NCBI GenBank assembly: GCA_949293815.1
Contig: CASFEZ010000003.1
Span: forward strand, 54,689-118,688
Direction: 5' to 3'
From: an uncultured Eubacteriales bacterium
GTDB lineage: Bacteria > Bacillota > Clostridia > Oscillospirales > Acutalibacteraceae
Length of the DNA: 64,000 nucleotides
Part shown: one piece after another, positions 1 to 64,000 of the stretch
How positions within the stretch are numbered: position 1 is the first letter of the stretch
Layout: each line of letters opens with the position of its first letter
Program-made: the position numbers and the translations under genes
Notes under the pieces: generated by a model
Seen by the model: the letters and a program-made list of their open reading frames with translations, nothing else
The model's database searches: none
Told to the model about the DNA's origin: nothing

Positions 1-15
1 ACGACAAAGGAGAGG

Positions 16-705
16 ATGCGTGTGATATACGCGGTATCAGACCTGCATGGGTGCTATGACAAGTATATAAAACTTCTTGAACGCCTGAATATGACTTCCG
101 ATGATTCTTTGCATATTCTCGGTGATATTGTGGATCGCGGCAGCGGGGGAATGAAAATTGTATTGGATCTCATCGACAGAAAAAATGTGTTTTCCTGTAG
201 GGGAAATCACGACCACTGCGCGCTGATACTGCTGAGAAACTTTGCAATTCCCAATGACGGCTATTTTGCGGACGGACTTGAAGAAACATTCAGATTGTGG
301 CTTTCCGATGGCGGAAGTACAACATATGAGGAGTTTCTGGAATTGGACGAAAGCGAGCAGCAGGCGGCTCTGAGTTATCTTAACTCTCTTCCGCTTTTTG
401 AGGAGCTGACAATCGAAGGACAGAAGTTTTTCCTTGCACATACGGTTCCGGAAAAGTCAAAAATGCTTAATATTGATAGCTGTCGAATTTCAGATTTCAT
501 TATGGGTGAGCCGGAGTATGAAAAAATGTATTTTGAAGACATGCTCATTGTGACAGGCCATACGCCCACCGGGTTCATTGATCCGGAATATACAGGACGA
601 ATCTGGAAAGGAAACAATCATATTGCGATAGACTGCGGAGCTGTATTTGGCAATCCTCTCGGATGCATTTGCCTTGATACTATGGAAGAAATATATGTGG
701 AGTGA
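16..705 (+). CDS. Metallophosphoesterase, PPP/ApaH-like
   Basis: A 229-residue cytoplasmic calcineurin-like phosphoesterase. The metal-binding motifs are in the usual order: DLHG (residues 9-12), GDIVDRG (36-42), GNHD (63-66), then a FLAHT histidine and a VTGHTPTG histidine in the C-terminal half. This layout is that of the PPP serine/threonine phosphatase and diadenosine-tetraphosphatase family, so the substrate may be a phosphoprotein or a dinucleoside polyphosphate; the sequence does not decide between them. An AAAGGAGAGG ribosome site just upstream supports the ATG. The next gene follows after 9 bases and may be co-transcribed. Confidence 0.88.
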   Translation: MRVIYAVSDLHGCYDKYIKLLERLNMTSDDSLHILGDIVDRGSGGMKIVLDLIDRKNVFSCRGNHDHCALILLRNFAIPNDGYFADGLEETFRLWLSDGGSTTYEEFLELDESEQQAALSYLNSLPLFEELTIEGQKFFLAHTVPEKSKMLNIDSCRISDFIMGEPEYEKMYFEDMLIVTGHTPTGFIDPEYTGRIWKGNNHIAIDCGAVFGNPLGCICLDTMEEIYVE

Positions 706-714
706 AACAGACGT

Positions 715-1071
715 GTGTTGCCACAACTGCTTATGCTGCTATACTGTGGTAGCCATGATGTCGATATTATATTAAATGATGAAACAATAACAGGAGTCTT
801 GCTTGATGCTTACATACCCGAATCAAGGCTTGCCTTTGTTGTTATAGATAGAGGGACTAAAACAGAACGCGATACGTTTACGGCAGCAGATCACTTATGT
901 AAGGTAAGAGGAATAAAGTGCGTTTGCATTTCCGCAAGAAATGATCCCGAAATCATCTGCGTGTTAATAAAGAAGGCACTCCGCTCTATACATATTTATA
1001 TTACCTCAGATAATATGGCTGATATAGAAACCGCCCGAAGGCGGTTCGAGCAATGGAGAAAGCAGAGATAA
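715..1071 (+). CDS. Unknown small protein, possibly an endonuclease-domain remnant
   Basis: A 118-residue ORF opening with GTG, directly behind the phosphoesterase gene. I do not recognise the family. The order of elements, a hydrophobic strand with an acidic residue (FVVIDRG), a basic helix and then a strand (GIKCVCISAR), is loosely like the Vsr/PD-(D/E)XK fold of small nucleases. The catalytic lysine and glutamate pattern is not convincing. The C-terminus is very basic (RRRFEQWRKQR). It may be a truncated copy of a longer protein. Without a structure comparison it should be treated as hypothetical. Confidence 0.45.
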   Translation: MLPQLLMLLYCGSHDVDIILNDETITGVLLDAYIPESRLAFVVIDRGTKTERDTFTAADHLCKVRGIKCVCISARNDPEIICVLIKKALRSIHIYITSDNMADIETARRRFEQWRKQR

Positions 1072-1107
1072 ATTTCCGGTGGAGTTGAGGCAATGCTGCC
1101 GAACATC

Positions 1108-1136
1108 TTGAAATTTGGAGATTTATGTGATATAAT
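1108..1136 (+). promoter_or_regulatory. Sigma-A promoter for the tRNA-binding protein
   Basis: TTGAAA (1108-1113), a 17-base spacer, then TATAAT (1131-1136) preceded by TGA, i.e. an extended -10. The leader to the chosen GTG at 1303 would be about 160 nt and contains a small AGATGT/ACATCT hairpin but no recognised riboswitch. Confidence 0.6.
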
Positions 1137-1302
1137 TTATTATCCTAAGTGTAGTGTTTAATCGACGGCTCTTATAGATGTCTTCTCCAACATCTCCATT
1201 TTCGTCACCAATACGATGATTATATACGAGCAGATATGCCGATATATGACTATCGGGGAGAATAGAGATGGGGGATATGAGGAACTACGGAGGGATATGT
1301 TA

Positions 1303-1845
1303 GTGAAAAATAGCACAAGTCATGAAATCCCGACCATGAAATCCTTAAAAGACAGCAATACGACCAATGAAGCTGGTGCCCAGCCCGATTTGGTCGATGC
1401 GATGGCGCAGGCTTCGGAAGTGCTCACCCAGCAGCTGGAAACGCTCCCGGCTACAGAGCAGGAACCGATTGATTTTTCTAAGGTTGAAATTGAACCCCTG
1501 TTCCGGGAGTTTGTGGACTTTGAAACCTTCAGCAAGTCCGATTTCCGCGCGGTAAAGGTACTTGCCTGCGAAGCCGTACCGAAGTCCAAGAAGCTTTTGA
1601 AATTCACATTAGACGACGGCACCGGCGAAGACAGAATTATTTTAAGCGGCATTCATGCTTACTATGAGCCGGAAGAACTGGTCGGCAAGACCTGCATTGC
1701 CATCGTCAACCTGCCGCCAAGACCGATGATGGGCATTGAATCCTGCGGCATGCTCCTGTCCGCCATTCACACCGAAGAGGGTGAGGAAAAACTCCATCTT
1801 CTGATGGTGGACGACCACATTCCGGCAGGCGCAAAGCTGTATTGA
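1303..1845 (+). CDS. Stand-alone tRNA-binding (MetRS C-terminal / CsaA-type) protein
   Basis: The C-terminal ~110 residues match the OB-fold tRNA-binding domain found at the end of methionyl-tRNA synthetase and in CsaA/Arc1p/Trbp111. Visible landmarks are FSKSDFRAVKV, SKKLLKF, ILSGIHAYY, VNLPPRPMMGIESCGMLL and the terminal VPAGAKLY-like end. About 65 polar residues precede the domain. No catalytic synthetase part is present, so it either binds tRNA as a free subunit or is a relic of a longer metG. The frame is open further up, but GGAGGG at 1289-1294 sits 8 bases before the GTG at 1303, which is taken as the start (180 aa). Confidence 0.75.
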   Translation: MKNSTSHEIPTMKSLKDSNTTNEAGAQPDLVDAMAQASEVLTQQLETLPATEQEPIDFSKVEIEPLFREFVDFETFSKSDFRAVKVLACEAVPKSKKLLKFTLDDGTGEDRIILSGIHAYYEPEELVGKTCIAIVNLPPRPMMGIESCGMLLSAIHTEEGEEKLHLLMVDDHIPAGAKLY

Positions 1846-1888
1846 TGCGGCGATTTCGTACGGTTTTATATTGTTTTTGAATAAAAAA

Positions 1889-1923
1889 TGGCTGTTGCAT
1901 TTTTGATGCAGCAGCCACTTTTT
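1889..1923 (+). terminator. Intrinsic terminator
   Basis: A 12-bp stem with one wobble (TGGCTGTTGCAT, 1889-1900, with 1906-1917) closes a 5-base loop and is followed by a T-rich run. It ends the tRNA-binding gene. Confidence 0.75.
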
Positions 1924-1952
1924 ATGCGCGCAATCGGAAAAATTGTCCGCCC

Positions 1953-2771
1953 CTATTTTGTTTTTTCGTACCGGCGTATGGCAACGCCGAAGGGGTAAAT
2001 CACATCCAGCTGGTGGAAAAAGGAGCCGTCTTCCATCGGGCAGATGGTCATGCCCTCCGATTCCACAATATGCGGTCCCGCGCTGCGCTCCATCACCGTT
2101 TCCACCTGACCTGTTTGCGGGTCGATGCGGTAAATATGTTTTTTGCGCCAGGAGTCGTGGCAGGAGATATAGATCTGCCCGTCCCACATTTCGCCCCCCT
2201 GGGTCTTTTCCACCACCCGGCTGATGGGAATCGAGCGGCGGAAAGAGAGGGTGTCGATATCAAATTCATTGATATGCTCGCAGTGGTTAAAATAGCCGGT
2301 GTACAGCAGCCGATGTTCTTCATCGGCGGCGCACCAGGGCAGGTTGCCCTCCGGCTGGATTTTCGGTCCCAAAATCTGGTACCTGCCGGTAAATGCCAGC
2401 GTTTCGGCGCCGAATACCGCAAGGCAGGGGTGCTTCCGATAGCGATCCTCCACCGCCACATAAATTTCGTTTTCAAAATAGGTGCAGCCGCCAAAATGGT
2501 TAAAATTTTGAATTTTCAGTTCCGATGGCATATAGCTGTCCCGCATGAGCACCACTTCGCCGGTTTGCATATCGATTTTGGTCAGACCGGTTTTTTTCAT
2601 CGGCACAAACGCGCCGGTGCAGTAATAATAGGTGCCGTCGTTGGTAATGCCCTGTGCGGACGATAAAAACGCCTTGCCGGTCAGGTAGTGATTGCCTGCT
2701 ATGCGGCTTTCTCCACCGGTGGTTTTGCCGCCGCAATCGATGGTACGTAAAAATTTGGCACTTGTTTTCAT
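1953..2771 (-). CDS. Putative beta-propeller-like protein
   Basis: A 272-residue protein with no signal peptide when started at the ATG at 2771. Repeating strand-turn units of the kind TKIDMQTGEVV, YEFDIDTLSFRR and YRIDPQTGQVE suggest a WD40/PQQ/NHL-like propeller with perhaps five or six blades. No catalytic residues can be assigned. The longer frame to 2849 lacks a ribosome site, whereas GGAGGG and GAGGG precede 2771 and a promoter lies immediately upstream. It is divergent from the larger propeller protein at 2964, and the two may handle related ligands (inference). Confidence 0.62.
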   Translation of the reverse strand: MKTSAKFLRTIDCGGKTTGGESRIAGNHYLTGKAFLSSAQGITNDGTYYYCTGAFVPMKKTGLTKIDMQTGEVVLMRDSYMPSELKIQNFNHFGGCTYFENEIYVAVEDRYRKHPCLAVFGAETLAFTGRYQILGPKIQPEGNLPWCAADEEHRLLYTGYFNHCEHINEFDIDTLSFRRSIPISRVVEKTQGGEMWDGQIYISCHDSWRKKHIYRIDPQTGQVETVMERSAGPHIVESEGMTICPMEDGSFFHQLDVIYPFGVAIRRYEKTK

Positions 2772-2798
2772 TCCCTCTGCCCTCCGGTTTTTTCTTTG

Positions 2799-2827
2799 AG
2801 TATAGCACAGTACCTGAAAAAACACAA
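2799..2827 (-). promoter_or_regulatory. Sigma-A promoter for the minus-strand propeller gene
   Basis: On the minus strand, TTGTGT (2822-2827), a 17-base spacer and TATACT (2799-2804). The predicted start site is about 20 bases before the ATG at 2771. Confidence 0.65.
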
Positions 2828-2903
2828 GCCAGGGGAGTTTTTTATACATTGGCCGTGTGTTGTGTAAAATTTGGCTAAAAAATGGATAAAATATAAAAAA
2901 TTA

Positions 2904-2932
2904 TTGACAAGCCGCTAAGAAAAGGTTATAGT
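2904..2932 (+). promoter_or_regulatory. Strong sigma-A promoter
   Basis: TTGACA (2904-2909), 17-base spacer, TATAGT (2927-2932), ahead of the secreted propeller gene at 2964. Confidence 0.8.
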
Positions 2933-2963
2933 ATTTTTACATTATGAAAAAGGAGCGAATGCA

Positions 2964-4502
2964 ATGAGCACCCTGTTTATGAAAATCTTATCGTTTCTCT
3001 CTGCATTTTTAATGCTTTTTCTCAGCCCGGGCGGGCAGATTCGTCAGCCCTCGGAAGCGGCAGAATGCCCTGCGTATTACGGCGCGCCTGCCGTGGCGAA
3101 CCCGTTGGAGAGCGTGCAGGTGCCCCAGCACCCGTATCTGGCCGAAGAAGGCCGCAACGGTATGCACGGCAATTCCTATAACACCGGAACCTATGATTAT
3201 ATGGGTCCCTTAGGTGTGAACCCTCTGGTCAAGAGCCGTTCGCTGAATGTATTCGGCGGTCTGGTCGCCACGCTGACCTTTGACAGCAAAGGTCGCATTA
3301 TGTGCATGAGCGGCAATGTAGTCGGCTTTAGGCTGCTGCTTCTTGATGCGGATACGCTGGAAATTCTGGCGGAAACGCGCCTGCCCCAGCGCCCGTCCAC
3401 GATTGACGCCATTTTGTCGCTGGATTTCGGTAAAATTTCTGAGGATACCTCCGGCGGCGCCTATTTCCATCTGTTGGAAGGGGATCGTCCCATTATCGGC
3501 AACTCTGAAAATGTGATTCAGATTTTCCGTGTGGACGAATCTTCCGGCAAACCGGAGTGGGTCGTGGAGCAGGAATATGATATTATGGATGCTTTGCCCG
3601 AAGGCGCGTATATCACCGACGCGATTCCCGACTACGACGGCAGAATCTGGTTTGTTACCCGCCCCGGCGATGTGGGCTTTGTGGAGCCGGATACCAAAGA
3701 GGTAAAATTTATCCGTCTTGAGGGCGAAGAAATCCAGAACAGCCTTGCCATTGCCGAGGACGGCGTTTATATCGTTTCCGACCACGCCATGTACCGCTTC
3801 GATGTAGATGAAAACGGAAATCCTTATTATTCCTGGCGTACCGAATATGACCGGGGAACCACCTCCAAGCCCGGCGCAATCAACCAGGGCAGCGGCACCA
3901 CGCCCACCTTATTGGATGTGCCCTGCGCCGACGGCTCTGTGCGGAAAGTCTGCGGCATTACTGACAACGCGGACGGTCGGGTGAATCTGGTGGTTTACGA
4001 CCGCATCACCGGCGAAGTCATTGCAACCGAGCCGGTCTTTGACGAAGGATTCAGCGTCAGCGAAAACAGCCTGATTGGTCATGGTCGCTCCTTTATTATT
4101 GAAAACAACTATACCGAAACCGGCTCCGGCTTTTTGGAAAGCAACCCCACCGGCTACCCCGGCGTGACAAGAATCGACCTGAACGAGGATTGCACCGGTG
4201 TGGAAGTGGTTTGGGAGAGCCGGGAAGCGTCTCCCACTGTGGTGCCGAAGCTCTCGACCGCGAACGGAATTGTCTATCTTTATACTCGCGAGATGAACGA
4301 GGATATTCCCGAAGACGCGGTTGCCTGGTACCTGACTGCCGTTGACTTTGAAACCGGCGAAACCCTGTATAAAGTGTTCACCGGCTGCGGCAGAAACTGG
4401 AACAACAGCTATGGACCGATTACCATCGGTCCGAACGGTAAGGCTTATGTCGGCGTATTTAACGGCGTTATCTCTATTGAGGATACCGAAGCCGCCAACT
4501 AA
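2964..4502 (+). CDS. Secreted beta-propeller / PQQ-like protein
   Basis: A 512-residue protein with an N-terminal hydrophobic segment (LSFLSAFLMLFLS) that acts as a signal peptide or anchor. The mature part is built of repeated units such as LLLLDADTLEILAETR, WFVTRPGDVGFVEPDTKE, VVYDRITGEVIATEP and LTAVDFETGETLYKV, typical of PQQ/quinoprotein-like propeller blades. The PQQ-enzyme active site is not evident, so a binding or scaffold role is more likely than dehydrogenation. An AAAAAGGAG ribosome site precedes the ATG. The gene is monocistronic, with its own promoter and a strong terminator. Confidence 0.72.
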   Translation: MSTLFMKILSFLSAFLMLFLSPGGQIRQPSEAAECPAYYGAPAVANPLESVQVPQHPYLAEEGRNGMHGNSYNTGTYDYMGPLGVNPLVKSRSLNVFGGLVATLTFDSKGRIMCMSGNVVGFRLLLLDADTLEILAETRLPQRPSTIDAILSLDFGKISEDTSGGAYFHLLEGDRPIIGNSENVIQIFRVDESSGKPEWVVEQEYDIMDALPEGAYITDAIPDYDGRIWFVTRPGDVGFVEPDTKEVKFIRLEGEEIQNSLAIAEDGVYIVSDHAMYRFDVDENGNPYYSWRTEYDRGTTSKPGAINQGSGTTPTLLDVPCADGSVRKVCGITDNADGRVNLVVYDRITGEVIATEPVFDEGFSVSENSLIGHGRSFIIENNYTETGSGFLESNPTGYPGVTRIDLNEDCTGVEVVWESREASPTVVPKLSTANGIVYLYTREMNEDIPEDAVAWYLTAVDFETGETLYKVFTGCGRNWNNSYGPITIGPNGKAYVGVFNGVISIEDTEAAN

Positions 4503-4526
4503 AGAAACGCCAGTTCACCCGCAATC

Positions 4527-4566
4527 GCCGCGCCCTTCTGTTTTTTGGAAGGGCGCGGCTTTTTTT
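4527..4566 (+). terminator. Strong intrinsic terminator
   Basis: A perfect 12-bp GC-rich stem (GCCGCGCCCTTC at 4527-4538 with 4548-4559) is followed by a run of seven T. Confidence 0.92.
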
Positions 4567-4601
4567 CTGCAAAAAATATCCCTGCTTTGCGAAAGAAATC
4601 C

Positions 4602-4633
4602 TTGACAAATGAAGCATGTTAGTATAAACTAAC
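4602..4633 (+). promoter_or_regulatory. Promoter overlapped by palindrome box 1
   Basis: TTGACA at 4602-4607 is followed by a -10 region (TATAAA 4623-4628 at 15 bases, or TAAACT 4625-4630 at 17). The -10 lies inside the palindrome GTTAGTATAAACTAAC (4618-4633). A protein bound there would block the promoter of the acquisition operon. Confidence 0.7.
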
Positions 4634-4675
4634 AGAAGGCGGCAAAAAATTGTTTTCTTTTTTTTATTCCAGTAG

Positions 4676-4689
4676 TTAGTTTGTGCTAA
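4676..4689. promoter_or_regulatory. Palindrome box 2, TTAG-N6-CTAA
   Basis: Reads TTAGTTTGTGCTAA. It has the same half-sites and the same 6-base gap as boxes 1 and 3, and lies 57 bases downstream of box 1 in the leader of the operon. Confidence 0.5.
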
Positions 4690-4765
4690 TTGTTTGGGTG
4701 CCCCTGCCTTGAATTTCCTGATACGGGAAAAACGTGCGGCAGAGGTTGTTTTTTTGCCGCAGAAG

Positions 4766-4779
4766 TTAGCTTTAACTAA
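4766..4779. promoter_or_regulatory. Palindrome box 3, TTAG-N6-CTAA
   Basis: Reads TTAGCTTTAACTAA and ends 5 bases before the GGAGG ribosome site of the first operon gene. It is the third copy of the same palindrome in 160 bases. Confidence 0.5.
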
Positions 4780-4795
4780 TAAAAGGAGGATGGTT

Positions 4796-5629
4796 ATGCG
4801 CAAACGAATTGCAGTGGTTTGTATTGTGCTTGGGCTGTTTTGTATGTTTTTAAACGGCGCTTCGGCGGTCAGTCTGCCGGACGGTACCTATGAAGTGCCT
4901 ATCGAGCTGCGGCACGCGGAGGAGGACAAAACGTCCATGGGCAACAGCTATGTGGTGGGAACCGGTATTTTGGAGGTCTCGGGCGGCAATGCCTATTTGA
5001 CCATGGCGTCGGATTCGGTGATTCCCGGGATGCAGTTCTGGTATTATAACGACGGCTCCGTCAGCGGTGATTCTACCGAGGTGCCGTCAGCCGGTACGGT
5101 CAGCATTGCCGGAGAGGAGTATTCGACCACCTTTCGGTTTCCTTTGATGGGGGATGGGCAGCTGGTCGGTGTCATTTTCAAAGCGCCGATTATGCCGGTC
5201 AAGCCTTCGGCGCGGGTGTATATCGATTATGAGAATGCGGTGGCGCTCTCATCGCCCAGTGCAACAGACGCGCCGGTAACAGAGCTGCCCGCTGCCGCTC
5301 CGGTGACGGATGTGCCGACTGCCGTGCCCGAGACCACTCCTGCCGCATCGGCGCCGGCAGACAATGCGCCGACGGATGCCCCCCAAGCCACGGAACCACC
5401 GGCGGCGGAAACAACGGTTTTGGCGGCAGCCACCGAACCGGCAGAGCCAACAACCGCACTTGCCGCACAGCAAACAGAAGATGCGGAAGAATCTGGCGCT
5501 GAAACAGCAGCTTCTTCCGGCGGCTTTGGCGCGGGGTTTTTGACGGCCCTTGCCGTAGTTTTGGTTCTTGTGTTGATCGCGTTTTGTATTGCGCGGGCTG
5601 TGCAGTATCGCAATCGCTATCCAAAATAA
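4796..5629 (+). CDS. NEAT-domain cell-surface protein
   Basis: A 277-residue exported protein. Residues 1-25 form a signal peptide. Residues about 27-145 resemble a NEAT domain, the fold used by Gram-positive cells to take heme from host proteins: LPDGTYEVPIELRH, a SMGNSYV segment, a strand-rich core and a closing VYIDYENA. A long Thr/Ala/Pro/Glu-rich linker follows, then one membrane helix (GFLTALAVVLVLVLIAFC) and a short basic tail, so the NEAT domain is displayed outside the membrane. The canonical YxxxY heme-ligand pair is not obvious at its usual place. The start is the ATG 6 bases after AAAAGGAGG. It is the first gene of the operon. Confidence 0.75.
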   Translation: MRKRIAVVCIVLGLFCMFLNGASAVSLPDGTYEVPIELRHAEEDKTSMGNSYVVGTGILEVSGGNAYLTMASDSVIPGMQFWYYNDGSVSGDSTEVPSAGTVSIAGEEYSTTFRFPLMGDGQLVGVIFKAPIMPVKPSARVYIDYENAVALSSPSATDAPVTELPAAAPVTDVPTAVPETTPAASAPADNAPTDAPQATEPPAAETTVLAAATEPAEPTTALAAQQTEDAEESGAETAASSGGFGAGFLTALAVVLVLVLIAFCIARAVQYRNRYPK

Positions 5630-5660
5630 AAAGGTATCGGTATCGGGAAAGAGGTTTTAT

Positions 5661-7409
5661 TTGTTGATTAAAACAAAGCTGATCAATCAGGTGAAAGAGT
5701 CCAGACGCTATATCGCGCTGACCGTGTTGGCACAGTGGGTCAAGCTGCTGGCAAATATCGGCATGGTTGCCGCCATGGCGGGGCTGCTTCGGCTGCTGTT
5801 TCAGGGCGTAGACATCCCAGTTCGTGCCCTTCTGGCGCTTGCGGCCATCGGTGTGGCCTCGGCGGCGGTGCGGTATGGCAGCAGTATGCTGGCGGTACGG
5901 TGCTCCTTTGCGGCCTCCGCAAATGTGAAGAAAAGCTTACGGCAACAGCTCTATCGGAAGCTGACACGCCTGGGCGCATCCTATCACGAAAAGGTTTCCA
6001 CCTCCGAGCTCATTCAGGTATTTGTGGAAGGGGTGGACCAGCTGGAAATCTACTTCGGTAAGTATCTTCCCCAGTTATTTTACAGCCTGCTGGCGCCGGT
6101 AACGCTGTTTGCGGTGCTGTCCTTTGTCAGCTTACGGGCGGCGGTACTATTGCTGGTTTGCGTACCGCTGATTCCCCTTTCCATTGTGGCGGTGCAAAAA
6201 ATAGCCAAACGGCTGCTGGGCAATTATTGGGGAAAATATACCGATTTGGGCGATACCTTTTTGGAGAACATACAGGGCTTGACCACCTTAAAAATTTATC
6301 AGGCGGACGAGGAAAAGCATCGGGTGATGAACGAGAAGGCAGAGGCGTTCCGCCGAATCACCATGCGGGTTCTGACCATGCAGCTCAATTCGGTGACGGT
6401 CATGGACATTATCGCCTATGGCGGCAGCGCGGCGGGCGTGATGGTGGCGGTCAGCGAGGTGGCAAGCGGGCAGATAGAAGTTTGGCAGGCGTTTTTGATT
6501 ATTATGCTGGCGGCGGATTTCTTTTTGCCCCTGCGGGCGCTCGGCTCTTTCTTTCATGTTGCCATGAACGGCATGGCAGCCAGTGACAAAATGTTCCGCA
6601 TTCTCGAACTGGAAGAGCCGCAGTCCGGTTCCCAAGCCCTAAATGGGGAGGAGCCATCGCTGACGCTGAAGAATGTGAGTTTTTCCTATGACGGCGAACG
6701 GGAGGTGCTGCGGGATGTAACCCTTTCGGTGCCCCGGGGCGGTTTTGCCGCGATTGTCGGTGAATCGGGCTGCGGCAAAAGCACGCTGGCCGCCATTGTA
6801 TCCGGCACCCTTCGGGGCTATCGCGGGTCGGTTCGCATCGGCTGCCGGGAGGTATCCGAGGTCAGCGAAGAGAGCCTGACCGGGTACCTGACCTCCGTCA
6901 GCTGCAACAGCTATCTGTTTGCCGGTACGGTTGCCGACAACCTGCGTATGGCGGCGCCGAACGCTTCCGATAAGCAGCTGGAGCAGGCGCTGCGGCAGGT
7001 GAAGCTTTGGGATTTTTTACAGACCCAGCAGGGGCTTAAAACCCTTTTGCAGCCCCAGGGAGCGAATTTTTCCGGCGGGCAGCGGCAGCGGCTCGCGCTG
7101 GCCAGAGCTATGCTGCACGATACGCCGATGGTGATTTTTGACGAGGCGACTTCCAATATCGACCCCGAGAGCGAGGGGGATATTATGGATGTCATTCAGC
7201 AGGCGGCAGGGGAAAAGACCGTTTTGATGATTACCCACCGGCTGGAGAATGCCGTGCGCGCCGACCGGATTTTTGTGATGGAAAAAGGGCGGCTTGTGGA
7301 ATCCGGCACCCACCGCGCGCTTTGCGCCGCCGGTGGTCTCTACGCCGACATGTACCGCACCCAGCGGGAACTGGAAAAATTCGCAAGAAGAGGGGAGGAG
7401 ATGGCATGA
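5661..7409 (+). CDS. Half ABC transporter, siderophore/heme-importer-like (subunit 1)
   Basis: A 582-residue membrane-spanning plus ATPase protein. The N-terminal ~320 residues carry six hydrophobic segments of an exporter-fold domain. The ATPase has Walker A GESGCGKST, signature FSGGQRQR, Walker B MVIFDEATSN and H-loop MITHR. The first in-frame codon with a ribosome site (GAAAGAGG) is TTG at 5661. It overlaps its partner by ATGA. In ECF and NEAT surroundings, pairs like this resemble YbtPQ/IrtAB, exporter-fold proteins that import iron-siderophores; CydDC-like export is the alternative. It probably works as a heterodimer with the next gene. Confidence 0.85.
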   Translation: MLIKTKLINQVKESRRYIALTVLAQWVKLLANIGMVAAMAGLLRLLFQGVDIPVRALLALAAIGVASAAVRYGSSMLAVRCSFAASANVKKSLRQQLYRKLTRLGASYHEKVSTSELIQVFVEGVDQLEIYFGKYLPQLFYSLLAPVTLFAVLSFVSLRAAVLLLVCVPLIPLSIVAVQKIAKRLLGNYWGKYTDLGDTFLENIQGLTTLKIYQADEEKHRVMNEKAEAFRRITMRVLTMQLNSVTVMDIIAYGGSAAGVMVAVSEVASGQIEVWQAFLIIMLAADFFLPLRALGSFFHVAMNGMAASDKMFRILELEEPQSGSQALNGEEPSLTLKNVSFSYDGEREVLRDVTLSVPRGGFAAIVGESGCGKSTLAAIVSGTLRGYRGSVRIGCREVSEVSEESLTGYLTSVSCNSYLFAGTVADNLRMAAPNASDKQLEQALRQVKLWDFLQTQQGLKTLLQPQGANFSGGQRQRLALARAMLHDTPMVIFDEATSNIDPESEGDIMDVIQQAAGEKTVLMITHRLENAVRADRIFVMEKGRLVESGTHRALCAAGGLYADMYRTQRELEKFARRGEEMA

Positions 7410-9064
7410 GTCAGAGAAGAAGCGGCATTCGCATTATGGCGAAGCTGATTGGTCTTGTCAAACCCTTATCCGGTTTTATGCTTTTGGCGGTGCTTTTGGG
7501 CGTTATCGGCTTTTTATGCGCCATTTCCATTACAGTGCTCGGCTCGGCGGCGCTGCTTGCCGCTGTTCGTGAACAGGGCGATATGCTAAGGCAGCTGTTT
7601 ATTTGTATTGCGGTTTTTGCCGTCGCCCGGGGACTTTTGCATTACGGCGAGCAGGCGTGCAACCACTATATAGCCTTTAAGCTGCTGGCGCTGATTCGCG
7701 ACAAAGTGTTCCGGGCGCTGCGAAGCCTTGCGCCCGCCAAGCTGGAATGCCGGGATAAGGGGAACCTGGTGTCTATGATTACCAGCGATATTGAGCTTTT
7801 GGAGGTGTTTTATGCCCATACCATTTCGCCCATCTGTATTGCGGTGCTGACCTCGGCCGTGATGCTGGTGTTCTTTTGGTCGATCCATCCGCTGTTTGCC
7901 GCCATCGCCCTTGTGGCGTATCTGGCGGTTGGGGTCGCCGTGCCGCTGATTGGCTCCAAATTTGTCAAAGCGGACGGCATGGCCTATCGCAGCGGCGCAG
8001 GCGCGTTTTCGGGCTTTTTATTGGACAGTATGCGCGGTCTTGGAGAAACCATTCGCTATCAGTGCACCGGGCAGCGTGCGGCGGAAATCGACGGGGTAGG
8101 CGAGCGGATGAACGGGCTTTCAAAACGCCTGAAAACCGCAGAAGGGCATATCGCCGCAATTACCGATACACTCATTCTATTCTTTTCGTTTTTGATGCTG
8201 TTTGCGGGGGTGTTGCTTTCCCGCAGCGGCGCGGCGGATTTTTCGGCGGTGCTGCTTTCCACGGTCGGCATGATGAGCTCCTTCGGACCGGTGGCGGCGC
8301 TCAGCGCGCTGACCGGCAACCTGGCGCATACACTGGCGGCGGGGGAGCGGGTGCTCGCTATTTTGGAAGAAACGCCGGTGGTTCCGGTTTTGACAGGCGG
8401 AAAGGATGTGCGCTTTACCGGCATGGCGTGCCGGGATGTTTCCTTTGCTTATGAAAAAGAGGCGGTGCTCGACCATTTCACGGTGCCGGTTCCCCAAACC
8501 GGCATTCTCGGCTTAACCGGTCCGAGCGGCGCGGGAAAATCCACCGCGCTGCGGCTTCTGATGCGTTTTTGGGACCCGGACAGCGGCTCTATTACCATGT
8601 CCGGCGCGGATCTGAAAACCATCAACACCGCCTCTCTGCGGCAAAACCAAAGCCTTGTGACCCAGGAAACCGTATTGTTCCACGACACCATCGCAGCCAA
8701 CATCAAAATCGGCAAAGCCGACGCCACATACGAGCAGGTCGTTCGGGCGGCAAAGCTGGCGGCGATTCACGATTTTATTATGAGTCTGCCAAAAGGCTAT
8801 GATACCGATGTGGGCGAGCTGGGCGATTTGCTCTCGGACGGAGAAAAGCAGCGCATTGGTCTGGCGCGTGCCTTTTTGAGCGATGCGCCGCTGATGCTTT
8901 TGGACGAACCGACCAGCAATCTGGACAGCTTGAATGAGGGAAAAATTTTACAGGTTCTGGACGCCGTCCGCCACGAAAAAAGCGTGGTGCTGGTGTCCCA
9001 CCGCCCCTCCACCAAGGGCATTGCCGACAAAGCCTATACCGTCTATCATGGGAGGCAGTCATGA
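7406..9064 (+). CDS. Half ABC transporter, siderophore/heme-importer-like (subunit 2)
   Basis: A 552-residue partner of the preceding protein, with its ATG overlapping that gene's TGA. Six membrane segments are followed by an ATPase with Walker A GPSGAGKST, Walker B MLLLDEPTSNLD and H-loop VLVSHRPS. The signature is LSDGEKQR instead of LSGGQ, so one of the two composite ATP sites would be non-canonical, as often seen in heterodimeric transporters. Substrate is inferred only from the neighbours. Confidence 0.85.
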   Translation: MSQRRSGIRIMAKLIGLVKPLSGFMLLAVLLGVIGFLCAISITVLGSAALLAAVREQGDMLRQLFICIAVFAVARGLLHYGEQACNHYIAFKLLALIRDKVFRALRSLAPAKLECRDKGNLVSMITSDIELLEVFYAHTISPICIAVLTSAVMLVFFWSIHPLFAAIALVAYLAVGVAVPLIGSKFVKADGMAYRSGAGAFSGFLLDSMRGLGETIRYQCTGQRAAEIDGVGERMNGLSKRLKTAEGHIAAITDTLILFFSFLMLFAGVLLSRSGAADFSAVLLSTVGMMSSFGPVAALSALTGNLAHTLAAGERVLAILEETPVVPVLTGGKDVRFTGMACRDVSFAYEKEAVLDHFTVPVPQTGILGLTGPSGAGKSTALRLLMRFWDPDSGSITMSGADLKTINTASLRQNQSLVTQETVLFHDTIAANIKIGKADATYEQVVRAAKLAAIHDFIMSLPKGYDTDVGELGDLLSDGEKQRIGLARAFLSDAPLMLLDEPTSNLDSLNEGKILQVLDAVRHEKSVVLVSHRPSTKGIADKAYTVYHGRQS

Positions 9065-9405
9065 AAAAAACAAGAATCCAAAGGGAAAAAGAGATGCTCC
9101 CCGATATGATTGCCATCTATTGCCATGGCAATCACCATACAAAGAAAGGGGAGCTGTGCGCCTCCTGCGCCGCCTTGCAGGACTATGCGCTGGGCAGGCT
9201 ACAGCACTGCAAATTCGGCAACGATAAAACCTTTTGCAGCCAATGCCCGGTGCATTGCTACAAACCGGATATGCGCGCGCAAATCAAAGAAGTGATGAAA
9301 TACGCCGGACCGCGCACCCTGTTTTCCCACCCCATTGCCGGTACCGCTCACGCGCTGAGCACCATGCAGGGCGTTATCAAAGCCAAAAAGGAGAAACGCA
9401 AATGA
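9061..9405 (+). CDS. YgbA_NO (nitrous oxide-stimulated promoter) family protein
   Basis: A 114-residue soluble basic protein rich in cysteine and histidine: CHGNHH, ELCASCAAL, HCKFGNDKTFCSQCPVHCYKP. This spacing is the hallmark of the YgbA_NO family and fits a metal site. In proteobacteria such genes respond to nitric oxide; here the gene overlaps the ABC gene before it and the S component after it (ATGA at both junctions), which ties it to metal or heme uptake. Its biochemical role is not established from this sequence. Confidence 0.8.
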   Translation: MKKTRIQREKEMLPDMIAIYCHGNHHTKKGELCASCAALQDYALGRLQHCKFGNDKTFCSQCPVHCYKPDMRAQIKEVMKYAGPRTLFSHPIAGTAHALSTMQGVIKAKKEKRK

Positions 9406-9977
9406 AGGGATATTTTCAAAAATTCAAGCTGAAAGACTTTGTTTTTCTTGCCGTACTGGCAGCCGCCATGACGTTGGCCGGGGGCGTGACCATGCCGCTG
9501 GTGATGCACACCACCCTGTTCGGTCTGCGGAATATGGTCGCCGCGCCGCTGTATGCGCTGTTTTGCGCCATCGGGCTGATGAAGGTGCGCAAAACCGGCG
9601 CGCTGAGTGTTTTAGGATTGTTTTCCGCCGTACCGCTGGCGTTTATGTCGCTGGTGATGTTCTTTAACAATGTAGTAGCGGCGCTTTTGGCGGAAGGATT
9701 GATGCTGCTGCTTTTCCGGCGGTACGAAAAAAAGGGGGCTGTACTGTTCGCCGCCGGTATTTATATGCCCCTGTCGCTGCCGGTGACGCTGGTGTTCAGT
9801 ATGTGGCTGAACGGTTCGAGCTTTAACGATTTGGTCGCCGCGCCCATTCCCGCCATTTTCACCTCCCTGGGTACCATTGTGCTCGGTTTCCTTGGCGCCT
9901 GGGCGGGCTGCAAGATTGCGGCGGAGCTGCAAAAAGCGGGCAAATTGAAGCCCTATGGAGAGGATGCCGATGCTTGA
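9402..9977 (+). CDS. MptD-type ECF transporter S component
   Basis: A 191-residue integral membrane protein with about six hydrophobic helices. The charged N-terminus (KLKDFVFLAVLAAAMTLAGG) and the helix pattern match the MptD family of substrate-binding (S) components of energy-coupling-factor transporters. It would capture the substrate in the membrane and dock on EcfT below. ATGA overlap with the previous gene fixes the start. The substrate of MptD proteins is not settled; linkage to a NEAT protein suggests heme, a siderophore or a metal complex. Confidence 0.78.
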   Translation: MKGYFQKFKLKDFVFLAVLAAAMTLAGGVTMPLVMHTTLFGLRNMVAAPLYALFCAIGLMKVRKTGALSVLGLFSAVPLAFMSLVMFFNNVVAALLAEGLMLLLFRRYEKKGAVLFAAGIYMPLSLPVTLVFSMWLNGSSFNDLVAAPIPAIFTSLGTIVLGFLGAWAGCKIAAELQKAGKLKPYGEDADA

Positions 9978-10653
9978 GAAATTTCACGCAAAACGCCCGC
10001 TGTTTCCGCTGGTGGGGTTCCTTTGCTCCGCCCTGGCACTGATTGTGGGGATGTTGTATTCAAAAAGTTTGATGATTTTTCCCTATATCGCCGTATTGGC
10101 GGTGCTGTTTGCCGCCTTTGGTCTGTGGCGCGCGGTGCTCGGCGCAGCGGTGATGATGGGGCTGTTCGGGGTGCTGACGGGCGTGCTTTCCTGCCTGACA
10201 GCGGGCAGCTTTGATTCGTTTTTTGAAACACTTGGGCGCTGTCTGCTGTTAGGCGTGGCAGCCGCGCCCATGCTCAGCATCCCCGCCGCCCAAATGACCC
10301 GCTGCCTGCGGCAGATGAAATGTCCCGGTGCGATTACTTTGGGTATTTTGGTCACCATTCGCTTTATTCCGGTGCTGCTGTCCGAGGTGCGCCAAATCAG
10401 CGAAGCCATGAAAACCCGGGGCGTGCGCACCGCCTGGTACCGCCCGGGCACGGTTTACCGGGCGTTTTTTATTCCGTTGACCATGCGGGTGATTAATATT
10501 TCCGATTCCCTTTCCCTGTCGCTGGAAACAAGGGGATTTGCCATTGAAAACAAAGAGGCTGCCGTTTTTCGTCCGGTGCGCTTTCGTCTGCGGGACGCGC
10601 TGTTTGCCGTCGGTACGGCGGCAGCTTCTGTGGGATTGGCGGTGATGGTATGA
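9970..10653 (+). CDS. ecfT: Energy-coupling factor transmembrane protein EcfT
   Basis: A 227-residue CbiQ/EcfT-family membrane protein. The coupling-helix segments SEAMKTRG and SLSLETRGF are the paired A-R-G-type motifs that contact the ATPases. It overlaps the end of the S-component gene and ends in ATGA with the ATPase gene. GGAGAGG at 9957-9963 favours the ATG at 9970 over the ones at 9955 and 9964. Confidence 0.85.
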   Translation: MLEKFHAKRPLFPLVGFLCSALALIVGMLYSKSLMIFPYIAVLAVLFAAFGLWRAVLGAAVMMGLFGVLTGVLSCLTAGSFDSFFETLGRCLLLGVAAAPMLSIPAAQMTRCLRQMKCPGAITLGILVTIRFIPVLLSEVRQISEAMKTRGVRTAWYRPGTVYRAFFIPLTMRVINISDSLSLSLETRGFAIENKEAAVFRPVRFRLRDALFAVGTAAASVGLAVMV

Positions 10654-12077
10654 GCAATGCCGTCGAGTGCCGCAAGGTCAGTTTCTGTTATGACGGCACA
10701 GATAAAATGATTTTAAACGAAGCGGATTTCATTTTGCCATACGGGGAATTTGCCGTGCTCTCCGGCGTTTCCGGCGAGGGAAAAACCACGCTGCTTTCCA
10801 TCATCAACGGTGTGATCCCTTTTTTAACCCAAGGAAAGCTGACCGGGCAGATTATTTTGGATGGCGAGGACTGCACCGCCCGCAAGGTCAGCGAACGGGC
10901 AAAACTGGTCGGCACCGTGCTGCAAAACGCGGATGAACAGATTGTCTATGAAAAAGCGCTGGATGAAGCGGCGTTTGGCTGCGAGAATTTGAATTTGCCG
11001 TCGGATGCGATAGAGCACCGCGCCCTGGCGGCGCTGGAGCTGATGAAGATTGCGCCGAATGCCTCCACCAAAACCCTGTCCGGCGGGCAGAAGCAGCGGC
11101 TGATTACCGCCGCTACGCTGGCCATGGGGCAAAAAATATTGATTTTGGACGAGCCGCTGGCCAATCTCGACCGGCAGGGGTCGCTGCTATTACTGGAGAC
11201 CCTGCGCAAGCTGACCCGGCAGGGGTACGCGGTGCTTTTGATTGAGCACCGGCTGGATGTGGTGCTGCCCTATGCGGATACGGTTTATCAGCTGACCGAT
11301 GGCAAGGTTGTCCGGGCAAAGGATACCGAACGGCTTTTGACGGAGAACCGGATTCATCTGTCCTATGACCCGCCGCAGAACCGGTTGCGGGAACCTCTGC
11401 TTACGCTCTCCGGTGTGCGGTACGCGCCCGGGAAACAGCCGGTGCTCAAAGGCGTGGATTTGCAGCTTTCCCGCGGCGAAAAGCTGATTCTTCTGGGCGA
11501 AAATGGCTGCGGCAAAACCACGCTGTTACGGCTGCTGGCGCGTATTGTCCGACCGGATGCGGGCAGATATGCGCAGAACCTGATCAAACAGCGGCGAAAA
11601 AAACGCCCGTCTGCCGTCTGGTTTCAAAAGGCTGGCTATGTTTACCAGAATCCCTCCTATCAGCTGTTTATGCCTACGGTTTTGCAGGAGGTAACCTGTT
11701 CGGCGGTTTCTGAAGGCTATGCCCGGCGAATGCTTTCCCTGTTCGGTCTTTCGGGGCTGGAGGAGCGTCACCCCCACTCGCTGTCGGAAGGGCAGAAGCG
11801 CAGACTGGGCCTTGCCGCCGTATTGGCTGCCAAACCGGAGCTGCTCTTTCTGGATGAGCCGACGGTGGGGCAGGATGTGGGGCATTTGACCGCGATGGTA
11901 GAGGCTCTGCATACCTTACAGCGGGAAACCGGCATGACCATGGTGACCGTTACCCACGATATTCGATGTGTCGCCGCCTTGTGTGACCGTGCCCTGTTCC
12001 TGCAGAACGGCGCCATCGCCGCCGAAGGTGACGCCCAAACAGCCGAAGATTATCTTTCCGGCAAGTTTGCGATATAA
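10650..12077 (+). CDS. Double ECF ATPase (fused EcfA1-EcfA2)
   Basis: A 475-residue protein with two complete ABC cassettes in tandem. First cassette: Walker A GVSGEGKTTL, signature LSGGQKQRL, Walker B LILDEPLANLD, H-loop LIEHR. Second cassette: Walker A GENGCGKTTL, signature LSEGQKRRL, Walker B LFLDEPTVGQD, H-loop TVTHD. It supplies both nucleotide-binding domains of the ECF module with EcfT and the MptD protein. It is the last gene of the operon. Confidence 0.9.
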   Translation: MSNAVECRKVSFCYDGTDKMILNEADFILPYGEFAVLSGVSGEGKTTLLSIINGVIPFLTQGKLTGQIILDGEDCTARKVSERAKLVGTVLQNADEQIVYEKALDEAAFGCENLNLPSDAIEHRALAALELMKIAPNASTKTLSGGQKQRLITAATLAMGQKILILDEPLANLDRQGSLLLLETLRKLTRQGYAVLLIEHRLDVVLPYADTVYQLTDGKVVRAKDTERLLTENRIHLSYDPPQNRLREPLLTLSGVRYAPGKQPVLKGVDLQLSRGEKLILLGENGCGKTTLLRLLARIVRPDAGRYAQNLIKQRRKKRPSAVWFQKAGYVYQNPSYQLFMPTVLQEVTCSAVSEGYARRMLSLFGLSGLEERHPHSLSEGQKRRLGLAAVLAAKPELLFLDEPTVGQDVGHLTAMVEALHTLQRETGMTMVTVTHDIRCVAALCDRALFLQNGAIAAEGDAQTAEDYLSGKFAI

Positions 12078-12080
12078 GTA

Positions 12081-12117
12081 AAGAACCGCCGGTGACATAC
12101 AGCCATCGGCGGTTCTT
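12081..12117. terminator. Hairpin between convergent genes
   Basis: An 11-bp perfect stem (AAGAACCGCCG with its complement at 12107-12117) lies between the ECF ATPase gene and the minus-strand hydrolase. The T-run is weak on both sides, so termination is likely but not certain. Confidence 0.55.
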
Positions 12118-12130
12118 GCATAAACCGTTT

Positions 12131-13102
12131 TCATAGGGAAAAATCCGCAAAAATCGGATAGTGGTCGGACAGGTCGTTCATGTAAGAGTTGGACAGCAGC
12201 TGATATTGGGAAATGGTGACCTCGCCGTTGACAAAAATATGGTCGTAAACCGGCTCGGACAAGCTCCACGCCAGTCCGCTTTTTGCGCGCAGAGCCGCTG
12301 TTTTGGCGTCGGTCAGAGAATCGGCGAGCAGCGCATAAATCTCTTTTGCGTCTACTTCTTTGGTATAAGGCGTATCCTCCATGGCATTATAGTCGCCGGC
12401 GGAAAACACCGGGCAGCCGTATTGCTCTTTCAATTCGTTGGAAAAGGCAATCAGTTCCTCGGCTTCGGATTGCAGAATGGGCAATTCTTCTTCGATACTG
12501 CCCTCGTGCAGCAAATCCAGATGGGTATTGGTCACCACAAACTGCTTGCCGGTATCCAGCCGCTCGAACAGCGCCCATTCGATGCGCCGCACTCTGGCGT
12601 CGGTGCCCTGGGTGTATTTTTGGCTGCCGCTGTCCAACACCCGAACGGTATTTTCATTATATATCATGGTTGTAAACCGCCCGAACAGCGTTGCCGTGGG
12701 GTGCAAAAACCGGTAGCCGTCCGGCATGTTCCGGTTCAGAAGGCAGAACCACTGCCCGCTGACCTCCTGCAGCCCCGCCACGTCCGGCGTAAAGGTTTTC
12801 AATACTTCAATAAACTGCTGCGCCCGGGGCGCGGCGTCGCTGCCGCCCCAGCTTTCGTAATGTACCAGCAGGTTGGCCGACATCACGCGCGTATCGCCAT
12901 CGTTACGGCGTTCGGCTTCTTCCTCGGCCAGCCCTTCGGTAAAGGCGGCATCCAGCGCCTTGTCCGGTAATTTTCCGCGTATTGTATAGGCAATGCCGCC
13001 GCCCGCAGCGCCGATGGCAAGCACGGCGCAGAGCAGACCGGCGGTTATTTTTGCGCCTTTTTTTGAAAACTTGACGGGGCGATGGGTTTTTTTCTGCTTC
13101 AA
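12131..13102 (-). CDS. Membrane-anchored endonuclease/exonuclease/phosphatase (EEP) protein
   Basis: A 323-residue protein with a basic N-terminus and one membrane helix (AGLLCAVLAIGAAGGGIAY) followed by an extracellular EEP domain. Motifs: SANLLVHYESWGG, GLQEV (metal-binding Glu), NTHLDLL, SAGDYNAM, YDHIFVN and LSDHYPIFA, covering the catalytic Asp/Asn/His set of the DNase I-like fold. The substrate could be a nucleic acid, a phospholipid or a sugar phosphate. The best start is a TTG at 13102 behind AAAGGGG; an ATG further up at 13141 has no ribosome site. Confidence 0.8.
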   Translation of the reverse strand: MKQKKTHRPVKFSKKGAKITAGLLCAVLAIGAAGGGIAYTIRGKLPDKALDAAFTEGLAEEEAERRNDGDTRVMSANLLVHYESWGGSDAAPRAQQFIEVLKTFTPDVAGLQEVSGQWFCLLNRNMPDGYRFLHPTATLFGRFTTMIYNENTVRVLDSGSQKYTQGTDARVRRIEWALFERLDTGKQFVVTNTHLDLLHEGSIEEELPILQSEAEELIAFSNELKEQYGCPVFSAGDYNAMEDTPYTKEVDAKEIYALLADSLTDAKTAALRAKSGLAWSLSEPVYDHIFVNGEVTISQYQLLSNSYMNDLSDHYPIFADFSL

Positions 13103-13250
13103 GTTGATATCCCCTTTCAACAGGTGTTGCTGAAAACGCATGTGGCACGCGTTTTTTCCATTATAATCGTTCGGCGGTGGTTTTGCAATCGTAAAATGTG
13201 CGTGATGTTTCGTTTCGCTGCAAATTTATGGAATATCATGCAAATACAGG

Positions 13251-13278
13251 TTGACTTTTTGTATTTTTATGCTATAAT
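13251..13278 (+). promoter_or_regulatory. Sigma-A promoter in front of the single structured repeat
   Basis: TTGACT (13251-13256), 16-base spacer, TATAAT (13273-13278) with a TGC extension. The predicted start falls at the CTCAGAC stem of the repeat. Confidence 0.7.
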
Positions 13279-13437
13279 AACCTCAGACACAAATCCGCTA
13301 AAGCGGATTGATCCACGCTTCGCGTGGACGGCGCTGCGCACCGGTCTGAGAACATTGTATCATAAAATCCTTTTGCCTTTGGCAAAAGCGCGGCTGAACG
13401 CCGCCACCCCCTGTCGGGGGAGAATTTATGATATAAT
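13273..13437 (+). repeat. Single diverged copy of the structured repeat
   Basis: It has the same plan as the array at 39.9-40.6 kb. Domain A (13282-13350) is closed by CTCAGAC/GTCTGAG and holds three hairpins. Domain B (13359-13432) is closed by ATCATAAAATC paired with GAATTTATGAT and holds the CTTTTGCC/GGCAAAAG, CGGC/GCCG and CCCC/GGGG hairpins. Several stems differ from the array copies by paired changes, e.g. CCACGC/GCGTGG here against CCCCGC/GCGGGG there. The copy ends in TGATATAAT (13429-13437), an extended -10 that points into the leader of the amino-acid transporter genes. Confidence 0.85.
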
Positions 13438-13562
13438 AAGCGTGTAGTTATTTGAATGAAAGCGGTATATTTTAGCTTTTACAGAGTCGGCTCTGGTCGA
13501 TTCTGTTTTGCCGCTAAGACGGTTTCATTCGCTACAGGTATACCTGCCAAATCTCTGGCAGG
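13429..13562 (+). promoter_or_regulatory. Promoter and structured leader of the amino-acid transporter
   Basis: After the TGATATAAT box come: GAATGAAA (13454-13461) able to pair with TTTCATTC (13523-13530); inside it GCGG/CCGC (13462-13465 with 13511-13514) and ACAGA/TCTGT (13481-13485 with 13502-13506); then a CCTGCCA/TGGCAGG hairpin (13543-13549 with 13556-13562) that ends 7 bases before the GGAGG site. I recognise no known riboswitch class. Confidence 0.5.
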
Positions 13563-13582
13563 CAAATACGGAGGTATGATTT

Positions 13583-14425
13583 ATGAAAAAACTTTGGAAA
13601 ATCGCGGCTCTTGTTTTGAGCCTGGTTTTGGTGGTCGGCTGCTTCGCCGCCTGCGGATCGAGCGATGATGTTGATGAACCTGACGCCGGAGCCGAGGCTA
13701 CCAGCGAAGCCGGTACCACCGAAGCGGCCGAGTCCGACCGTTTGGCGGACGGCGTTCTGACCGTTGGTACCAACGCAACCTTCCCGCCCTTTGAGTATCT
13801 GGGCGACGATGGCACGCCCGATGGCTTTGACATTGCGCTGATTAAATTAATTGGTGAAAAAATCGGTGTTGAAGTTGAAGTTGTGGATATGGAATTTGAC
13901 TCTCTTTGCGCGTCAGTCGGTAACCGTATTGATGTGGCCATCGCCGGTATGACCGTGGATCCGGAGAGAGAAAAGACGGTTGATTTCTCTGATAATTATT
14001 ATAAGGCAATTCAGAATGTTCTGGTAGCCGCCGATAACACTGAGATTACCGATATGTCTTCTTTGGCTGGTAAGACTATCGGCGTGCAGCTGGGTACGAC
14101 CGGTGATAAGGTAGCGACTGAAGCTGTTGAAAATGCAGAGGTTAAGCAATATACTTCATATTCATTGGCTGTCGAGGATTTGAAAAATGGAAATGTTGAT
14201 GCCGTGATTATCGATCAGACACCTGGTGAAATTTTTGCTGGACAGAATACTGAGGAGTTAAAGTTATTGGGAGCAGAGAACTTTGATTTTGAAGATGAAT
14301 ATTATGCCATTGCATGCCCCGAAGGGGATACGGCGCTGGTTGCCAGAATCAATGCAGCTCTTAGTGAAATTCAGTCCAGCGGCGAATTTGATATGCTTGT
14401 CGACGAATACATCGGCAATAACTAA
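13583..14425 (+). CDS. Polar amino-acid ABC transporter, substrate-binding lipoprotein
   Basis: A 280-residue lipoprotein: signal sequence with lipobox CFAAC, an acidic/Ser/Thr linker, then a type 2 periplasmic-binding fold. Family landmarks are LTVGTNATFPPFEYLGDDG, GFDIALIKLIGEKIG, CDVAIAGMT-like IDVAIAGMTVDPEREKTVDFSDNYY and GKTIGVQLGTTGDK. It delivers a polar amino acid (glutamine, arginine, histidine or cystine class) to the permease encoded next. The start is 8 bases after GGAGG. A hairpin separates it from the permease gene, which should make the binding protein the most abundant product. Confidence 0.9.
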   Translation: MKKLWKIAALVLSLVLVVGCFAACGSSDDVDEPDAGAEATSEAGTTEAAESDRLADGVLTVGTNATFPPFEYLGDDGTPDGFDIALIKLIGEKIGVEVEVVDMEFDSLCASVGNRIDVAIAGMTVDPEREKTVDFSDNYYKAIQNVLVAADNTEITDMSSLAGKTIGVQLGTTGDKVATEAVENAEVKQYTSYSLAVEDLKNGNVDAVIIDQTPGEIFAGQNTEELKLLGAENFDFEDEYYAIACPEGDTALVARINAALSEIQSSGEFDMLVDEYIGNN

Positions 14426-14444
14426 AACCATACCCTTTGCCGAA

Positions 14445-14466
14445 AGAGGACGGCTGTGCCGTCCTC
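14445..14466 (+). terminator. Intra-operon attenuating hairpin
   Basis: A perfect 9-bp stem AGAGGACGG/CCGTCCTCT with a 5-base loop, followed by TTTTGCTTAATT, between binding-protein and permease genes. Such partial terminators or 3' stabilisers are common at this position in ABC importer operons. Confidence 0.65.
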
Positions 14467-14498
14467 TTTTGCTTAATTGACTTAGGAGGCGCATCGCC

Positions 14499-15215
14499 GT
14501 GACTGCTACTATTCTTCTTGCTTCCACAAGCCTTTCCGAGCGATTTTATAATGCGTTTATTGAGGCAGACCGCTGGAAATTATATCTTGACGGATTGGTT
14601 GTAACCTTAGAGATAACGCTGTTTGCTGCCATTCTGGGTGTTCTCATTGGTCTTGTTATCGCTTTTATGCAACTGTCTCGCCGTAAAAATGGCAAACACT
14701 CTATTTTTAGCCTGCTTGCAACCATTTATGTTGATGTGATTCGTGGTACACCATCTGTATTGCAATTGATGATTATGTATTTTGTCATTTTCAGCGCATC
14801 GCCATTTTCAGGAACGGTGATTGCAATCATTTCTTTTGGTGTCAATAGTGGAGCTTATGTCAGCGAGATTATCCGCGCCGGTATTCTGGCGGTTGATAGC
14901 GGCCAGATGGAGGCCGGGCGTTCGCTGGGCCTGACGAGGGCGACAACCATGCGCAAAATCGTGATCCCCCAGGCCGTTAAAAATATATTGCCCCCCTTGG
15001 GCAACGAATTTATTGTTTTGATGAAGGAAACCGCCATTGTCGGTTATGTGGCCTTGCAGGATTTGACCCGTGTGGCAAATCTGATTGGCTCGCGTACCTA
15101 CGATGCATTCCCGCCCCTTATCATCGCCGCCGTGGTGTATTTTATCATCATCAAAATCCTGACCATTCTCCTGGGCAAACTGGAAAGGAGGCTGCGCAAG
15201 AGTGATAACCGTTAA
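14499..15215 (+). CDS. Polar amino-acid ABC transporter, permease
   Basis: A 238-residue membrane protein of the HisM/GlnP family. The signature region [29 protein letters not shown] followed by [18 protein letters not shown] is the conserved coupling loop that contacts the ATPase; about five hydrophobic segments surround it. The start is GTG, 8-9 bases after AGGAGG. Its 3' end overlaps the ATPase gene by 14 bases. Confidence 0.93.
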
Positions 15216-15924
15216 AGATTTACATAAAAGCTTCGGCGATTTACAGGTGCTGAAAGGCATTAACTACGAAGTGGATAAGGGGCAGAAGATTGTCATTGTC
15301 GGTCCCTCCGGCTCCGGCAAGTCCACCTTTTTGCGCTGCCTGAATCTGTTGGAAATTCCGACCTCCGGCGAGGTCTGGTTTGAAGATGTGCAGGTCAACG
15401 GCAAAAAAACCGATATCAATAAAGTGCGCCGCAATATGGGCATGGTGTTCCAGCATTTCAATTTGTTCAATAACCTGTCTATTATAGACAATATCACCCT
15501 GGCGCCGGTGACGCTGAAGCTGCAAAGCAAGGAAGAGGCAAAGGAAAACGCGCTGGCGCTCTTGCGGCGGGTCAATTTGGAAGAAAAAGCCGATGCCTAT
15601 CCCGCGCAGCTGTCCGGCGGGCAGAAACAGCGTATCGCCATTGTCCGTTCGCTGGCCATGCAGCCGAAAGTGATGCTGTTCGATGAACCCACCTCCGCGC
15701 TTGACCCGGAAATGGTCGGCGAGGTGTTGGATGTGATGAAAGAACTGGCGGAATCCGGCATGACCATGATAGTGGTGACGCACGAAATGGGCTTTGCGCG
15801 TGAGGTTGCCTCGAAGGTACTCTTTATGGATGAAGGGTTGATTTTAGAGGAAAATACGCCGGAGCAGTTCTTTGCAAAACCCGAAAATCCTCGATTGCAG
15901 GACTTTTTATCAAAAGTTTTGTGA
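15202..15924 (+). CDS. Polar amino-acid ABC transporter, ATPase
   Basis: A 240-residue cytoplasmic ATPase of the GlnQ/HisP family. Walker [11 protein letters not shown]-loop MVFQHFNLF, signature LSGGQKQRI, Walker [13 protein letters not shown] and H-loop VVTHEMGFA are all intact. It starts with GTG behind AAAGGAGG inside the permease gene and is followed by a terminator, closing a three-gene import operon. Confidence 0.94.
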
Positions 15925-15940
15925 AATATGGGCGAAAAAG

Positions 15941-15974
15941 ATCCTAAGAAATGCAAATTTTTTAGGATTTTTTT
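15941..15974 (+). terminator. Intrinsic terminator
   Basis: ATCCTAA (15941-15947) pairs with TTAGGAT (15962-15968) and runs into a T-tract. Confidence 0.75.
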
Positions 15975-15983
15975 AATTTTTGA

Positions 15984-16012
15984 TTGACAAATCGAATGAA
16001 ATGCGCTATGAT
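15984..16012 (+). promoter_or_regulatory. Sigma-A promoter of the sigma-factor gene
   Basis: TTGACA (15984-15989), 17-base spacer, TATGAT (16007-16012). Confidence 0.8.
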
Positions 16013-16042
16013 AGCTTTAATCACCGCCGCATGAGGTGTTTT

Positions 16043-16603
16043 ATGGCTTCTGATTTTGACCGTGCGGCATCTGACGCCGCTTCTGCTGACCGACTTCTTT
16101 GCCGGCAAATTCAGACGGGCGACAGTGAAGCGCTCGCCGTTCTTCTTCGCCGGTATTCCCGTCTTGTTGCCGCAAAGGCATCCAATGTGTATTGCCGCAG
16201 CATGGAACAGGATGATTTGTACCAGGAAGGCATGATTGCGCTGATTCGCGCGGCGGTAACCTTTGATGCCGGTCGGACAACTTCCTTTAAGACCTATGCC
16301 CTTGCCTGTGTGATGAACCGTTTCCGGGATTTGATTCGCCAAAGCGGCGGTCAGGTGCAGACGCTCAGCATTGAGGAAGCGCCGCTGCCGGAGACGGAAA
16401 GCCCGGAAAAACAGGTGATTGCCCGCGATGAACTGGAGCGGCTGCGTCAACTGATTAGCCGCGAGCTTTCCGACAAAGAGCGCGCGATTATCCTTGACCA
16501 TCTTGCCGGTCTTTCGTATGCCCAAATTGCACAAAAGCATGGCTGCGAAATCAAATCCGTAAACAATACCCTCTATCGTGTGCGCAAAAAATTAAAATCG
16601 TAG
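16043..16603 (+). CDS. RNA polymerase sigma-70 family factor (SigH/ECF-like)
   Basis: A 186-residue regulator with regions 2 and 4. The region 2 core reads MEQDDLYQEGMIALIRAA and then TFKTYA-like TSFKTYALACVMNR, which melts and recognises the -10. Region 4 reads LSDKERAIILDHLAGLSYAQIAQKHG plus a basic helix SVNNTLYRVRKKL, a helix-turn-helix for the -35. The layout is closest to the SigH/SigI-type short sigma factors. The promoter's -10 lies at 16007, so upstream codons in the frame cannot be used; the ATG at 16043 behind GAGGTG is chosen. No anti-sigma gene is adjacent. Confidence 0.85.
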   Translation: MASDFDRAASDAASADRLLCRQIQTGDSEALAVLLRRYSRLVAAKASNVYCRSMEQDDLYQEGMIALIRAAVTFDAGRTTSFKTYALACVMNRFRDLIRQSGGQVQTLSIEEAPLPETESPEKQVIARDELERLRQLISRELSDKERAIILDHLAGLSYAQIAQKHGCEIKSVNNTLYRVRKKLKS

Positions 16604-16722
16604 CAAAAACAGGATGAATAAGCCGTTGGCTTTTTCATAGATGTCTCAGCAATTGACAAGTAGTGGCAAACATTTGCTTGACCCGCGCCGAGGCGAAAAA
16701 TTTTTTAGCGAGGTAAAATCCA

Positions 16723-17004
16723 ATGTACGAAGACAAAACACTCATTTGCAAAGAATGTGGCAATGAATTTGTGTTTACTGCCGGTGAACAGGAGTTTTAT
16801 GCCGAAAAGGGCTTTGAAAACGAACCGCAGAGATGCAAAGCATGCCGCGATGCAAGAAAAGCGGCGGGCAGAGCGCCCCGTGAAATGTTTGAAACCACAT
16901 GCTCTCAATGCGGCGGCGTAGCAAGAGTTCCCGCGTCCCTGCGCAATAAGGAAAATATTCTTTGCAGTGAATGCTTTGCGAAGCAAAAAGAAGCAGAGGC
17001 ATAA
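16723..17004 (+). CDS. Small zinc-binding protein with two CxxC pairs
   Basis: A 93-residue protein with four CxxC pairs: CKEC and CKAC in the first half, CSQC and CSEC in the second, forming two zinc-binding knuckles. The N-terminal half matches the probable zinc-binding domain seen in many Clostridia (LICKECGNEFVFTAGEQEFYAEKGF), the C-terminal half is the CGGxARVPASLR type. It is probably a nucleic-acid or protein interaction module; no function is established. Only a modest AGGT ribosome site is visible. Confidence 0.8.
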   Translation: MYEDKTLICKECGNEFVFTAGEQEFYAEKGFENEPQRCKACRDARKAAGRAPREMFETTCSQCGGVARVPASLRNKENILCSECFAKQKEAEA

Positions 17005-17025
17005 TTCAAATATTCCAGTCCGTTA

Positions 17026-17062
17026 CCGGCACGGCTTTTGCGGCTGTGCCGGATTTCTTTTT
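17026..17062 (+). terminator. Intrinsic terminator
   Basis: CCGGCAC (17026-17032) pairs with GTGCCGG (17046-17052), followed by a T-rich run. Confidence 0.75.
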
Positions 17063-17356
17063 GCTGACCAGATACGGCAAAATAACGCTGTTTATAGCTA
17101 TATCTGGCAAAATATGATGATATCGTCAATAAAATTTCAAATAAAAAAGGTACTTTTTTTAAATGCAGTTCATACGCTTTTAATATCTATTGCGTATTAT
17201 ATGTACAAGCTCATTGAGACGGAGCCGCACCGTCCTTTGAGCATTACCCCTCCTCAAGCAACCCCTCATTTGGAAAATGACCGAGCGTTACGCTCGGTCA
17301 TTTTCATTTTCGCCTTATATATTCCTGTGATTCTGTTGTTAATTTTACCGCGTATA
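17063..17356. other. AT-rich gap with a strong bidirectional hairpin
   Basis: No gene is supported here. The gap ends in a perfect 14-bp stem with a 3-base loop (17274-17304, AAAATGACCGAGCG arm) flanked by T-runs on both strands, so it can terminate the minus-strand PHP gene. The remainder is AT-rich without convincing coding or regulatory signals. Confidence 0.6.
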
Positions 17357-18031
17357 TCATCCGGTTTGAATCAATGTATACGCGCCGCTGTTTAGCACCG
17401 CCAGCAAATCCTCGTTTGATTGAATTTTGCGGTCGGTTTCAATGCCGCCGGTGGCCAAATCCTTGAGGCGGTGGAAGTCACTGCCGCCGGAGCGTATGCG
17501 CATATGGTTCTGCTCGGCCCAGTCGGCAGCTTTCCGGTTGGCGTCTGTGCCGATATTTTTTCCGTTGAATACCTCGCAGCCGTCCAGATACGCAGGATTG
17601 GTGCGAATCATACCCTCGCGGAACGGGTGTGCCTGTAAAACAACCAGTCCGTTTTTCTGCGCCAGCCGATAAAACCGGCGGGGGTAATAGACCATCAGAT
17701 TACCGTTGTTTTTCAAAAAATTTTCTGTTACGCCGTAAACCAGATAGTCGTTGGCGGTGGCATAGTACCGTAATTCCATCCCTAAAAGTACGGTAAAATC
17801 CAGCCCTTCCGCTGCTTTCAGGGCCGCGTGGTAGCCGCTGGTATAAAAATCAATATAGCGCTGCGGGCAGAAAATCGAAGGCAGGGAAAAGGTCATGGGG
17901 GAGAAGTGGTCGGTGATAACAATGCCGTTGTAGCCCTTCTCGCGATAGAGCGATACAATCTGGGCGGCGGGCACCTTGCCGCAGCGGCTGACCTCTTTTG
18001 TGTGGCAGTGTATTTCGTAACGATAGGTCAT
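17357..18031 (-). CDS. PHP-domain phosphoesterase
   Basis: A 224-residue protein of the PHP family (histidinol-phosphatase-like metal-dependent phosphoesterases). Metal ligands are visible in order: EIHCHT at the N-terminus, ITDHFSP, GMELRYY, LQAHPFR and GGSDFHRL near the C-terminus. The full metal set suggests an active enzyme, probably on a small phosphorylated molecule. It has no partner gene nearby and is flanked by a strong terminator. Confidence 0.85.
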   Translation of the reverse strand: MTYRYEIHCHTKEVSRCGKVPAAQIVSLYREKGYNGIVITDHFSPMTFSLPSIFCPQRYIDFYTSGYHAALKAAEGLDFTVLLGMELRYYATANDYLVYGVTENFLKNNGNLMVYYPRRFYRLAQKNGLVVLQAHPFREGMIRTNPAYLDGCEVFNGKNIGTDANRKAADWAEQNHMRIRSGGSDFHRLKDLATGGIETDRKIQSNEDLLAVLNSGAYTLIQTG

Positions 18032-18200
18032 TTATGTTTTCCCCCAACAGCTGTTTTTTACTATTTTACGGGGATTGCTGTCTAAAGTCAAGGGACAGGC
18101 AAAAACTTGGACATTCCAAGTGATTTGTTCAGTTTTCGTCCCGCAGACGGATTTTTATAAAGTGGTTTGTAAAAAAAGTATGAATTCTATTGCGGCAGTG

Positions 18201-18258
18201 TTGACTTCTGACAGAAAAGGGATAAAATACTAACAGTGTTAGTGATTAACACTGTTAG
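18201..18258 (+). promoter_or_regulatory. MarR promoter and palindromic operator
   Basis: TTGACT (18201-18206), 16-base spacer, TAAAAT (18223-18228), then a perfect 12-bp inverted repeat: CTAACAGTGTTA (18230-18241), GTGAT, TAACACTGTTAG (18247-18258). Each arm is itself almost palindromic. Its position over the transcription start fits autorepression by the MarR protein encoded directly downstream. Confidence 0.75.
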
Positions 18259-18313
18259 CTATTTTTTTGTGGGCTGTTTTTCACGGCTCGATTCTATCAA
18301 AAGGGTGACAAGT

Positions 18314-18751
18314 ATGGAGCATAATAAACTTGCTTCCGCCTTTTTAAGCAGTATGGATGCCCTGTTCAATTCGGATGTGGTCTCCAACCTGCACTCCCTT
18401 TCTCAGGGGGAATCCTTTATTCTGAATTATTTGCAGCAGCACCCGGAAAGCGCAACCCCCGGCAGCATCAGCGGCGCCATGAAAACCAGCACGGCCAGAA
18501 CGGCGGCTGCTTTAAAAACGCTGGAGGCGAAAGGTTGTATTCTGCGTACCATTGATAAAAACGACCGTCGCCGGGTGTTGGTGGAGCTGACAGCTTTTGG
18601 TGCAAAAAAAGTGGAGGAGCTGCGCAAGTCCCTGTATGACGGCGCGGTTTATGCCATTAACGCATTGGGCGATGATGCGGAGGAATTTATTCGTATGATT
18701 GAAAAATTGGCGGATTCCACCGCAGCGCCGGGCGAAGAAAAACAGGAATGA
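18314..18751 (+). CDS. MarR-family transcriptional regulator
   Basis: A 145-residue winged-helix repressor: SQGESFILNYLQQHP, a recognition helix region GSISGAMKTSTARTAAALKTLEAKGCILR and the wing DKNDRRRVLVELTAFG are the family core. The ATG lies 6 bases after AAAGGGTG. A 24-base perfect operator covers its own promoter. The next gene, a fucosidase, starts 40 bases further on, so the fucosidase or an export gene nearby may be a target; the inducing ligand is unknown. Confidence 0.9.
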   Translation: MEHNKLASAFLSSMDALFNSDVVSNLHSLSQGESFILNYLQQHPESATPGSISGAMKTSTARTAAALKTLEAKGCILRTIDKNDRRRVLVELTAFGAKKVEELRKSLYDGAVYAINALGDDAEEFIRMIEKLADSTAAPGEEKQE

Positions 18752-18781
18752 TATAATAAAAAACGCCGTCTGCGGACGGCG
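18749..18781 (+). promoter_or_regulatory. Extended -10 and 5' hairpin before the fucosidase gene
   Basis: TGATATAAT (18749-18757) overlaps the MarR stop codon. It is followed by CGCCGTC-TGCG-GACGGCG (18764-18781), which ends next to the GGGGAGA ribosome site. A transcript from this box would begin with a stable hairpin. No -35 is visible. Confidence 0.45.
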
Positions 18782-18791
18782 GGGAGAATGT

Positions 18792-20177
18792 ATGAGCGAA
18801 AAAGGTTACACAAAGGCCCTCGGCGTCCTGCCGGCGGCTCGGCAGCTAAACTGGCAAAAATATGGGTATTACTGCATGCTCTCTTTTGGCATGAATACCT
18901 TGAAAGGCGTTGAGTGGGGCGATGGGTTCGCCTCACCGGAGAGCTTCTGGCCCGAGCATATTGATACCGATGAATGGGCGCAATTTGTAAAAGATGCGGG
19001 CATGTCCGCCATTGTTTTTACCGCAAAGCATTTTGACGGTTTTTGCCTGTGGCAGACCGAACAGACGGACTATTCTGTAAAAAGCAGCTCCAATTGGCGG
19101 GGCGGCAAAGGCGATATTGTTGCGGATATGGCTGCGTCCTGCCGCAAATACGGGCTGGGCTTCGGGCTGTATGTGTCCCCCTGGGATAAGCACGAGGCGA
19201 CCTACGGCAGCGGCAAGGCTTATGATGATTTTTTCTGCGGATTGCTGACAGAGCTTTTAAGCAATTACGGGGAAATTTTTGAGCTGTGGCTGGACTGCCG
19301 AGCGGGTACGGGCGTAAACGGAACCATGCAAAATTTTGATTTGCCGCGGTATATAAAGACGGTTCGCGCATTGCAGCCGAACTGCTGTATCGCCGGTCTG
19401 GGACCGGATATCCGCTGGAACGGCGATGGTAAATATTTTGCCCGCAAAAACGAATGGAGCGTTATTCCCGCCCGCTTTTATACCGGCGAGGGGAAAAAAA
19501 TGAATTTTGCCGACCCGGATCTCGGCAGCCGCAGAACCATTCGCGCCGATGAAGACTTTATCTGGTATCCGCTGGAAGCTGCCGTGCCGCTGCGGGATCA
19601 CTGGTTTTATCTGAAAGACGATAATTACAGCGCCAAAACCAAGGATAAGCTTTGGCGGCTGTATCTGGATTCCGTGGGTAATAACGCCGCTCTGATGCTG
19701 GGCATCTGTCCGGATAAGCAAGGGAAGTTCCACGAAACCGACCGTTCGATTCTCATGAGCTTTGCCCGGGATTTGAAGCTGCATTTTGACTATAACTTAA
19801 TTACGGAAAAAGGCGAGCTGTCCGCCAGCAGCGTTTTAAGCGAAGTGTACCGTGTAGAGAACCTCAAAGACAAACAGAACGACCGTTTTTGGCGGCCTGC
19901 CGATAACGATAAACAGCCGCAGATTCATATCCAGCTCCAGGAAGCAGATTTGTTTGATAAGCTGACCATTCGTGAGCATATCGCTTCCGGTCAGCGCATA
20001 GAGGGATTTGAAATTCAGACACCCGACAAGCGGGGAAGATGGCGCACGATTTACACGGGAAATACCATCGGCTATCAAACCATTTGTGAACTGGGCACGC
20101 TGAAAGCGCAGGAGCTGCGTATTCTGTTTACCGATTTCCGCGATACGCCGGAAATCTCATTCCTCTCCCTGAACTGA
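18792..20177 (+). CDS. GH29 alpha-L-fucosidase
   Basis: A 461-residue glycoside hydrolase without a signal peptide, so probably cytoplasmic. The GH29 barrel shows MSAIVFTAKHFDGFCLW (substrate-binding HFDGF) and FELWLDCRAG, whose Asp (about residue 168) is the expected nucleophile. The C-terminal ~140 residues resemble an F5/8 type C-like carbohydrate-binding fold. It would release fucose from oligosaccharides such as host glycans after import. The ATG at 18792 follows GGGGAGA. The end overlaps the convergent lipoprotein gene by 21 bases. Confidence 0.87.
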   Translation: MSEKGYTKALGVLPAARQLNWQKYGYYCMLSFGMNTLKGVEWGDGFASPESFWPEHIDTDEWAQFVKDAGMSAIVFTAKHFDGFCLWQTEQTDYSVKSSSNWRGGKGDIVADMAASCRKYGLGFGLYVSPWDKHEATYGSGKAYDDFFCGLLTELLSNYGEIFELWLDCRAGTGVNGTMQNFDLPRYIKTVRALQPNCCIAGLGPDIRWNGDGKYFARKNEWSVIPARFYTGEGKKMNFADPDLGSRRTIRADEDFIWYPLEAAVPLRDHWFYLKDDNYSAKTKDKLWRLYLDSVGNNAALMLGICPDKQGKFHETDRSILMSFARDLKLHFDYNLITEKGELSASSVLSEVYRVENLKDKQNDRFWRPADNDKQPQIHIQLQEADLFDKLTIREHIASGQRIEGFEIQTPDKRGRWRTIYTGNTIGYQTICELGTLKAQELRILFTDFRDTPEISFLSLN

Positions 20178-20675
20178 CGGGTAGCTGACGGAAAAATCAT
20201 AAACCGCCAAAAGGGGCGTGGATGTCCGCTGTAATATATGCCCGTCAATCTGCGCCTCCTTGCGTTCAAAGGAATAGAAAGAATCATCGTTTTCTCCCCG
20301 CAGCAGTGCAATGGCGTTGGCGCTCTCTTCCGCCGTGATACCGGCAAAGGCAGCCAGTGTCTGGGAAGCCAAAACAGCAGCGCTGTTGGCGCTGATTCCC
20401 TCTTCTTTTGCAAAAAACAGCCGCACGATTTGCGGTACATCCCAGTCGTCAACGGATACGCTCATCATAAACTGCGCGTCCGGCTGTGTTTCGCAGCGGT
20501 AAAAAATATAATAAACCCCGTCTTTTATCAGCATATCCTCCTGCCGCTGCGGCATACTTTCGCTTTGCTCAAAGGCATTCAGGAATGCAAAAACATCCAT
20601 TGTCCGATATTCCGTACAGGAAGAGAAACTCAAAATCCCGCATAAAAGCAAACAAATACAAAGCATTTTCTTCAT
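20157..20675 (-). CDS. Small lipoprotein of unknown function
   Basis: A 172-residue protein with a lipoprotein signal (LLLCGILSFSSC). The mature part is acidic and probably alpha/beta, with a DGVYYIFYRCE strand region and a helix rich in alanine (SAAVLASQTLAAFAGITAEES). No family is recognised. The convergent fucosidase gene overlaps its last 21 bases, so the two transcripts would be antisense at their ends. Confidence 0.6.
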   Translation of the reverse strand: MKKMLCICLLLCGILSFSSCTEYRTMDVFAFLNAFEQSESMPQRQEDMLIKDGVYYIFYRCETQPDAQFMMSVSVDDWDVPQIVRLFFAKEEGISANSAAVLASQTLAAFAGITAEESANAIALLRGENDDSFYSFERKEAQIDGHILQRTSTPLLAVYDFSVSYPSVQGEE

Positions 20676-20766
20676 AATGTCCTGCCAATCCCCGTTCTGA
20701 TATTTTGTGAACGGATGTAATCCATATGTTTTTAATAAAAATTATGTAAAGCGGAGTGTTTTTAGT

Positions 20767-22362
20767 ATGGCAAGTGTGAAAAATTTAAGCCGCACGGCAA
20801 AAATCATCATTGCGGTTGTCGTGTGTGTGGTCATCGTCGGCGCCGGCGTTGGGGGCGCGTTCTATAATCAGTGGAAAGATTTGCCCGAGGTGGTTGTCGC
20901 CTCGGCGGAGCTGGGCAGCGTTTCTCAGCACTATTCTACCACGGCGCAGGTACAGTCCCGTGAAAAGACCATATATGAAGCGCTGGACGGCGTTGTGGTC
21001 AACAGCGTAGAAGTACAGGTCGGCGATGTGGTCAACGAGGGGACGGTTCTTGCAACCTTTGATACCTCTGCACTGGGAGATACGCTGGAAAGCAAGCGCA
21101 AATCCTATCAGCGCGCCAAAACCGCTTATGATGATGCGGTCGATGCGGCAGCGGAGGCGGAAGAGAATTTACCCAAGATTGAACAGCAGATTGCCGAACT
21201 GGAGCAGAAAATTGAGGCGGACAGAACCTCTACCACTACAACCACCGCACCGGCAGCAACCGCTCCGGCAACGACTGTCGCATCATCCAATACTTCTTCC
21301 GGCGGGGTGCTGGATTCCATTATCAACAGCATCATCGGCGGCAGCGGCACCTCGAGCCAGTTGCAGCAGCTGATTGACGCGCTGAATGGCCTGCAAAACG
21401 GCGATTTATCTTCAATTATGAGTTCCGACCAGCTCTCCTCTCTGCTCAATTCCAGCATGGGCGGCATCAGCGACCAGTCGCAGCTGGTGCAGCTGCAAGC
21501 GCAAAAGGCGGTATATGAAGTCATTACCACCGAAACCTATTTGAACACCATGAAAGATGCCGCCAACCGCGCCCAGGATGAATACGAGGGCTATCAGGCC
21601 GCCATGAGTATGCTGCGGGACGGCTGGACGGCGGATTGCTACGGCATTGTTTCGGAAGTCAATTTAACAGCCGGTCAGACCTATACCAACGAAACCGAAA
21701 AAAGCGGTGGATTGGATTTTTCCGCGCTGGCAGGGCTTTTGGACGGCTCGGGTGACTACTCTTCTCTAATCAATGCCATTGCCGGTTTTTCCTCCTCTGC
21801 CAACGATAACGGCGCACTGGTGATTGAACACTACAATAACCTGTATCTGAGCCTGAATTTGGGCAAATATGATTTGCAGAATGTCAAAAAAGGGCAGAGC
21901 GCAACCATTGAATACCTTGACCATACTTACAGCGGTACGGTTACCTATATCAGCGCCGTTGCAACGGAAAGCGAAGGTCTTGACCTGGGATCCATGGTCG
22001 GATCCCTGACCGGCGGCAGCGGCAGCACCACCGGCGCGGAAGCCATTGTCAGCATTGATAATCCGGACAGCGGTATTGTCATTGGCTTTGACGCCGATGT
22101 GACCATTGAAACCGGAACAGCGGACAATGTAATTACCGTTCCCGTTGAATGTCTGCGCGCGTCCAATAACGAGCGATATGTCTATGTCTATAATCCGGAA
22201 ACCAGGCGCGTGGAATATCGCGTGGTGACCATCGGACTTTCCGGTGATGATACCTATCAGATTACCTCCGGTCTTACACAGGGCGAGCAGGTTGTCAAAG
22301 TGATTAAGGGTACCGGCGTTTCACTGGAGGATGATATGCGCGTAAAAGTCGTTGATAAATAA
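20767..22362 (+). CDS. HlyD/MacA-like membrane fusion protein
   Basis: A 531-residue single-span protein: an N-terminal helix (IIIAVVVCVVIVGAGVGGAF), a lipoyl-like segment (GVVVNSVEVQVGDVVNEGTVLATFDTS), a coiled coil, then beta-barrel parts ending in VITVPVECLRASNNERYVYV and the typical GLTQGEQVVK. It would be the extracellular periplasmic-adaptor-type subunit of an ABC exporter. Unusual low-complexity inserts rich in Thr/Ala/Pro, Ser and Gly interrupt the coiled coil and barrel. It is followed after 26 bases by an FtsX-like permease gene. Confidence 0.85.
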   Translation: MASVKNLSRTAKIIIAVVVCVVIVGAGVGGAFYNQWKDLPEVVVASAELGSVSQHYSTTAQVQSREKTIYEALDGVVVNSVEVQVGDVVNEGTVLATFDTSALGDTLESKRKSYQRAKTAYDDAVDAAAEAEENLPKIEQQIAELEQKIEADRTSTTTTTAPAATAPATTVASSNTSSGGVLDSIINSIIGGSGTSSQLQQLIDALNGLQNGDLSSIMSSDQLSSLLNSSMGGISDQSQLVQLQAQKAVYEVITTETYLNTMKDAANRAQDEYEGYQAAMSMLRDGWTADCYGIVSEVNLTAGQTYTNETEKSGGLDFSALAGLLDGSGDYSSLINAIAGFSSSANDNGALVIEHYNNLYLSLNLGKYDLQNVKKGQSATIEYLDHTYSGTVTYISAVATESEGLDLGSMVGSLTGGSGSTTGAEAIVSIDNPDSGIVIGFDADVTIETGTADNVITVPVECLRASNNERYVYVYNPETRRVEYRVVTIGLSGDDTYQITSGLTQGEQVVKVIKGTGVSLEDDMRVKVVDK

Positions 22363-22388
22363 TTCCGGCAGGGTAGGAGGTCTTTCCT

Positions 22389-23639
22389 TTGGACTTTAAA
22401 GAAAATTTTCATATGGCCCTGTACAGCATCAAAACCAATAAGGTGCGTTCCTTTTTGACCATGCTCGGTATTATTATCGGCGTGGCGGCGGTCATTGCCA
22501 TTATGACCCTCGGCACCGGTGCGCGTGATTATATTGTCGGTATGATTGAGGACATGGGCGGTTCCAACGCCATCAATATTACGGTCAATATGTCCACCGC
22601 TTCGGACAGCGACTACATCACCGCTGATGATTTGGACGCGCTGCGGGAAATTGAGCATGTGGAAAATGTTGCGCCGGTTGTTATGGGGCTGGGCAACTTT
22701 ACCCTGGATGACGGCACAAGCGGTCTGTTTATGCCCATTGGCAGCACCACAGATGTGTTTGAGATTTTGAACCTCAGCTGCCAATACGGGCGAATGTTTA
22801 CCGAAGAGGAGTCATTGAGCGCCAAGGATGTGTGCATCATCGATGCCAGCAGCGCACTGATGCTGTTCGGTTCATCAGATGTGGTCGGTGAGACTATCTC
22901 CTATTCCGCCAATGATATTACCGTTTCTTTGAAAATCATCGGCGTGATGGACATCGCCAGCATTTTCGGCGGCGATAGCGGCGAAATGGTGGAAATGATG
23001 CAGTCCATGGGCGGTGGTATGCAAATAGCAAGCTGCATGGGGCTGGTGCCGGCTTCTACAGCGCTGGAGCTGAACGGCTCGGCGGAACGGTACGACACCA
23101 TTTACATCATGGCGGACGATCCTTCGGAGCTGGACGGCGTCGGCGCTGCTGCCCAGGCAAAATTACAGGCGCGGCATAATAACTATGACCGAGAGGTGTA
23201 TACGGTTACCAATCTGGCGAGTTTTGTAGACTTGCTGGACACGGTGATCACCGTCTTTACCCTGTTCATTGCGGCGGTCAGCTGTATTTCGCTGATTGTC
23301 GGCGGCATTGGCGTGATGAACATTATGTTTGTATCTGTTACCGAGCGAACGCGCGAAATTGGTATCCGCAAGGCGCTTGGTGCAAAGACGCGCAGTATTA
23401 TGCTGCAATTTTTGACCGAATCGGTTATGATTTGTCTTATCGGCGGTCTTATCGGTATGATCCTGGGCTTTATCCTTTCCGCTATTGCTTCCGCAATTAT
23501 AAATATTGAAATTCATGTGCAGCTTTATTCTATTTTGATTTCCGTCGGCTTCTCCAGCGCGATTGGTATTTTCTTTGGTATGTACCCCGCCAAACGGGCA
23601 GCCGAAATGCACCCCATCGATGCGCTGCGCAAAGAATAA
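22389..23639 (+). CDS. MacB/FtsX-like ABC permease
   Basis: A 416-residue protein with the MacB layout: one N-terminal helix (SFLTMLGIIIGVAAVIAIM), a large extracellular domain, and three C-terminal helices in the FtsX region (FIAAVSCISLIVGGIGVMNIMFVSVTERTREIGIRKALGAKTR). It begins with TTG, 7 bases after AGGAGG. It would form an exporter with the preceding fusion protein. The ATPase that normally lies in the same operon is missing; a terminator follows at once. Confidence 0.88.
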   Translation: MDFKENFHMALYSIKTNKVRSFLTMLGIIIGVAAVIAIMTLGTGARDYIVGMIEDMGGSNAINITVNMSTASDSDYITADDLDALREIEHVENVAPVVMGLGNFTLDDGTSGLFMPIGSTTDVFEILNLSCQYGRMFTEEESLSAKDVCIIDASSALMLFGSSDVVGETISYSANDITVSLKIIGVMDIASIFGGDSGEMVEMMQSMGGGMQIASCMGLVPASTALELNGSAERYDTIYIMADDPSELDGVGAAAQAKLQARHNNYDREVYTVTNLASFVDLLDTVITVFTLFIAAVSCISLIVGGIGVMNIMFVSVTERTREIGIRKALGAKTRSIMLQFLTESVMICLIGGLIGMILGFILSAIASAIINIEIHVQLYSILISVGFSSAIGIFFGMYPAKRAAEMHPIDALRKE

Positions 23640-23652
23640 GCGTGTGATAACG

Positions 23653-23681
23653 GGACCTCCCCGGCCGGAGGTCCTTTTTTT
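23653..23681 (+). terminator. Strong intrinsic terminator
   Basis: Perfect 8-bp stem GGACCTCC/GGAGGTCC with a 6-base loop and seven T. Confidence 0.9.
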
Positions 23682-23724
23682 GCGGTTTTTCTACGCCGAA
23701 TCGCGGGGGAGATGGCGATAATTC

Positions 23725-23753
23725 TTGACTTTTATTCGGTGAAATAGTAATAT
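23725..23753 (+). promoter_or_regulatory. Sigma-A promoter of the glycyl-tRNA synthetase gene
   Basis: TTGACT (23725-23730), 17-base spacer, TAATAT (23748-23753). The leader is only about 30 nt, too short for a T-box. Confidence 0.6.
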
Positions 23754-23789
23754 ATAGATATCTATGAAAACAAGGAGCGAAGGCATCGT

Positions 23790-25169
23790 ATGCAGAACAG
23801 CGAAAAAACCATGGAAAAAATCGTTACCCTTTGCAAAGGCAGAGGTTTTGTATATGCGGGCAGCGAGATTTATGGCGGGCTTTCCAATACCTGGGATTAC
23901 GGTCCGCTGGGCGTGGAATTTAAGAACAATGTGAAAAAGGCATGGTGGGAAAAATTTGTCCGGGAGTCCCGCCATAATGTCGGTCTGGACTGCGCCATTT
24001 TGATGAATCCGCAGGTCTGGGTCGCGTCCGGTCATGTGGGCGGCTTTTCCGACCCGCTGATGGACTGCAAGGCCTGCAAGACCCGCCACCGCGCCGACCA
24101 GCTGATTGAAAGCACCGGCGTCAATCCTGCGGGCTGGAGCTTTGATGAGATGTCCGCTTATATCAAAGAGCATAACATCACCTGCCCCAACTGCGGCAAA
24201 TGCGATTTTACGGATATTCGAAAATTCAACCTGATGTTCAAAACCTTCCAGGGGGTAACCGAGGACGCCAAGAATGAAATTTATCTGCGCCCGGAAACCG
24301 CCCAGGGTATTTTTGTCAATTTCCAGAATGTGCAGCGCACCACCCGCAAAAAAGTCCCCTTCGGCATTGCCCAGATTGGCAAATCCTTCCGCAACGAGAT
24401 TACCCCCGGCAACTTTACCTTCCGCACCCGGGAGTTCGAGCAGATGGAGCTGGAATTTTTCTGCAAGCCCGGCACGGAGCTGGAGTGGTTCGCCTACTGG
24501 AAAGACTATTGCAAAAACTGGCTGCTCTCCTTGGGAATGCAGCCGGAAAACATGAAGCTGCGCGACCACGAGAAAGAGGAGCTTTCCCACTATTCCAACG
24601 CCACCACCGATATTGAATATCTTTTCCCCTTTGGCTGGGGCGAGCTGTGGGGCATTGCTTCCCGTACCGATTTTGATTTGACCCGCCATCAGGAAACCTC
24701 GGGCAAGAGCATGGAATATTTTGACCAGGAAACCAATGAACGCTATCTGCCCTATGTCATAGAGCCGTCCCTTGGCGCCGACCGGGTAGCGCTGGCGTTT
24801 TTATGCGAGGCGTATGATGAAGAGGTTGTGGACGAAGCCAAGGGCGATGTGCGCACGGTGCTGCATCTGCATCCCGCTCTTGCGCCTGTGAAATGCGCTG
24901 TTCTGCCCCTGTCCAAAAAACTTTCGGAGCCTGCTCAGGCACTGTATGAAACCCTGGCAAAGCATTTTAATGTGGAATATGACGATGCCGGTTCCATCGG
25001 CAAACGCTATCGCCGCCAGGACGAGATTGGCACGCCGTTTTGCGCGACCTATGATTTCGACAGCGCCGAAGACGGCTGTGTCACCGTCCGCGACCGGGAT
25101 ACCATGGAGCAGGTGCGCCTGCCCATGGAACAGTTGGTTTCCTACATCGAAGCAAAACTGGTATTTTAA
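23790..25169 (+). CDS. glyQS: Glycyl-tRNA synthetase, alpha2 class II type
   Basis: A 459-residue cytoplasmic enzyme that charges tRNA-Gly. Class II motifs and GlyRS landmarks are intact: [13 protein letters not shown], a [10 protein letters not shown] zinc-like pair, [16 protein letters not shown] (glycine/ATP site), [19 protein letters not shown] (motif 2), IASRTDFDL and [17 protein letters not shown] (motif 3), then an anticodon-binding domain. The length is right for the single-polypeptide family. It is the only clear core-housekeeping gene in the window. An AAGGAG site precedes the ATG. Confidence 0.97.
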
Positions 25170-25177
25170 GTTGCGAA

Positions 25178-25224
25178 AGAGCAATGCTGTTCTTTGATCG
25201 GCATTGCTCTCTTTTTCCTTTTCT
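25178..25224 (+). terminator. Intrinsic terminator
   Basis: Perfect 10-bp stem AGAGCAATGC/GCATTGCTCT followed by a T-rich run. Confidence 0.85.
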
Positions 25225-25239
25225 TTTGGGAGGTCTTTT

Positions 25240-27426
25240 ATGCTTAGTGTTTTAATGCCTGTTTATAATGTAGAAAAGTATCTGCAAAAAACGCTGGACT
25301 GTGTTGCGGCGCAGACCTTTACGGATTTTGAAGTGATTATGTTAGACGACGGTTCTACCGATCAAAGCGGCGCCATTTGCGATGCTTTCTGCGAAAAAGA
25401 TAAGCGTTTCCGGGTGATTCACACCCCCAACGCCGGGGTGTCGGCGGCGCGGAACCGCTGTTTGCAGGAGGCCAAGGGCGAATACCTCTACTTTATGGAC
25501 AGTGACGATTTGATTTTGCCGGAGTCCTTCGAGGAGCTGTTTGCCGCCCTTTTTGCGCATCAGGCGGATATGTCCGCGGGCAATGTGTTTTATACTGACA
25601 ACCAGGGAAACCCGCTGGATCATTTGAATATGCACTGTCCCGTGAAAGATGAAATAATTACGGGCGAGGAATACCTGCGTAAGCTTTGCGAACCGTATTC
25701 GAATTTTTATTGTACTTTATGGAATAAAATTTACAAACGGGAAGTATTCGACGGCATCAATTTCCCGGTTGGCAAGATTAACGAGGATGAAGCGCGTATC
25801 CATGAAATCATTTACAATTGCAAAAAAATTGTGATTTCCCGGAAATGTTATTATACCTATATCAAGCATCCTGCCAGCATTACCGGCAGCCAATTCAGCC
25901 TGAAGAATTTGGACAGAGAAGACGCTTTTATCGAACGGGCTTTGTTTTTTGAAAAGCACGCTCTGCCCGAACTTGCGCAAATGACGGCGCTGAACGCATT
26001 GGATTCCGCCATTGTCACCTTTGCCAAATGCGTGCGCGGCGGTATGTATTACGGCAAAGTGAAAGCTCGTTTGCACGAGGATTTTGACTTTTTCTTCTCC
26101 CGGGCGCGGCAGGTCAAAAATATCAATCTCAAACAGCGCAAGGTGCTGACCATCGGCTGGGTGGTGCTGCATTTTCCGGATATCTACGCGAAATATGTGG
26201 CATTTCTTGCCAAGGTCAGCGATATGGGCTTTGGGCAGGCGTTTAAGGACGAGGTCTATAACTTCATCTTGGCGTGTTTCGCCTGCCTGCCCACAAAGGA
26301 TGTGATTGTATTCGAAAGCCATCCGGAAATGGCGTGTAATACCTATCCGGTGTACCGGTATCTTTTGGAAAAAGGCTTGAACGAAAAATATACCTTTGTC
26401 TGGCTAACCGAGCGCAAAGCCCGTTACCAGAACTTCCCGGAAAAAAATGTACGCTTTTTAACCGATGCCCCCCATGCCCGTACCGTTTTGGAAAAGCTCA
26501 AGTATATGAAAACCATTGCCACCGCCCGGGGGCTTGTGTACAGCAACCGCCTGTTGGGCGTTTATGGAAAAGACCGCCTGTCCCTCTGCCTGGAGCACGG
26601 TATGCCCTTAAAACGCTCCAACGGCACCTATTGCATCAACAACCGCTGTACCGCGAGCCTTTGCGAATCCGAATTTTTTGCCGATGTATTCAGCGAGGAC
26701 TTCCGGGTGGACAAGGACAAGCTGATTTATATGGGCTTCCCGCGCAACGACCTTTTGCTGCGGGAAAATCCATCTTTGCAAAAATTTGGTTTTGCCGGTT
26801 ATGATAAGGTGGTTTTCTGGCTGCCGACCTTCCGCCAGCGCAATGTGGCTGCTAAGAATAAAAGGGTGAGCGACTATGAAATGACTGTACACGGTACGGG
26901 GCTGCCCACGCTGGAAACGCAGGAGGATTTGCAGAAAGTCAATGACTTTTTGGCAAAACAGAACTGCCTTTTACTCATAAAGCCCCATCCGTCACAGGAT
27001 TTGTCGGCGATGGCTGCCATTGACCTTTCGCATATTGTGCTGCTGAGTGACGAACTGCTGCGGGAAAAAGGCGTGCAGCTTTATGAGCTGCTGGGACGCT
27101 GCGATGCGCTGATTACCGACTATTCCTCGGTCTATTATGATTTTCTGCTCTGCGATAAGCCCATCGGATTGACCATTGACGATTTGGCGGAATACACGGC
27201 GAAGCGCGGCTTTGTGTTCAAAGACCCCTTGGAAATCCTGAAAGGGGAACATCTTTCGACCGTGGATGATTTATTGACCTTCCTTGCCCATGTCAAACAC
27301 GGCGAGGATGTCACAGGGGCTGAGCGCCGCGCCGTGATGCACAAAATACATACCATAACCGACGGCAGCTCTGCGCAGCGGGTCGGCGATTATATCATCG
27401 AGCAGCTGGAAAAAAAGAAAAAATAA
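25240..27426 (+). CDS. Two-domain glycosyltransferase / CDP-glycerol glycerophosphotransferase
   Basis: A 728-residue cytoplasmic enzyme joining two modules. Residues 1 to about 240 are a GT2 (GT-A) glycosyltransferase: VLMPVYNVEKYLQKTLD, MLDDGSTDQSG, AARNRCLQEAKGEYLYFMDSDD. Residues about 350-728 are a TagF/CDP-glycerol glycerophosphotransferase: YMGFPRNDLLL, LLIKPHPSQD, RCDALITDYSSVYYDFLL and DKPIGLTIDDLAEY. Such fusions build poly(glycerol-phosphate)-type or capsule/teichoic-acid-like polymers. The ATG at 25240 follows GGGAGG. It is 13 bases upstream of the CpXC gene. Confidence 0.88.
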   Translation: MLSVLMPVYNVEKYLQKTLDCVAAQTFTDFEVIMLDDGSTDQSGAICDAFCEKDKRFRVIHTPNAGVSAARNRCLQEAKGEYLYFMDSDDLILPESFEELFAALFAHQADMSAGNVFYTDNQGNPLDHLNMHCPVKDEIITGEEYLRKLCEPYSNFYCTLWNKIYKREVFDGINFPVGKINEDEARIHEIIYNCKKIVISRKCYYTYIKHPASITGSQFSLKNLDREDAFIERALFFEKHALPELAQMTALNALDSAIVTFAKCVRGGMYYGKVKARLHEDFDFFFSRARQVKNINLKQRKVLTIGWVVLHFPDIYAKYVAFLAKVSDMGFGQAFKDEVYNFILACFACLPTKDVIVFESHPEMACNTYPVYRYLLEKGLNEKYTFVWLTERKARYQNFPEKNVRFLTDAPHARTVLEKLKYMKTIATARGLVYSNRLLGVYGKDRLSLCLEHGMPLKRSNGTYCINNRCTASLCESEFFADVFSEDFRVDKDKLIYMGFPRNDLLLRENPSLQKFGFAGYDKVVFWLPTFRQRNVAAKNKRVSDYEMTVHGTGLPTLETQEDLQKVNDFLAKQNCLLLIKPHPSQDLSAMAAIDLSHIVLLSDELLREKGVQLYELLGRCDALITDYSSVYYDFLLCDKPIGLTIDDLAEYTAKRGFVFKDPLEILKGEHLSTVDDLLTFLAHVKHGEDVTGAERRAVMHKIHTITDGSSAQRVGDYIIEQLEKKKK

Positions 27427-27439
27427 AGGGGAGGCTCCC

Positions 27440-28093
27440 ATGTCCGTATCCCAGGTAATTCGCCTGACCTGTCCCCATTGCCATAAAACGGCGGAGGACA
27501 CCATTTATACCCAGATAGACGCCCAAAAGGACAAGGCCATTGCGCGGCAAGTCACAAATGGACAGCTGTTTTGGCAAATTTGTCCCCACTGCGGACAAAG
27601 CATTCCCCTGTCTTACGGCTGTATCTATGAAAACCACGAAAAGCAGTTTATGGTTTCGCTGGTGCCCGGCATCCGGCAGGAAACCGCCAGGGAAGCGGCA
27701 GAGGAACTGAAACTGCGAATCCTTGACGATGCGCAGGCGGCCCGGTGGCGTCTGCGGCTGGTGCCCGATGCCAATGCGCTGGTAGAAAAAGTGCGCCTGT
27801 TTGAGCGCGGACGGGACGACCGGCTGATGGAGCTGTGCAAGTACCATGTGTGGCTGGATGTCAGGCAGCAGTATCCTGATGTTGTGATACTGGCGCTTTA
27901 TTATGAGCCGGCGGGAGACGGTGAAAAGCTGACTGTGCTCTGTAAAGACCGGGCGCCTTTGGCTGTCCCTTTGTCCGATGAGATGCTGCAAGCCGTGCGG
28001 AAAACCTATAACGAGGCGCTTTTGGCAGAGCCCGCCGTTTTTTGCGTAGATGCGTTCTGGGCTGCGGAAATTTTAAACAAAAAGAACCGATAA
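27440..28093 (+). CDS. CpXC-domain protein
   Basis: A 217-residue protein opening with LTCPHCHKTAEDTIYTQID and ICPHCGQ, the paired CPxC motifs of the CpXC domain, likely a zinc ribbon at the head of an otherwise uncharacterised fold. The rest is alpha/beta without a signal or membrane helix. A GGGGAGG site precedes it. Position after the polymer synthase gene suggests co-transcription but gives no function. Confidence 0.85.
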   Translation: MSVSQVIRLTCPHCHKTAEDTIYTQIDAQKDKAIARQVTNGQLFWQICPHCGQSIPLSYGCIYENHEKQFMVSLVPGIRQETAREAAEELKLRILDDAQAARWRLRLVPDANALVEKVRLFERGRDDRLMELCKYHVWLDVRQQYPDVVILALYYEPAGDGEKLTVLCKDRAPLAVPLSDEMLQAVRKTYNEALLAEPAVFCVDAFWAAEILNKKNR

Positions 28094-28134
28094 TGACTGT
28101 GGGCAGCTGCGTAAAATAGTCAACAAATCAACAA

Positions 28135-28178
28135 CTGTCTATGGACTTTTTCCATTTTTTTAGCTATAATATAGACAG
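28135..28178 (+). promoter_or_regulatory. Promoter bracketed by an 8-bp inverted repeat
   Basis: TGGACT (28142-28147), 17-base spacer, TATAAT (28165-28170). CTGTCTAT (28135-28142) and its complement ATAGACAG (28171-28178) sit exactly at the outer edges of the promoter, so either DNA-binding half-sites or a cruciform could control it. Confidence 0.6.
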
Positions 28179-28197
28179 CATGAAAAGGAGGCTGCTT

Positions 28198-29274
28198 ATG
28201 ATAAGAAAACGAAGCCTTGCCGCCCTTCTGGCGGTTCTGACCCTGTTTTGCTGTACATCAGCTGCTTTTGCAGCAGACGAAACCGCACTGCCGCTTGCTG
28301 CGGGATTAGAAGCGCTGCAAGCGCAGTTCCAGCCGGGCATCGGACCCGAAACCAACGGTTATACGCTGGATTACCGGTATTATTCACCGGTGGGCACGAC
28401 CGATTCGCAAAAATATCCGCTGGTCATCTGGCTGCATGGCATGAGCGAAGGTGCTTACGAGGGCAAGCAGGTTATCAATAACGATATCGCATATTGGACA
28501 AGCGCGGAATTTCAAAGCCGGTTTTCCGATGCCGGAGGCGCTTTCATATTAGCGCCGCGTTCGCTCGAGGAACGGATGATTTTCTGGGACGATTCCATGA
28601 TTGAACCACTGCGGGCAACCATTGACGATTTTATTGAAAAAAACGCAGAGAATATCGATGTGACGCGCATTTATATCGGCGGCTTTTCCATGGGCGGTAA
28701 AATGACCCTGAAAATGGCTGTCGCTTATCCCGAAATGTTTGCTGCCGCATTCCCTATCTGCCCTGCCTGGGCGATGGACGCGCAGTATGCGCAGTATCTG
28801 GCGGATATGCCGATTTGGCTTACCTCCGGCACCTTGGATCCGCTGGTCAATTACTATACCTCGGTTACTCCTACCTGGAACCGCATTGTCGCCGCCAGCA
28901 GCCAGCCGGAAAACTGCCGTTTTTCCACCCTTTCGCGTGTCTGCTATCCGGATGGTTCCCCGACCTCCAGCTCGCACCACGCCTGGTTTGCGGTGAATTA
29001 TGATATGTTTTCCATTGAAAATGGCGACTATCCCCATATGTCAACAATCGATGGGAACGGCCGCGCCGTAACACTGACTTATCCGAACGGCATGATTGCC
29101 TGGCTGAGTCAGTTTTCATCCGAATATGACGGTGCGCCCATCGATGGCACCGGCAATTTGAATATCGGTTCGCATAATCTATTTTCTATACAAACCATGA
29201 TTGATTTTTTTGAAACGCTGGTTTCCATTTTTGAAACCATTGTAAATACCCTGCGCGCTGCTTTTGCCGTCTGA
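28198..29274 (+). CDS. Secreted alpha/beta-hydrolase (esterase/peptidase S9-like)
   Basis: A 358-residue exported protein: signal peptide LLAVLTLFCCTSAAFAADE, then an alpha/beta-hydrolase fold. The nucleophile elbow is GGFSMGGK, the acid is likely in SGTLDPLVNY and the catalytic His in SSHHAWF. LVIWLHGMSEGAYEG forms the oxyanion region. This set matches PHB-depolymerase/feruloyl-esterase-like or prolyl-oligopeptidase-like enzymes; the substrate cannot be read off. The ATG at 28198 lies behind AAAAGGAGG; a C-terminal hydrophobic stretch may attach it to the surface. Confidence 0.85.
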   Translation: MIRKRSLAALLAVLTLFCCTSAAFAADETALPLAAGLEALQAQFQPGIGPETNGYTLDYRYYSPVGTTDSQKYPLVIWLHGMSEGAYEGKQVINNDIAYWTSAEFQSRFSDAGGAFILAPRSLEERMIFWDDSMIEPLRATIDDFIEKNAENIDVTRIYIGGFSMGGKMTLKMAVAYPEMFAAAFPICPAWAMDAQYAQYLADMPIWLTSGTLDPLVNYYTSVTPTWNRIVAASSQPENCRFSTLSRVCYPDGSPTSSSHHAWFAVNYDMFSIENGDYPHMSTIDGNGRAVTLTYPNGMIAWLSQFSSEYDGAPIDGTGNLNIGSHNLFSIQTMIDFFETLVSIFETIVNTLRAAFAV

Positions 29275-29308
29275 CGGTTTTCTGCGGCGCATATTCTCAA
29301 AAACAGCT

Positions 29309-29360
29309 CACCGGAAATACACGGTTGTGTACCTGATTTCCGGTGATTTTGTATTTTTTT
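29309..29360 (+). terminator. Intrinsic terminator
   Basis: Perfect 10-bp stem CACCGGAAAT/ATTTCCGGTG and a T-rich tail ending near 29360. Confidence 0.85.
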
Positions 29361-29381
29361 ATAAGGATTGGCTAAAATCGA

Positions 29382-29410
29382 TTGCTTTTGCTGTAAAAAC
29401 TTTGTATAAT
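29382..29410 (+). promoter_or_regulatory. Sigma-A promoter of the ceramidase-like gene
   Basis: TTGCTT (29382-29387), 17-base spacer, TATAAT (29405-29410), 27 bases before the ATG at 29437. Confidence 0.75.
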
Positions 29411-29436
29411 ACAAAAAGAAAGAGGTGTTCTGAACG

Positions 29437-30873
29437 ATGGGTATTGATTTTAACGCGCTGGCGGCAAAAGCAGTAACCGCCATATCGAAGAAAAACAGCG
29501 CGTCTGTCCATAAAAAATATGCCGCGCCTGCCATCCCGCAGGCGGAGCCGATTCGCTTTTCGGGCGGGCAATATATTTGCGGCTATGCCTGTAAAACCGT
29601 TATGCCCGCAAGCGTCACAGATTCTTTTTACGCTATAGCCGGTCATGCACCCGGGGTGCCGATGGAGGGCGTACATGACCCGATTACCGTCAGCGCCATG
29701 TGGATTGGCTGCGAGGGCGGCGCGGTGCTGATGGTGGCGGCGGATATTATTGGCCTGACCAATACCGAAGTGCGGCAGATTCGTCAGAGATTGCTGCCCT
29801 TTTGCCTGGAAACCGGCTGCAAAAGCGTGAATATCTGTTGCTCTCATACCCACGCGGGGTTTGATACCGTGGGCTATTGGGGTAAGCTGCCGCTGACTGG
29901 CAAAAATGACGCCTATATGGCGCAGCTGTTCGACAGCATTTGTGCCGTCTGCCGCAAGGCATACGATAACCGCCGACCGGGGACGCTGCACCTTGGCTAT
30001 GCCCATGTGCCGGACGCGCAGCATATCCGCAGCTATCCTAAGGTATATCACGATACCCTGACCCGGTTGCGCTTTGTGCCCGCAGACGGCAGCGCGGAAA
30101 TCTGGTTTTTGAACTTTGCTGCCCATCCCAATACCTTAGGCGGCGCCAATCGGTTTGTCAGCGCCGACTATCCTTACTATTTGCGCGAGTCCATTATGCG
30201 CCAGAAGCGGGCGCAGGTGCTTTTCGGTGTCGGCGCCATCGGGGCGGTTGACCCCGGGATGTACAGCGATGACCGCGCCGAGCGTACGCGCCTGCAGGGC
30301 GAGGCGCTGGCAGCTGCGGCGCTGGCGATTGACAGGGAAGAGGAGCTGAAGCCCGAAATGGCGGTGCTTTGCCAGCCTTTTTATTATCCGGTTGACAATA
30401 CGGTGCTCAACTTTCTGTCGATGCTCGGGGTGATGAGCTGCGATAAATACCCCTGCGAAAAAGGCGCACTGCAAATGGCGCTGAAATCGGAGATGACCCT
30501 GCTGCAATTCGGACGGCTTCAGGTTTTGCTGCTGCCCGGCGAATTATTCCCGGCGCTGGCCTACGGCGGGTATCGGGATAAAAACCATTCCGCCGCCGGC
30601 AAAAGCGAGAGTGAAAACCCCGAACCGCTGACGCAGATTGCCGGGGATGAGGAATTGCTGATTTTCGGCGTGACGAACGATATGACCGGCTATGTAGTGC
30701 CCCCGAATGAATTTGTGCTGAACCCGAATAGTCCCTACCTGGATTCTGCCGTGGACAAGTTCGGCAATAAGCACTACCACGAAACCAATTCCCTCGGTCT
30801 GCTCTCCGCCGAAACCATCGCCGAAACCTTCCGACAGATGGTGCGCGCCATGGGTAAAAAAACGGACAGCTAA
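29437..30873 (+). CDS. Neutral/alkaline ceramidase-like protein
   Basis: A 478-residue protein with no signal peptide. Landmarks of the neutral/alkaline non-lysosomal ceramidase N-terminal domain are present: ALMVAADIIGL-like strand, CCSHTHAGFD (zinc-binding histidines), NFAAHPNTLGG and FVSADYPYYL. Known members cut the amide of ceramide; in this setting the true substrate may be another N-acyl or acyl compound, since bacteria of this type lack ceramide of their own (inference). It has its own promoter and an AAAGAGGTG ribosome site. Confidence 0.78.
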   Translation: MGIDFNALAAKAVTAISKKNSASVHKKYAAPAIPQAEPIRFSGGQYICGYACKTVMPASVTDSFYAIAGHAPGVPMEGVHDPITVSAMWIGCEGGAVLMVAADIIGLTNTEVRQIRQRLLPFCLETGCKSVNICCSHTHAGFDTVGYWGKLPLTGKNDAYMAQLFDSICAVCRKAYDNRRPGTLHLGYAHVPDAQHIRSYPKVYHDTLTRLRFVPADGSAEIWFLNFAAHPNTLGGANRFVSADYPYYLRESIMRQKRAQVLFGVGAIGAVDPGMYSDDRAERTRLQGEALAAAALAIDREEELKPEMAVLCQPFYYPVDNTVLNFLSMLGVMSCDKYPCEKGALQMALKSEMTLLQFGRLQVLLLPGELFPALAYGGYRDKNHSAAGKSESENPEPLTQIAGDEELLIFGVTNDMTGYVVPPNEFVLNPNSPYLDSAVDKFGNKHYHETNSLGLLSAETIAETFRQMVRAMGKKTDS

Positions 30874-30903
30874 CTTGACTTCATTATAAAATACGCAACA
30901 AAA

Positions 30904-30936
30904 AACGGAGCCGTTTTAAGCGGTTCCGTTCTTTTT
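30904..30936. terminator. Bidirectional terminator between convergent genes
   Basis: AACGGAGCCG (30904-30913) pairs with CGGTTCCGTT (30921-30930) with mismatched G and T, then a T-run. It overlaps the 3' end of the MATE gene. Confidence 0.65.
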
Positions 30937-32310
30937 ATAAGTGATAGGCGGCGGGGCGTTTTGTTTTAAGTTCTTGAAGAACTGTCGCAGCGTTACCGCC
31001 GCGATGATTGTCATCAGCACTTCGGCAGCTGCCTGTGCGTAGGGCAGACCATACAGCGGCCAGAGGTAGTTGAACAGGAAAATAAAGGGAATTTCAAATA
31101 CCACCTTGCGCAGGATTGCGAAAACCAGCGATTCTCTGCCGAAGCCGGTGGCCTGAAACAGCGCGACAACCAGAAAGTCAAAAGCCAAAAAGGGCTGCGC
31201 CAAACAGAAGCCTTTGAGCATTCTTGCGCCGTACGCAATGGTTTCCGGGTCGTCAATAAATACCCGGTTCAGCGGTTCGGATGCGAAGAACATGACCAGC
31301 GTGGAAAGAATCAAAATGCTTTCTGAGATAACGGCGGAAAAGCGCAGCGTTTTTTTCATGCGCGTGTGGTCGCCGGAGGCGTAAGTATAGCTGATAAGCG
31401 GCATTACGCCCTGGGAAATGCCCTGCGCAATATACATGGGAATGGTATTGATCTTGGTGCAAATGCCCATGGCAGCCAGCGCCGCAGCGCCGAAGGGCGC
31501 GGCAAGATTGTTCAAAATCATACTGCCGGTTACATTTAAAAGGTTTTGGATGGATGCCGGAACGCCAACGCCCATAACCCCCTTGACGATGTTTTTGCGA
31601 AAGCCGAAGGCCTTGGGGGAAATACAGACGACGGTTTTGCCGCGCTTGGCAAACAGATAAATCAGAAAATACAGCACCGCGAAGCAGTTGGATAAAAAGG
31701 TGGCAAGCCCCGCGCCGGCAGCGCCCATATTGAGCCCCCAGGGCATAATAAAGATGGGGTCAAGCGCAATATTCAAAAAACAGCCGCTCATGGTGCCGAT
31801 GCTGGCGTGCACGGCAGCACCCTCCGCGCGAATCAGATACGCCATGACCACATTCAGTATTGAAGGCGCTGCGCCGAACGAAACCGTCCACAGCAAATAG
31901 CTTTGGGTCGCATCCGCAGTGGTGCTGTCGGTGCCGATTAAGCGCAGCAGCTGCGGTTGGAATATCGCGCAAAGGACGGAAAACAGAATGCCGGCAAAAA
32001 ACGAGCCGTAGAAGCCAAACGCGCTGCTTCTGCGCACGGTTTCGCTGTCCTTGCTGCCCAGCGCCCGGCTGAGCATACTGGAGCTGCCAATGCCGAACAG
32101 ATTGTTGACCGCGTTAAACGCCAGCAGCACCGGCGCCGCCAATGTTACCGCCGCCGTCTGTACCGGGTCATTGAGCAGACCGACAAAATAGGTGTCTGCG
32201 GTATTGTACAATACCATAACCAACGAACTCAAAACAGTTGGAACGGAAAGCGCAGCCACCGCGCGGGGAATGGGCAGCGATTCAAACAACTCTTCTTTTG
32301 TGTAACGCAT
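30916..32310 (-). CDS. MATE-family multidrug efflux transporter
   Basis: A 464-residue integral membrane protein with about twelve hydrophobic segments arranged as two homologous halves, typical of MATE cation/drug antiporters. Recognisable pieces are FVGLLNDPVQTAAVTLAAP, LFGIGSSSMLSRALGSKD and the second-half ISQGVMPLISYTYASGD. It would expel organic cations using sodium or proton gradients; the substrate is unknown. A GGTGAA ribosome site precedes the ATG. The next two genes upstream encode an ABC exporter pair. Confidence 0.92.
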   Translation of the reverse strand: MRYTKEELFESLPIPRAVAALSVPTVLSSLVMVLYNTADTYFVGLLNDPVQTAAVTLAAPVLLAFNAVNNLFGIGSSSMLSRALGSKDSETVRRSSAFGFYGSFFAGILFSVLCAIFQPQLLRLIGTDSTTADATQSYLLWTVSFGAAPSILNVVMAYLIRAEGAAVHASIGTMSGCFLNIALDPIFIMPWGLNMGAAGAGLATFLSNCFAVLYFLIYLFAKRGKTVVCISPKAFGFRKNIVKGVMGVGVPASIQNLLNVTGSMILNNLAAPFGAAALAAMGICTKINTIPMYIAQGISQGVMPLISYTYASGDHTRMKKTLRFSAVISESILILSTLVMFFASEPLNRVFIDDPETIAYGARMLKGFCLAQPFLAFDFLVVALFQATGFGRESLVFAILRKVVFEIPFIFLFNYLWPLYGLPYAQAAAEVLMTIIAAVTLRQFFKNLKQNAPPPITYKKNGTA

Positions 32311-32418
32311 AAAATGAATTTCACCAGATTTGTTGACCGGGATTGGTTGTTTTATAAAATAAAAACAGGAGCCGAAAAAATGGGAAACAGGAGAAAGGTA
32401 CTGTCTTTATTGGCGTTT

Positions 32419-34335
32419 TTATTCCGCTTCCTCCGGCGGGATACCGCCCTGATATTGGCTGTTGTACAGCGAAGCGTAAAAGCCGTTTTTCGCCAGCAGC
32501 TCTTCGTGGGTGCCCTGTTCCACAATGGCACCCCGGCGCATCACCAGGATGACATCCGCGTTTTTAATGGTAGACAGGCGGTGGGCAATCACAAAGTTGG
32601 TGCGCCCTTCCATCAGGTTATTCATGGCCTCCTGAATTTGCAGCTCCGTGCGGGTATCGACCGAGCTGGTTGCTTCGTCCAGTATCAGTACCGCCGGATC
32701 GGTCAGCAGCGCACGGGCAATGGAAAGCAGCTGTCGCTGTCCCTGGGAAATATTGGCTCCGTTTTCCTCCAGAATCGTATCGTATCCGTCCGGAAGGCTC
32801 ATAATAAAGTCATGCAGCTTTGCTGCCTTTGCCGCATCAACGATTTCATCGTCGGTGGCATCCATACGTCCGTAAGCGATATTCCGCTTTACCGTTCCCT
32901 TAAATATCCAGGTGTCTTGCAACACCATGCCGAACTGGTCGCGCAGATTTTCACGGGAAAGCTCGCGAATATCTATTCCGTCCAGAGTAATGGAGCCATC
33001 GTCAATGTCATAAAAACGCATCAGCAAATTGACCAGAGTGGTTTTGCCAGCGCCGGTCGGACCGACAATGGCAACCAGCTGTCCCTTTTCCGCTTTCAGG
33101 TTCAAGTCCTCAATCAGCGGCTTGTCCGGCAGGTATCGGAAGCTGACATGGCGGAACTCAACCACACCCTCAGCGTCCTTTAATTCATGTACAGGCGTAT
33201 CCGCCGGCTCGTCTTCTTCATCCAACAGGGTGAATACGCGCTCCGCAGACGCCAGACAGGATTGAATGGTATTGATGATGCTTGCAATATTGTTAATAGG
33301 GCTGGAAAACAGGGAGGCATATTGAATAAAGGAAATGATAATGCCGATATTGGTATTCAAATGACCAGGCTGGTTTTCCTCCAGGCTGAGAACAATCAAG
33401 GCGCCCGCAAAGCAGACCAGTACATAGGTAAAGTTGGAAAAGAAGTTGAGAATCGGACGCAAAAGACCGGAAACAAAGTTCGCGCGTACCGAGCTGACTT
33501 GCAGTTCATCGGTGATTTCGTCAAATTCGCGAATGGCCTCTTTCTCATGGTTAAAAATGCGGACGATATTGTGACCGGTATACATTTCTTCAATATGACC
33601 GTTCAAATCGCCGACCCGATCCCAATACAGGCGAAACAGTTTTTTGGATTTTTTGGAAATAATGCGGGCAAAAAATCCGCTGATAGGCACCAAAATCATG
33701 GAAACAATCGCCAGCCGCCAGTTGATGACAAACATGATAATCGCCACGCCGATGACCTGAATGGCGGAGGTCAATACGGTGGTGATATTGTTCTGCAAAG
33801 AATTCGACAGGTTGTCGCAGTCGTTAATCATTTTGCTCAGGATCTCGCCCTTGGTATTTTTGTCAAAATACCGCAGAGGCATATGCGAGAGCTTATAGTT
33901 AACCTTTTCGCGGATATCGCATACCAGTTTTTGCGACACACCTGCCATAATATAAGTTTGAATAAACGAAAAAAAGGTGTAGCCGAAATAGAAAAGAAAA
34001 ATTTGCAGCAGCAGCCGGATGATATTGTCAAAATTCATGTCGTATCCGGCAATATTAAGTTTATTGTTGATTTCAACGGTAAAAGCCTCAACGATGTCGC
34101 CGAAAATATCCGGCGTAAAAATATTAAGCACCGTAGCGGCGGAAGCAACGATAAACACAACGATAACGGCGACGCGGTATGGCTTGAGCATACTGACCAG
34201 CCGCAGCAACGTGCCTTTAAAATGCTCGGGCTTCTGGTCGTTTTTTTCCTTTTTTCGATAGGCGGCGTATTTGTTCTTTTTGGCTTCGTCCACAGTGCCG
34301 GCTGCCACGGTCGGGGTTGTCTTGTCCTTTTTCAT
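32419..34335 (-). CDS. ABC exporter half, multidrug type (second subunit)
   Basis: A 638-residue fusion of a six-helix exporter domain and an ATPase. Walker A GPTGAGKTTLV, signature ISQGQRQL, Walker B VLILDEATSSVD, H-loop VIAHRLST. About 40 charged residues precede the first helix. Its ATG overlaps the stop of the partner gene, so both are translated together as a BmrCD/LmrCD-like heterodimer pumping drugs or lipids (substrate inferred from family only). Confidence 0.92.
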   Translation of the reverse strand: MKKDKTTPTVAAGTVDEAKKNKYAAYRKKEKNDQKPEHFKGTLLRLVSMLKPYRVAVIVVFIVASAATVLNIFTPDIFGDIVEAFTVEINNKLNIAGYDMNFDNIIRLLLQIFLFYFGYTFFSFIQTYIMAGVSQKLVCDIREKVNYKLSHMPLRYFDKNTKGEILSKMINDCDNLSNSLQNNITTVLTSAIQVIGVAIIMFVINWRLAIVSMILVPISGFFARIISKKSKKLFRLYWDRVGDLNGHIEEMYTGHNIVRIFNHEKEAIREFDEITDELQVSSVRANFVSGLLRPILNFFSNFTYVLVCFAGALIVLSLEENQPGHLNTNIGIIISFIQYASLFSSPINNIASIINTIQSCLASAERVFTLLDEEDEPADTPVHELKDAEGVVEFRHVSFRYLPDKPLIEDLNLKAEKGQLVAIVGPTGAGKTTLVNLLMRFYDIDDGSITLDGIDIRELSRENLRDQFGMVLQDTWIFKGTVKRNIAYGRMDATDDEIVDAAKAAKLHDFIMSLPDGYDTILEENGANISQGQRQLLSIARALLTDPAVLILDEATSSVDTRTELQIQEAMNNLMEGRTNFVIAHRLSTIKNADVILVMRRGAIVEQGTHEELLAKNGFYASLYNSQYQGGIPPEEAE

Positions 34336-36326
34336 AATGCGTCCGCCTCCTCTTTTGACAGCTGGGAATACACCATGTCCCGGTAGGTTTCGCAGGTTTC
34401 CATCAGCTCTTTATGGGTACCGATGCCAACGGTTTTGCCGTGATCCAATACAATAATGCGGTCGGCGTCCAAAACCGTGCCAATGCGCTGCGCCACAATG
34501 ATGATATTGGTATCGGTCAGGTGTTCGCGAATGGCGGCACGCAGTTTTGCATCGGTAGCCAGATCCAGCGCGGAAAAGCTATCGTCGAAAATGCAGATTT
34601 TGGCATTTTTCACTATCGCGCGGGCGATGGCGAGCCGCTGGCGCTGTCCGCCGGAAACATTGGTGCCCGCCTGCGAAATCATGCTGTTGATGCCGTCGGG
34701 CATTTTATCAACAAAAACCTTTGCCTGGGCAATTTCCAGTGCGCGGTTGATTTCTTCTTCGGTGGCGTCCGGTTTGCCGTAGCGAATATTATCGGCAATG
34801 GTGCCGCTGAACAAAAAGGCCTTTTGCGGAATATACGCAATGGAGGCATGCAAATCCGCCAGCGTTTGGTCTTTTACATTGACGCCGTTGACCAGTATTT
34901 CGCCTGTGTCTACATCATACAGGCGGGGAATCAGGCTGACCAGCGTAGATTTGCCGCTGCCGGTGCCGCCGAGAATGGCGGTGACTTCGCCCGGCTTGGA
35001 GGTGAAGGAGATATTCTCCAGCGAAACCATTTGCTGCGCTTCTTTTTCCAGTTCGCTCCGCTCGTTGGCGGCGGGATGTGTGTCCGCCGGTGAAAGTGTG
35101 TTTATGGAATCGTCATCGGCAGACGGTACAAGCGCGTCCATGGGGTCGTCTTTTTTTCTGCTGCCGAGCGGCATAGCGGGCGCGGATTCCTTTTTTTCTT
35201 TCTTTTCGCCGCTTAGGAGCATGGCAAAGCGGCTTTTTTTCTTTTCCTCTTCCCTGGGCGCGTCATGGTAAGTAAAGCTGACATCACGAAACTCGACCCA
35301 GCCCTCTTTTTCTTTCACGGCAGGCTGCGGATTTTCAGGGTCGTTGACTTCGGTCTGCATGTCCAGCACGGCGAGAATACGCTTCGCGGAAATGGAAGCT
35401 TTCGGAATGACGGCAAACAGCGAGGCGCCAAGGGTAACGGCGGAAATAACCAGCATCAAATAGGTGACAAACGCGGACAGCGTACCAATGGTATTAGCCA
35501 GCTCTTCCCGCTGGGCGGCAATGGTCGGGTCCAAAGAATTGGCATGGTTGCCGGTGTACCAGAATAAAACGGCAATCAGCCCGAATACCAGCAGCACGGC
35601 AATCGGCAGCATAAAAGCGAAAATGCGCTGTACTTTTAAGGCGATGGAGGTCAAATCCAGATTCGCGGTTCGGAAACGCTCGTCCTCATATTGGTTGCGG
35701 TTGAAAGCACGAATAACGCGGATTCCGCTGAGTTTTTCCCGAATCACCTGGTTCAGGTTGTCGATTTTTTTCTGCATTTTGTTGAACAACGGCATTAAAA
35801 AAGCCAAAAGAACCAGGAACAGTACCAGAATGACCGGAACAATAATCAGAATAATTTTGGAAAGCTCGGCGCTTTTGGAAATGGCCATCACCAGCCCGCC
35901 GACCAGCAGCACCGGCACGGCAATAATTTGCTGTAAAACGGTCATCACCATTTGCTGTACCTGGGTAATGTCGTTGGATGAACGGGTAATCAGCGAGGCA
36001 ACGCCGATTTTATTGATATCGCTTTGCGAAAGGGTTTGTACTTTGCGGAAAATGGCTTTTCGCAGCAGCGTGGAATAGCCGGACGAGGTTTTTGCGTTGC
36101 AATAGGTATTCAACACGGAAATCACGATATTTACGGCGGAAATGGTGAGCATGGCGGTGCCGATTTGCAGTATTTTATCTGGGTCGGCCATTTGAATGCC
36201 CTCGTTGATCATCTGTTCCGTCAGAAGCGGATTTACAAGCTGTAAAATATTGGAAACCAAAACCAGAAAGACCGACGCGGCGGCAAACCCGCGATACGGC
36301 TTCAGGTATTTGACCAGTTTAATCAT
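34332..36326 (-). CDS. ABC exporter half, multidrug type (first subunit, with ATPase insertion)
   Basis: A 664-residue partner of the preceding protein: six membrane helices, then an ATPase with Walker A GGTGSGKST, signature VSGGQRQRL, Walker B ICIFDDSFSALD and H-loop-equivalent IVAQR. The catalytic Glu after Walker B is Asp and the H-loop His is Gln, as in degenerate sites of heterodimeric exporters. About 75 Lys/Glu/Asp/Pro-rich residues are inserted between the A-loop segment (SFTYHDA) and the next strand. GGAAGG favours the ATG at 36326 over the one at 36335. Confidence 0.9.
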   Translation of the reverse strand: MIKLVKYLKPYRGFAAASVFLVLVSNILQLVNPLLTEQMINEGIQMADPDKILQIGTAMLTISAVNIVISVLNTYCNAKTSSGYSTLLRKAIFRKVQTLSQSDINKIGVASLITRSSNDITQVQQMVMTVLQQIIAVPVLLVGGLVMAISKSAELSKIILIIVPVILVLFLVLLAFLMPLFNKMQKKIDNLNQVIREKLSGIRVIRAFNRNQYEDERFRTANLDLTSIALKVQRIFAFMLPIAVLLVFGLIAVLFWYTGNHANSLDPTIAAQREELANTIGTLSAFVTYLMLVISAVTLGASLFAVIPKASISAKRILAVLDMQTEVNDPENPQPAVKEKEGWVEFRDVSFTYHDAPREEEKKKSRFAMLLSGEKKEKKESAPAMPLGSRKKDDPMDALVPSADDDSINTLSPADTHPAANERSELEKEAQQMVSLENISFTSKPGEVTAILGGTGSGKSTLVSLIPRLYDVDTGEILVNGVNVKDQTLADLHASIAYIPQKAFLFSGTIADNIRYGKPDATEEEINRALEIAQAKVFVDKMPDGINSMISQAGTNVSGGQRQRLAIARAIVKNAKICIFDDSFSALDLATDAKLRAAIREHLTDTNIIIVAQRIGTVLDADRIIVLDHGKTVGIGTHKELMETCETYRDMVYSQLSKEEADAL

Positions 36327-36583
36327 ATTATCCATCCTTCCGCGTTTTCCATGGCTGAAAGCGCATAAACGGCTACTTTATTAACTGTATTATCATACCA
36401 TTTATAACGGCGTTTGACAATAGTTTTTTTATATTTTGCCTGTAGGAAAACGCCGGTCCTTTCAGGCGAATGCCCAAGCTGCGCCGCCGGGAAAAAACGC
36501 CTCGCCGTTGTTTTTTGCTCTTTACAAATGCGAGGCGGCGTTGTAAAATAAAAGGTAACATTTTGTAAAAAAGAAGGGGTAAA

Positions 36584-37150
36584 ATGGATGAATCCCTGCT
36601 GATTCACAATCAGGTGACCGATGCTGTTTTGTCGCGCCGTACCGTGCGTTCTTATTCCGGGCAAAAGCTGACCGAGCAACAGCTGCAAACGCTGATGCAG
36701 TGTGCGCTTTGGGCGCCCAGCGGCAGAAATGCGCAGCCTTGTCTGGTGCGTGTGGTGCAAAATAAAGAAATGTTGGACCGGCTGAACTGGGATTTTAAAG
36801 ATACCGTAGGGTGGGATACCCCGGCTTATACCCGCTGGGACAGCAATCCGGTTTACCAGACCGCGCCCTGTATGTTCTTTTTGTTTGCCGAATCAGACGC
36901 CCGGGTGGACGCGGGCATTATGGTGGAAAATATCGCGATTGCGGCAAAGGGCATCGGTCTGGATTCCTGTATCATCGCCAGCGTGGGCGCATTGTTTGAC
37001 GGACCGTTTGCATCCAAGTGGAAAGAGCTTCTGCGCGTTCCGCATACCGCCGGATTTATGATTTCCATTGCGGTGGGCAACGGGCTGGAAGCGCCGGAAC
37101 CCAAGCCGCGCAGAGCGGAGCAGTTTTTGCTGATTGATTCGTTGGATTGA
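36584..37150 (+). CDS. Nitroreductase-family FMN oxidoreductase
   Basis: A 188-residue protein with the nitroreductase fold: SRRTVRSYSGQKLTEQQL (FMN phosphate contact), ALWAPSGRNAQPCLVRVV and the C-terminal GLDSCIIASVG / FMISIAVGNG. It binds FMN and reduces small electrophiles with NAD(P)H. The ATG follows AAGAAGGGG. It is close to the DUF815 ATPase gene (14 bases between stop and the chosen start). Confidence 0.92.
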   Translation: MDESLLIHNQVTDAVLSRRTVRSYSGQKLTEQQLQTLMQCALWAPSGRNAQPCLVRVVQNKEMLDRLNWDFKDTVGWDTPAYTRWDSNPVYQTAPCMFFLFAESDARVDAGIMVENIAIAAKGIGLDSCIIASVGALFDGPFASKWKELLRVPHTAGFMISIAVGNGLEAPEPKPRRAEQFLLIDSLD

Positions 37151-37163
37151 AGAAGGAATGTTT

Positions 37164-38354
37164 ATGCTGAATCTGGAAACCATATCACAAAGTTTGAATA
37201 CGCTGGTCATTTTCCGTCATTTGCTTTCTGAGCCGATTCTTGCCGAGCTGAAAAATTTTTCCGAGCATCTGGCACGCCGGGAAAAAGAGGCGGCGCTTTT
37301 TGCCTATGGCGGGCTTGTTCATGCCGTATACCAAAGCGCGGGCAGTTTGGGCGGCGGCATTGCCGCCCTGCTGTTAGAGGACGATAACCTGTATGTGCGC
37401 AAAAAAGCGGCAGAGGAGGAGATTCCCACCTATTTGCAGCAGTGTCTGGAGGCGGAGCTGGATGTGTTTGCCCGTATAGCAGCGCTGACGCCCGATGATT
37501 TTCGGCGGGCGCTCGGATATACCGGCTTTTTGCCCGGTTGGGAAGAGAATGGCTGTGACCTGAAAGAGGAATACCATCGCCGTGCCTCGCTGCTTTCGCA
37601 GCACGGCTACGGCATCTACGCCAAATATACCTCGTTTATTTTGCGTGACGGCGCCATTGTGCCGGTGCAATATCCCGACCGCATTTCGCTGTCGGATTTG
37701 AAAGGTTATGAAAACGAGCGGCGCCAGGTCATCGAAAATACCCGTGCGCTGGTTGAGCGCAGACCCGCGCAGAATGTGCTTTTGACCGGGGATGCGGGCA
37801 CCGGTAAATCCTCTACCGTAAAGGCGGTTGCCAATTACTTCGCGCCGATGGGGCTGCGGCTGATTCAGATAACCAAAAGCCAGCTGCACGATTTGCCCAT
37901 GATTACCGATGAGCTTTCCGCTAATCCGCTGCGGTTTATTCTTTTTATTGATGATTTATCTTTTTCCGGCAATGACGATGACTTCGGCGCGCTGAAAGCG
38001 GTGCTGGAAGGTTCAGTTACCGCAAAAGCCGCCAACACTGCCATATATGTTACCAGTAACCGGCGGCATCTGGTAAAGGAGAGCTTCCGTGACCGGGACG
38101 GCGACGAGGTGCACCACAATGATACCCTGCAGGAAATCATCTCTCTGTCTGACCGGTTCGGGCTTACGGTAACCTATATCCATCCCGACCGCAAAGCGTA
38201 TTTGGACATTGTATGTGCGCTGGCTGACAGCCATGGGCTGATTTTAGACCGGGAGGAGCTTTGCCGTGGGGCAGAGGCGTTTGCCATGCGCAAGGGTGGC
38301 CGTTCTCCCCGGGCTGCCAGGCAATATATTGACAGCCTGTTGTCAAGAGAATAA
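37164..38354 (+). CDS. DUF815-family AAA ATPase
   Basis: A 396-residue P-loop ATPase. The DUF815 hallmarks are the C-terminal ~230 residues: Walker A LLTGDAGTGKSS, Walker B FILFIDDLSF, sensor region YVTSNRRHLVKE and ETISLSDRFGL-like EIISLSDRFGLTV. The N-terminal ~170 residues are helical and variable. The role of the family is unknown. The start at 37164 follows AAGGA at a good distance; another ATG lies 6 bases upstream. A repeat that includes a terminator follows the gene. Confidence 0.86.
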   Translation: MLNLETISQSLNTLVIFRHLLSEPILAELKNFSEHLARREKEAALFAYGGLVHAVYQSAGSLGGGIAALLLEDDNLYVRKKAAEEEIPTYLQQCLEAELDVFARIAALTPDDFRRALGYTGFLPGWEENGCDLKEEYHRRASLLSQHGYGIYAKYTSFILRDGAIVPVQYPDRISLSDLKGYENERRQVIENTRALVERRPAQNVLLTGDAGTGKSSTVKAVANYFAPMGLRLIQITKSQLHDLPMITDELSANPLRFILFIDDLSFSGNDDDFGALKAVLEGSVTAKAANTAIYVTSNRRHLVKESFRDRDGDEVHHNDTLQEIISLSDRFGLTVTYIHPDRKAYLDIVCALADSHGLILDREELCRGAEAFAMRKGGRSPRAARQYIDSLLSRE

Positions 38355-38527
38355 AACAGGGGCTGCTGCCTTTCGCGCAGACCGAAAAGCAACAGAATAA
38401 AAGCGGGGGACTGCCACACACAACTGGAAGCAGCAAAAAGGCTTTTATGTGTGACAGTCCTCTTTTTTTATTTTATAGAATAAAATAATTTACTTTTCTA
38501 TGCGTTTTTTCGCCTGCTCGCAGTACC
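38353..38527 (+). repeat. Dispersed intergenic repeat (family B), copy 1, with terminator
   Basis: About 175 bases shared with 47393-47575. It contains a GCCTTTCG/CGAAAAGC hairpin, then a 13-bp terminator stem (GGACTGCCACACA at 38408-38420 with 38448-38460) and a T-run, and ends in a conserved AT-rich stretch and TTTTTTCGCC. It follows the DUF815 gene and would stop its transcription. A run of ten G (38541-38550) lies just beyond. Confidence 0.82.
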
Positions 38528-38603
38528 TTGGTACAGCTTCGGGGGGGGGGAGGGAGATAATGTTTGCTGCATCTAATTGCAACAGTCCCTGCGGTTGTAT
38601 TTG

Positions 38604-39167
38604 TCAGGGTTGGTCCAACATATCGTCGGCGGCTTTCGCAGCTTTGTAAAGCATCCAGCAGCCCAATGCGCTGCCGATAATCAGCATCAGTCCCGCAAAA
38701 CGCATTACGGCGGCGCCGGTTCGGAAGGGATTGAAGATAACTAAAACGCCTAAAAATATGGTAATCAGCGCCGTTACGGTGCAAAAAATACGCGATTTGC
38801 CGAAGAACAGCGATACTTTGCCAATCTGTAAATCAACCAGGCCATCGGCAATCAGCAAAAGACCAAGAATAATATAAATAAACCGCAAAATGCCCTCCGG
38901 CCGCACCAGAATCCATATGCCTGCCGCGCTGAACAGTACCGCGCCGATGATTTCAAGCGTTTTCAAAAAACGGAAGGTATTGGAGGTAAAATAAGAAACA
39001 GCGCAGCTGATACCGCAGACCAGCAGTCCTGCGCCTACCAAACGGCAAAGTCCGAGCGAAACGGCAGCCGGGCGGAAAAAAGCGACCAGACCGGCGATTA
39101 GTCCGAACAGGGCAATCACCACACTGCTGAGCTTTATTTTATGCAGGAAGTTTTTCAAGGAATCCAT
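38604..39167 (-). CDS. HdeD/DUF308 membrane protein
   Basis: A 187-residue protein with six hydrophobic helices in three pairs (SVVIALFGLIAGLVAFF, LEIIGAVLFSAAGIWILV, FIYIILGLLLIADGLVDL and so on), matching the DUF308/HdeD acid-resistance family. Function in Firmicutes is unclear. AAAGGAGAG precedes the ATG. It lies 25 bases after the pseudouridine synthase gene on the same strand. Confidence 0.87.
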   Translation of the reverse strand: MDSLKNFLHKIKLSSVVIALFGLIAGLVAFFRPAAVSLGLCRLVGAGLLVCGISCAVSYFTSNTFRFLKTLEIIGAVLFSAAGIWILVRPEGILRFIYIILGLLLIADGLVDLQIGKVSLFFGKSRIFCTVTALITIFLGVLVIFNPFRTGAAVMRFAGLMLIIGSALGCWMLYKAAKAADDMLDQP

Positions 39168-39192
39168 ATAATCTCTCCTTTATGGGGATGTT

Positions 39193-39837
39193 TTAAAGGC
39201 TTTCGCCGGTTATTCCGAAAGGTGCGGGCGCACAGAACCGGAGCATTTCACCGTTTGGCGCGGGAAAACATAGCTCCTGTGCCCAGAGATAGAGTCTGTC
39301 GGCTTTGTCACCGCCGTATTTGCGGTCGCCTCGCAGCGGGTGCAGCCGGGATGCACACTGTACGCGGATTTGATGGGTGCGTCCGGTTTGCAGCTGAATG
39401 CGCAATAGGGAATAGTCGGCGGATGTCTGCACCGTTTCATAGGTCAGAACCGCTTTTTTTACGCCTTTTCGCTGCCGTTTGACCACATAGGTTTTATTCT
39501 TTGTCCGGTCATGGAACAAGTAGTCCTCCATCATGCCCGCTGGCGGAGAAAGGCAGCCGGAAACTTCCGCCAAATAGGTTTTTTGTAATTTCCCTTCAGC
39601 AATCAGGCGCGACAAATAGGCAGCGCAGGTCTGACTGCGGGCATAGACCATTACGCCGCCGGTCTCTCGATCCAGCCGGTGCACGGGATAAATGTCCTCT
39701 TCCTCGCCCAAACTGCGGCAATGGGCACGCAGCACGGGGAACACGCTGTTGCCCTTTCCGCTTTCTTCGCAAAGAACCCCCGGGGGCTTTTGTATGACGA
39801 TGATATTTTTGTCAATATATAAAATGGGAATGTGCAA
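39193..39837 (-). CDS. RluA-family pseudouridine synthase
   Basis: A 214-residue enzyme that isomerises uridine in RNA. The catalytic motif HRLDRETGG (Asp about residue 56) and the QLQTGRTHQIRVQCA strand are intact, as is the N-terminal IVIQKPPGVL. It lacks an S4 domain, as in the RluA/RsuA short subgroup. The frame starts with TTG; GGAG lies 12 bases upstream, a weak but usable site. It is divergent from the structured repeat array. Confidence 0.9.
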   Translation of the reverse strand: MHIPILYIDKNIIVIQKPPGVLCEESGKGNSVFPVLRAHCRSLGEEEDIYPVHRLDRETGGVMVYARSQTCAAYLSRLIAEGKLQKTYLAEVSGCLSPPAGMMEDYLFHDRTKNKTYVVKRQRKGVKKAVLTYETVQTSADYSLLRIQLQTGRTHQIRVQCASRLHPLRGDRKYGGDKADRLYLWAQELCFPAPNGEMLRFCAPAPFGITGESL

Positions 39838-39895
39838 AGTATATCAGAACTCCAATCGGAAGCAGGATATTTCCTGATTTTTAAGATTTGTCCGG

Positions 39896-39924
39896 TTGCA
39901 CTTTGTTCGGGCATGCGTTATAAT
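39896..39924 (+). promoter_or_regulatory. Sigma-A promoter in front of the repeat array
   Basis: TTGCAC (39896-39901), 17-base spacer, TATAAT (39919-39924). It would start transcription at the first CTCAGAC stem. Confidence 0.6.
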
Positions 39925-40644
39925 AACCTCAGACACAAATCCGCTTACCGGCGGATTTGTCCCCGCTTCGCGGGGCAGGGCGTTTCACGCCCGTCTGAGA
40001 ACATTGTACCATCAATCCTTTTGCCTTTGGCAAAAGCGCGGCTGAACGCCGCCCCCCTGTCGGTGGATGATTGACGGTATAATAACCTCAGACACAAATC
40101 CGCTTACAGCGGATTCACCCCGCTTCGCGGGACAGGGCGCTTCACGCCCGTCTGAGAACATTGTATCATAAATCCTTTTGCCTTTGGCAAAAGCGCGGCA
40201 TATCGCCGCCCCCCTGTCGGGGATGATTTATGGTATAATAACCTCAGACACAAATCCGCATACCGGCGGATTTGTCCCCGCTTCGCGGGACAGGGCGCTT
40301 CACGCCCGTCTGAGAACATTGTACCATCAATCCTTTTGCCTTTGGCAAAAGCGCGGCTGAACGCCCCCCTGTTGGGGAGTGATTTATGGTATAATAACCT
40401 CAGACGCAAATCCGCTTACCGGCGGATTTGTCCCCGCTTCGCGGGGCAGGGCGCTTCACGCCCGTCTGAGAACATTGTACCATCAATCCTTTTGCCCTTG
40501 GCAAAAGCGCGGCTGAACGCCGCCCCCCTGCCGGGGATGATTTATGGTATAATAACCTCAGACACAAATCCGCTTACCGGCGGATTTGTCCCCGCTTCGC
40601 GGGACAGGGCGCTTCACGCCCGTCTGAGAACATTGTATCATAAG
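39919..40644 (+). repeat. Tandem array of structured repeats (4 full + 1 half unit)
   Basis: Units begin (CTCAGAC) at 39928, 40087, 40243, 40399 and 40557, spacing 159, 156, 156 and 158. Domain A is 72 nt in units 1 and 5 (39928-39999, 40557-40628): CTCAGAC/GTCTGAG enclosing a 10-bp ACAAATCCGC hairpin, CCCCGC-TTC-GCGGGG and GGGCG-CTTCA-CGCCC. Domain B follows after AACATTGT: closing stem (e.g. ACCATCAATC with GATTGACGGT in unit 1) around CTTTTGCC-TTT-GGCAAAAG, GCGGC-TGAA-CGCCGC and CCCC-TGTC-GGGG. Each full unit ends in TATAAT (40078, 40234, 40390, 40548), with a TGG extension in units 2-4. Unit 5 lacks domain B. Confidence 0.93.
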
Positions 40645-40691
40645 TCCGATGTCCGGATGTATTATTTTTTCTTGCAAGGGGTCATTGTTGT

Positions 40692-41810
40692 ATGCATATC
40701 AGCGGTTATATGCCCGTTACATTGTTTGGCGGTGCCGGCGCCATGCACCGTGCAGCCGAATCCATTGCCGGTCTTGGTAAAAAATGCCTGGTGGTCACCG
40801 GCGGCGGGTCGGCGGTAAAAAGCGGCGCGCTGGCGGATTTGCTGCGTGTGTTTTCCGAAAAGCAAATCGAGTACCGTATTTTTGACCGTGTTGAACAGAA
40901 TCCCCGCACACATACCTGTCACCAGGCAGGGGAGGCGGCACGCGCATTCGGGGCGGATTTTTTGGCAGGTGTCGGTGGCGGTTCACCGCTGGATGCGGTA
41001 AAGGCCATTGGCTTTTATGCGGCAAATCCGGATTTTGCGCCGGATGATATTTATACGCGCCGTCAATCCGGGCATACGCCGCTGCCGTCCATATTGATAG
41101 GTACAACGGCGGGAACCGGCAGCGAGGTAACGGGCGTTGCGGTATTGACCAATGAAAGCGGCAGAAAACAAAGTATTTCCGGCGCAGACTGTTACGGAAC
41201 ACTGGCTGTATTGGATCCGACTTATACGCATTCCGTGCCCTATGGCGTAACGGTCAGCACGGCACTGGACGCCTTTGCCCATGCGCTGGAAAGCGCCATT
41301 GCCGAAAACAGCAATCTTTTATCAGAAACTTATGCGTTGCGTGCGCTGCCTTTGGTGTGGGAAGGTTTGCTTTCGTTTTATCAGACCGGAAAGCTGCCGG
41401 AGGATGCGCTGCGGGAAACCTTATACTATGGTTCTATTTTAGCCGGTCTGGCAATCAATATCACCGGTACGCTTTTTCCGCATACAGTGGGATATGTATT
41501 GACGGAGCAGCGGGGCATTGCCCACGGGCGTGCCTGCGCCGCTTTTACGCCGGTTCTTCTTGCACACGCAGAGAGCTTTGCACCGGAAAAATGGAACCGT
41601 GTACAGCACGCGCTTGGTGTGGACCGTAAAGAAATACAAACCGTTACCGTATCGCTGGCGGGGGTAAACGAGGTGTTTACCTCCGAGGAAGCCGCCCGGA
41701 TTGCCGGGCGGTGGCAGGACGCTAAGATCGCGAACTTTGCGCGCACACCCGGTGGGTTTACCGCCGAGGATGCCCGGCAGGCGCTGCTTTCTTTGGGAAA
41801 GACAGGCTGA
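40692..41810 (+). CDS. Iron-containing alcohol dehydrogenase family protein
   Basis: A 372-residue NAD(P)-dependent dehydrogenase of the Fe-ADH / glycerol-dehydrogenase fold. Cofactor motif GVGGGSPLDAVKAI, TTAGTGSEVTGVAVL, and metal ligands in STALDAFAHALE (Asp and His), FPHTVGY and IAHGRA. Substrate is not evident; alcohols or aldehydes are likely. AAGGGG lies about 12 bases before the ATG. The gene sits directly behind the repeat array, so the array promoters may transcribe it. Its stop abuts that of the convergent phosphoesterase gene. Confidence 0.9.
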   Translation: MHISGYMPVTLFGGAGAMHRAAESIAGLGKKCLVVTGGGSAVKSGALADLLRVFSEKQIEYRIFDRVEQNPRTHTCHQAGEAARAFGADFLAGVGGGSPLDAVKAIGFYAANPDFAPDDIYTRRQSGHTPLPSILIGTTAGTGSEVTGVAVLTNESGRKQSISGADCYGTLAVLDPTYTHSVPYGVTVSTALDAFAHALESAIAENSNLLSETYALRALPLVWEGLLSFYQTGKLPEDALRETLYYGSILAGLAINITGTLFPHTVGYVLTEQRGIAHGRACAAFTPVLLAHAESFAPEKWNRVQHALGVDRKEIQTVTVSLAGVNEVFTSEEAARIAGRWQDAKIANFARTPGGFTAEDARQALLSLGKTG

Positions 41811-42506
41811 TTACGGCTTGAGCTTTTCGCCGGTTACGGCGTTTAATATATCGCGGAACACGGCGATATGGGTCTGTGAGATTTTTTTGTCGAGGTGCAT
41901 ACTGCCGAAATACCATTTTTTATATTTACAGATTTTGCCGATTTCGTCAAAATAGGAGTTGAGCGCGGACACGCGGATTTCGCCATCGCCGCTTAGACCC
42001 AGAAATTCTTTGGTTTTCAGCGGCGGTTCGTGCGTAAAAATAAAGTCAACATCAAAATGTGCTTTTTCTATATTGGCAAGCCCGTGGTACAGTTCTTCCT
42101 TTGAAGGCATCTCCTCCCGGCTCCAGTGACCGGTACCTGCGCGCATATCCATGTCGGGGCTTTCGCCGCCGCCCATAACGAACACTTTCATACCTTCCAT
42201 ATGGTAGAGCTCTCCGCGCAGCAGATAGCGCAGATTGCCGTATATGGATTTTACCTTGCCATAGCGCCATTCAACAGTCGGAGCTTCGTTCAGCAATTTG
42301 AAGTTTTCATGGGTTCCATCGATAAAACAGATATGGTATTTTCGGCTGCCCAGTTCCCGCAGGATTTTTTCTTCTTTTTTATCGCCGTTCCACAGGAAAC
42401 CGAAATCCCCGCAGATAATCAGCGTGTCATTCTCTTTCAGTTTCCTTAAATTTTGCGGCGAAAGCCGCGCGGCGTCTGCGTGGGTATCGCCCGTAACATA
42501 AATCAT
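41811..42506 (-). CDS. Calcineurin-like metallophosphoesterase
   Basis: A 231-residue soluble phosphoesterase with GDTHAD at the N-terminus, CGDFGFLW, FIDGTHENF, FIFTHEPP and FGSMHLDK, the complete ligand set of the family apart from His in GTHEN where many have GNHD. Substrate unknown. It is encoded alone, tail-to-tail with the dehydrogenase gene and divergent from the DacF-like gene. Confidence 0.88.
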   Translation of the reverse strand: MIYVTGDTHADAARLSPQNLRKLKENDTLIICGDFGFLWNGDKKEEKILRELGSRKYHICFIDGTHENFKLLNEAPTVEWRYGKVKSIYGNLRYLLRGELYHMEGMKVFVMGGGESPDMDMRAGTGHWSREEMPSKEELYHGLANIEKAHFDVDFIFTHEPPLKTKEFLGLSGDGEIRVSALNSYFDEIGKICKYKKWYFGSMHLDKKISQTHIAVFRDILNAVTGEKLKP

Positions 42507-42583
42507 ATGCGCCCGTCCTTTTATATTTTTCGGTTTCAGCCTGTTACCATTCCATATTTTACACCTTTTTTCGGAGGTTGTCT

Positions 42584-43942
42584 ATGAAAAAATTATTTTC
42601 CGCGTTTCTTTCTGTTTTGCTGGTCGCGCTGCTGCCGGTCAGCGCCGCCGCGGAATCGCTTTATAATTCCGAAATTTCTGTAAAGTCGGAAATTTTATAT
42701 TTGAAAAGTGTAGATGACGGCACGGTTATCTTTGATAAGAACGCCACCATGCGCTGCGCGCCTGCCGCGCTTTTGAATATTGCCACCGCCATGGTGGTTT
42801 TGAATCATGTGTCGGATATAAATGCTACGCAATTTACTGTACCGGAAAATATCAATGCCATTTTGGCGGGCACGAACAGCGCGACCATGTTATTTAAGGG
42901 CGGCGAGCAGATTCGTGTGGTGGATTTGCTGCACTGTATTCTTATGCGATCGGCGGCGGACGCTTCCATTACCCTTGCGGTAGGCGTTGCCGGTTCGGTG
43001 GAAGCGTTTGTTGGATTGATGAACGAATACGCGGTGTCTCTGGGGTGTGATAATACTCATTTTGTAAATGTGACGGGGCTGGATGATGAAGAGCAGTATA
43101 CAACGGCGGAGGATGTGGCTAAAATGATGGAGGACGCCGGAAAAAATGAAACTTTCTGTTCTATCAGCCTTGTTCAAACCTATGATTTCCCGGCGACAAA
43201 CCTCTCTGAAGCGCGTCAGGTGTATACCTCCAATCTGATGCTGCGCAGCGGCTATACCTCCTATTATTACAGCTATATTACCGCCGCAAAAACCGGAGCC
43301 ACCACCAACGCTGGTCGCTGCGTTGCCCTGATTGCCTCCCGGGACGGCTATACTTATGTTGCCGTGGTGATGAAAGGGGCATATATCGATGACGATAACA
43401 ACGGCGTAAACGAAAATTACGCTTTTATCGACTGTAAAGCAATGCTGACATGGACTTTCCGTAACATCCGGTTGCGGGTGATTACCGATACCACGCAGAC
43501 TGTTGGCGAAGTGGCGGTGCGCTATTCACTGAAATATGACCATGTGCGCCTGGTTCCTGCCGAGCAGATTACCGCGCTGGTGCCTTCTTCGGTGGATACG
43601 GGCAGCGTGGTGTTCCGTATTATAGAGGACCAGACGGAAACAGAGGTTTCCGCACCGGTCAAAAAGGGGGATGTGCTGGGCAAGGCGGAGGTGCTTTACG
43701 GCGAGCAGGTGCTGACCACGGTAGACCTGGTGGCGGCTGAGGACATTTCCTTTGATTTGCCGGGACTGATCGTTGGCGTTTTCCGCAATATTTTTTCATC
43801 ACCGGTGACGGTTCTGCTTTTGCTTTTGATATTGGCAGCCGCCGTGGCGTATTTTGTTATCGGCGTCCGATATGATAAAAAAATGGGGAAATTCCGTGTG
43901 ATTCACGGCGGGAAAAAGAAAAAGGACGGGGACAGCGAGTAA
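42584..43942 (+). CDS. Degenerate D-alanyl-D-alanine carboxypeptidase (DacF-like pseudoenzyme)
   Basis: A 452-residue exported protein: signal peptide, penicillin-binding S11-peptidase domain, the beta-rich C-terminal domain of PBP5-type enzymes and a membrane helix near the end (VTVLLLLLILAAAVAYFVIGV) with a lysine-rich tail. Where family members have PASTTK, this reads PAALLN (residues 60-65), so the nucleophile Ser and the Lys are Ala and Asn. The SxN region reads SAAD (123-126). Only KTG (in AAKTGATT) is kept. It may bind peptidoglycan or regulate a true peptidase. Start chosen 6 bases after CGGAGG. Confidence 0.82.
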   Translation: MKKLFSAFLSVLLVALLPVSAAAESLYNSEISVKSEILYLKSVDDGTVIFDKNATMRCAPAALLNIATAMVVLNHVSDINATQFTVPENINAILAGTNSATMLFKGGEQIRVVDLLHCILMRSAADASITLAVGVAGSVEAFVGLMNEYAVSLGCDNTHFVNVTGLDDEEQYTTAEDVAKMMEDAGKNETFCSISLVQTYDFPATNLSEARQVYTSNLMLRSGYTSYYYSYITAAKTGATTNAGRCVALIASRDGYTYVAVVMKGAYIDDDNNGVNENYAFIDCKAMLTWTFRNIRLRVITDTTQTVGEVAVRYSLKYDHVRLVPAEQITALVPSSVDTGSVVFRIIEDQTETEVSAPVKKGDVLGKAEVLYGEQVLTTVDLVAAEDISFDLPGLIVGVFRNIFSSPVTVLLLLLILAAAVAYFVIGVRYDKKMGKFRVIHGGKKKKDGDSE

Positions 43943-43952
43943 CAGGGGAGTT

Positions 43953-45809
43953 ATGATGGAGCGTTTACAAAATTGGATGAAAAAGGCGGCTTTAACGCCG
44001 CAAAAGCTTTTGGTGCGCTTTCTCAGCGTTTTTCTTGCGGTCAATGCGGTTTCGCTGTGGGGCGCGGATGCCAGTTATACGGAAACCGCTTATATTAACA
44101 CCGTGCAGCTGCCGCTGCTGCTTGCGGTAGAAATAGCGGGCGTGCTGTTTTTAACGGCGGCGCTGCTGTCTGCAAAAACCATGAAGCCGGATAAAACCAT
44201 TTTATTTGGCGCTGCGGTTCTGTTCTTTTGCAGTATTTTGTACAGGGCGGAGGATATCTGGCTTTATACAATCAGCTGTGGTGTGTTTGCCGTCATTGCT
44301 CTTTATTGTTTTTATGGTGACGGACCTTTGCGCCCAAAAATCAACCGCCCGTTTCTCATTGGCGCTTATACGGCGCTGGCGGTTGTTTTTACGGTATTTG
44401 TCGGCGGATTGACGGCGCTGCGCTATAAAATGTACATTGCGCCGAATTTTGATTTCGGTATTTTTGCGCAGATGTTCGATAATATGAAAGAAACCGGAAT
44501 CCCCTACACCACTTGCGAGCGGGATACGCTGCTGTCCCATTTCAATGTGCACCTGTCCTTTATTTATTATCTGATTCTGCCGTTTTATTATCTCTTTGAT
44601 ACGCCGTATACGCTGAATATCGCGCAGGCTGTCATTTTGGCAAGCGGCGTTATTCCGCTATATTTATTGTGTCGGCACCATAAGCTGAGCGACTGGGTTA
44701 CACTGGCTCTGGGCGTGGTGTATGTATTTTATCCGGCGCTCAGCGCGGGCTGTTTTTATGATATTCATGAAAACTGCTTTTTAACGCCGCTGCTGTTGTG
44801 GCTAATGGTTTCAATAGACCGGGACAGCACCGTTGGGCTGATTTTATCGGCAGGTTTGATTTGTACCGTCAAAGAGGACGCGCCAATCTATTTAATGTTT
44901 ATAGCTCTTTGGATGTTTTTTGAAAAGAAAAAATTTCTCAAGCCTGCTCTGCTTCTGGTTTTTTCGGTTGTATATTTTCTGGTTGCGGTCTGGTATCTGG
45001 ACAGCCACGGCGACGGTGCGATGCTTTATCGCTACGCCAACTTTTCTGAAGAAGGCGGCAGTATTATGGATATTGTCCGCGCCTGTGTGACAAATCCGGG
45101 ATATGTATTCAGCCAGTGCCTGGACGCTGAAAAATTGGAATATGCTTTGAAAATCCTGCTGCCTCTGGGGTTTTTGCCGCTGTTTTGCGGCAGGGCGCAT
45201 CACTATATTCTTTTGGGACCGTTTATGCTGATAAACTTGATGTCCTATTATCCGTATCAGCATTCGCTGGATTTCCAGTATAATTTCGGTACTGCGGCGC
45301 TGCTGTTCTATTTAACCATTGTCAATTTATCGCGCCTGCGCGTGGACAAGAAGCGAATATTGGCTGCCTGGTGCGCCGCTGTCGCGGTGTTCGGCGCCTT
45401 CTCCTTTGTGGGCGGCAGAATGGGATATATCGGTTATTATCAGGCAACCAAAGAAACCTGTGCGCAGATTGACGAGGTCATAGAGGTCGTTCCCGAAGAC
45501 GCATCGGTATACGCTTCTACCTTTATTCTGCCCCATTTGTATCAAAACGATGTGCTGTACCAGCTCAATGCCTCTTCGCCCGATTTGTCCGGACGCACAG
45601 AATATGTGGTGATAGACCTGCGGTTTGATGAGTCTGCTGCGCTGTACCCGACTTACGCCTCAGCCGGGTTCCGGACGGTTGCCTATGAAGAAGGCGCGGC
45701 GGCGGTGCTGTATTGCCCGTTCTATACCGGTGAGGATACATCCGCGGCGGAAAAGGCAGACTCTGCGGAATTACAGACGCAATCCATGCAAGCAGGTGCC
45801 GTGTCATGA
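43953..45809 (+). CDS. DUF2079 polytopic membrane protein
   Basis: A 618-residue membrane protein with about ten hydrophobic segments. The region YKMYIAPNFDFGIFAQMFDN, then LLSHFNVHLSFIYYLILPFYY and CFYDIHENCFLTPLLLW, is the DUF2079 core; the fold is related to GT-C glycosyltransferases, so transfer from a lipid-linked sugar is possible but unproven. The DIHE acidic loop could be part of the active site. It starts 10 bases after the DacF-like gene and is probably co-transcribed with it, hinting at an envelope function. Confidence 0.82.
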   Translation: MMERLQNWMKKAALTPQKLLVRFLSVFLAVNAVSLWGADASYTETAYINTVQLPLLLAVEIAGVLFLTAALLSAKTMKPDKTILFGAAVLFFCSILYRAEDIWLYTISCGVFAVIALYCFYGDGPLRPKINRPFLIGAYTALAVVFTVFVGGLTALRYKMYIAPNFDFGIFAQMFDNMKETGIPYTTCERDTLLSHFNVHLSFIYYLILPFYYLFDTPYTLNIAQAVILASGVIPLYLLCRHHKLSDWVTLALGVVYVFYPALSAGCFYDIHENCFLTPLLLWLMVSIDRDSTVGLILSAGLICTVKEDAPIYLMFIALWMFFEKKKFLKPALLLVFSVVYFLVAVWYLDSHGDGAMLYRYANFSEEGGSIMDIVRACVTNPGYVFSQCLDAEKLEYALKILLPLGFLPLFCGRAHHYILLGPFMLINLMSYYPYQHSLDFQYNFGTAALLFYLTIVNLSRLRVDKKRILAAWCAAVAVFGAFSFVGGRMGYIGYYQATKETCAQIDEVIEVVPEDASVYASTFILPHLYQNDVLYQLNASSPDLSGRTEYVVIDLRFDESAALYPTYASAGFRTVAYEEGAAAVLYCPFYTGEDTSAAEKADSAELQTQSMQAGAVS

Positions 45810-45950
45810 CGCCGCTCTTTTTGCGGCATATTCTCTGACAGGGCGGTTTTTTTCTGACAATTCTTGACAATTCTGCTGCGATTTTATACAATTATGTCAA
45901 GTGAAAAACATGGAATTTCGTTGTTTTTCATCGAAATGGAGGAAGTTATT

Positions 45951-47375
45951 ATGAAGAAAAAAGTTTGTTCTGCGCTGGCGCTGCTGATTTGCGCCTGTAT
46001 GTTATTCCTGTCCTCCTGCTCCGGTGCGGACAATGGCAATGCATTTCTTTTACACTATGGTTCGGAAGGAGATTTGGCAGCGGGCAGCAGCTATACCGAT
46101 GTTAACGATGAGGCGCTGAATGCTTTCTCGCTGACCTATAATGATTCCAAGCGCAATTATATTACCGTGGATTTGGGCGATTCCAAACGGTTCAATACCA
46201 TTACCTTAACGGAAAACGGCAACTGCATTAAGCAGTTTGCCATTTACGCGAGCAATGCCGCCGACCGGGGGTACACCTTTATTTATCAGGGCGATACCAT
46301 CGGCAGCGGAAGGGTCTGCTATACCGGTGATATGCAGTACCGCTATATCCGCGTTTTTGTGACGGATTTTGAGGGTGAATATGATATCAACGGTTTTTCT
46401 GTCTATTATAATAAAAATGAAAATGCGCAGGATTTGCGGGTCACCGCCTATCTGCGGATGGACAGAGTTACAGAGGATACCGATTTTTCCGGTCTTGCTG
46501 CCTGTACGGATCTGATTCTGTTCGGCTGTGCTAAGTTTACGGCTGCCGGTAATATTATTTTTGTGGACGGTAGCGGCGAGGAGATTGAAGAGTCCGAATA
46601 TGCCCGGCTGGTGCAGATTGTCCGCGATGCCGTTGGCGATCGGGATATCCGCCTGGTTGCCGATATTGCCATGCCTTATGGTAACGATGGTAAGGATATC
46701 GTGTCCATGATGCAGGATCAAATGGCGAATACGACGGACAGCATTCGCGCATTTATTTATAAGTACGATTTCGACGGCTATGATATCGACTATGAATATC
46801 CCTATACCGAAGAGGAATGGGCAATGTACAATAACTTCCTTTTGGCGGTGCGGGAAGCCATTCCCGACAAAATCCTCAGCGTTGCCACCTCCGCGTGGAA
46901 TCTGCATTTCACGGAAGAGGTTATTGCCGCTATTGACCGCATTGAGCTGATGACCTATGATTTGATGGATTCTTTTGGGTATCAGGCTTCTTTCCCCAAT
47001 ACGGCGCAGAATGTACTGCAAGCCATTGACGCAGGGTTTGCGCCGGAACAGATTGACTTTGGTCTGCCGTTCTATTCCCGTCCCATCGATGGTTATGCGT
47101 TCTGGGGCAGTTACGCCGATTACGCACAGCAGATGGGCAGATACAACAATCTGGTCTATGACAATACCTTTGACCACGATGGCAATCCGCTGGCAACCCC
47201 CCAGTATTTCAACAGTGTACAGATGGTTGCCGATAAAACCGCCTTTGCGCTGGATGTCGGTATCGGCGGCATGATGATTTGGCACTTTACCGATGATGTG
47301 CCTTATGACAACGAACTTTCCCTGTTCCATACCATTCAAACGGTCAAACAGGAAAAAGCCACCGCAAACGGCTGA
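45951..47375 (+). CDS. GH18-family glycoside hydrolase lipoprotein
   Basis: A 474-residue lipoprotein (lipobox LSSC). The first ~130 mature residues look like an F5/8 type C-like carbohydrate-binding domain; the rest is a GH18 barrel with the catalytic DxxDxDxE motif intact in FDGYDIDYEYP and the downstream ELMTYDLMD and IDFGLPFYSRP. GH18 enzymes cut beta-1,4-GlcNAc bonds in chitin, N-glycans or peptidoglycan; surface location suits host glycan or cell-wall work. The ATG at 45951 follows GGAGGAAG. Confidence 0.9.
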   Translation: MKKKVCSALALLICACMLFLSSCSGADNGNAFLLHYGSEGDLAAGSSYTDVNDEALNAFSLTYNDSKRNYITVDLGDSKRFNTITLTENGNCIKQFAIYASNAADRGYTFIYQGDTIGSGRVCYTGDMQYRYIRVFVTDFEGEYDINGFSVYYNKNENAQDLRVTAYLRMDRVTEDTDFSGLAACTDLILFGCAKFTAAGNIIFVDGSGEEIEESEYARLVQIVRDAVGDRDIRLVADIAMPYGNDGKDIVSMMQDQMANTTDSIRAFIYKYDFDGYDIDYEYPYTEEEWAMYNNFLLAVREAIPDKILSVATSAWNLHFTEEVIAAIDRIELMTYDLMDSFGYQASFPNTAQNVLQAIDAGFAPEQIDFGLPFYSRPIDGYAFWGSYADYAQQMGRYNNLVYDNTFDHDGNPLATPQYFNSVQMVADKTAFALDVGIGGMMIWHFTDDVPYDNELSLFHTIQTVKQEKATANG

Positions 47376-47392
47376 CAGCCGCACGGCCTGAC

Positions 47393-47575
47393 AAAACAGC
47401 AGGGGCTGTTGCCTTTCGCGCAGACCGAAAAGCAAAAGAATAAAACATGGACTGTTACACGTAAATGGATGCAGCAAAAAAGCATTTATGTGCGACAGTC
47501 CCGACAGTCCTTTTTTTATAATAAGGATAAAATATATTTGCTTTTCTAAGCGTTTTTTCGCCCGCTCGCGGTAAT
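47393..47575 (+). repeat. Dispersed intergenic repeat (family B), copy 2, with terminator
   Basis: Similar over its length to 38353-38527. The left hairpin is conserved. The terminator stem is longer (GGACTGTTACACGTAAATGG arm with GCATTTATGTGCGACAGTCC) and carries an extra GACAGTCC duplicated in tandem (47494-47501 and 47503-47510) before the T-run. It ends the GH18 gene and abuts the broken dehydrogenase. Confidence 0.8.
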
Positions 47576-47582
47576 CCATCCG

Positions 47583-47924
47583 GTGTATTACCGGCATATT
47601 CTTGCCGATGCGAGAGATAAATTTACCCGTTTTGCGCAGGAGGTATTCGGCAAAGAAAACGCAGAGAAGGGGCTGGACGCCCTCACCGCGTTGATTCAGG
47701 ATTGCGGTCTGCCCGTAAAGCTGGGGCAGCTGAAATCCAAAACCGAAATCACGCCCGACCTGCTGCTCGTGGGCTATACCGACACCGCTTACCTGTTCCA
47801 TGACCCCCTGCAAGGCGGCGCGATTTCCTATGAAAAAAATCAGGTTCTGCAAGCCTACCGCGTCATGGGGGAAATGGCACTGGTTATGGAAAGAGCAGAC
47901 GGCATAACCAACCGGAGCCGTTGA
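47583..47924 (+). pseudogene. C-terminal fragment of an iron-containing alcohol dehydrogenase
   Basis: A 113-residue frame that begins in mid-domain. DKFTRFAQEVFGKENAEKGLDALTALIQDCGLPVKLGQL is the C-terminal helical domain of Fe-ADH proteins such as butanol dehydrogenases; the NAD-binding and metal-binding parts are absent. The last ~35 residues (from about YEKNQVLQAY) do not look like the family. No ribosome site precedes the GTG, and the left break falls at the family B repeat. It is most likely a dead remnant and unrelated by descent to the intact gene at 40692. Confidence 0.7.
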
Positions 47925-47988
47925 GTTGTTTTCTCCCGTTGTGACGCAAATGAAAAAACATTCCGTTTTTTGCTTCCGGCATCCATAT

Positions 47989-48018
47989 AAAAAGCCTTCC
48001 GTTGGGGAAGGCTTTTTT
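47989..48018 (+). terminator. Intrinsic terminator
   Basis: AAAAAGCCTTCC-loop-GGAAGGCTTTTTT; works on both strands. Confidence 0.85.
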
Positions 48019-48232
48019 AGTAAAAGGAAGATTTTATCAAACAAAACAAAGATTCTCCTAACAGGGCAGGGGAAGCAATAGTCGCTTGATATAAAAAGCC
48101 GCCGCGCACGATATGCCGTCCGCAGCGACATGTGAAGACAGGACAATAAAGATGTTTTTGCGTTTTCACTGTCTTGATTTGAACACTCGTCACAATCATT
48201 CTACATCACTCCGTTTCTGTTTTCAAGGCTGT

Positions 48233-49870
48233 TTACAGCGTCATTTCGATTTCCGTGCCGCCGATAAAGACCACCTTGATTTTCTCTTTTGATTCCACCA
48301 CTACGCATTCAATAATCTGTCGGACGAGCGTATCGTCATATTTCATCTGGTGATTTTGCAGTCCGTCAAGTATGGTGAAAATCTCATCGAGTCGGGATTT
48401 TGCGCTTTCTCTCTTTTGCCGCATGGTTGCATACTGTTCGAGCTGTACGGTCAGCATTTGCTTTTCGTTCATCAGCTCGGTGATGCGTTCCTCATCGATG
48501 CCGTCTGCATTGTCAGCGGATACCGCCTTGAGCATTTTTTGAAACTCAGCGTCGATTTCGGCAATTCGGATTTGAATGTCGAGTGTTTTGTCCTCGGTGA
48601 CTTCGTCTGTAAGCCCCATCCCGATATGGATTTTCAGTGTTTTCAGCACCTCAATATTTTGCTTTGCCGTCTGCATGATGGCTCTCATAACGGCGTTTTG
48701 CAGCAGGCTTTCCTCAATGCTCGGTGAGTGGTGGCAGTATTTTTTGCCGTAGTCAAGTCGGTTAATGCATCGCCATACGATTTTCCTCTTGCCCTTGGCA
48801 GTCCATGTGCATCGGCGGTAAGGCGTTCGGCATTCGCCGCAGATCAGTAGTTCGCTCAGAGCGTACTTGCTCGAATAACGGCTCAGTTCGGTTTTCGTGC
48901 CTTTTTGCTTGACCTTTGGCTTGCCGGAGCGCCTTGCGATTTCCTCCTGGACTCTTGCGAAGGTGCCTGCGTCAATGATCGCAGGGTGGTTGTTCTCAAT
49001 ATAGTATTTGTTCCTTTCGCCTTTGTTTGCCTTAATTCTCTTGCTGATACAGTCGGACACATAGGTTTTGTTTATGATGGCGTCGCCTTTGTATTTCTCG
49101 TTCGAGAGGATAGAGCGAATGGTTTCCTGCCTCCATACACTGCATCCGGCAGGCGTCGGTATCTCTTTTGCTTCGAGATAGCATTTGATTCCGTGCAGGC
49201 TCTCGCCGGATAGGTATCGCTCATATATCTCTCGGATAATCTCGGCTTCTTCGGGGACGATCTCAATTTCGCCGTCTGCGTTTTTGGTGTAGCCGAGGAA
49301 GTGTTTGCATTGGAATGGCACATTGCCTTGCTTGGCACTTTGTGCTTTGCCCCATTTGACATTGGCGCTGATGTTCTCTGATTCGCTTTGGGCTATTGAG
49401 CCGTAGATGGTGATGTAAAATTCCGATGTCGGATCAATGCTGTGGATACCTTGTTCCTCGAAGTACACATCCACATTGATCTCTCGGAGCTTCCTCGTTA
49501 TCTTGATAACATCGAGGGTGTTTCGGGCGAATCGGCTGATAGATTTTACGATAATCATGTCAATCTTGCCCTTGTAGCAGAGGCGGAGCATTTTATTGAA
49601 TTCGTCACGCTTTTTCATGCTTGTTCCCGTAATGCCTTTGTCAGCGAATATACCCACAAGTGACCATTTCGGCTCGGTGCGTATGCGCTCCTCGTAATGG
49701 GTACGCTGCACCTCGTAGCTGTTTAGCTGCTCATCCTGTTTGGTGGATACTCGGCAGTAGGCGGCAACTTGAAGCTGTCGGTAGCTCTGCGTGATAGCCG
49801 CTTTGGTGTCTATCGTTGCTGGAATAATGCGGACGGTTTTGGGGGGCTGTACGCTTGTTGCTTGCATCAT
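48233..49870 (-). CDS. Large serine recombinase
   Basis: A 545-residue site-specific recombinase. The resolvase-type catalytic domain shows AAYCRVSTKQDEQ (catalytic Ser), IVKSISRFARNTLD and the conserved Arg-rich stretch; then the recombinase domain (RQETIRSILSNEKYKGDAIINKTY), a zinc-ribbon (LLICGECRTPY with CINR and CHH) and a C-terminal coiled-coil region. Such proteins integrate and excise phages and conjugative elements. No other element genes are left around it, which points to a relic. AAAGGAG precedes the ATG, which overlaps the stop of the small ORF before it. Confidence 0.93.
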   Translation of the reverse strand: MMQATSVQPPKTVRIIPATIDTKAAITQSYRQLQVAAYCRVSTKQDEQLNSYEVQRTHYEERIRTEPKWSLVGIFADKGITGTSMKKRDEFNKMLRLCYKGKIDMIIVKSISRFARNTLDVIKITRKLREINVDVYFEEQGIHSIDPTSEFYITIYGSIAQSESENISANVKWGKAQSAKQGNVPFQCKHFLGYTKNADGEIEIVPEEAEIIREIYERYLSGESLHGIKCYLEAKEIPTPAGCSVWRQETIRSILSNEKYKGDAIINKTYVSDCISKRIKANKGERNKYYIENNHPAIIDAGTFARVQEEIARRSGKPKVKQKGTKTELSRYSSKYALSELLICGECRTPYRRCTWTAKGKRKIVWRCINRLDYGKKYCHHSPSIEESLLQNAVMRAIMQTAKQNIEVLKTLKIHIGMGLTDEVTEDKTLDIQIRIAEIDAEFQKMLKAVSADNADGIDEERITELMNEKQMLTVQLEQYATMRQKRESAKSRLDEIFTILDGLQNHQMKYDDTLVRQIIECVVVESKEKIKVVFIGGTEIEMTL

Positions 49871-50082
49871 GCTGATTTCTCCTTTCCGATCCTCTGACCG
49901 TTTATAAGTACAAGGCTTATCGTGCCGTTTCCTTTCAGTTGGATCTCGCTGACTGCCTGGTCTGTTAAGTCGCTGTCATAGGCTGTCAGCGGCGGCACAG
50001 TCTTGAATATATGTTTTCCCATCAAAAACTGTAATGCCGACAAGCTGCCGCTTGTTGGCGGCCGCCTGTCGGCACTCTTCAT
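49867..50082 (-). pseudogene. Small ORF, probable tail of a second serine recombinase
   Basis: A 71-residue frame ending in an ATGA overlap with the recombinase. Its last ~25 residues (QLKGNGTISLVLINGQRI) look like the terminal beta strands of large serine recombinases, compare KIKVVFIGGTEIEM in the neighbour. Its first ~25 residues lie antisense to the IS200/IS605-like end, so the original N-terminal part appears to have been lost by insertion or deletion. The frame stays open a short way upstream without another start codon. Confidence 0.45.
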
Positions 50083-50217
50083 TTCTTCGGGTTTACCCCA
50101 ACTATTGAAAAGTAATGCGATGTCAAACCGTCAGTGCCGCCTTTCAGGCGGTGAGCCAGTAGGCGCCCCTTATAGGGGCTGTGCAAACCACCAGTTTAAC
50201 TGGTGGTTATGATTTTG
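50040..50217 (+). mobile_element. IS200/IS605-type right end (solitary), TnpB omega-RNA-like
   Basis: Three hairpins in a row on the plus strand: CCGCC/GGCGG (50137-50151), GCCCC-TTATA-GGGGC (50165-50179) and AACCACCAG-TTTAA-CTGGTGGTT (50186-50208), the last followed by ATGATTTTG. This succession is what is seen at the 3' end of IS200/IS605 elements, where the TnpB-guiding omega RNA is encoded. A plus-strand frame of 69 residues (50003-50212) that ends inside the last hairpin could be the tail of tnpB. No transposase or intact tnpB is present. Confidence 0.45.
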
Positions 50218-50243
50218 CCTGAAAAAACACACAACAAAAAGAG

Positions 50244-50288
50244 AGCACCAATGAAGTGCCTATATAAGCATTCATTGGTGCTTTTTTG
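50244..50288. terminator. Bidirectional terminator
   Basis: Perfect 12-bp stem AGCACCAATGAA/TTCATTGGTGCT (50244-50255 with 50271-50282), with T-runs on both strands. It ends the large surface-protein gene. Confidence 0.85.
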
Positions 50289-50304
50289 CTTTCGTTGCTA
50301 AAAT

Positions 50305-53300
50305 TTATTCCTCGTCAAATTTTCCAACGTCCCGATTCACATCCGCCGCCGCTTTTTGTGCTTCGGTCAGATCTTCCAGCCCGACTGCCGCCCGCAGCGC
50401 CAGCCGTGCGTCAGACGAAGTCACCTTTCCGTCGCCGTTCACATCACCTGTGAGCCAAGCCAGAGCCGGAATTTCCTCCTGCTCTTTCGCACCGCAGACC
50501 GAACAGATTCTCTCCCGCAATCCGGTCTGTTCCACCGTCGCTTCTCGTATCACCGTCCACTCGCCGAAGGAATGGCCTGTTGCGGGGATCGGTGCGGTTT
50601 CAAGAACCTTCTTGCAGACGGTGCATTCCTTATGCTTAGAGCCCTTTTCGGTCGCTGTAGCTTCCTTATCGATTTTCCACTCGAATTCGTGTGCAGCCTT
50701 GCTGCTATCAATCACAACGCCGCAGCCTGCCACGGTGCATACATGCCAGTGTTTATCCGCATCAGACTTCCACTCTGTGCCTTCGGTATGTCCGAGAGGA
50801 TCACCTTCGGTTGCCTGACATACAGAGCAGGTTTTTGGAGCAGTACAGGTAGCAGGAGTCCAGTTGTGCTCACCAAATTCGCCGTGCTCAAAGGTTTCCG
50901 TGCCTTTTTCGCCGCAGGCGCAGGACTTATAGTAAGTTGCCTTTGCTTTGCAGGTGGCGTCAGATGCCTTATAAGCATCGGTTGCTACTTCCTTGTCAAA
51001 CACATGGGTATGACCGAGCTGTGCTTCGATCACATAGCCGCACACCGTACACTTAATGGCGTATTCCTCGGTAGCGTGACCTTCATGATCCGGTGTATGC
51101 GTTGCAAAACCGCATTTTTCGGTGCAGCCTGCTGTCTGGCAAGCATGCCAGTGACCGCTTGCGTCATTTGTCCAGCCGGAAGCAGGATTGTGCGCCGCTT
51201 TTTCACCGTACTCCACATTACAAACATCACAGACAGCTTTATGCTGACAGGTAGCAACATTTGCGCCAGTTGAGGTATGAGCTGCTTTGCTGCCGTCGAT
51301 AATGACGCCGCAGCCCGCTACCGTACAGGTCTTCCAGTGATACTCGCCGTCGCTGTTCCATGTAGAAGCAGGCGTGTGTTCGCCGGGTTGGTCAACATGG
51401 AAGGTGATTTCCACATAGCTGCTTTTGGATTCCGCATTGTCGCCCGTGCCGATGGTGTTGGTGATAGTCAGTCTGCCCCAGTAAGTCTCCACACCCTCAG
51501 GTATGGGGAAATTTATGATGGGATCAGTTCCAAGCTCGGTGTATTTGGTGGGGAATCCCCACTGATCAACTTCCGAGGTAGCCTCCCATTTGTAGGTGAT
51601 GGTTCCCATCACCGCGGTGTCCACCTCATCACTATCGAAATCTGCGTAATAAAGATTCTTTTGCGTTCCCGAGGGCATCTCCAAAATGTAGCCCTCGTCC
51701 CCGGGGATCACGGAGTAAAACGCCTCTGCCTGGAAGTAACCGCCGGCGGTCACATTGAACTCGGCCTTTTTTGTCAAAATCTGATCTTGCAGGTCGTAAT
51801 AGTCGATCACCTTTTCCGGCCACAGTACGGCGGGATCGGGCGCCGGCTCGTTGACAGCCGGCAGGATATAGACCGGCGTGCGGCCCAGCGTCTCATTCTC
51901 CAGCACGGTGACAGTCATTTCGTTGGAATACCCGACTTCGCCGTAGTTGTTCGTGAGCTTACAGCGGTAGATATGGTCACCGATTTCTTCCGGTTCAGCC
52001 CTGTAGTCATAATAGGTCTCGCCGGGAAGATCGGTCCAGCTGCCGCCACTTTTGACCTGCCACTGATAGTCCACACCGCTGACAACGCTGCCGACGATGA
52101 CAAACAGGCGCGCGTACCCACCCTGCATGATGGTGAAATCACCGGACTGATTGTTGATGGGCAGACCGGGGGCGCTGACCGTCAGGGTGAATGGGGTGCT
52201 TGTGATGGTATCGAAACCTCGCGTGGCTTCAAACCAGCACTGGTAGACGCCAGCCTCGGCAGGCCAGAAGACAGGGGCGAATTCATCCTGCGTTGTTGCG
52301 GATTTCACTACCGTTGTCTCGCCGTCTTTTTGCGTGTACAGCTTGTAGGTGATGTATCGGTACTGGGACACGTCGCCGCCGACTGCCTTGGCGTGGAGGT
52401 TCACGCCTGTGGTTCCGATGGTATGGGTCATGTCCGCAGTATCGACGCTTTCCCAAACAAAGGGGGTGATCGCCGTTGACTTTGCCACAAAGGTCAGCGT
52501 CTTGCCGCTATCCGAAATGGTTGGCCGGCCGACAATACTGTAGTTGTCGTTGTCGCCGTCACAGAGAGGAATGACCACCGGATAGCCCAGATCCTCATCA
52601 TTCACGAACACGTGGTTTCCCGAGGATTTCAGGACGACTTTGGCGTAGTAAGCAGTTCCTTTCGTAAAGGCGGTCGCCTGCGTGCTGCACCCGCTGTCCG
52701 TGAACCAGCCGATGCTGTCCACGGTGTAGCCGGAGCCGACTGCGGAAGCGGTGGGCGGTACTTCGTCTACTGTCACCACATCGCTGAATTTGACATAAGA
52801 GGTGCTGGTTCCGTTCAACAGGAATATGCGCACGATATGCTCATTGGACATAGCACCGACGAACTGTCCGTTCTTTTTCAGATTCAGACGCAGATCGTAG
52901 CCATGGATACCGGCCTTGCTCCCCGCATGGATGGTGCAGCTGTATTCGGTTGCATTGCTGTCGAGGGTAACCGTAGTCGGCGTAGTTGCGCCGGGGGCAT
53001 AGTAGTCAAAAAGGATATCATAGGAGTAGCCCGCGTCCTTCGCCTCCTGTGGCAGGGGAGCCCATGTAAATTTGAGGGTGTGAGCCGTGCTGTTGTCGAG
53101 ATACTCCACCGGCCCCTTCCAATCTTTGTAGTAGCCGATGGGTTCGCCGTCCAGGGTGGCCTCTACCTGACCGCCGGGAATGATGGTGACGGGGGCCTCG
53201 AATATGAAATGTCTATAATAATTGCCCGTCGGTATCGGATCCATTGATCCCGGAATAATTGTATACTCTAATGTAATAGGGAAAAAAGGATAAACACTGT

Positions 53301-54471
53301 CGGCGGTATAGATATTTCCCGCCATCTTGATAAAGGAACCGTTCAGGAGATGCCGGAATGCCGTAGATGTAATGAATTGCGCAGTAGTTTCAGAGTCTTT
53401 GAAAGCCGTTACATAAAAACGCAAATTCATCGTGCCAAATGTTCCGCTGGTAATCTGAAGCGGCAGGTAGGGTTTCTCTTTCTCCAAATGACTTCCTTGA
53501 GTATCATTATTAGCAGTAACACCAGCATTACTTTTAATGTTAAATTTTTCGAATGTACCACCGCTGATGGCGATCGCAGTGGTAGGTGTTGCGTTGCTTT
53601 TTAAGTAGGAGCACACATCATAAAACTCGCCGCCGGTGACACGGATGACAGGCTCCGCCCATTCCTTGTCATCTATATCATTTAATACATCAAATCCGAC
53701 GAGGTTGTTGAACTTACCGCCGGAGATCGTGACCTTCTCATCATCGTCCGACCGTAAGTACACATAACCTGTAAATGTGCCGCCGCTGATGGTAGTCTGA
53801 TCCCCTCTACTTGTGTCCAGCGCCAAGCAGGAAGAGCTCCTAGTCAAAATACGAGCATAATAATAGGGATAATCTTCACCTACATCAGAGAAGGTGCCGT
53901 CCGCATATCCGCAGGAGAGGTCACCGCCCTCAATGTTGACAACGCCTAAGTCGTTCTCGCAGTTTATCAGTTTGAGACCTCTTTTGTAAAACCCAGGGGG
54001 TACACGGATGACAGCGTTAAGCTTTCCGCTCTCCATAATAAAAACCCCCTCGACACCGATCAGGGAAGTCGAGCCGCTTTTTTGATCCAGATAGATTTCG
54101 CCGCCGCCCACAGTATCCCGGAGCGTAAGCTTATCTCTATACTGCACACGTATATAGGCATGTCCCACTCCACCTTCGGAACGCAGGGTCAGCTTTTTGC
54201 CGTTGAGATCCAGTGTTTTTGTTCCATGAACCGTAATTATATCGCCATCGCGAAGACCATAGGGAAATTTATCCTTTGTGTCAATGTCCCGTCCCAGCTT
54301 GATATTGGCGCTCCTGTCGCCATTCAGCGCCGCTTTCAGCTCTGCATAGCTGTTGACAACCGTCCAGTCCTCCGCCGCGCTGGCCGGAATGACCGAAAGC
54401 GGCACCATGCCGACGAGCATGGAAAGCGCCAGCAAAAGGCTTAATATTTTACTTCGCTTTTTGGTTTTCAT
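50305..54471 (-). CDS. Very large secreted surface protein with truncated dockerin
   Basis: A 1388-residue exported protein. Signal peptide LLLALSMLVGMVPLSVIPASA; residues about 40-400 contain repeated ISGGTF/VTGGEFYD turns typical of a right-handed beta-helix; the middle has Ig-like and fibronectin-like stretches (WQVKSGGSWTDLPGETYYDY); residues about 1070-1330 hold several Cys/His-rich repeats (TVAGCGVIIDGSKAAH, CTVCGYVI, CSVCQATEGDPLGHT). The C-terminus starts a type I dockerin (GDVNGDGKVTSSDARLALRA) but the second calcium loop breaks off after ADVNRD. No sortase motif is seen. It is probably an adhesin or glycan-binding protein. Confidence 0.85.
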   Translation of the reverse strand: MKTKKRSKILSLLLALSMLVGMVPLSVIPASAAEDWTVVNSYAELKAALNGDRSANIKLGRDIDTKDKFPYGLRDGDIITVHGTKTLDLNGKKLTLRSEGGVGHAYIRVQYRDKLTLRDTVGGGEIYLDQKSGSTSLIGVEGVFIMESGKLNAVIRVPPGFYKRGLKLINCENDLGVVNIEGGDLSCGYADGTFSDVGEDYPYYYARILTRSSSCLALDTSRGDQTTISGGTFTGYVYLRSDDDEKVTISGGKFNNLVGFDVLNDIDDKEWAEPVIRVTGGEFYDVCSYLKSNATPTTAIAISGGTFEKFNIKSNAGVTANNDTQGSHLEKEKPYLPLQITSGTFGTMNLRFYVTAFKDSETTAQFITSTAFRHLLNGSFIKMAGNIYTADSVYPFFPITLEYTIIPGSMDPIPTGNYYRHFIFEAPVTIIPGGQVEATLDGEPIGYYKDWKGPVEYLDNSTAHTLKFTWAPLPQEAKDAGYSYDILFDYYAPGATTPTTVTLDSNATEYSCTIHAGSKAGIHGYDLRLNLKKNGQFVGAMSNEHIVRIFLLNGTSTSYVKFSDVVTVDEVPPTASAVGSGYTVDSIGWFTDSGCSTQATAFTKGTAYYAKVVLKSSGNHVFVNDEDLGYPVVIPLCDGDNDNYSIVGRPTISDSGKTLTFVAKSTAITPFVWESVDTADMTHTIGTTGVNLHAKAVGGDVSQYRYITYKLYTQKDGETTVVKSATTQDEFAPVFWPAEAGVYQCWFEATRGFDTITSTPFTLTVSAPGLPINNQSGDFTIMQGGYARLFVIVGSVVSGVDYQWQVKSGGSWTDLPGETYYDYRAEPEEIGDHIYRCKLTNNYGEVGYSNEMTVTVLENETLGRTPVYILPAVNEPAPDPAVLWPEKVIDYYDLQDQILTKKAEFNVTAGGYFQAEAFYSVIPGDEGYILEMPSGTQKNLYYADFDSDEVDTAVMGTITYKWEATSEVDQWGFPTKYTELGTDPIINFPIPEGVETYWGRLTITNTIGTGDNAESKSSYVEITFHVDQPGEHTPASTWNSDGEYHWKTCTVAGCGVIIDGSKAAHTSTGANVATCQHKAVCDVCNVEYGEKAAHNPASGWTNDASGHWHACQTAGCTEKCGFATHTPDHEGHATEEYAIKCTVCGYVIEAQLGHTHVFDKEVATDAYKASDATCKAKATYYKSCACGEKGTETFEHGEFGEHNWTPATCTAPKTCSVCQATEGDPLGHTEGTEWKSDADKHWHVCTVAGCGVVIDSSKAAHEFEWKIDKEATATEKGSKHKECTVCKKVLETAPIPATGHSFGEWTVIREATVEQTGLRERICSVCGAKEQEEIPALAWLTGDVNGDGKVTSSDARLALRAAVGLEDLTEAQKAAADVNRDVGKFDEE

Positions 54472-54530
54472 TGCTTTTCCTCCTTATCTTCATTCAGATT
54501 GTTGTGTGAAAGACCGCCGTGCGGGGTCTT

Positions 54531-54806
54531 TCAGCCGACAAAAGCTTTCCGGTACAGCGACTGCCCGCAGTGGGGGCAGAATCTTGCGTCGGCGGCAAGC
54601 ACCGTACCGCAGCGGTCACAGCAGAGATGTTTTTCCCGGTAGCGGTCATACAGGGTTTTGCTGAGAAGCCGCATACCGCAGTCGGGACATACGCTCTGCT
54701 CGCTGTCCACTACCGTGCCGCAGTGGGGACAGACCTTTATGCGTTTCATTACCTTCGGGCCGAAGCCGCATTGCTCCAGCCAGTTCATTTCCGCTTTCGC
54801 TGCCAC
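54531..54806 (-). CDS. Double zinc-ribbon protein
   Basis: A 91-residue protein with two treble-clef/zinc-ribbon units: CPHCG...CPDCG and CDRCG...CPHCG. It starts with GTG behind AAGGGAG. No catalytic part is present. It lies at the downstream end of the zinc-ribbon-rich operon but is separated from it by a gap containing lost coding sequence. Confidence 0.75.
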   Translation of the reverse strand: MAAKAEMNWLEQCGFGPKVMKRIKVCPHCGTVVDSEQSVCPDCGMRLLSKTLYDRYREKHLCCDRCGTVLAADARFCPHCGQSLYRKAFVG

Positions 54807-54819
54807 AGCTATCCACTCC

Positions 54820-54933
54820 CTTCATAATGTAATTTTTGTTTGCATACGGGGCAGAACCGTTCCTCTGCACCCGCGTCGATTTTTGCGCCGCAGGATTTTC
54901 AAAGGGAGCGCAGTCGGTACATTCAAACACCAC
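54820..54933 (-). pseudogene. Frameshifted zinc-ribbon fragment
   Basis: In one frame the DNA reads VFECTDCAPFENP, then in the next frame CGAKIDAGAEERFCPVCKQKLH and a stop. Together they would make one small zinc ribbon of the kind common in this cluster. A one-base shift near 54890 explains the break. It lies directly upstream of the double zinc-ribbon gene. Confidence 0.4.
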
Positions 54934-55169
54934 CTTCTAAAAGCACAACCCTAACCTTCATAATATCGGTATTACATTTCAAACACATAAACTGCCTTTT
55001 CCATTGTACATGGAGAAGATTCTATTGAAGTATGTTGGTTTCCCGACCGCTGGTATAGCAGTTAGTTCAACATTGTCAATCCAAACCATGCTCACTTATG
55101 CAATGCCCGCAGAACATAAAACAGTCCCGAAATCAATTTTCCATAAGTAGTGTACAAATACAGCTTATT
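54934..55169. other. Gap without recognised features
   Basis: AT-rich; no coding frame, hairpin or promoter that I can defend. Confidence 0.5.
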
Positions 55170-55712
55170 TTATTTAGATATATTAATGCTCGCTATTATA
55201 GCCTGAACATCTGCGTCTTCAAGACTTATCTTATCTCCGTTCTCAAGACAAATCATAACCTGTATCTGATCTGATCCTTCTTCTCCTGTCCAAAGGATTG
55301 CGATAGGAGTATCTATGCTTTTTCCCGTGAATCCATTCCAGGTATAGTCCCCGATAGTAACGGGCTCAATGTCGGCAGATTCTTCATACAGCTCTTTCAC
55401 AGGTTCCATCATCGGATTATCAGGTCCAAAATAACTTATCATGACATAAGGTGTTGAGAGCAGATCCCACTCACTTTTCGCGCCTTTAGCGATTTGAATC
55501 ACATTAGGATCATAGCCTTCTTCATACTCATCAAAGTAATCTGTGCCGTGAAAGCCCATCCACCCGTCGGGAACAAGCGCACTGATATTTCCGTCTCCGA
55601 AAGTTTCACCTGTAATATCCGCAGGATCAGTTACAGCAGGGCCTCCGGAACATCCGGCGAGAGTCACTGTTAATAATACAGCTACAAGTATAGATAAAAT
55701 ATTTTTTTTCAT
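55170..55712 (-). CDS. Lipoprotein of unknown function
   Basis: A 180-residue lipoprotein (lipobox LAGC). The mature part contains GNISALVPDGWMGFHG and a terminal DVQAIIASINIS, a pattern found in small extracytoplasmic proteins that share a PsbP/Mog1-like fold, which is only a suggestion. It is the last clearly intact gene of the minus-strand operon; a GGAGG site precedes the ATG. Confidence 0.75.
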   Translation of the reverse strand: MKKNILSILVAVLLTVTLAGCSGGPAVTDPADITGETFGDGNISALVPDGWMGFHGTDYFDEYEEGYDPNVIQIAKGAKSEWDLLSTPYVMISYFGPDNPMMEPVKELYEESADIEPVTIGDYTWNGFTGKSIDTPIAILWTGEEGSDQIQVMICLENGDKISLEDADVQAIIASINISK

Positions 55713-55797
55713 AGTAATTCCTCCTGTTTTGTTAATATTTGTTTTGCTCGATTCTTACTTCCCAATAGGTAAAATCCAATGCTTTTGTCAAACCCGA

Positions 55798-56205
55798 TCA
55801 GATTCGTTCCAAAAGAACCATTTCGTAATTGTACAGCAGACAGCCGTCCTCGGTTACCGTGATTTCCGCAAATGGATCTACTTTTTCTCCCAAAAATTCA
55901 CCCTCAGTCTTGGTGTCGTAGTAGAATTTTCCGTTTTCTTCTTTCCAAGTTGTGCTCTCAATAACAGCATAGCCATCTTCGCGCACAACAACTCCATGCT
56001 CGGCCGCCTCTGCTTTCATTTCCTCGGGCACAAACATAAGTGTATTGAGGGAACCGTCATCGGCAAATTCTGTCCTGCATTGCATCATCCGGCCAAATTC
56101 TTCAAACTGCTCGTCATCCGGCAAATTACCGGGTGTAAAGACCAGCTCGCCGTCCGGTGACGGCAGGCGCATTTCTTTCACTTTCCAAATTCCACGGATA
56201 TCCAT
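55798..56205 (-). CDS. Lipocalin-like small protein
   Basis: A 135-residue soluble protein beginning DIRGIWKVKEMRLPSPDGE and ending in strands (GCLLYNYEMVLLER), a beta-rich up-and-down layout reminiscent of lipocalin-like/DUF families that start with GxW. No known function. AAAGGAGG precedes the ATG. Confidence 0.68.
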   Translation of the reverse strand: MDIRGIWKVKEMRLPSPDGELVFTPGNLPDDEQFEEFGRMMQCRTEFADDGSLNTLMFVPEEMKAEAAEHGVVVREDGYAVIESTTWKEENGKFYYDTKTEGEFLGEKVDPFAEITVTEDGCLLYNYEMVLLERI

Positions 56206-56280
56206 CTTGTTTCCTCCTTTTTTGCTTGATGTTACCGGATAAACTATCCTAAAACATTGATTTTTTCACTTGCTTTACGC

Positions 56281-56850
56281 TTAAGCCCACGGATCGGCAG
56301 CTTTCGGTGTGCGCACGCCGGTCAGCAGATACTGTTCCCACAAAAACCATTTGCCGTCGGAACCGCGCTGGCGCATTTTGATAGGACGGGGATCATCCGC
56401 ACCGCCACAGGGAATAAATAGTTTTATATAACCCTGCTCCTCACTGGAAACGTGGTTGCTTTCGATGATGATAGTGTACGGCTCGGAAGGGGTGTAGTTA
56501 TTGTCCGGTGTGGAACCGGTGAAATAAGTGAACGGCAGATAGGTCTTTCCGTCGCGGAAACGGTCGTTCAGGAAAGAAATGTCCTGTCCGTTCAGCGGAC
56601 GCGGACCGCGCAGCCAGTTGAGCATTTCTGTCCCGATGTTCCGGTCCGCTGCGTAGGCGCAGAGAGCGAGGACGGTGAGTGCCGCCGTCTTGAAAGGTGT
56701 GTCAAGGCTCGCTTCGGGCAGCGTCTGCATTTCAGCGAGGCTTTCCGGCAGCGAAGTAAAGGTGAATATCTCACGCTTGCTGCCGATAGATTGTGCGGCA
56801 GTGCTTACCGCCTGTTGGGCTGTGCTTTTCAGTTTATCAAAGATACTCAT
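56281..56850 (-). CDS. Unknown protein (DUF6935-like)
   Basis: A 189-residue soluble protein: an amphipathic Ala/Gln-rich N-terminal helix (FDKLKSTAQQAVSTAAQSIG), then a globular domain with LNGQDISFLNDRF and a C-terminal GKWFLWEQYLLTGVRTP. I believe this corresponds to the DUF6935 family found beside TPM and SPFH genes, but could not check. The N-terminal helix could lie on a membrane surface, as in PspA-like proteins. Confidence 0.6.
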   Translation of the reverse strand: MSIFDKLKSTAQQAVSTAAQSIGSKREIFTFTSLPESLAEMQTLPEASLDTPFKTAALTVLALCAYAADRNIGTEMLNWLRGPRPLNGQDISFLNDRFRDGKTYLPFTYFTGSTPDNNYTPSEPYTIIIESNHVSSEEQGYIKLFIPCGGADDPRPIKMRQRGSDGKWFLWEQYLLTGVRTPKAADPWA

Positions 56851-56897
56851 GTTTTTATCCTCCCGAATATGTTTATAGGTGAATTACCTTGGTACCG

Positions 56898-57713
56898 TTA
56901 GAATTTACCGCCCCCGCCGCCGTGAGTCGAGCCGGAAGAAGAAGTGTGCGTACTGCTACCCGAAGAACTGTTATTTTTCGGCTTTGCCGTGCGCGTGACA
57001 GTATTGTACAGGAACAGATCACGGCTTTCTGTAATATTCAGACTGCCGTTCTTCATATAGTTGCTTGCCGCTGCCTGGAAGCGAACCGTCTTGAGCTTGG
57101 CCTTCATGTTCCCGACAATGATAAAGGACAGACATACACCCACCGCAATCGAAATCGGGATCCAAATCAGAGCAAGCGGCTCTTTGGGCAGATTGTGCGA
57201 ATCGTAGGGGTCGCCGGTTCTTGCCTTTGTGATGAAATCGTCGCAAAGCCCGACGAATTTGTCAAAGGCTCCTGAAAAATCACCGCCTGACAAATACTCT
57301 TTGATCTGCTCACCGATATATTGGATTCCCGCGTCGGTAAATACCGTAATTCCGTAGCCGCATGTGGATATGTACCAATCATTGTCCTCCATGCTGATAA
57401 GGAGCAGCGCACCGTCCCTGTCTTCCCCATAGCCGAAATCGCAATAATCGTAAATATCGTCTGCATAGTCACGGGGTGTCAGTCCTTCCAGTGTATCTGT
57501 CGTCAGTACGACAATCTCCATTTTCTGACGCTCGCACAGCTCATCAAGCTTTTCTAAAAGCGCAGCTTCTTCGCTGTCGGAAAGCAGATCCGCCAGATCC
57601 TGAACGCGCTCGTATTCGCTTGCAAAGCCGTCTGTCTGCGCAGCAAAAGCGGGGACTAACACACAAAGGCCGATAACAAGAGAAAACAGAATCACCAACA
57701 TTTTCTTTTTCAT
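56898..57713 (-). CDS. TPM-domain membrane protein (YgcG family)
   Basis: A 271-residue protein: signal peptide, extracellular TPM domain (VQDLADLLSDSEEAALLEKLDELCERQKMEIVVLT ... YGEDRDGALLLISMEDNDWYISTCGYG), one membrane helix (LIWIPISIAVGVCLSFIIVG) and a Ser/Gly/His-rich tail ending GGGGGKF. The TPM/YgcG family is linked to membrane-protein repair and envelope stress. It corresponds in type to YdjH of Bacillus subtilis and sits next to a YdjG-like gene here. Confidence 0.85.
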   Translation of the reverse strand: MKKKMLVILFSLVIGLCVLVPAFAAQTDGFASEYERVQDLADLLSDSEEAALLEKLDELCERQKMEIVVLTTDTLEGLTPRDYADDIYDYCDFGYGEDRDGALLLISMEDNDWYISTCGYGITVFTDAGIQYIGEQIKEYLSGGDFSGAFDKFVGLCDDFITKARTGDPYDSHNLPKEPLALIWIPISIAVGVCLSFIIVGNMKAKLKTVRFQAAASNYMKNGSLNITESRDLFLYNTVTRTAKPKNNSSSGSSTHTSSSGSTHGGGGGKF

Positions 57714-57726
57714 TCCGTATCCCTCC

Positions 57727-58821
57727 TTATATAAGCCCGATCAGGTGCAAAAGCCATGCACCGCCGTAAGTTGCAGCCGCAAAAATCGCCGCCAGCATAA
57801 TTGTCCAGAGAGACGCCGCTGCTTTATCCACTGGCAGGTCACCGACAAATTTTCCGGTCTGTCCGTTCATGGCAAAAGTGTATTGATTACCGTTCCAGGT
57901 TGTATTGAGAAGCCAAACTGGATAAAGCGCATAACGGGCTTTCCCGCCATGGAATTGCACACTGCTGTTTTCCGCCGTCACGGTGGAGTATCCTTTTACC
58001 GTTTTGGCAAAGGCTTCCTCGGTGGAACGCTTGACTCGCTGGTTGGCGCGGTCAATGCTCTCCTCGGCGTCTACATCGTATTTATCTGCCAGATATCCGG
58101 CAAGATAAGCCGTTTGGAAATCCATAGCTTCCGAAAAGTCATACGGCTCTATGGACTCCATCAGATCGTCCGCCATTTTAGACGAACCGTCTACCGGCAC
58201 GTGTTCAAAACCGACGCTGCCGCCTCTATGTACCATAAAATGGCTGGTCTCGGTGTAATTATAGTCGCTGTCGCTCCATGTGCGGGTTTTAGTGGCACGG
58301 TAGCGTACCTGTGCGTTCACATCCGTATCAAATAACCAGAACGGAACATAGATTCCTTTGATTTCGTCGATATGGTTCTGATCCTTGAAGATTTTTGGCA
58401 AAAAGCGTTTTCCTGTAAGATGCTTCTTCAGTCCCTCTTTAGCCGCCTTTTTATCCAGCTTAAACGGAATGACAAGGTCGGGCTTAAGAGCACCTGAAAA
58501 CTGTCCCATCATCACCACAGGGTTGCCGCAGAACGGACAGGAGGTAGCCGCCGTGTTTTCATCGCCCACAATTTCACCACCGCAGGACTTGCATACATAG
58601 GAGCGAAGTCCGTCTGCTTCTCCTTCCTGCCACTCGGCTCCGGCGGTGCTCTCCCAGCTCATATCATCCGACGCTTCATTCTTCAGCACGCTGTCATAAC
58701 CTGCCAGTGTTTCCATGTCAAATTCCGTGTCACAAAAGGGACATTTCATTTTCTGGAGCGTGCTGTCAAAGGCTATGGCGCCGCCGCAGCAGGGACATTT
58801 ATATTCCTGCAAGGTTTGCAT
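57727..58821 (-). CDS. YdjG-like zinc-ribbon membrane protein
   Basis: A 364-residue protein with a TFIIB-type zinc ribbon (YKCPCCGGAIAFDSTLQKMKCPFCDTEF), a second ribbon (YVCKSCGGEIVGDENTAATSCPFCGNP), the conserved IPFKLDKKAAKEGLKKHLTGKRFLP, a beta-rich body and C-terminal hydrophobic helix (LWTIMLAAIFAAATYGGAWLL). This matches the YdjG family, a membrane partner of PspA/SPFH proteins. ATG at 58821 follows AAAGGAG; codons upstream are not used. Confidence 0.82.
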   Translation of the reverse strand: MQTLQEYKCPCCGGAIAFDSTLQKMKCPFCDTEFDMETLAGYDSVLKNEASDDMSWESTAGAEWQEGEADGLRSYVCKSCGGEIVGDENTAATSCPFCGNPVVMMGQFSGALKPDLVIPFKLDKKAAKEGLKKHLTGKRFLPKIFKDQNHIDEIKGIYVPFWLFDTDVNAQVRYRATKTRTWSDSDYNYTETSHFMVHRGGSVGFEHVPVDGSSKMADDLMESIEPYDFSEAMDFQTAYLAGYLADKYDVDAEESIDRANQRVKRSTEEAFAKTVKGYSTVTAENSSVQFHGGKARYALYPVWLLNTTWNGNQYTFAMNGQTGKFVGDLPVDKAAASLWTIMLAAIFAAATYGGAWLLHLIGLI

Positions 58822-58847
58822 AGAAAAAACTCCTTTCTCAAAGAATG

Positions 58848-59600
58848 TTATCCGTCGAATGCCGCAAGCGCCGCATCCGCCCTTTGGATCCACTCGGCAC
58901 GGTCTCCGTAGATTGCAGCATCCAAAGAGTTGATTGCCTGTTCCGCTTTGGCTTCGGCGTCGGCCTCTCCTCTCACCGCGGCATGAAATCCCACGGTGAT
59001 ATCCTTTACCGCAGCCATCTGCTGCTTCCATACATTCGCGGCGTTTCCGAGTGTGTTCTGTATGCCGAACAGCGTATCAAAGTATTTTTTCATCTTTTCA
59101 TACTCCTTGCTGCTGCTCATGGTGATTACAAACTCGTAAAGCCCCTCGGTATTGATAAAGCTGAGCCGTGCCAGGGATTTTGTCTCGGTCTTATCTGCGT
59201 TTCTTACGATCTCTTCCTCATACTGATAGCTGCGCAGGTCGGCAATACGGTATACGCACGCACGGGTGGTCTTACCAAATATCATAAACTTGTAATCGTT
59301 CTGGACTAACGCCATCAGTCCGATATCCTCAGCCACATAGAGATAGCTGCCGAAGCGCTTGAGCTTTTGGGTTTTATCCTTTGTTTTTTCACGCGGTACG
59401 AAATAGTGTTCCCACAGCCTGGTACCGCGTTCCACCTGGGCAAGATGTGCTTTTACGCCGGGAAGGTTTCCGTGTACATAGTCATATACTTTGAATCCTT
59501 TTTGTCTGCAGTTCTTTCGGCAGATGCAGCTGCCGTCCGCCAGTCTCTGGGTTTGGATCAAATTGATATCTGCTCCGCAGATTGCACATTTATCAGCCAT
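58848..59600 (-). CDS. DUF4428-domain protein
   Basis: A 250-residue soluble protein. The N-terminus is a small Cys-rich DUF4428 domain (KCAICGADINLIQTQRLADGSCICRKNC); the middle has the strand pattern of a bacterial PH-like domain (YLYVAEDIGLMALVQNDYKFMIFGKTTRACVYRIADLRSYQYEE). The C-terminal ~60 residues are helical. PH-like folds often bind lipid or peptide; no function known. Confidence 0.78.
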   Translation of the reverse strand: MADKCAICGADINLIQTQRLADGSCICRKNCRQKGFKVYDYVHGNLPGVKAHLAQVERGTRLWEHYFVPREKTKDKTQKLKRFGSYLYVAEDIGLMALVQNDYKFMIFGKTTRACVYRIADLRSYQYEEEIVRNADKTETKSLARLSFINTEGLYEFVITMSSSKEYEKMKKYFDTLFGIQNTLGNAANVWKQQMAAVKDITVGFHAAVRGEADAEAKAEQAINSLDAAIYGDRAEWIQRADAALAAFDG

Positions 59601-59644
59601 AATAGCCCTCCTTTTTACTTTAATAAGGTGATAGAAAGTATCAT

Positions 59645-60169
59645 TCAGTTTGTCGGAGTGTCTGTCGGAGTGTCCTCCGAACTCTCAGCTTCCTCATAAT
59701 ACCTGTCGGCAAGCGCATAGAGATAATCAAGCCCCCTGTCGCCGAGCCTCGTCTCTTTCTCTACACGGTTTCCGTCAGAGAAAGTCATACCGAAACTGCG
59801 CACCGGCGCGTCTGATATATGGAAAATGCGTATCGGATTGCGATGTTTGAAAAGCCTCTCTATCTCGCCGTCCTCACGGATGACCTGAAGAAAGCCCTGC
59901 GCATCTTCATCCGTTATCGGGAAAGAACTGAACGACGTATAATGGTCCTTATTACTCCCCACACGACAGCTTGCGGAGAAAACCCAGTTGTCTTCTTCCT
60001 TTCGCATGGCGAAAGAATATACTGGATTGCTTTCCATGCCGTAATAAACGGTATGAACCAAAACGATATCATCTACAGTGTATTTTTTGTTTCCTCCGCA
60101 GCCGAAAAGCCCCAACAGCAGTGACAGAATTGACACAATCGCTACCACCTTGTATACAATGTGTTTCAT
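59645..60169 (-). CDS. Lipoprotein of unknown function
   Basis: A 174-residue lipoprotein (LLLGLFGC). The mature part is beta-rich (VYSFAMRKEEDNWVFSASCRVG) and ends in an acidic Thr/Pro tail. No family recognised. Four bases after the gene before it, so translationally coupled in the operon. Confidence 0.7.
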   Translation of the reverse strand: MKHIVYKVVAIVSILSLLLGLFGCGGNKKYTVDDIVLVHTVYYGMESNPVYSFAMRKEEDNWVFSASCRVGSNKDHYTSFSSFPITDEDAQGFLQVIREDGEIERLFKHRNPIRIFHISDAPVRSFGMTFSDGNRVEKETRLGDRGLDYLYALADRYYEEAESSEDTPTDTPTN

Positions 60170-60173
60170 AATT

Positions 60174-61049
60174 TTATCGAAATGGATTGCCGCACTCCGG
60201 ACAGAACTTCGGCGGTTTAATCCGGTATTCTATATCGGAGTCGCAGGATTCACAGTGTATCGTCATTGCAGCAGGCTTTTGGCATCCGCAGTTTTTGCAG
60301 AACTTGCCGTCGTTTTGTGCGCCGCAGGAAGGGCAGAGCCACTCCTCGTGATCAATCGGCGGCGCAGCGGGTACAGGACTCGGCTCAGGAGAAGGATTGT
60401 GCGCAACGACCGTGAACATGCCGGGTCCGGGACCATCATAGGTTGCGGACATATCCTTACGGTTCATCAGAATATCCGCAAGCTCGTGCATCCTCTGCTC
60501 ATATTGACGGTACAGGTCAGTATAGGGACTGTCGGGGCGGTTGCCGTCGCTCAGTTCCAGCTCTATCTCGTCAAACCACGGGGAATCCACGAAGATTGTG
60601 ACATTGAACTCATATTCGTATGTATAACGGGGCGGCTCATAGCTCTTTTCGTTTCCGTCGGAATCCTCATAGAAAACTTCTTCTTTATTTTCCTTAATGT
60701 CCGTCTCGACATTCATCACTTGTGAGAAATGAATGAGATCGGGATTGCCGCTGCGCCAGTCGGAAAGCCCTGTGACAATGAAATACTCTACAGCGGGGTC
60801 GATATACACCTTCTTGCTTCCGTCAAAGGTGATATACGGTGAGAAGCCGGCGAGCATCTCCCGGTTCTTCTCACGGTAGGCAAGCTGCGCCTTTATTTCC
60901 TCAACGGTAGAGTTCCTGCGGTCGCTGAAAAACGGCGAGAGCTTTCCTGCACAATCCTTGCAGAGATTGCCGTCCTCCAGCTTGCGGTTGCCGAGCAGTC
61001 CGATTTTCTCGCCGCAGATGTCGCAGTATTTTTTGTCAAATAGTCCCAT
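60174..61049 (-). CDS. DUF4428 plus zinc-ribbon protein
   Basis: A 291-residue soluble protein: N-terminal DUF4428 (KYCDICGEKIGLLGNRKLEDGNLCKDCAGKL), a PH-like/beta domain, a Pro-rich linker (PSPEPSPVPAAPP), then two zinc ribbons (LCPSCGAQNDGKFCKNCG and CESCDSDIEYRIKPPKFCPECG). A paralogue of the product at 58848. The ATG at 61049 lies 8 bases after GGAGG; the one at 61064 does not. Confidence 0.8.
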   Translation of the reverse strand: MGLFDKKYCDICGEKIGLLGNRKLEDGNLCKDCAGKLSPFFSDRRNSTVEEIKAQLAYREKNREMLAGFSPYITFDGSKKVYIDPAVEYFIVTGLSDWRSGNPDLIHFSQVMNVETDIKENKEEVFYEDSDGNEKSYEPPRYTYEYEFNVTIFVDSPWFDEIELELSDGNRPDSPYTDLYRQYEQRMHELADILMNRKDMSATYDGPGPGMFTVVAHNPSPEPSPVPAAPPIDHEEWLCPSCGAQNDGKFCKNCGCQKPAAMTIHCESCDSDIEYRIKPPKFCPECGNPFR

Positions 61050-61064
61050 GCTTTGATCCTCCAT

Positions 61065-62366
61065 TTATTGATTTTTTTTAACAATCCATTTTGCATTGTT
61101 GACCTGTAAGCCGTACCCACAGAACGAACAGCAGTGGTTTTCATCAGGTATGAAGTTGGCGCCGCAGGAGGGGCAATCCTTTTCTGTGAAAAAGCTGCCG
61201 TCTGATTTCCTCCTTTGGGGATACCTGGCTCTTTGCAAGGTCAGGGTCCTTTTATACTTCTTCGTATATGGCTTTTTTCCTTCGGGGAGATAGGTTTCGC
61301 TGATATACACCCGGGCCGTTATTTGGGTTGTTTTTTCCGTATTGACAACCTTTTTTAATATAATGCTGCCAACGCTGTACTCCATCAGATCGGTATCGCT
61401 TATTTTTTGGTACAGCGACTCATTGATGCAGGAGCGCAGGTAGTTTTCGGAATAGCGGACGATTTCTTCAGGTAGCTTTTCCTGTTTCGCCGTTTTGCGG
61501 CTGATAATAATAAGAATCGACGCTAAAACGGCAATGGCAACGCCGAAACCGGCCGCCAGAGACACCTGTGTATCTGGAATGAGCCAAAGGCAAAGGAACA
61601 CACAGATAAAGAGAATCATCGACGACGCCAGCAGATACAAAGCCCTTTGCAGATCTTCCCCGATTTCTTCGTATACTTCAAAAGCCTCAGTCTGCCAGTC
61701 GTAAAAATCGCTTTGCATTACTCCGCCGCAGTAGGGGCATACCGTCTGCTGGCTATTGAGCTCCACCTCTGCGCCGCAGGAAGGGCAGATGACTTTGATT
61801 CTGTCCGCGTAGTAGTTTTCCTTTTTCCCAGTGCGGTCCGCATTGCGGACATGCCTGGACTGGAGGATCCGGGCATAGGCTTTTTTGTGATAGGTCTCCT
61901 GAACCGGTCTGCCGCCTCCCGATGGAACAAAGCGCTCCAGCGCACAGCACTGCAAAATGGACTCACGCCATTCCCGACCATCATCGTTCCACCGCTTGAA
62001 GTCGTTTTTGGGCACTGGTACGACATCTGCCAGCCGGATCTCCCGGCGAAGCTTCCGCTGCTTCAGCAATTCCAGCTGACGCTCGGTATTCCTGCGGAAG
62101 GTCATATCCATTCTCGCCGGGAGCAGGTCTTTATCCGCCCGACTCAGAGGGAGCAGGACATTCTCAAATGATTTGTTTATATCATTGCGAAGCCCTGCAC
62201 CCTGTAAAGGGGTGCGGCGTTCTTCCAGCAGCCTTTTAAGCTTTGCCCGTTTCCAATTCTTCGGTAAAAGACAGGAAAGGTCAATTTTGATGACTTTTTT
62301 ACCAACATAACCAGCACAGGCTAACGTGAATGCCGCCGCCAACAGAAATGCTTCCCAAATATTCAT
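61065..62366 (-). CDS. Zinc-ribbon membrane protein
   Basis: A 433-residue protein with an N-terminal hydrophobic helix (IWEAFLLAAAFTLACAGYVG), a basic cytoplasmic region, a zinc ribbon (VICPSCGAEVELNSQQTVCPYCGG), two central helices (ASSMILFICVFLCLWLI and AGFGVAIAVLASILIII), a folded domain and a second C-terminal ribbon (DCPSCGANFIPDENHCCSFCG). Family not recognised. Three bases separate it from the gene upstream. Confidence 0.72.
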   Translation of the reverse strand: MNIWEAFLLAAAFTLACAGYVGKKVIKIDLSCLLPKNWKRAKLKRLLEERRTPLQGAGLRNDINKSFENVLLPLSRADKDLLPARMDMTFRRNTERQLELLKQRKLRREIRLADVVPVPKNDFKRWNDDGREWRESILQCCALERFVPSGGGRPVQETYHKKAYARILQSRHVRNADRTGKKENYYADRIKVICPSCGAEVELNSQQTVCPYCGGVMQSDFYDWQTEAFEVYEEIGEDLQRALYLLASSMILFICVFLCLWLIPDTQVSLAAGFGVAIAVLASILIIISRKTAKQEKLPEEIVRYSENYLRSCINESLYQKISDTDLMEYSVGSIILKKVVNTEKTTQITARVYISETYLPEGKKPYTKKYKRTLTLQRARYPQRRKSDGSFFTEKDCPSCGANFIPDENHCCSFCGYGLQVNNAKWIVKKNQ

Positions 62367-62369
62367 ACA

Positions 62370-62930
62370 TTATCTTCCTGCCTTCCCGGCTCGGCTCTTT
62401 TTGCCCTTTCTGGTGGGATTGCTGTTCTCCTGCTTCGATTTTTTGCCGAACAAATCTCTGACAAAAACGTAGATCACAAAAGCACCGACGGGAATTGCCG
62501 CACAATAAAGAAGGAAGATAAAGGGGTTGTTGTCCGGCGATAATTTGTATTCTCCATCTGAGGTCTTATAGATCTCAACAGAAATGGTGTCGTCTTTCTT
62601 CAGCTGGTCATAGGCAGCTTTCTTTTCATAATCGCGTGCGGAAGCATAAAAATCATAATTGCCGTAAAAAGTTTTTCCATCAACAACAAAGGAAAGTTTC
62701 GTCCGATAATCCGTTCCCGTTATCATGTTGTCATCGTCTTTTTCATCCTTGCTGGAAATCTCTTCGATTACAGCCTCAACCTTTCGGATATCGTCTGTAT
62801 TTGCATACTCATCGGCGTCAATCCGGCTGGTAATAACACCGATGATCCCAGCCACCAGAAGACCGATACCCACAATCAAACCAATAAGAGAGTATAATCT
62901 TTCTTTCCTTTTAACCGGATCTTTATGCAA
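62370..62930 (-). CDS. DUF3592-like membrane protein
   Basis: A 186-residue protein with two helices (LIGLIVGIGLLVAGIIGVI and FIFLLYCAAIPVGAFVIYVFV) flanking an extracellular beta-rich loop (TKLSFVVDGKTFYGNYDF), the layout of DUF3592. The C-terminal tail is strongly basic. Function unknown. Confidence 0.75.
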   Translation of the reverse strand: MHKDPVKRKERLYSLIGLIVGIGLLVAGIIGVITSRIDADEYANTDDIRKVEAVIEEISSKDEKDDDNMITGTDYRTKLSFVVDGKTFYGNYDFYASARDYEKKAAYDQLKKDDTISVEIYKTSDGEYKLSPDNNPFIFLLYCAAIPVGAFVIYVFVRDLFGKKSKQENSNPTRKGKKSRAGKAGR

Positions 62931-62953
62931 CGGCGGACACCTCCCTCTAAGTA

Positions 62954-64000
62954 TTATTGCTTGTCGCTGTCATCAAAGATATCGCCGCATTCAGGGCAGA
63001 ACTTGGGAGGGTTCTTCGGATCCTCCGGTTCCCAGCCGCATTTGTCACAGCGGAATAACGGCGCTCCTTCCGGCTTTTTCGCCCCGCAGTTCTGACAGAA
63101 TTTGCCCTTGTTGACCGCACCGCAGGAGCAGGTCCAGCCGTCCGTATCCGCCGGCTTTGGAGAACCGCATTCAGGACAGAACTTGCCGGTAGCCGTAGCG
63201 CCGCACTTACATTTCCAACTCCCTGCCGTAGGCTGAGGCTCGGGCTTTTTGGAACCGCAGTTGGGGCAGAACTTGCCGGAGACCATATTACCGCAGGCGC
63301 ATTTCCATTGTTCCATGCCGCTGCCGTTCTGCGGCTGCTGCACGGCAGGCTGCGGCTGTTGCTGCTGACCCATGGCGAACAGGTTTTGTGCATTCATGCC
63401 GCCACCTGCATTCATTGCCATTCCCATTCCCATAAATCCGGTCATAGCGCCTGCTTCGTTAGAAGCTGCCGCCTTCATCGCATCCGCCTGTGCGCCCACA
63501 AGAGTAGCCGCCGCCATCGTCGGGTCGCGCATGATTGCCGTGCGCTGAGCCTGCTTGATCAGTTCGGCATCTTCCTCCGGCAATGTGACGGAACCTAATG
63601 CAATGCTGACGACTTTAAGGCCGCGAAGTGCACCCCATTTTTCCGAAAGCGCCGTGTTCATGGCATTTTCAAGGTCGGTGTTATGTGACACAATCTGATT
63701 GGGACGAAGCTCCAGATCTGACAGTCGTCCAAAAGCCGGCTGCAAAGCGCTGATAAACTCTGTTTTCAGTTGACCGTCCAGCTCGTCACGGGTATATTCC
63801 TGCTCCACGTTGCCGCAGACATTGGTATAGAACAGCAGCGGATCTGCAATCTTATACGAATACACACCCGAGCAGCGCACCGAAACATCCACATCCAATC
63901 CGATCTTTGAATCAACCACACGGAAGGGGATGGGGTTCGGCGTGCCGAATTTGTTATCGATAAGCTCTTTGGTGTTGAAATAGTAAACGCGCTGATCCTT
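62954..64000 (-). CDS. SPFH-domain protein with zinc ribbons (YdjI-like), partial
   Basis: The gene is open to the window edge, so its N-terminal part is missing. The visible 349 residues start inside an SPFH/virion-core-protein domain (YFNTKELIDNKFGTPNPIPF, VSVRCSGVYSYKIADPLLFY), then an Ala/Met-rich helix, a Gln/Pro linker and four or five zinc-ribbon units (WKCACGNMVSGKFCPNCG, WKCKCGATATGKFCPECG and so on). This is the architecture of YdjI. SPFH proteins form membrane microdomains. It heads the minus-strand operon within the window. Confidence 0.85.
   Translation of the reverse strand, partial: KDQRVYYFNTKELIDNKFGTPNPIPFRVVDSKIGLDVDVSVRCSGVYSYKIADPLLFYTNVCGNVEQEYTRDELDGQLKTEFISALQPAFGRLSDLELRPNQIVSHNTDLENAMNTALSEKWGALRGLKVVSIALGSVTLPEEDAELIKQAQRTAIMRDPTMAAATLVGAQADAMKAAASNEAGAMTGFMGMGMAMNAGGGMNAQNLFAMGQQQQPQPAVQQPQNGSGMEQWKCACGNMVSGKFCPNCGSKKPEPQPTAGSWKCKCGATATGKFCPECGSPKPADTDGWTCSCGAVNKGKFCQNCGAKKPEGAPLFRCDKCGWEPEDPKNPPKFCPECGDIFDDSDKQ

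Follow-up and report, generated by a model that had tools for sequence, protein, structure and literature searches.

A folded tandem repeat array behind a promoter in an uncultured Eubacteriales bacterium, and its probable origin from a small mobile repeat that lands at the -10 box

An 850-base gap between genes of an uncultured Eubacteriales bacterium is filled with tandem copies of a sequence in which nearly every base can pair, and it lies between a promoter and the gene that this promoter would serve. This raises the question of what kind of element the repeat is and how it came to occupy such a position. The stretch analysed here, called the window in the following, comprises 64,000 nucleotides of contig CASFEZ010000003.1. 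From its comparison with related genomes, we consider it likely that the array arose when a small non-coding mobile repeat was amplified in tandem. This repeat would insert in sense direction directly 3' of the -10 hexamer of vegetative promoters and would prefer ATGRTATAAT as its target.

The array had been described in an earlier note, made from the letters of the window, as four full units and one half unit, and this description is accurate for window positions 39919-40643. The direct repeats begin at 39916, 40075, 40231, 40387 and 40545, with a spacing of 159, 156, 156 and 158, and TRF reports a period of 158, 4.6 copies and 92% matches for 39919-40641. All features of the locus are on the plus strand. 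The promoter in front (39896-39924) consists of the -35 box TTGCAC (39896-39901), a 17-nt spacer and the -10 box TATAAT (39919-39924). Unit 1 (39925-40083) starts with AACCTCA and contains domain A (39928-39999) and domain B, closing with GACGGTATAAT. Unit 2 (40084-40239), unit 3 (40240-40395) and unit 4 (40396-40553) all end with TGGTATAAT, and the half unit (40554-40643) comprises domain A and the left arm of domain B, AACATTGTATCATAA, followed by other sequence. The gene behind the array (40692-41810) encodes an iron-containing alcohol dehydrogenase (Pfam PF00465, E 2.1e-42, first 295 codons). The proposed domain plan is likewise correct: domain A spans 72 nt in unit 1 (39928-39999), where it is closed by CTCAGAC/GTCTGAG, and domain B forms a second multiloop. 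In the full units each domain has three hairpins, and the closing stem of domain B comprises approx. 15 pairs. TATAAT is found at the end of units 1 to 4, at 40078, 40234, 40390 and 40548, preceded by CGG, TGG, TGG and TGG, respectively.

A single full copy is present elsewhere in the window (13279-13437, plus strand, ending with TATGATATAAT). It follows a promoter at 13251-13278 with -35 TTGACT (13251-13256), a 16-nt spacer and -10 TATAAT (13273-13278), and it precedes a gene for a solute-binding protein of family 3 (13583-14425, plus strand; Pfam PF00497, E 1.7e-35). The base upstream of TATAAT differs between the two sides of this copy, with TGC on the left vs TGA on the right.

The fold proposed for the units is confirmed by calculation and is a strong one. 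Unit 1 reaches -82.3 kcal/mol as RNA (z -8.98), a value that 0 of 200 shuffles attained, and when it is folded as DNA both strands are good (z -8.4 and -9.6). The paired changes that had been noticed between units are also borne out in a set of 34 copies from the window's genome (G000), G006 and G313, in which 91.0% of the cells pair: 19 pairs are changed on both sides vs 8.9 expected from shuffling, none of 500 shuffles reaches 19, and slid partners give 6-9. Most of this covariation is located in the closing stem of domain A. The structure of the underlying model, R1, was set by hand, and the RNAalifold consensus of alignment A1 was poor because gapped hairpins misalign. Since the alignment used for covariation was fitted to the model and leans toward structure, the claim also rests on the fact that hairpins are exchanged as a whole from one genus to another. 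The folded domains are kept by compensatory change. Single-step mismatches, counted as cells and not as events, comprise 22 G-U vs 41 A-C in domain A, which gives no sign of selection as plus-strand RNA; in the inner part of domain B the trend is reversed, with 17 G-U vs 4 A-C. The counts did not separate folding as RNA from folding as DNA.

The repeat belongs to no named RNA family as far as Rfam is concerned, which agrees with the earlier impression: the window has 0 matches at the gathering threshold, and two weak matches alone, both on the minus strand, at E up to 10. BLAST revealed 22 matches within the window's own genome and 14 in G006, one of six same-genus relatives; the other five (G001-G005) have no matches by BLAST or by model R1. 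The suggested covariance-model search uncovered more homologues, with R1 matches in 5 of 300 genomes scanned within the family. A collection of 84,980 species, scanned with an exact 19-base pattern that was taken from the middle arm, gave 37 stretches, and the common frame of the element was found in 33 of them, 31 by script through a further arm and two by eye (L082, L103). The remaining four (L083, L106, L111, L114) are without the frame and were set aside as chance. The titles of the 33 stretches name Ruminococcus, Ruminiclostridium, Oscillospiraceae, Eubacteriales, Clostridia, Eubacterium or 'bacterium', and all are MAGs or uncultured. Within the order, a frame pattern that requires TATAAT and misses A domains of the short type occurs in 12 of 394 genomes, which represent 7 of 169 genera; at least two of these genomes (G103, G628) share coordinates with genomes encountered before (G309, G303). 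The reversed control gave zero. The number of exact TATAATAACCTCA matches per carrier ranges from 0 (G312) to 27 (G056), including matches without an element behind them (L197, L201, L209, L219, L248); L197 is located in G002, a genome otherwise without the element. Unit 1 has no match in the plasmid and phage collections, and the one matching stretch among viral contigs, L191, lacks the frame. Five contig ends of the window's genome (C28, C8, C22, C49 and C50; L006, L007, L011, L017 and L019) lie in or within ~30 bases of a repeat, so that copy numbers and array lengths in this genome are lower bounds.

The frame can be written as TATAAT / AACCTCA - hairpins - TGAGAACATTG(T/A)ATCATAAA - hairpins - TTTATGRTATAAT. 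In its expanded form across genera, the middle reads TGAG(AG)AACATTG(T/A)ATCATAAA and the right end TTTATG(R/T)TATAAT. Between genomes, the sequence of this frame is constant and the hairpins are rewritten. By eye, there are three hairpins per domain in the window's genus, G016, G303 and G304, and fewer, differently built ones in the Ruminococcus MAGs, G308 and G056. Domain A and domain B change independently of each other, as in G304, which has two A types with one B. The middle arm ATTGTATCAT can pair with the right end ATGRTATAAT and with the promoter in front. Terminal inverted repeats are absent, the ends AACCTCA and TTTATGRTATAAT not being the inverse of each other, and many copies outside the window are single.

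Several variants were observed in individual genomes. A short domain B, GCGCTCGGCGAC..CCCGCCTCGCAC, is near-identical in G307 (L178, L187, L260) and G006 (L023, L024, L026, L030), and the A domains of these copies are unrelated, which hints at horizontal spread or at a function of its own. The arrays in G056, a genome of 10 contigs, contain up to six units and constitute a separate subfamily, with TTTAAAT/TTTCAAT joints and, by eye, little hairpin structure in domain B (L224, L227, L228, L229, L231, L233, L237, L244). L091 of G311 carries TATAATAACCTAATAACCTCA at ~244-263 of the reverse complement, with a small AATAACC duplication at the left end. L032 and L060, at 2360 and 115 of G006 contig C103, are 2.2 kb apart and have a common left flank, which indicates that a stretch was duplicated together with its promoter.

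In a tree of 26 units, most of those sampled from the same array cluster with each other. Units 1, 3 and 4 of the window array cluster with modest support (84/88) and unit 2 falls outside; the two C23 units form a group (98/92), as do the three C103 units of G006 (100/97), and the eight G006 units constitute one clade (97/93). These groupings imply that local duplication accounts at least in part for the growth of arrays, and that each species amplifies its own version of the element.

Among the options considered in the earlier note, that of a structured mobile repeat is supported by the dispersal within and between genomes and by element-free sites at five loci. Two of these are the loci of the window. 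In G005, the 30 nt up to the last T of TATAAT are identical to those in front of the single copy (29 of 30 in G006), and divergence begins where the window has the element. The promoter of this gene in G005 is GGTTGACTTTTTGTATTTTTATGCTATAAT, the same as in the window and with one difference in G006, and it is followed by TTCTCTG in G005, TGCTCTG in G006 and AACCTCAGACAC in the window. At the array locus, each of the six same-genus relatives is without the array and has a -35/-10 pair at the corresponding position. The pair is TTGCAC and TATACT in G005 and G006, and TTGCAG or TTGAAG and TATAAT in G001-G004; G005 reads GGTTGCACTTTGTCCGG..TATACT, and the window, where the array comes next, reads GGTTGCACTTTGTTCGG..TATAAT. 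Divergence of the right flank obscures the right junction at both window loci. Flanks are alignable at L108 and L100(+) of G304, which contain 159 and 318 bases where G305 is empty. The fifth locus, L110 of G304, is filled, and no element is present in five paralogues from G303 and one from G306; the small gene at this locus may resemble a transposase orfA. The left flank and the right end have 11 bases in common at L108 and L110, so that the cut is not placeable within them and a duplication of TATAAT is possible.

At each of the five compared loci, the element is located at or next to the -10 hexamer and in sense direction. Judged from these alignments, the left TATAAT is the -10 box of the host promoter and predates the insertion, as the element-free sites assign it to the host. 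The right TATAAT can most probably be assigned to the element, because it takes part in the pairing of domain B and does not reproduce an off-consensus left -10. The left hexamer is TATACT in L107, TAAAAT in L060, TATGAT in L010 and TAGAAT in L029; the right end is TATAAT in the first three and TAAAAT in L029, and thus none copies the left one. The direction of change, gain and not loss, is clearest at the window loci and L110 and less so at L108 and L100(+). Internal loss also occurs, as indicated by a remnant in G305 (contig C12, ~13060; L205, L125), which consists of the promoter, TATAATAACCTCA, ~15 bases and TTTATGGTATAAT at the site where G304 has two units (L100, minus strand).

The sequence in front of first copies resembles a complete promoter. 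In 48 loci, namely those with enough flank among 51 parsed, the 48 including three copies with element sequence at the left and some orthologues, the best -35 at a spacing of 16-18 from the first TATAAT scores on average 4.0 of 6. A score of at least 4 is reached in 31 of the 48, compared with 25% of 312 TATAATs found elsewhere in the fetched DNA and 13% of shuffles, and TGn precedes the first -10 in 40 of 48; the -35 of the window array itself, TTGCAC, scores only 3 of 6. As the parser looked for TATAAT, the count was repeated with the middle arm and AACCTCA as sole anchors. Of 44 occurrences, 8 have no AACCTCA-like arm, 10 are internal and 26 are first copies, and exactly TATAAT precedes 22 of these 26. 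The other four have TATATT (two, in stretches that start within ~30 bases of the motif), TATACT (one) and CCTAAT (one, next to a small duplication).

A promoter built into every unit, as the earlier note had envisaged, is unlikely. The joints of the window array do keep an extended -10, but internal joints lack a -35 box (0-2 of 6 at all 24 joints scored), and the first TATAAT is assigned to the host. In G056, 8 of the 11 loci listed have TTTAAAT or TTTCAAT at internal joints, and an internal -10 is therefore not a required feature. Inward promoters on the opposite strand were also considered and dropped, because an A at the variable arm position in many genomes results in TTCAAT.

How the element might move can be sketched from these observations. 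It would insert just 3' of a -10 hexamer, and at both window loci AACCTCA follows the host -10 at once. Its 3' end TTTATGRTATAAT, which resembles an extended -10, would restore a usable -10 in front of the original start region of the gene. Movement may take place as folded single-stranded DNA, and the central arm ATTGTATCAT, whose sequence is complementary to the target as well as to the 3' end of the element itself, may help in target recognition. The same 3' end could also serve as a target and thereby seed arrays, and after insertion the element would be transcribed as a structured 5' leader. A more specific version, which we regard as rather doubtful, would make it a new class of bacterial mobile element that recognises the transcription bubble. 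The central arm, as an antisense extended -10, would pair with the -10 where it is single-stranded in an open promoter; the folded element would be joined directly behind this -10 without duplication, and its 3' end would then be available for the next insertion. In 36 of 53 copies, the base before TATAAT is the same as at the right end of the element, vs 19.8 expected overall, with arms assigned by script and a few in G056 doubtful, and within genomes the excess is not significant (permutation p 0.22). Arm-guided targeting thus fits the match at the level of lineages, fails significance within genomes and is offered as an idea.

Two other modes of movement have to be weighed. The main alternative on the mechanism is site-specific recombination with TATAAT as core, in which a tyrosine or serine recombinase, or short-homology exchange, would join an element circle or array with a promoter and leave TATAAT at both ends. 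The TATAAT hexamers with differing flanks at the two ends are in line with such an exchange, as are the junctions at loci with an element-free counterpart, where as many as 11 bases are ambiguous; however, an off-consensus left -10 beside a TATAAT right end would require later mutation, and we consider this unlikely. Somewhat better, yet still well short of probable, is a non-autonomous IS200/IS605-type element that is moved by a Y1 (HUH) transposase and inserts 3' of a short target without duplication. Folded ends without terminal inverted repeats, a short fixed target that is similar to the right end and has the insertion on its 3' side, and an internal arm complementary to the target would all be expected of it. 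The right ends beside off-consensus left hexamers and the unequal flanks of the single copy are compatible with insertion free of duplication. No transposase is linked to the element, though: Y1_Tnp is found in 9 of 16 carriers and is absent from 7, and it is present in 3 of 5 non-carriers. Most carriers are MAGs and maybe incomplete, so that absence is weak evidence. The surroundings of Y1 genes contain no middle arm of the element, just scattered single-arm matches with up to 2 mismatches. A Y1 transposase as the driver is not supported, as it shows no association with carriers.

The array could also owe its existence to the host. A cis-regulatory leader RNA of the riboswitch or attenuator class, belonging to its genes and inherited or copied with them, would account for the strong fold, the compensatory changes and the position in front of genes, an ORF with a plausible start being found behind 39 of 51 loci (a count without antisense control). 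The genes behind the element, however, point to no common regulon: 20 of the 39 were scanned with Pfam, and the 19 that matched have unrelated functions, such as gyrase B, PolyA_pol/CCA type, YajC, AIR carboxylase, MgsA_C ATPase and TetR. In addition, sister species have the orthologous genes without the element, and the sequence and, by eye, the number of hairpins vary between genomes, unlike a ligand-binding core. Domain A also shows no G-U preference, with inner domain B behaving in the opposite way. By ordinary -10 spacing, transcription would start near the A of CTCA, so that the conserved CTCA would lie at or upstream of the start and the full closing stem of domain A would be absent from RNA made from the host promoter. 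On balance, the leader RNA is improbable. Still more remote is a protein-binding decoy or promoter-multiplying array kept for the benefit of the host; every full unit of the window closes with a -10 that is extended or nearly so, as this would predict, but many copies elsewhere are single, and the internal joints lack -35 boxes and in most of the listed G056 loci carry TTTAAAT/TTTCAAT. Nothing observed speaks for the small-RNA role that the earlier note had also listed.

A small mobile repeat that lands behind -10 boxes thus remains the reading we prefer, and it has partial counterparts among known systems. IS200/IS605-derived palindromic elements and REP/REPIN have folded ends, insert 3' of a short fixed target and lack terminal inverted repeats; the element described here differs from them by the inconsistent presence of Y1, by the vegetative -10 as target and by its two multi-hairpin domains. 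Ty3-type integration at yeast transcription start sites is comparable in its base-precise promoter targeting, but it is the protein-guided process of an unrelated eukaryotic retroelement.

BOX elements and promoter-bearing MITEs such as Correia are nearest in kind. The BOX elements of streptococci are described as modular (boxA-boxB-boxC), with terminal inverted repeats and target duplications (PMC3049150). Like the repeat analysed here, they are small, folded, dispersed and variable in their tandem modules, are thought to be parasitic and are sometimes co-transcribed with neighbours (PMC3049150). Unlike BOX, the element here has no inverted termini and lands at the -10 box, a distinction drawn from the BOX description. 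Correia elements and other promoter-bearing MITEs are also small mobile repeats near gene starts that carry promoter sequence, and MITEs including Correia are characterised by terminal inverted repeats (PMC10969869). One Correia copy of Neisseria is reported to have inserted immediately downstream of the mtrCDE promoter, and a position behind a promoter is therefore not unheard of; the passages on Correia in this source give no fixed landing in one orientation behind a -10 (PMC10969869).

The element of the window is non-coding, dispersed and present or absent at orthologous sites, as mobile repeats broadly are, and because it has no terminal inverted repeats it is a small mobile repeat and not a MITE in the strict sense. 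The open-licence literature gave no description of its sequence or of a bacterial repeat that lands at the -10, which is weak evidence of absence.

Small bacterial mobile repeats are usually thought to accumulate between genes through loose preference and selection, and landing at the -10 box is unusually precise for such a repeat. Together with a far end that resembles an extended -10, this suggests a way of settling beside genes without killing their expression. The conserved frame with its freely rewritten hairpins provides a simple signature for finding the mobiliser, and the element is a natural system for the study of promoter-directed DNA insertion. It may also be a way in which gut Clostridia acquire new structured 5' leaders.
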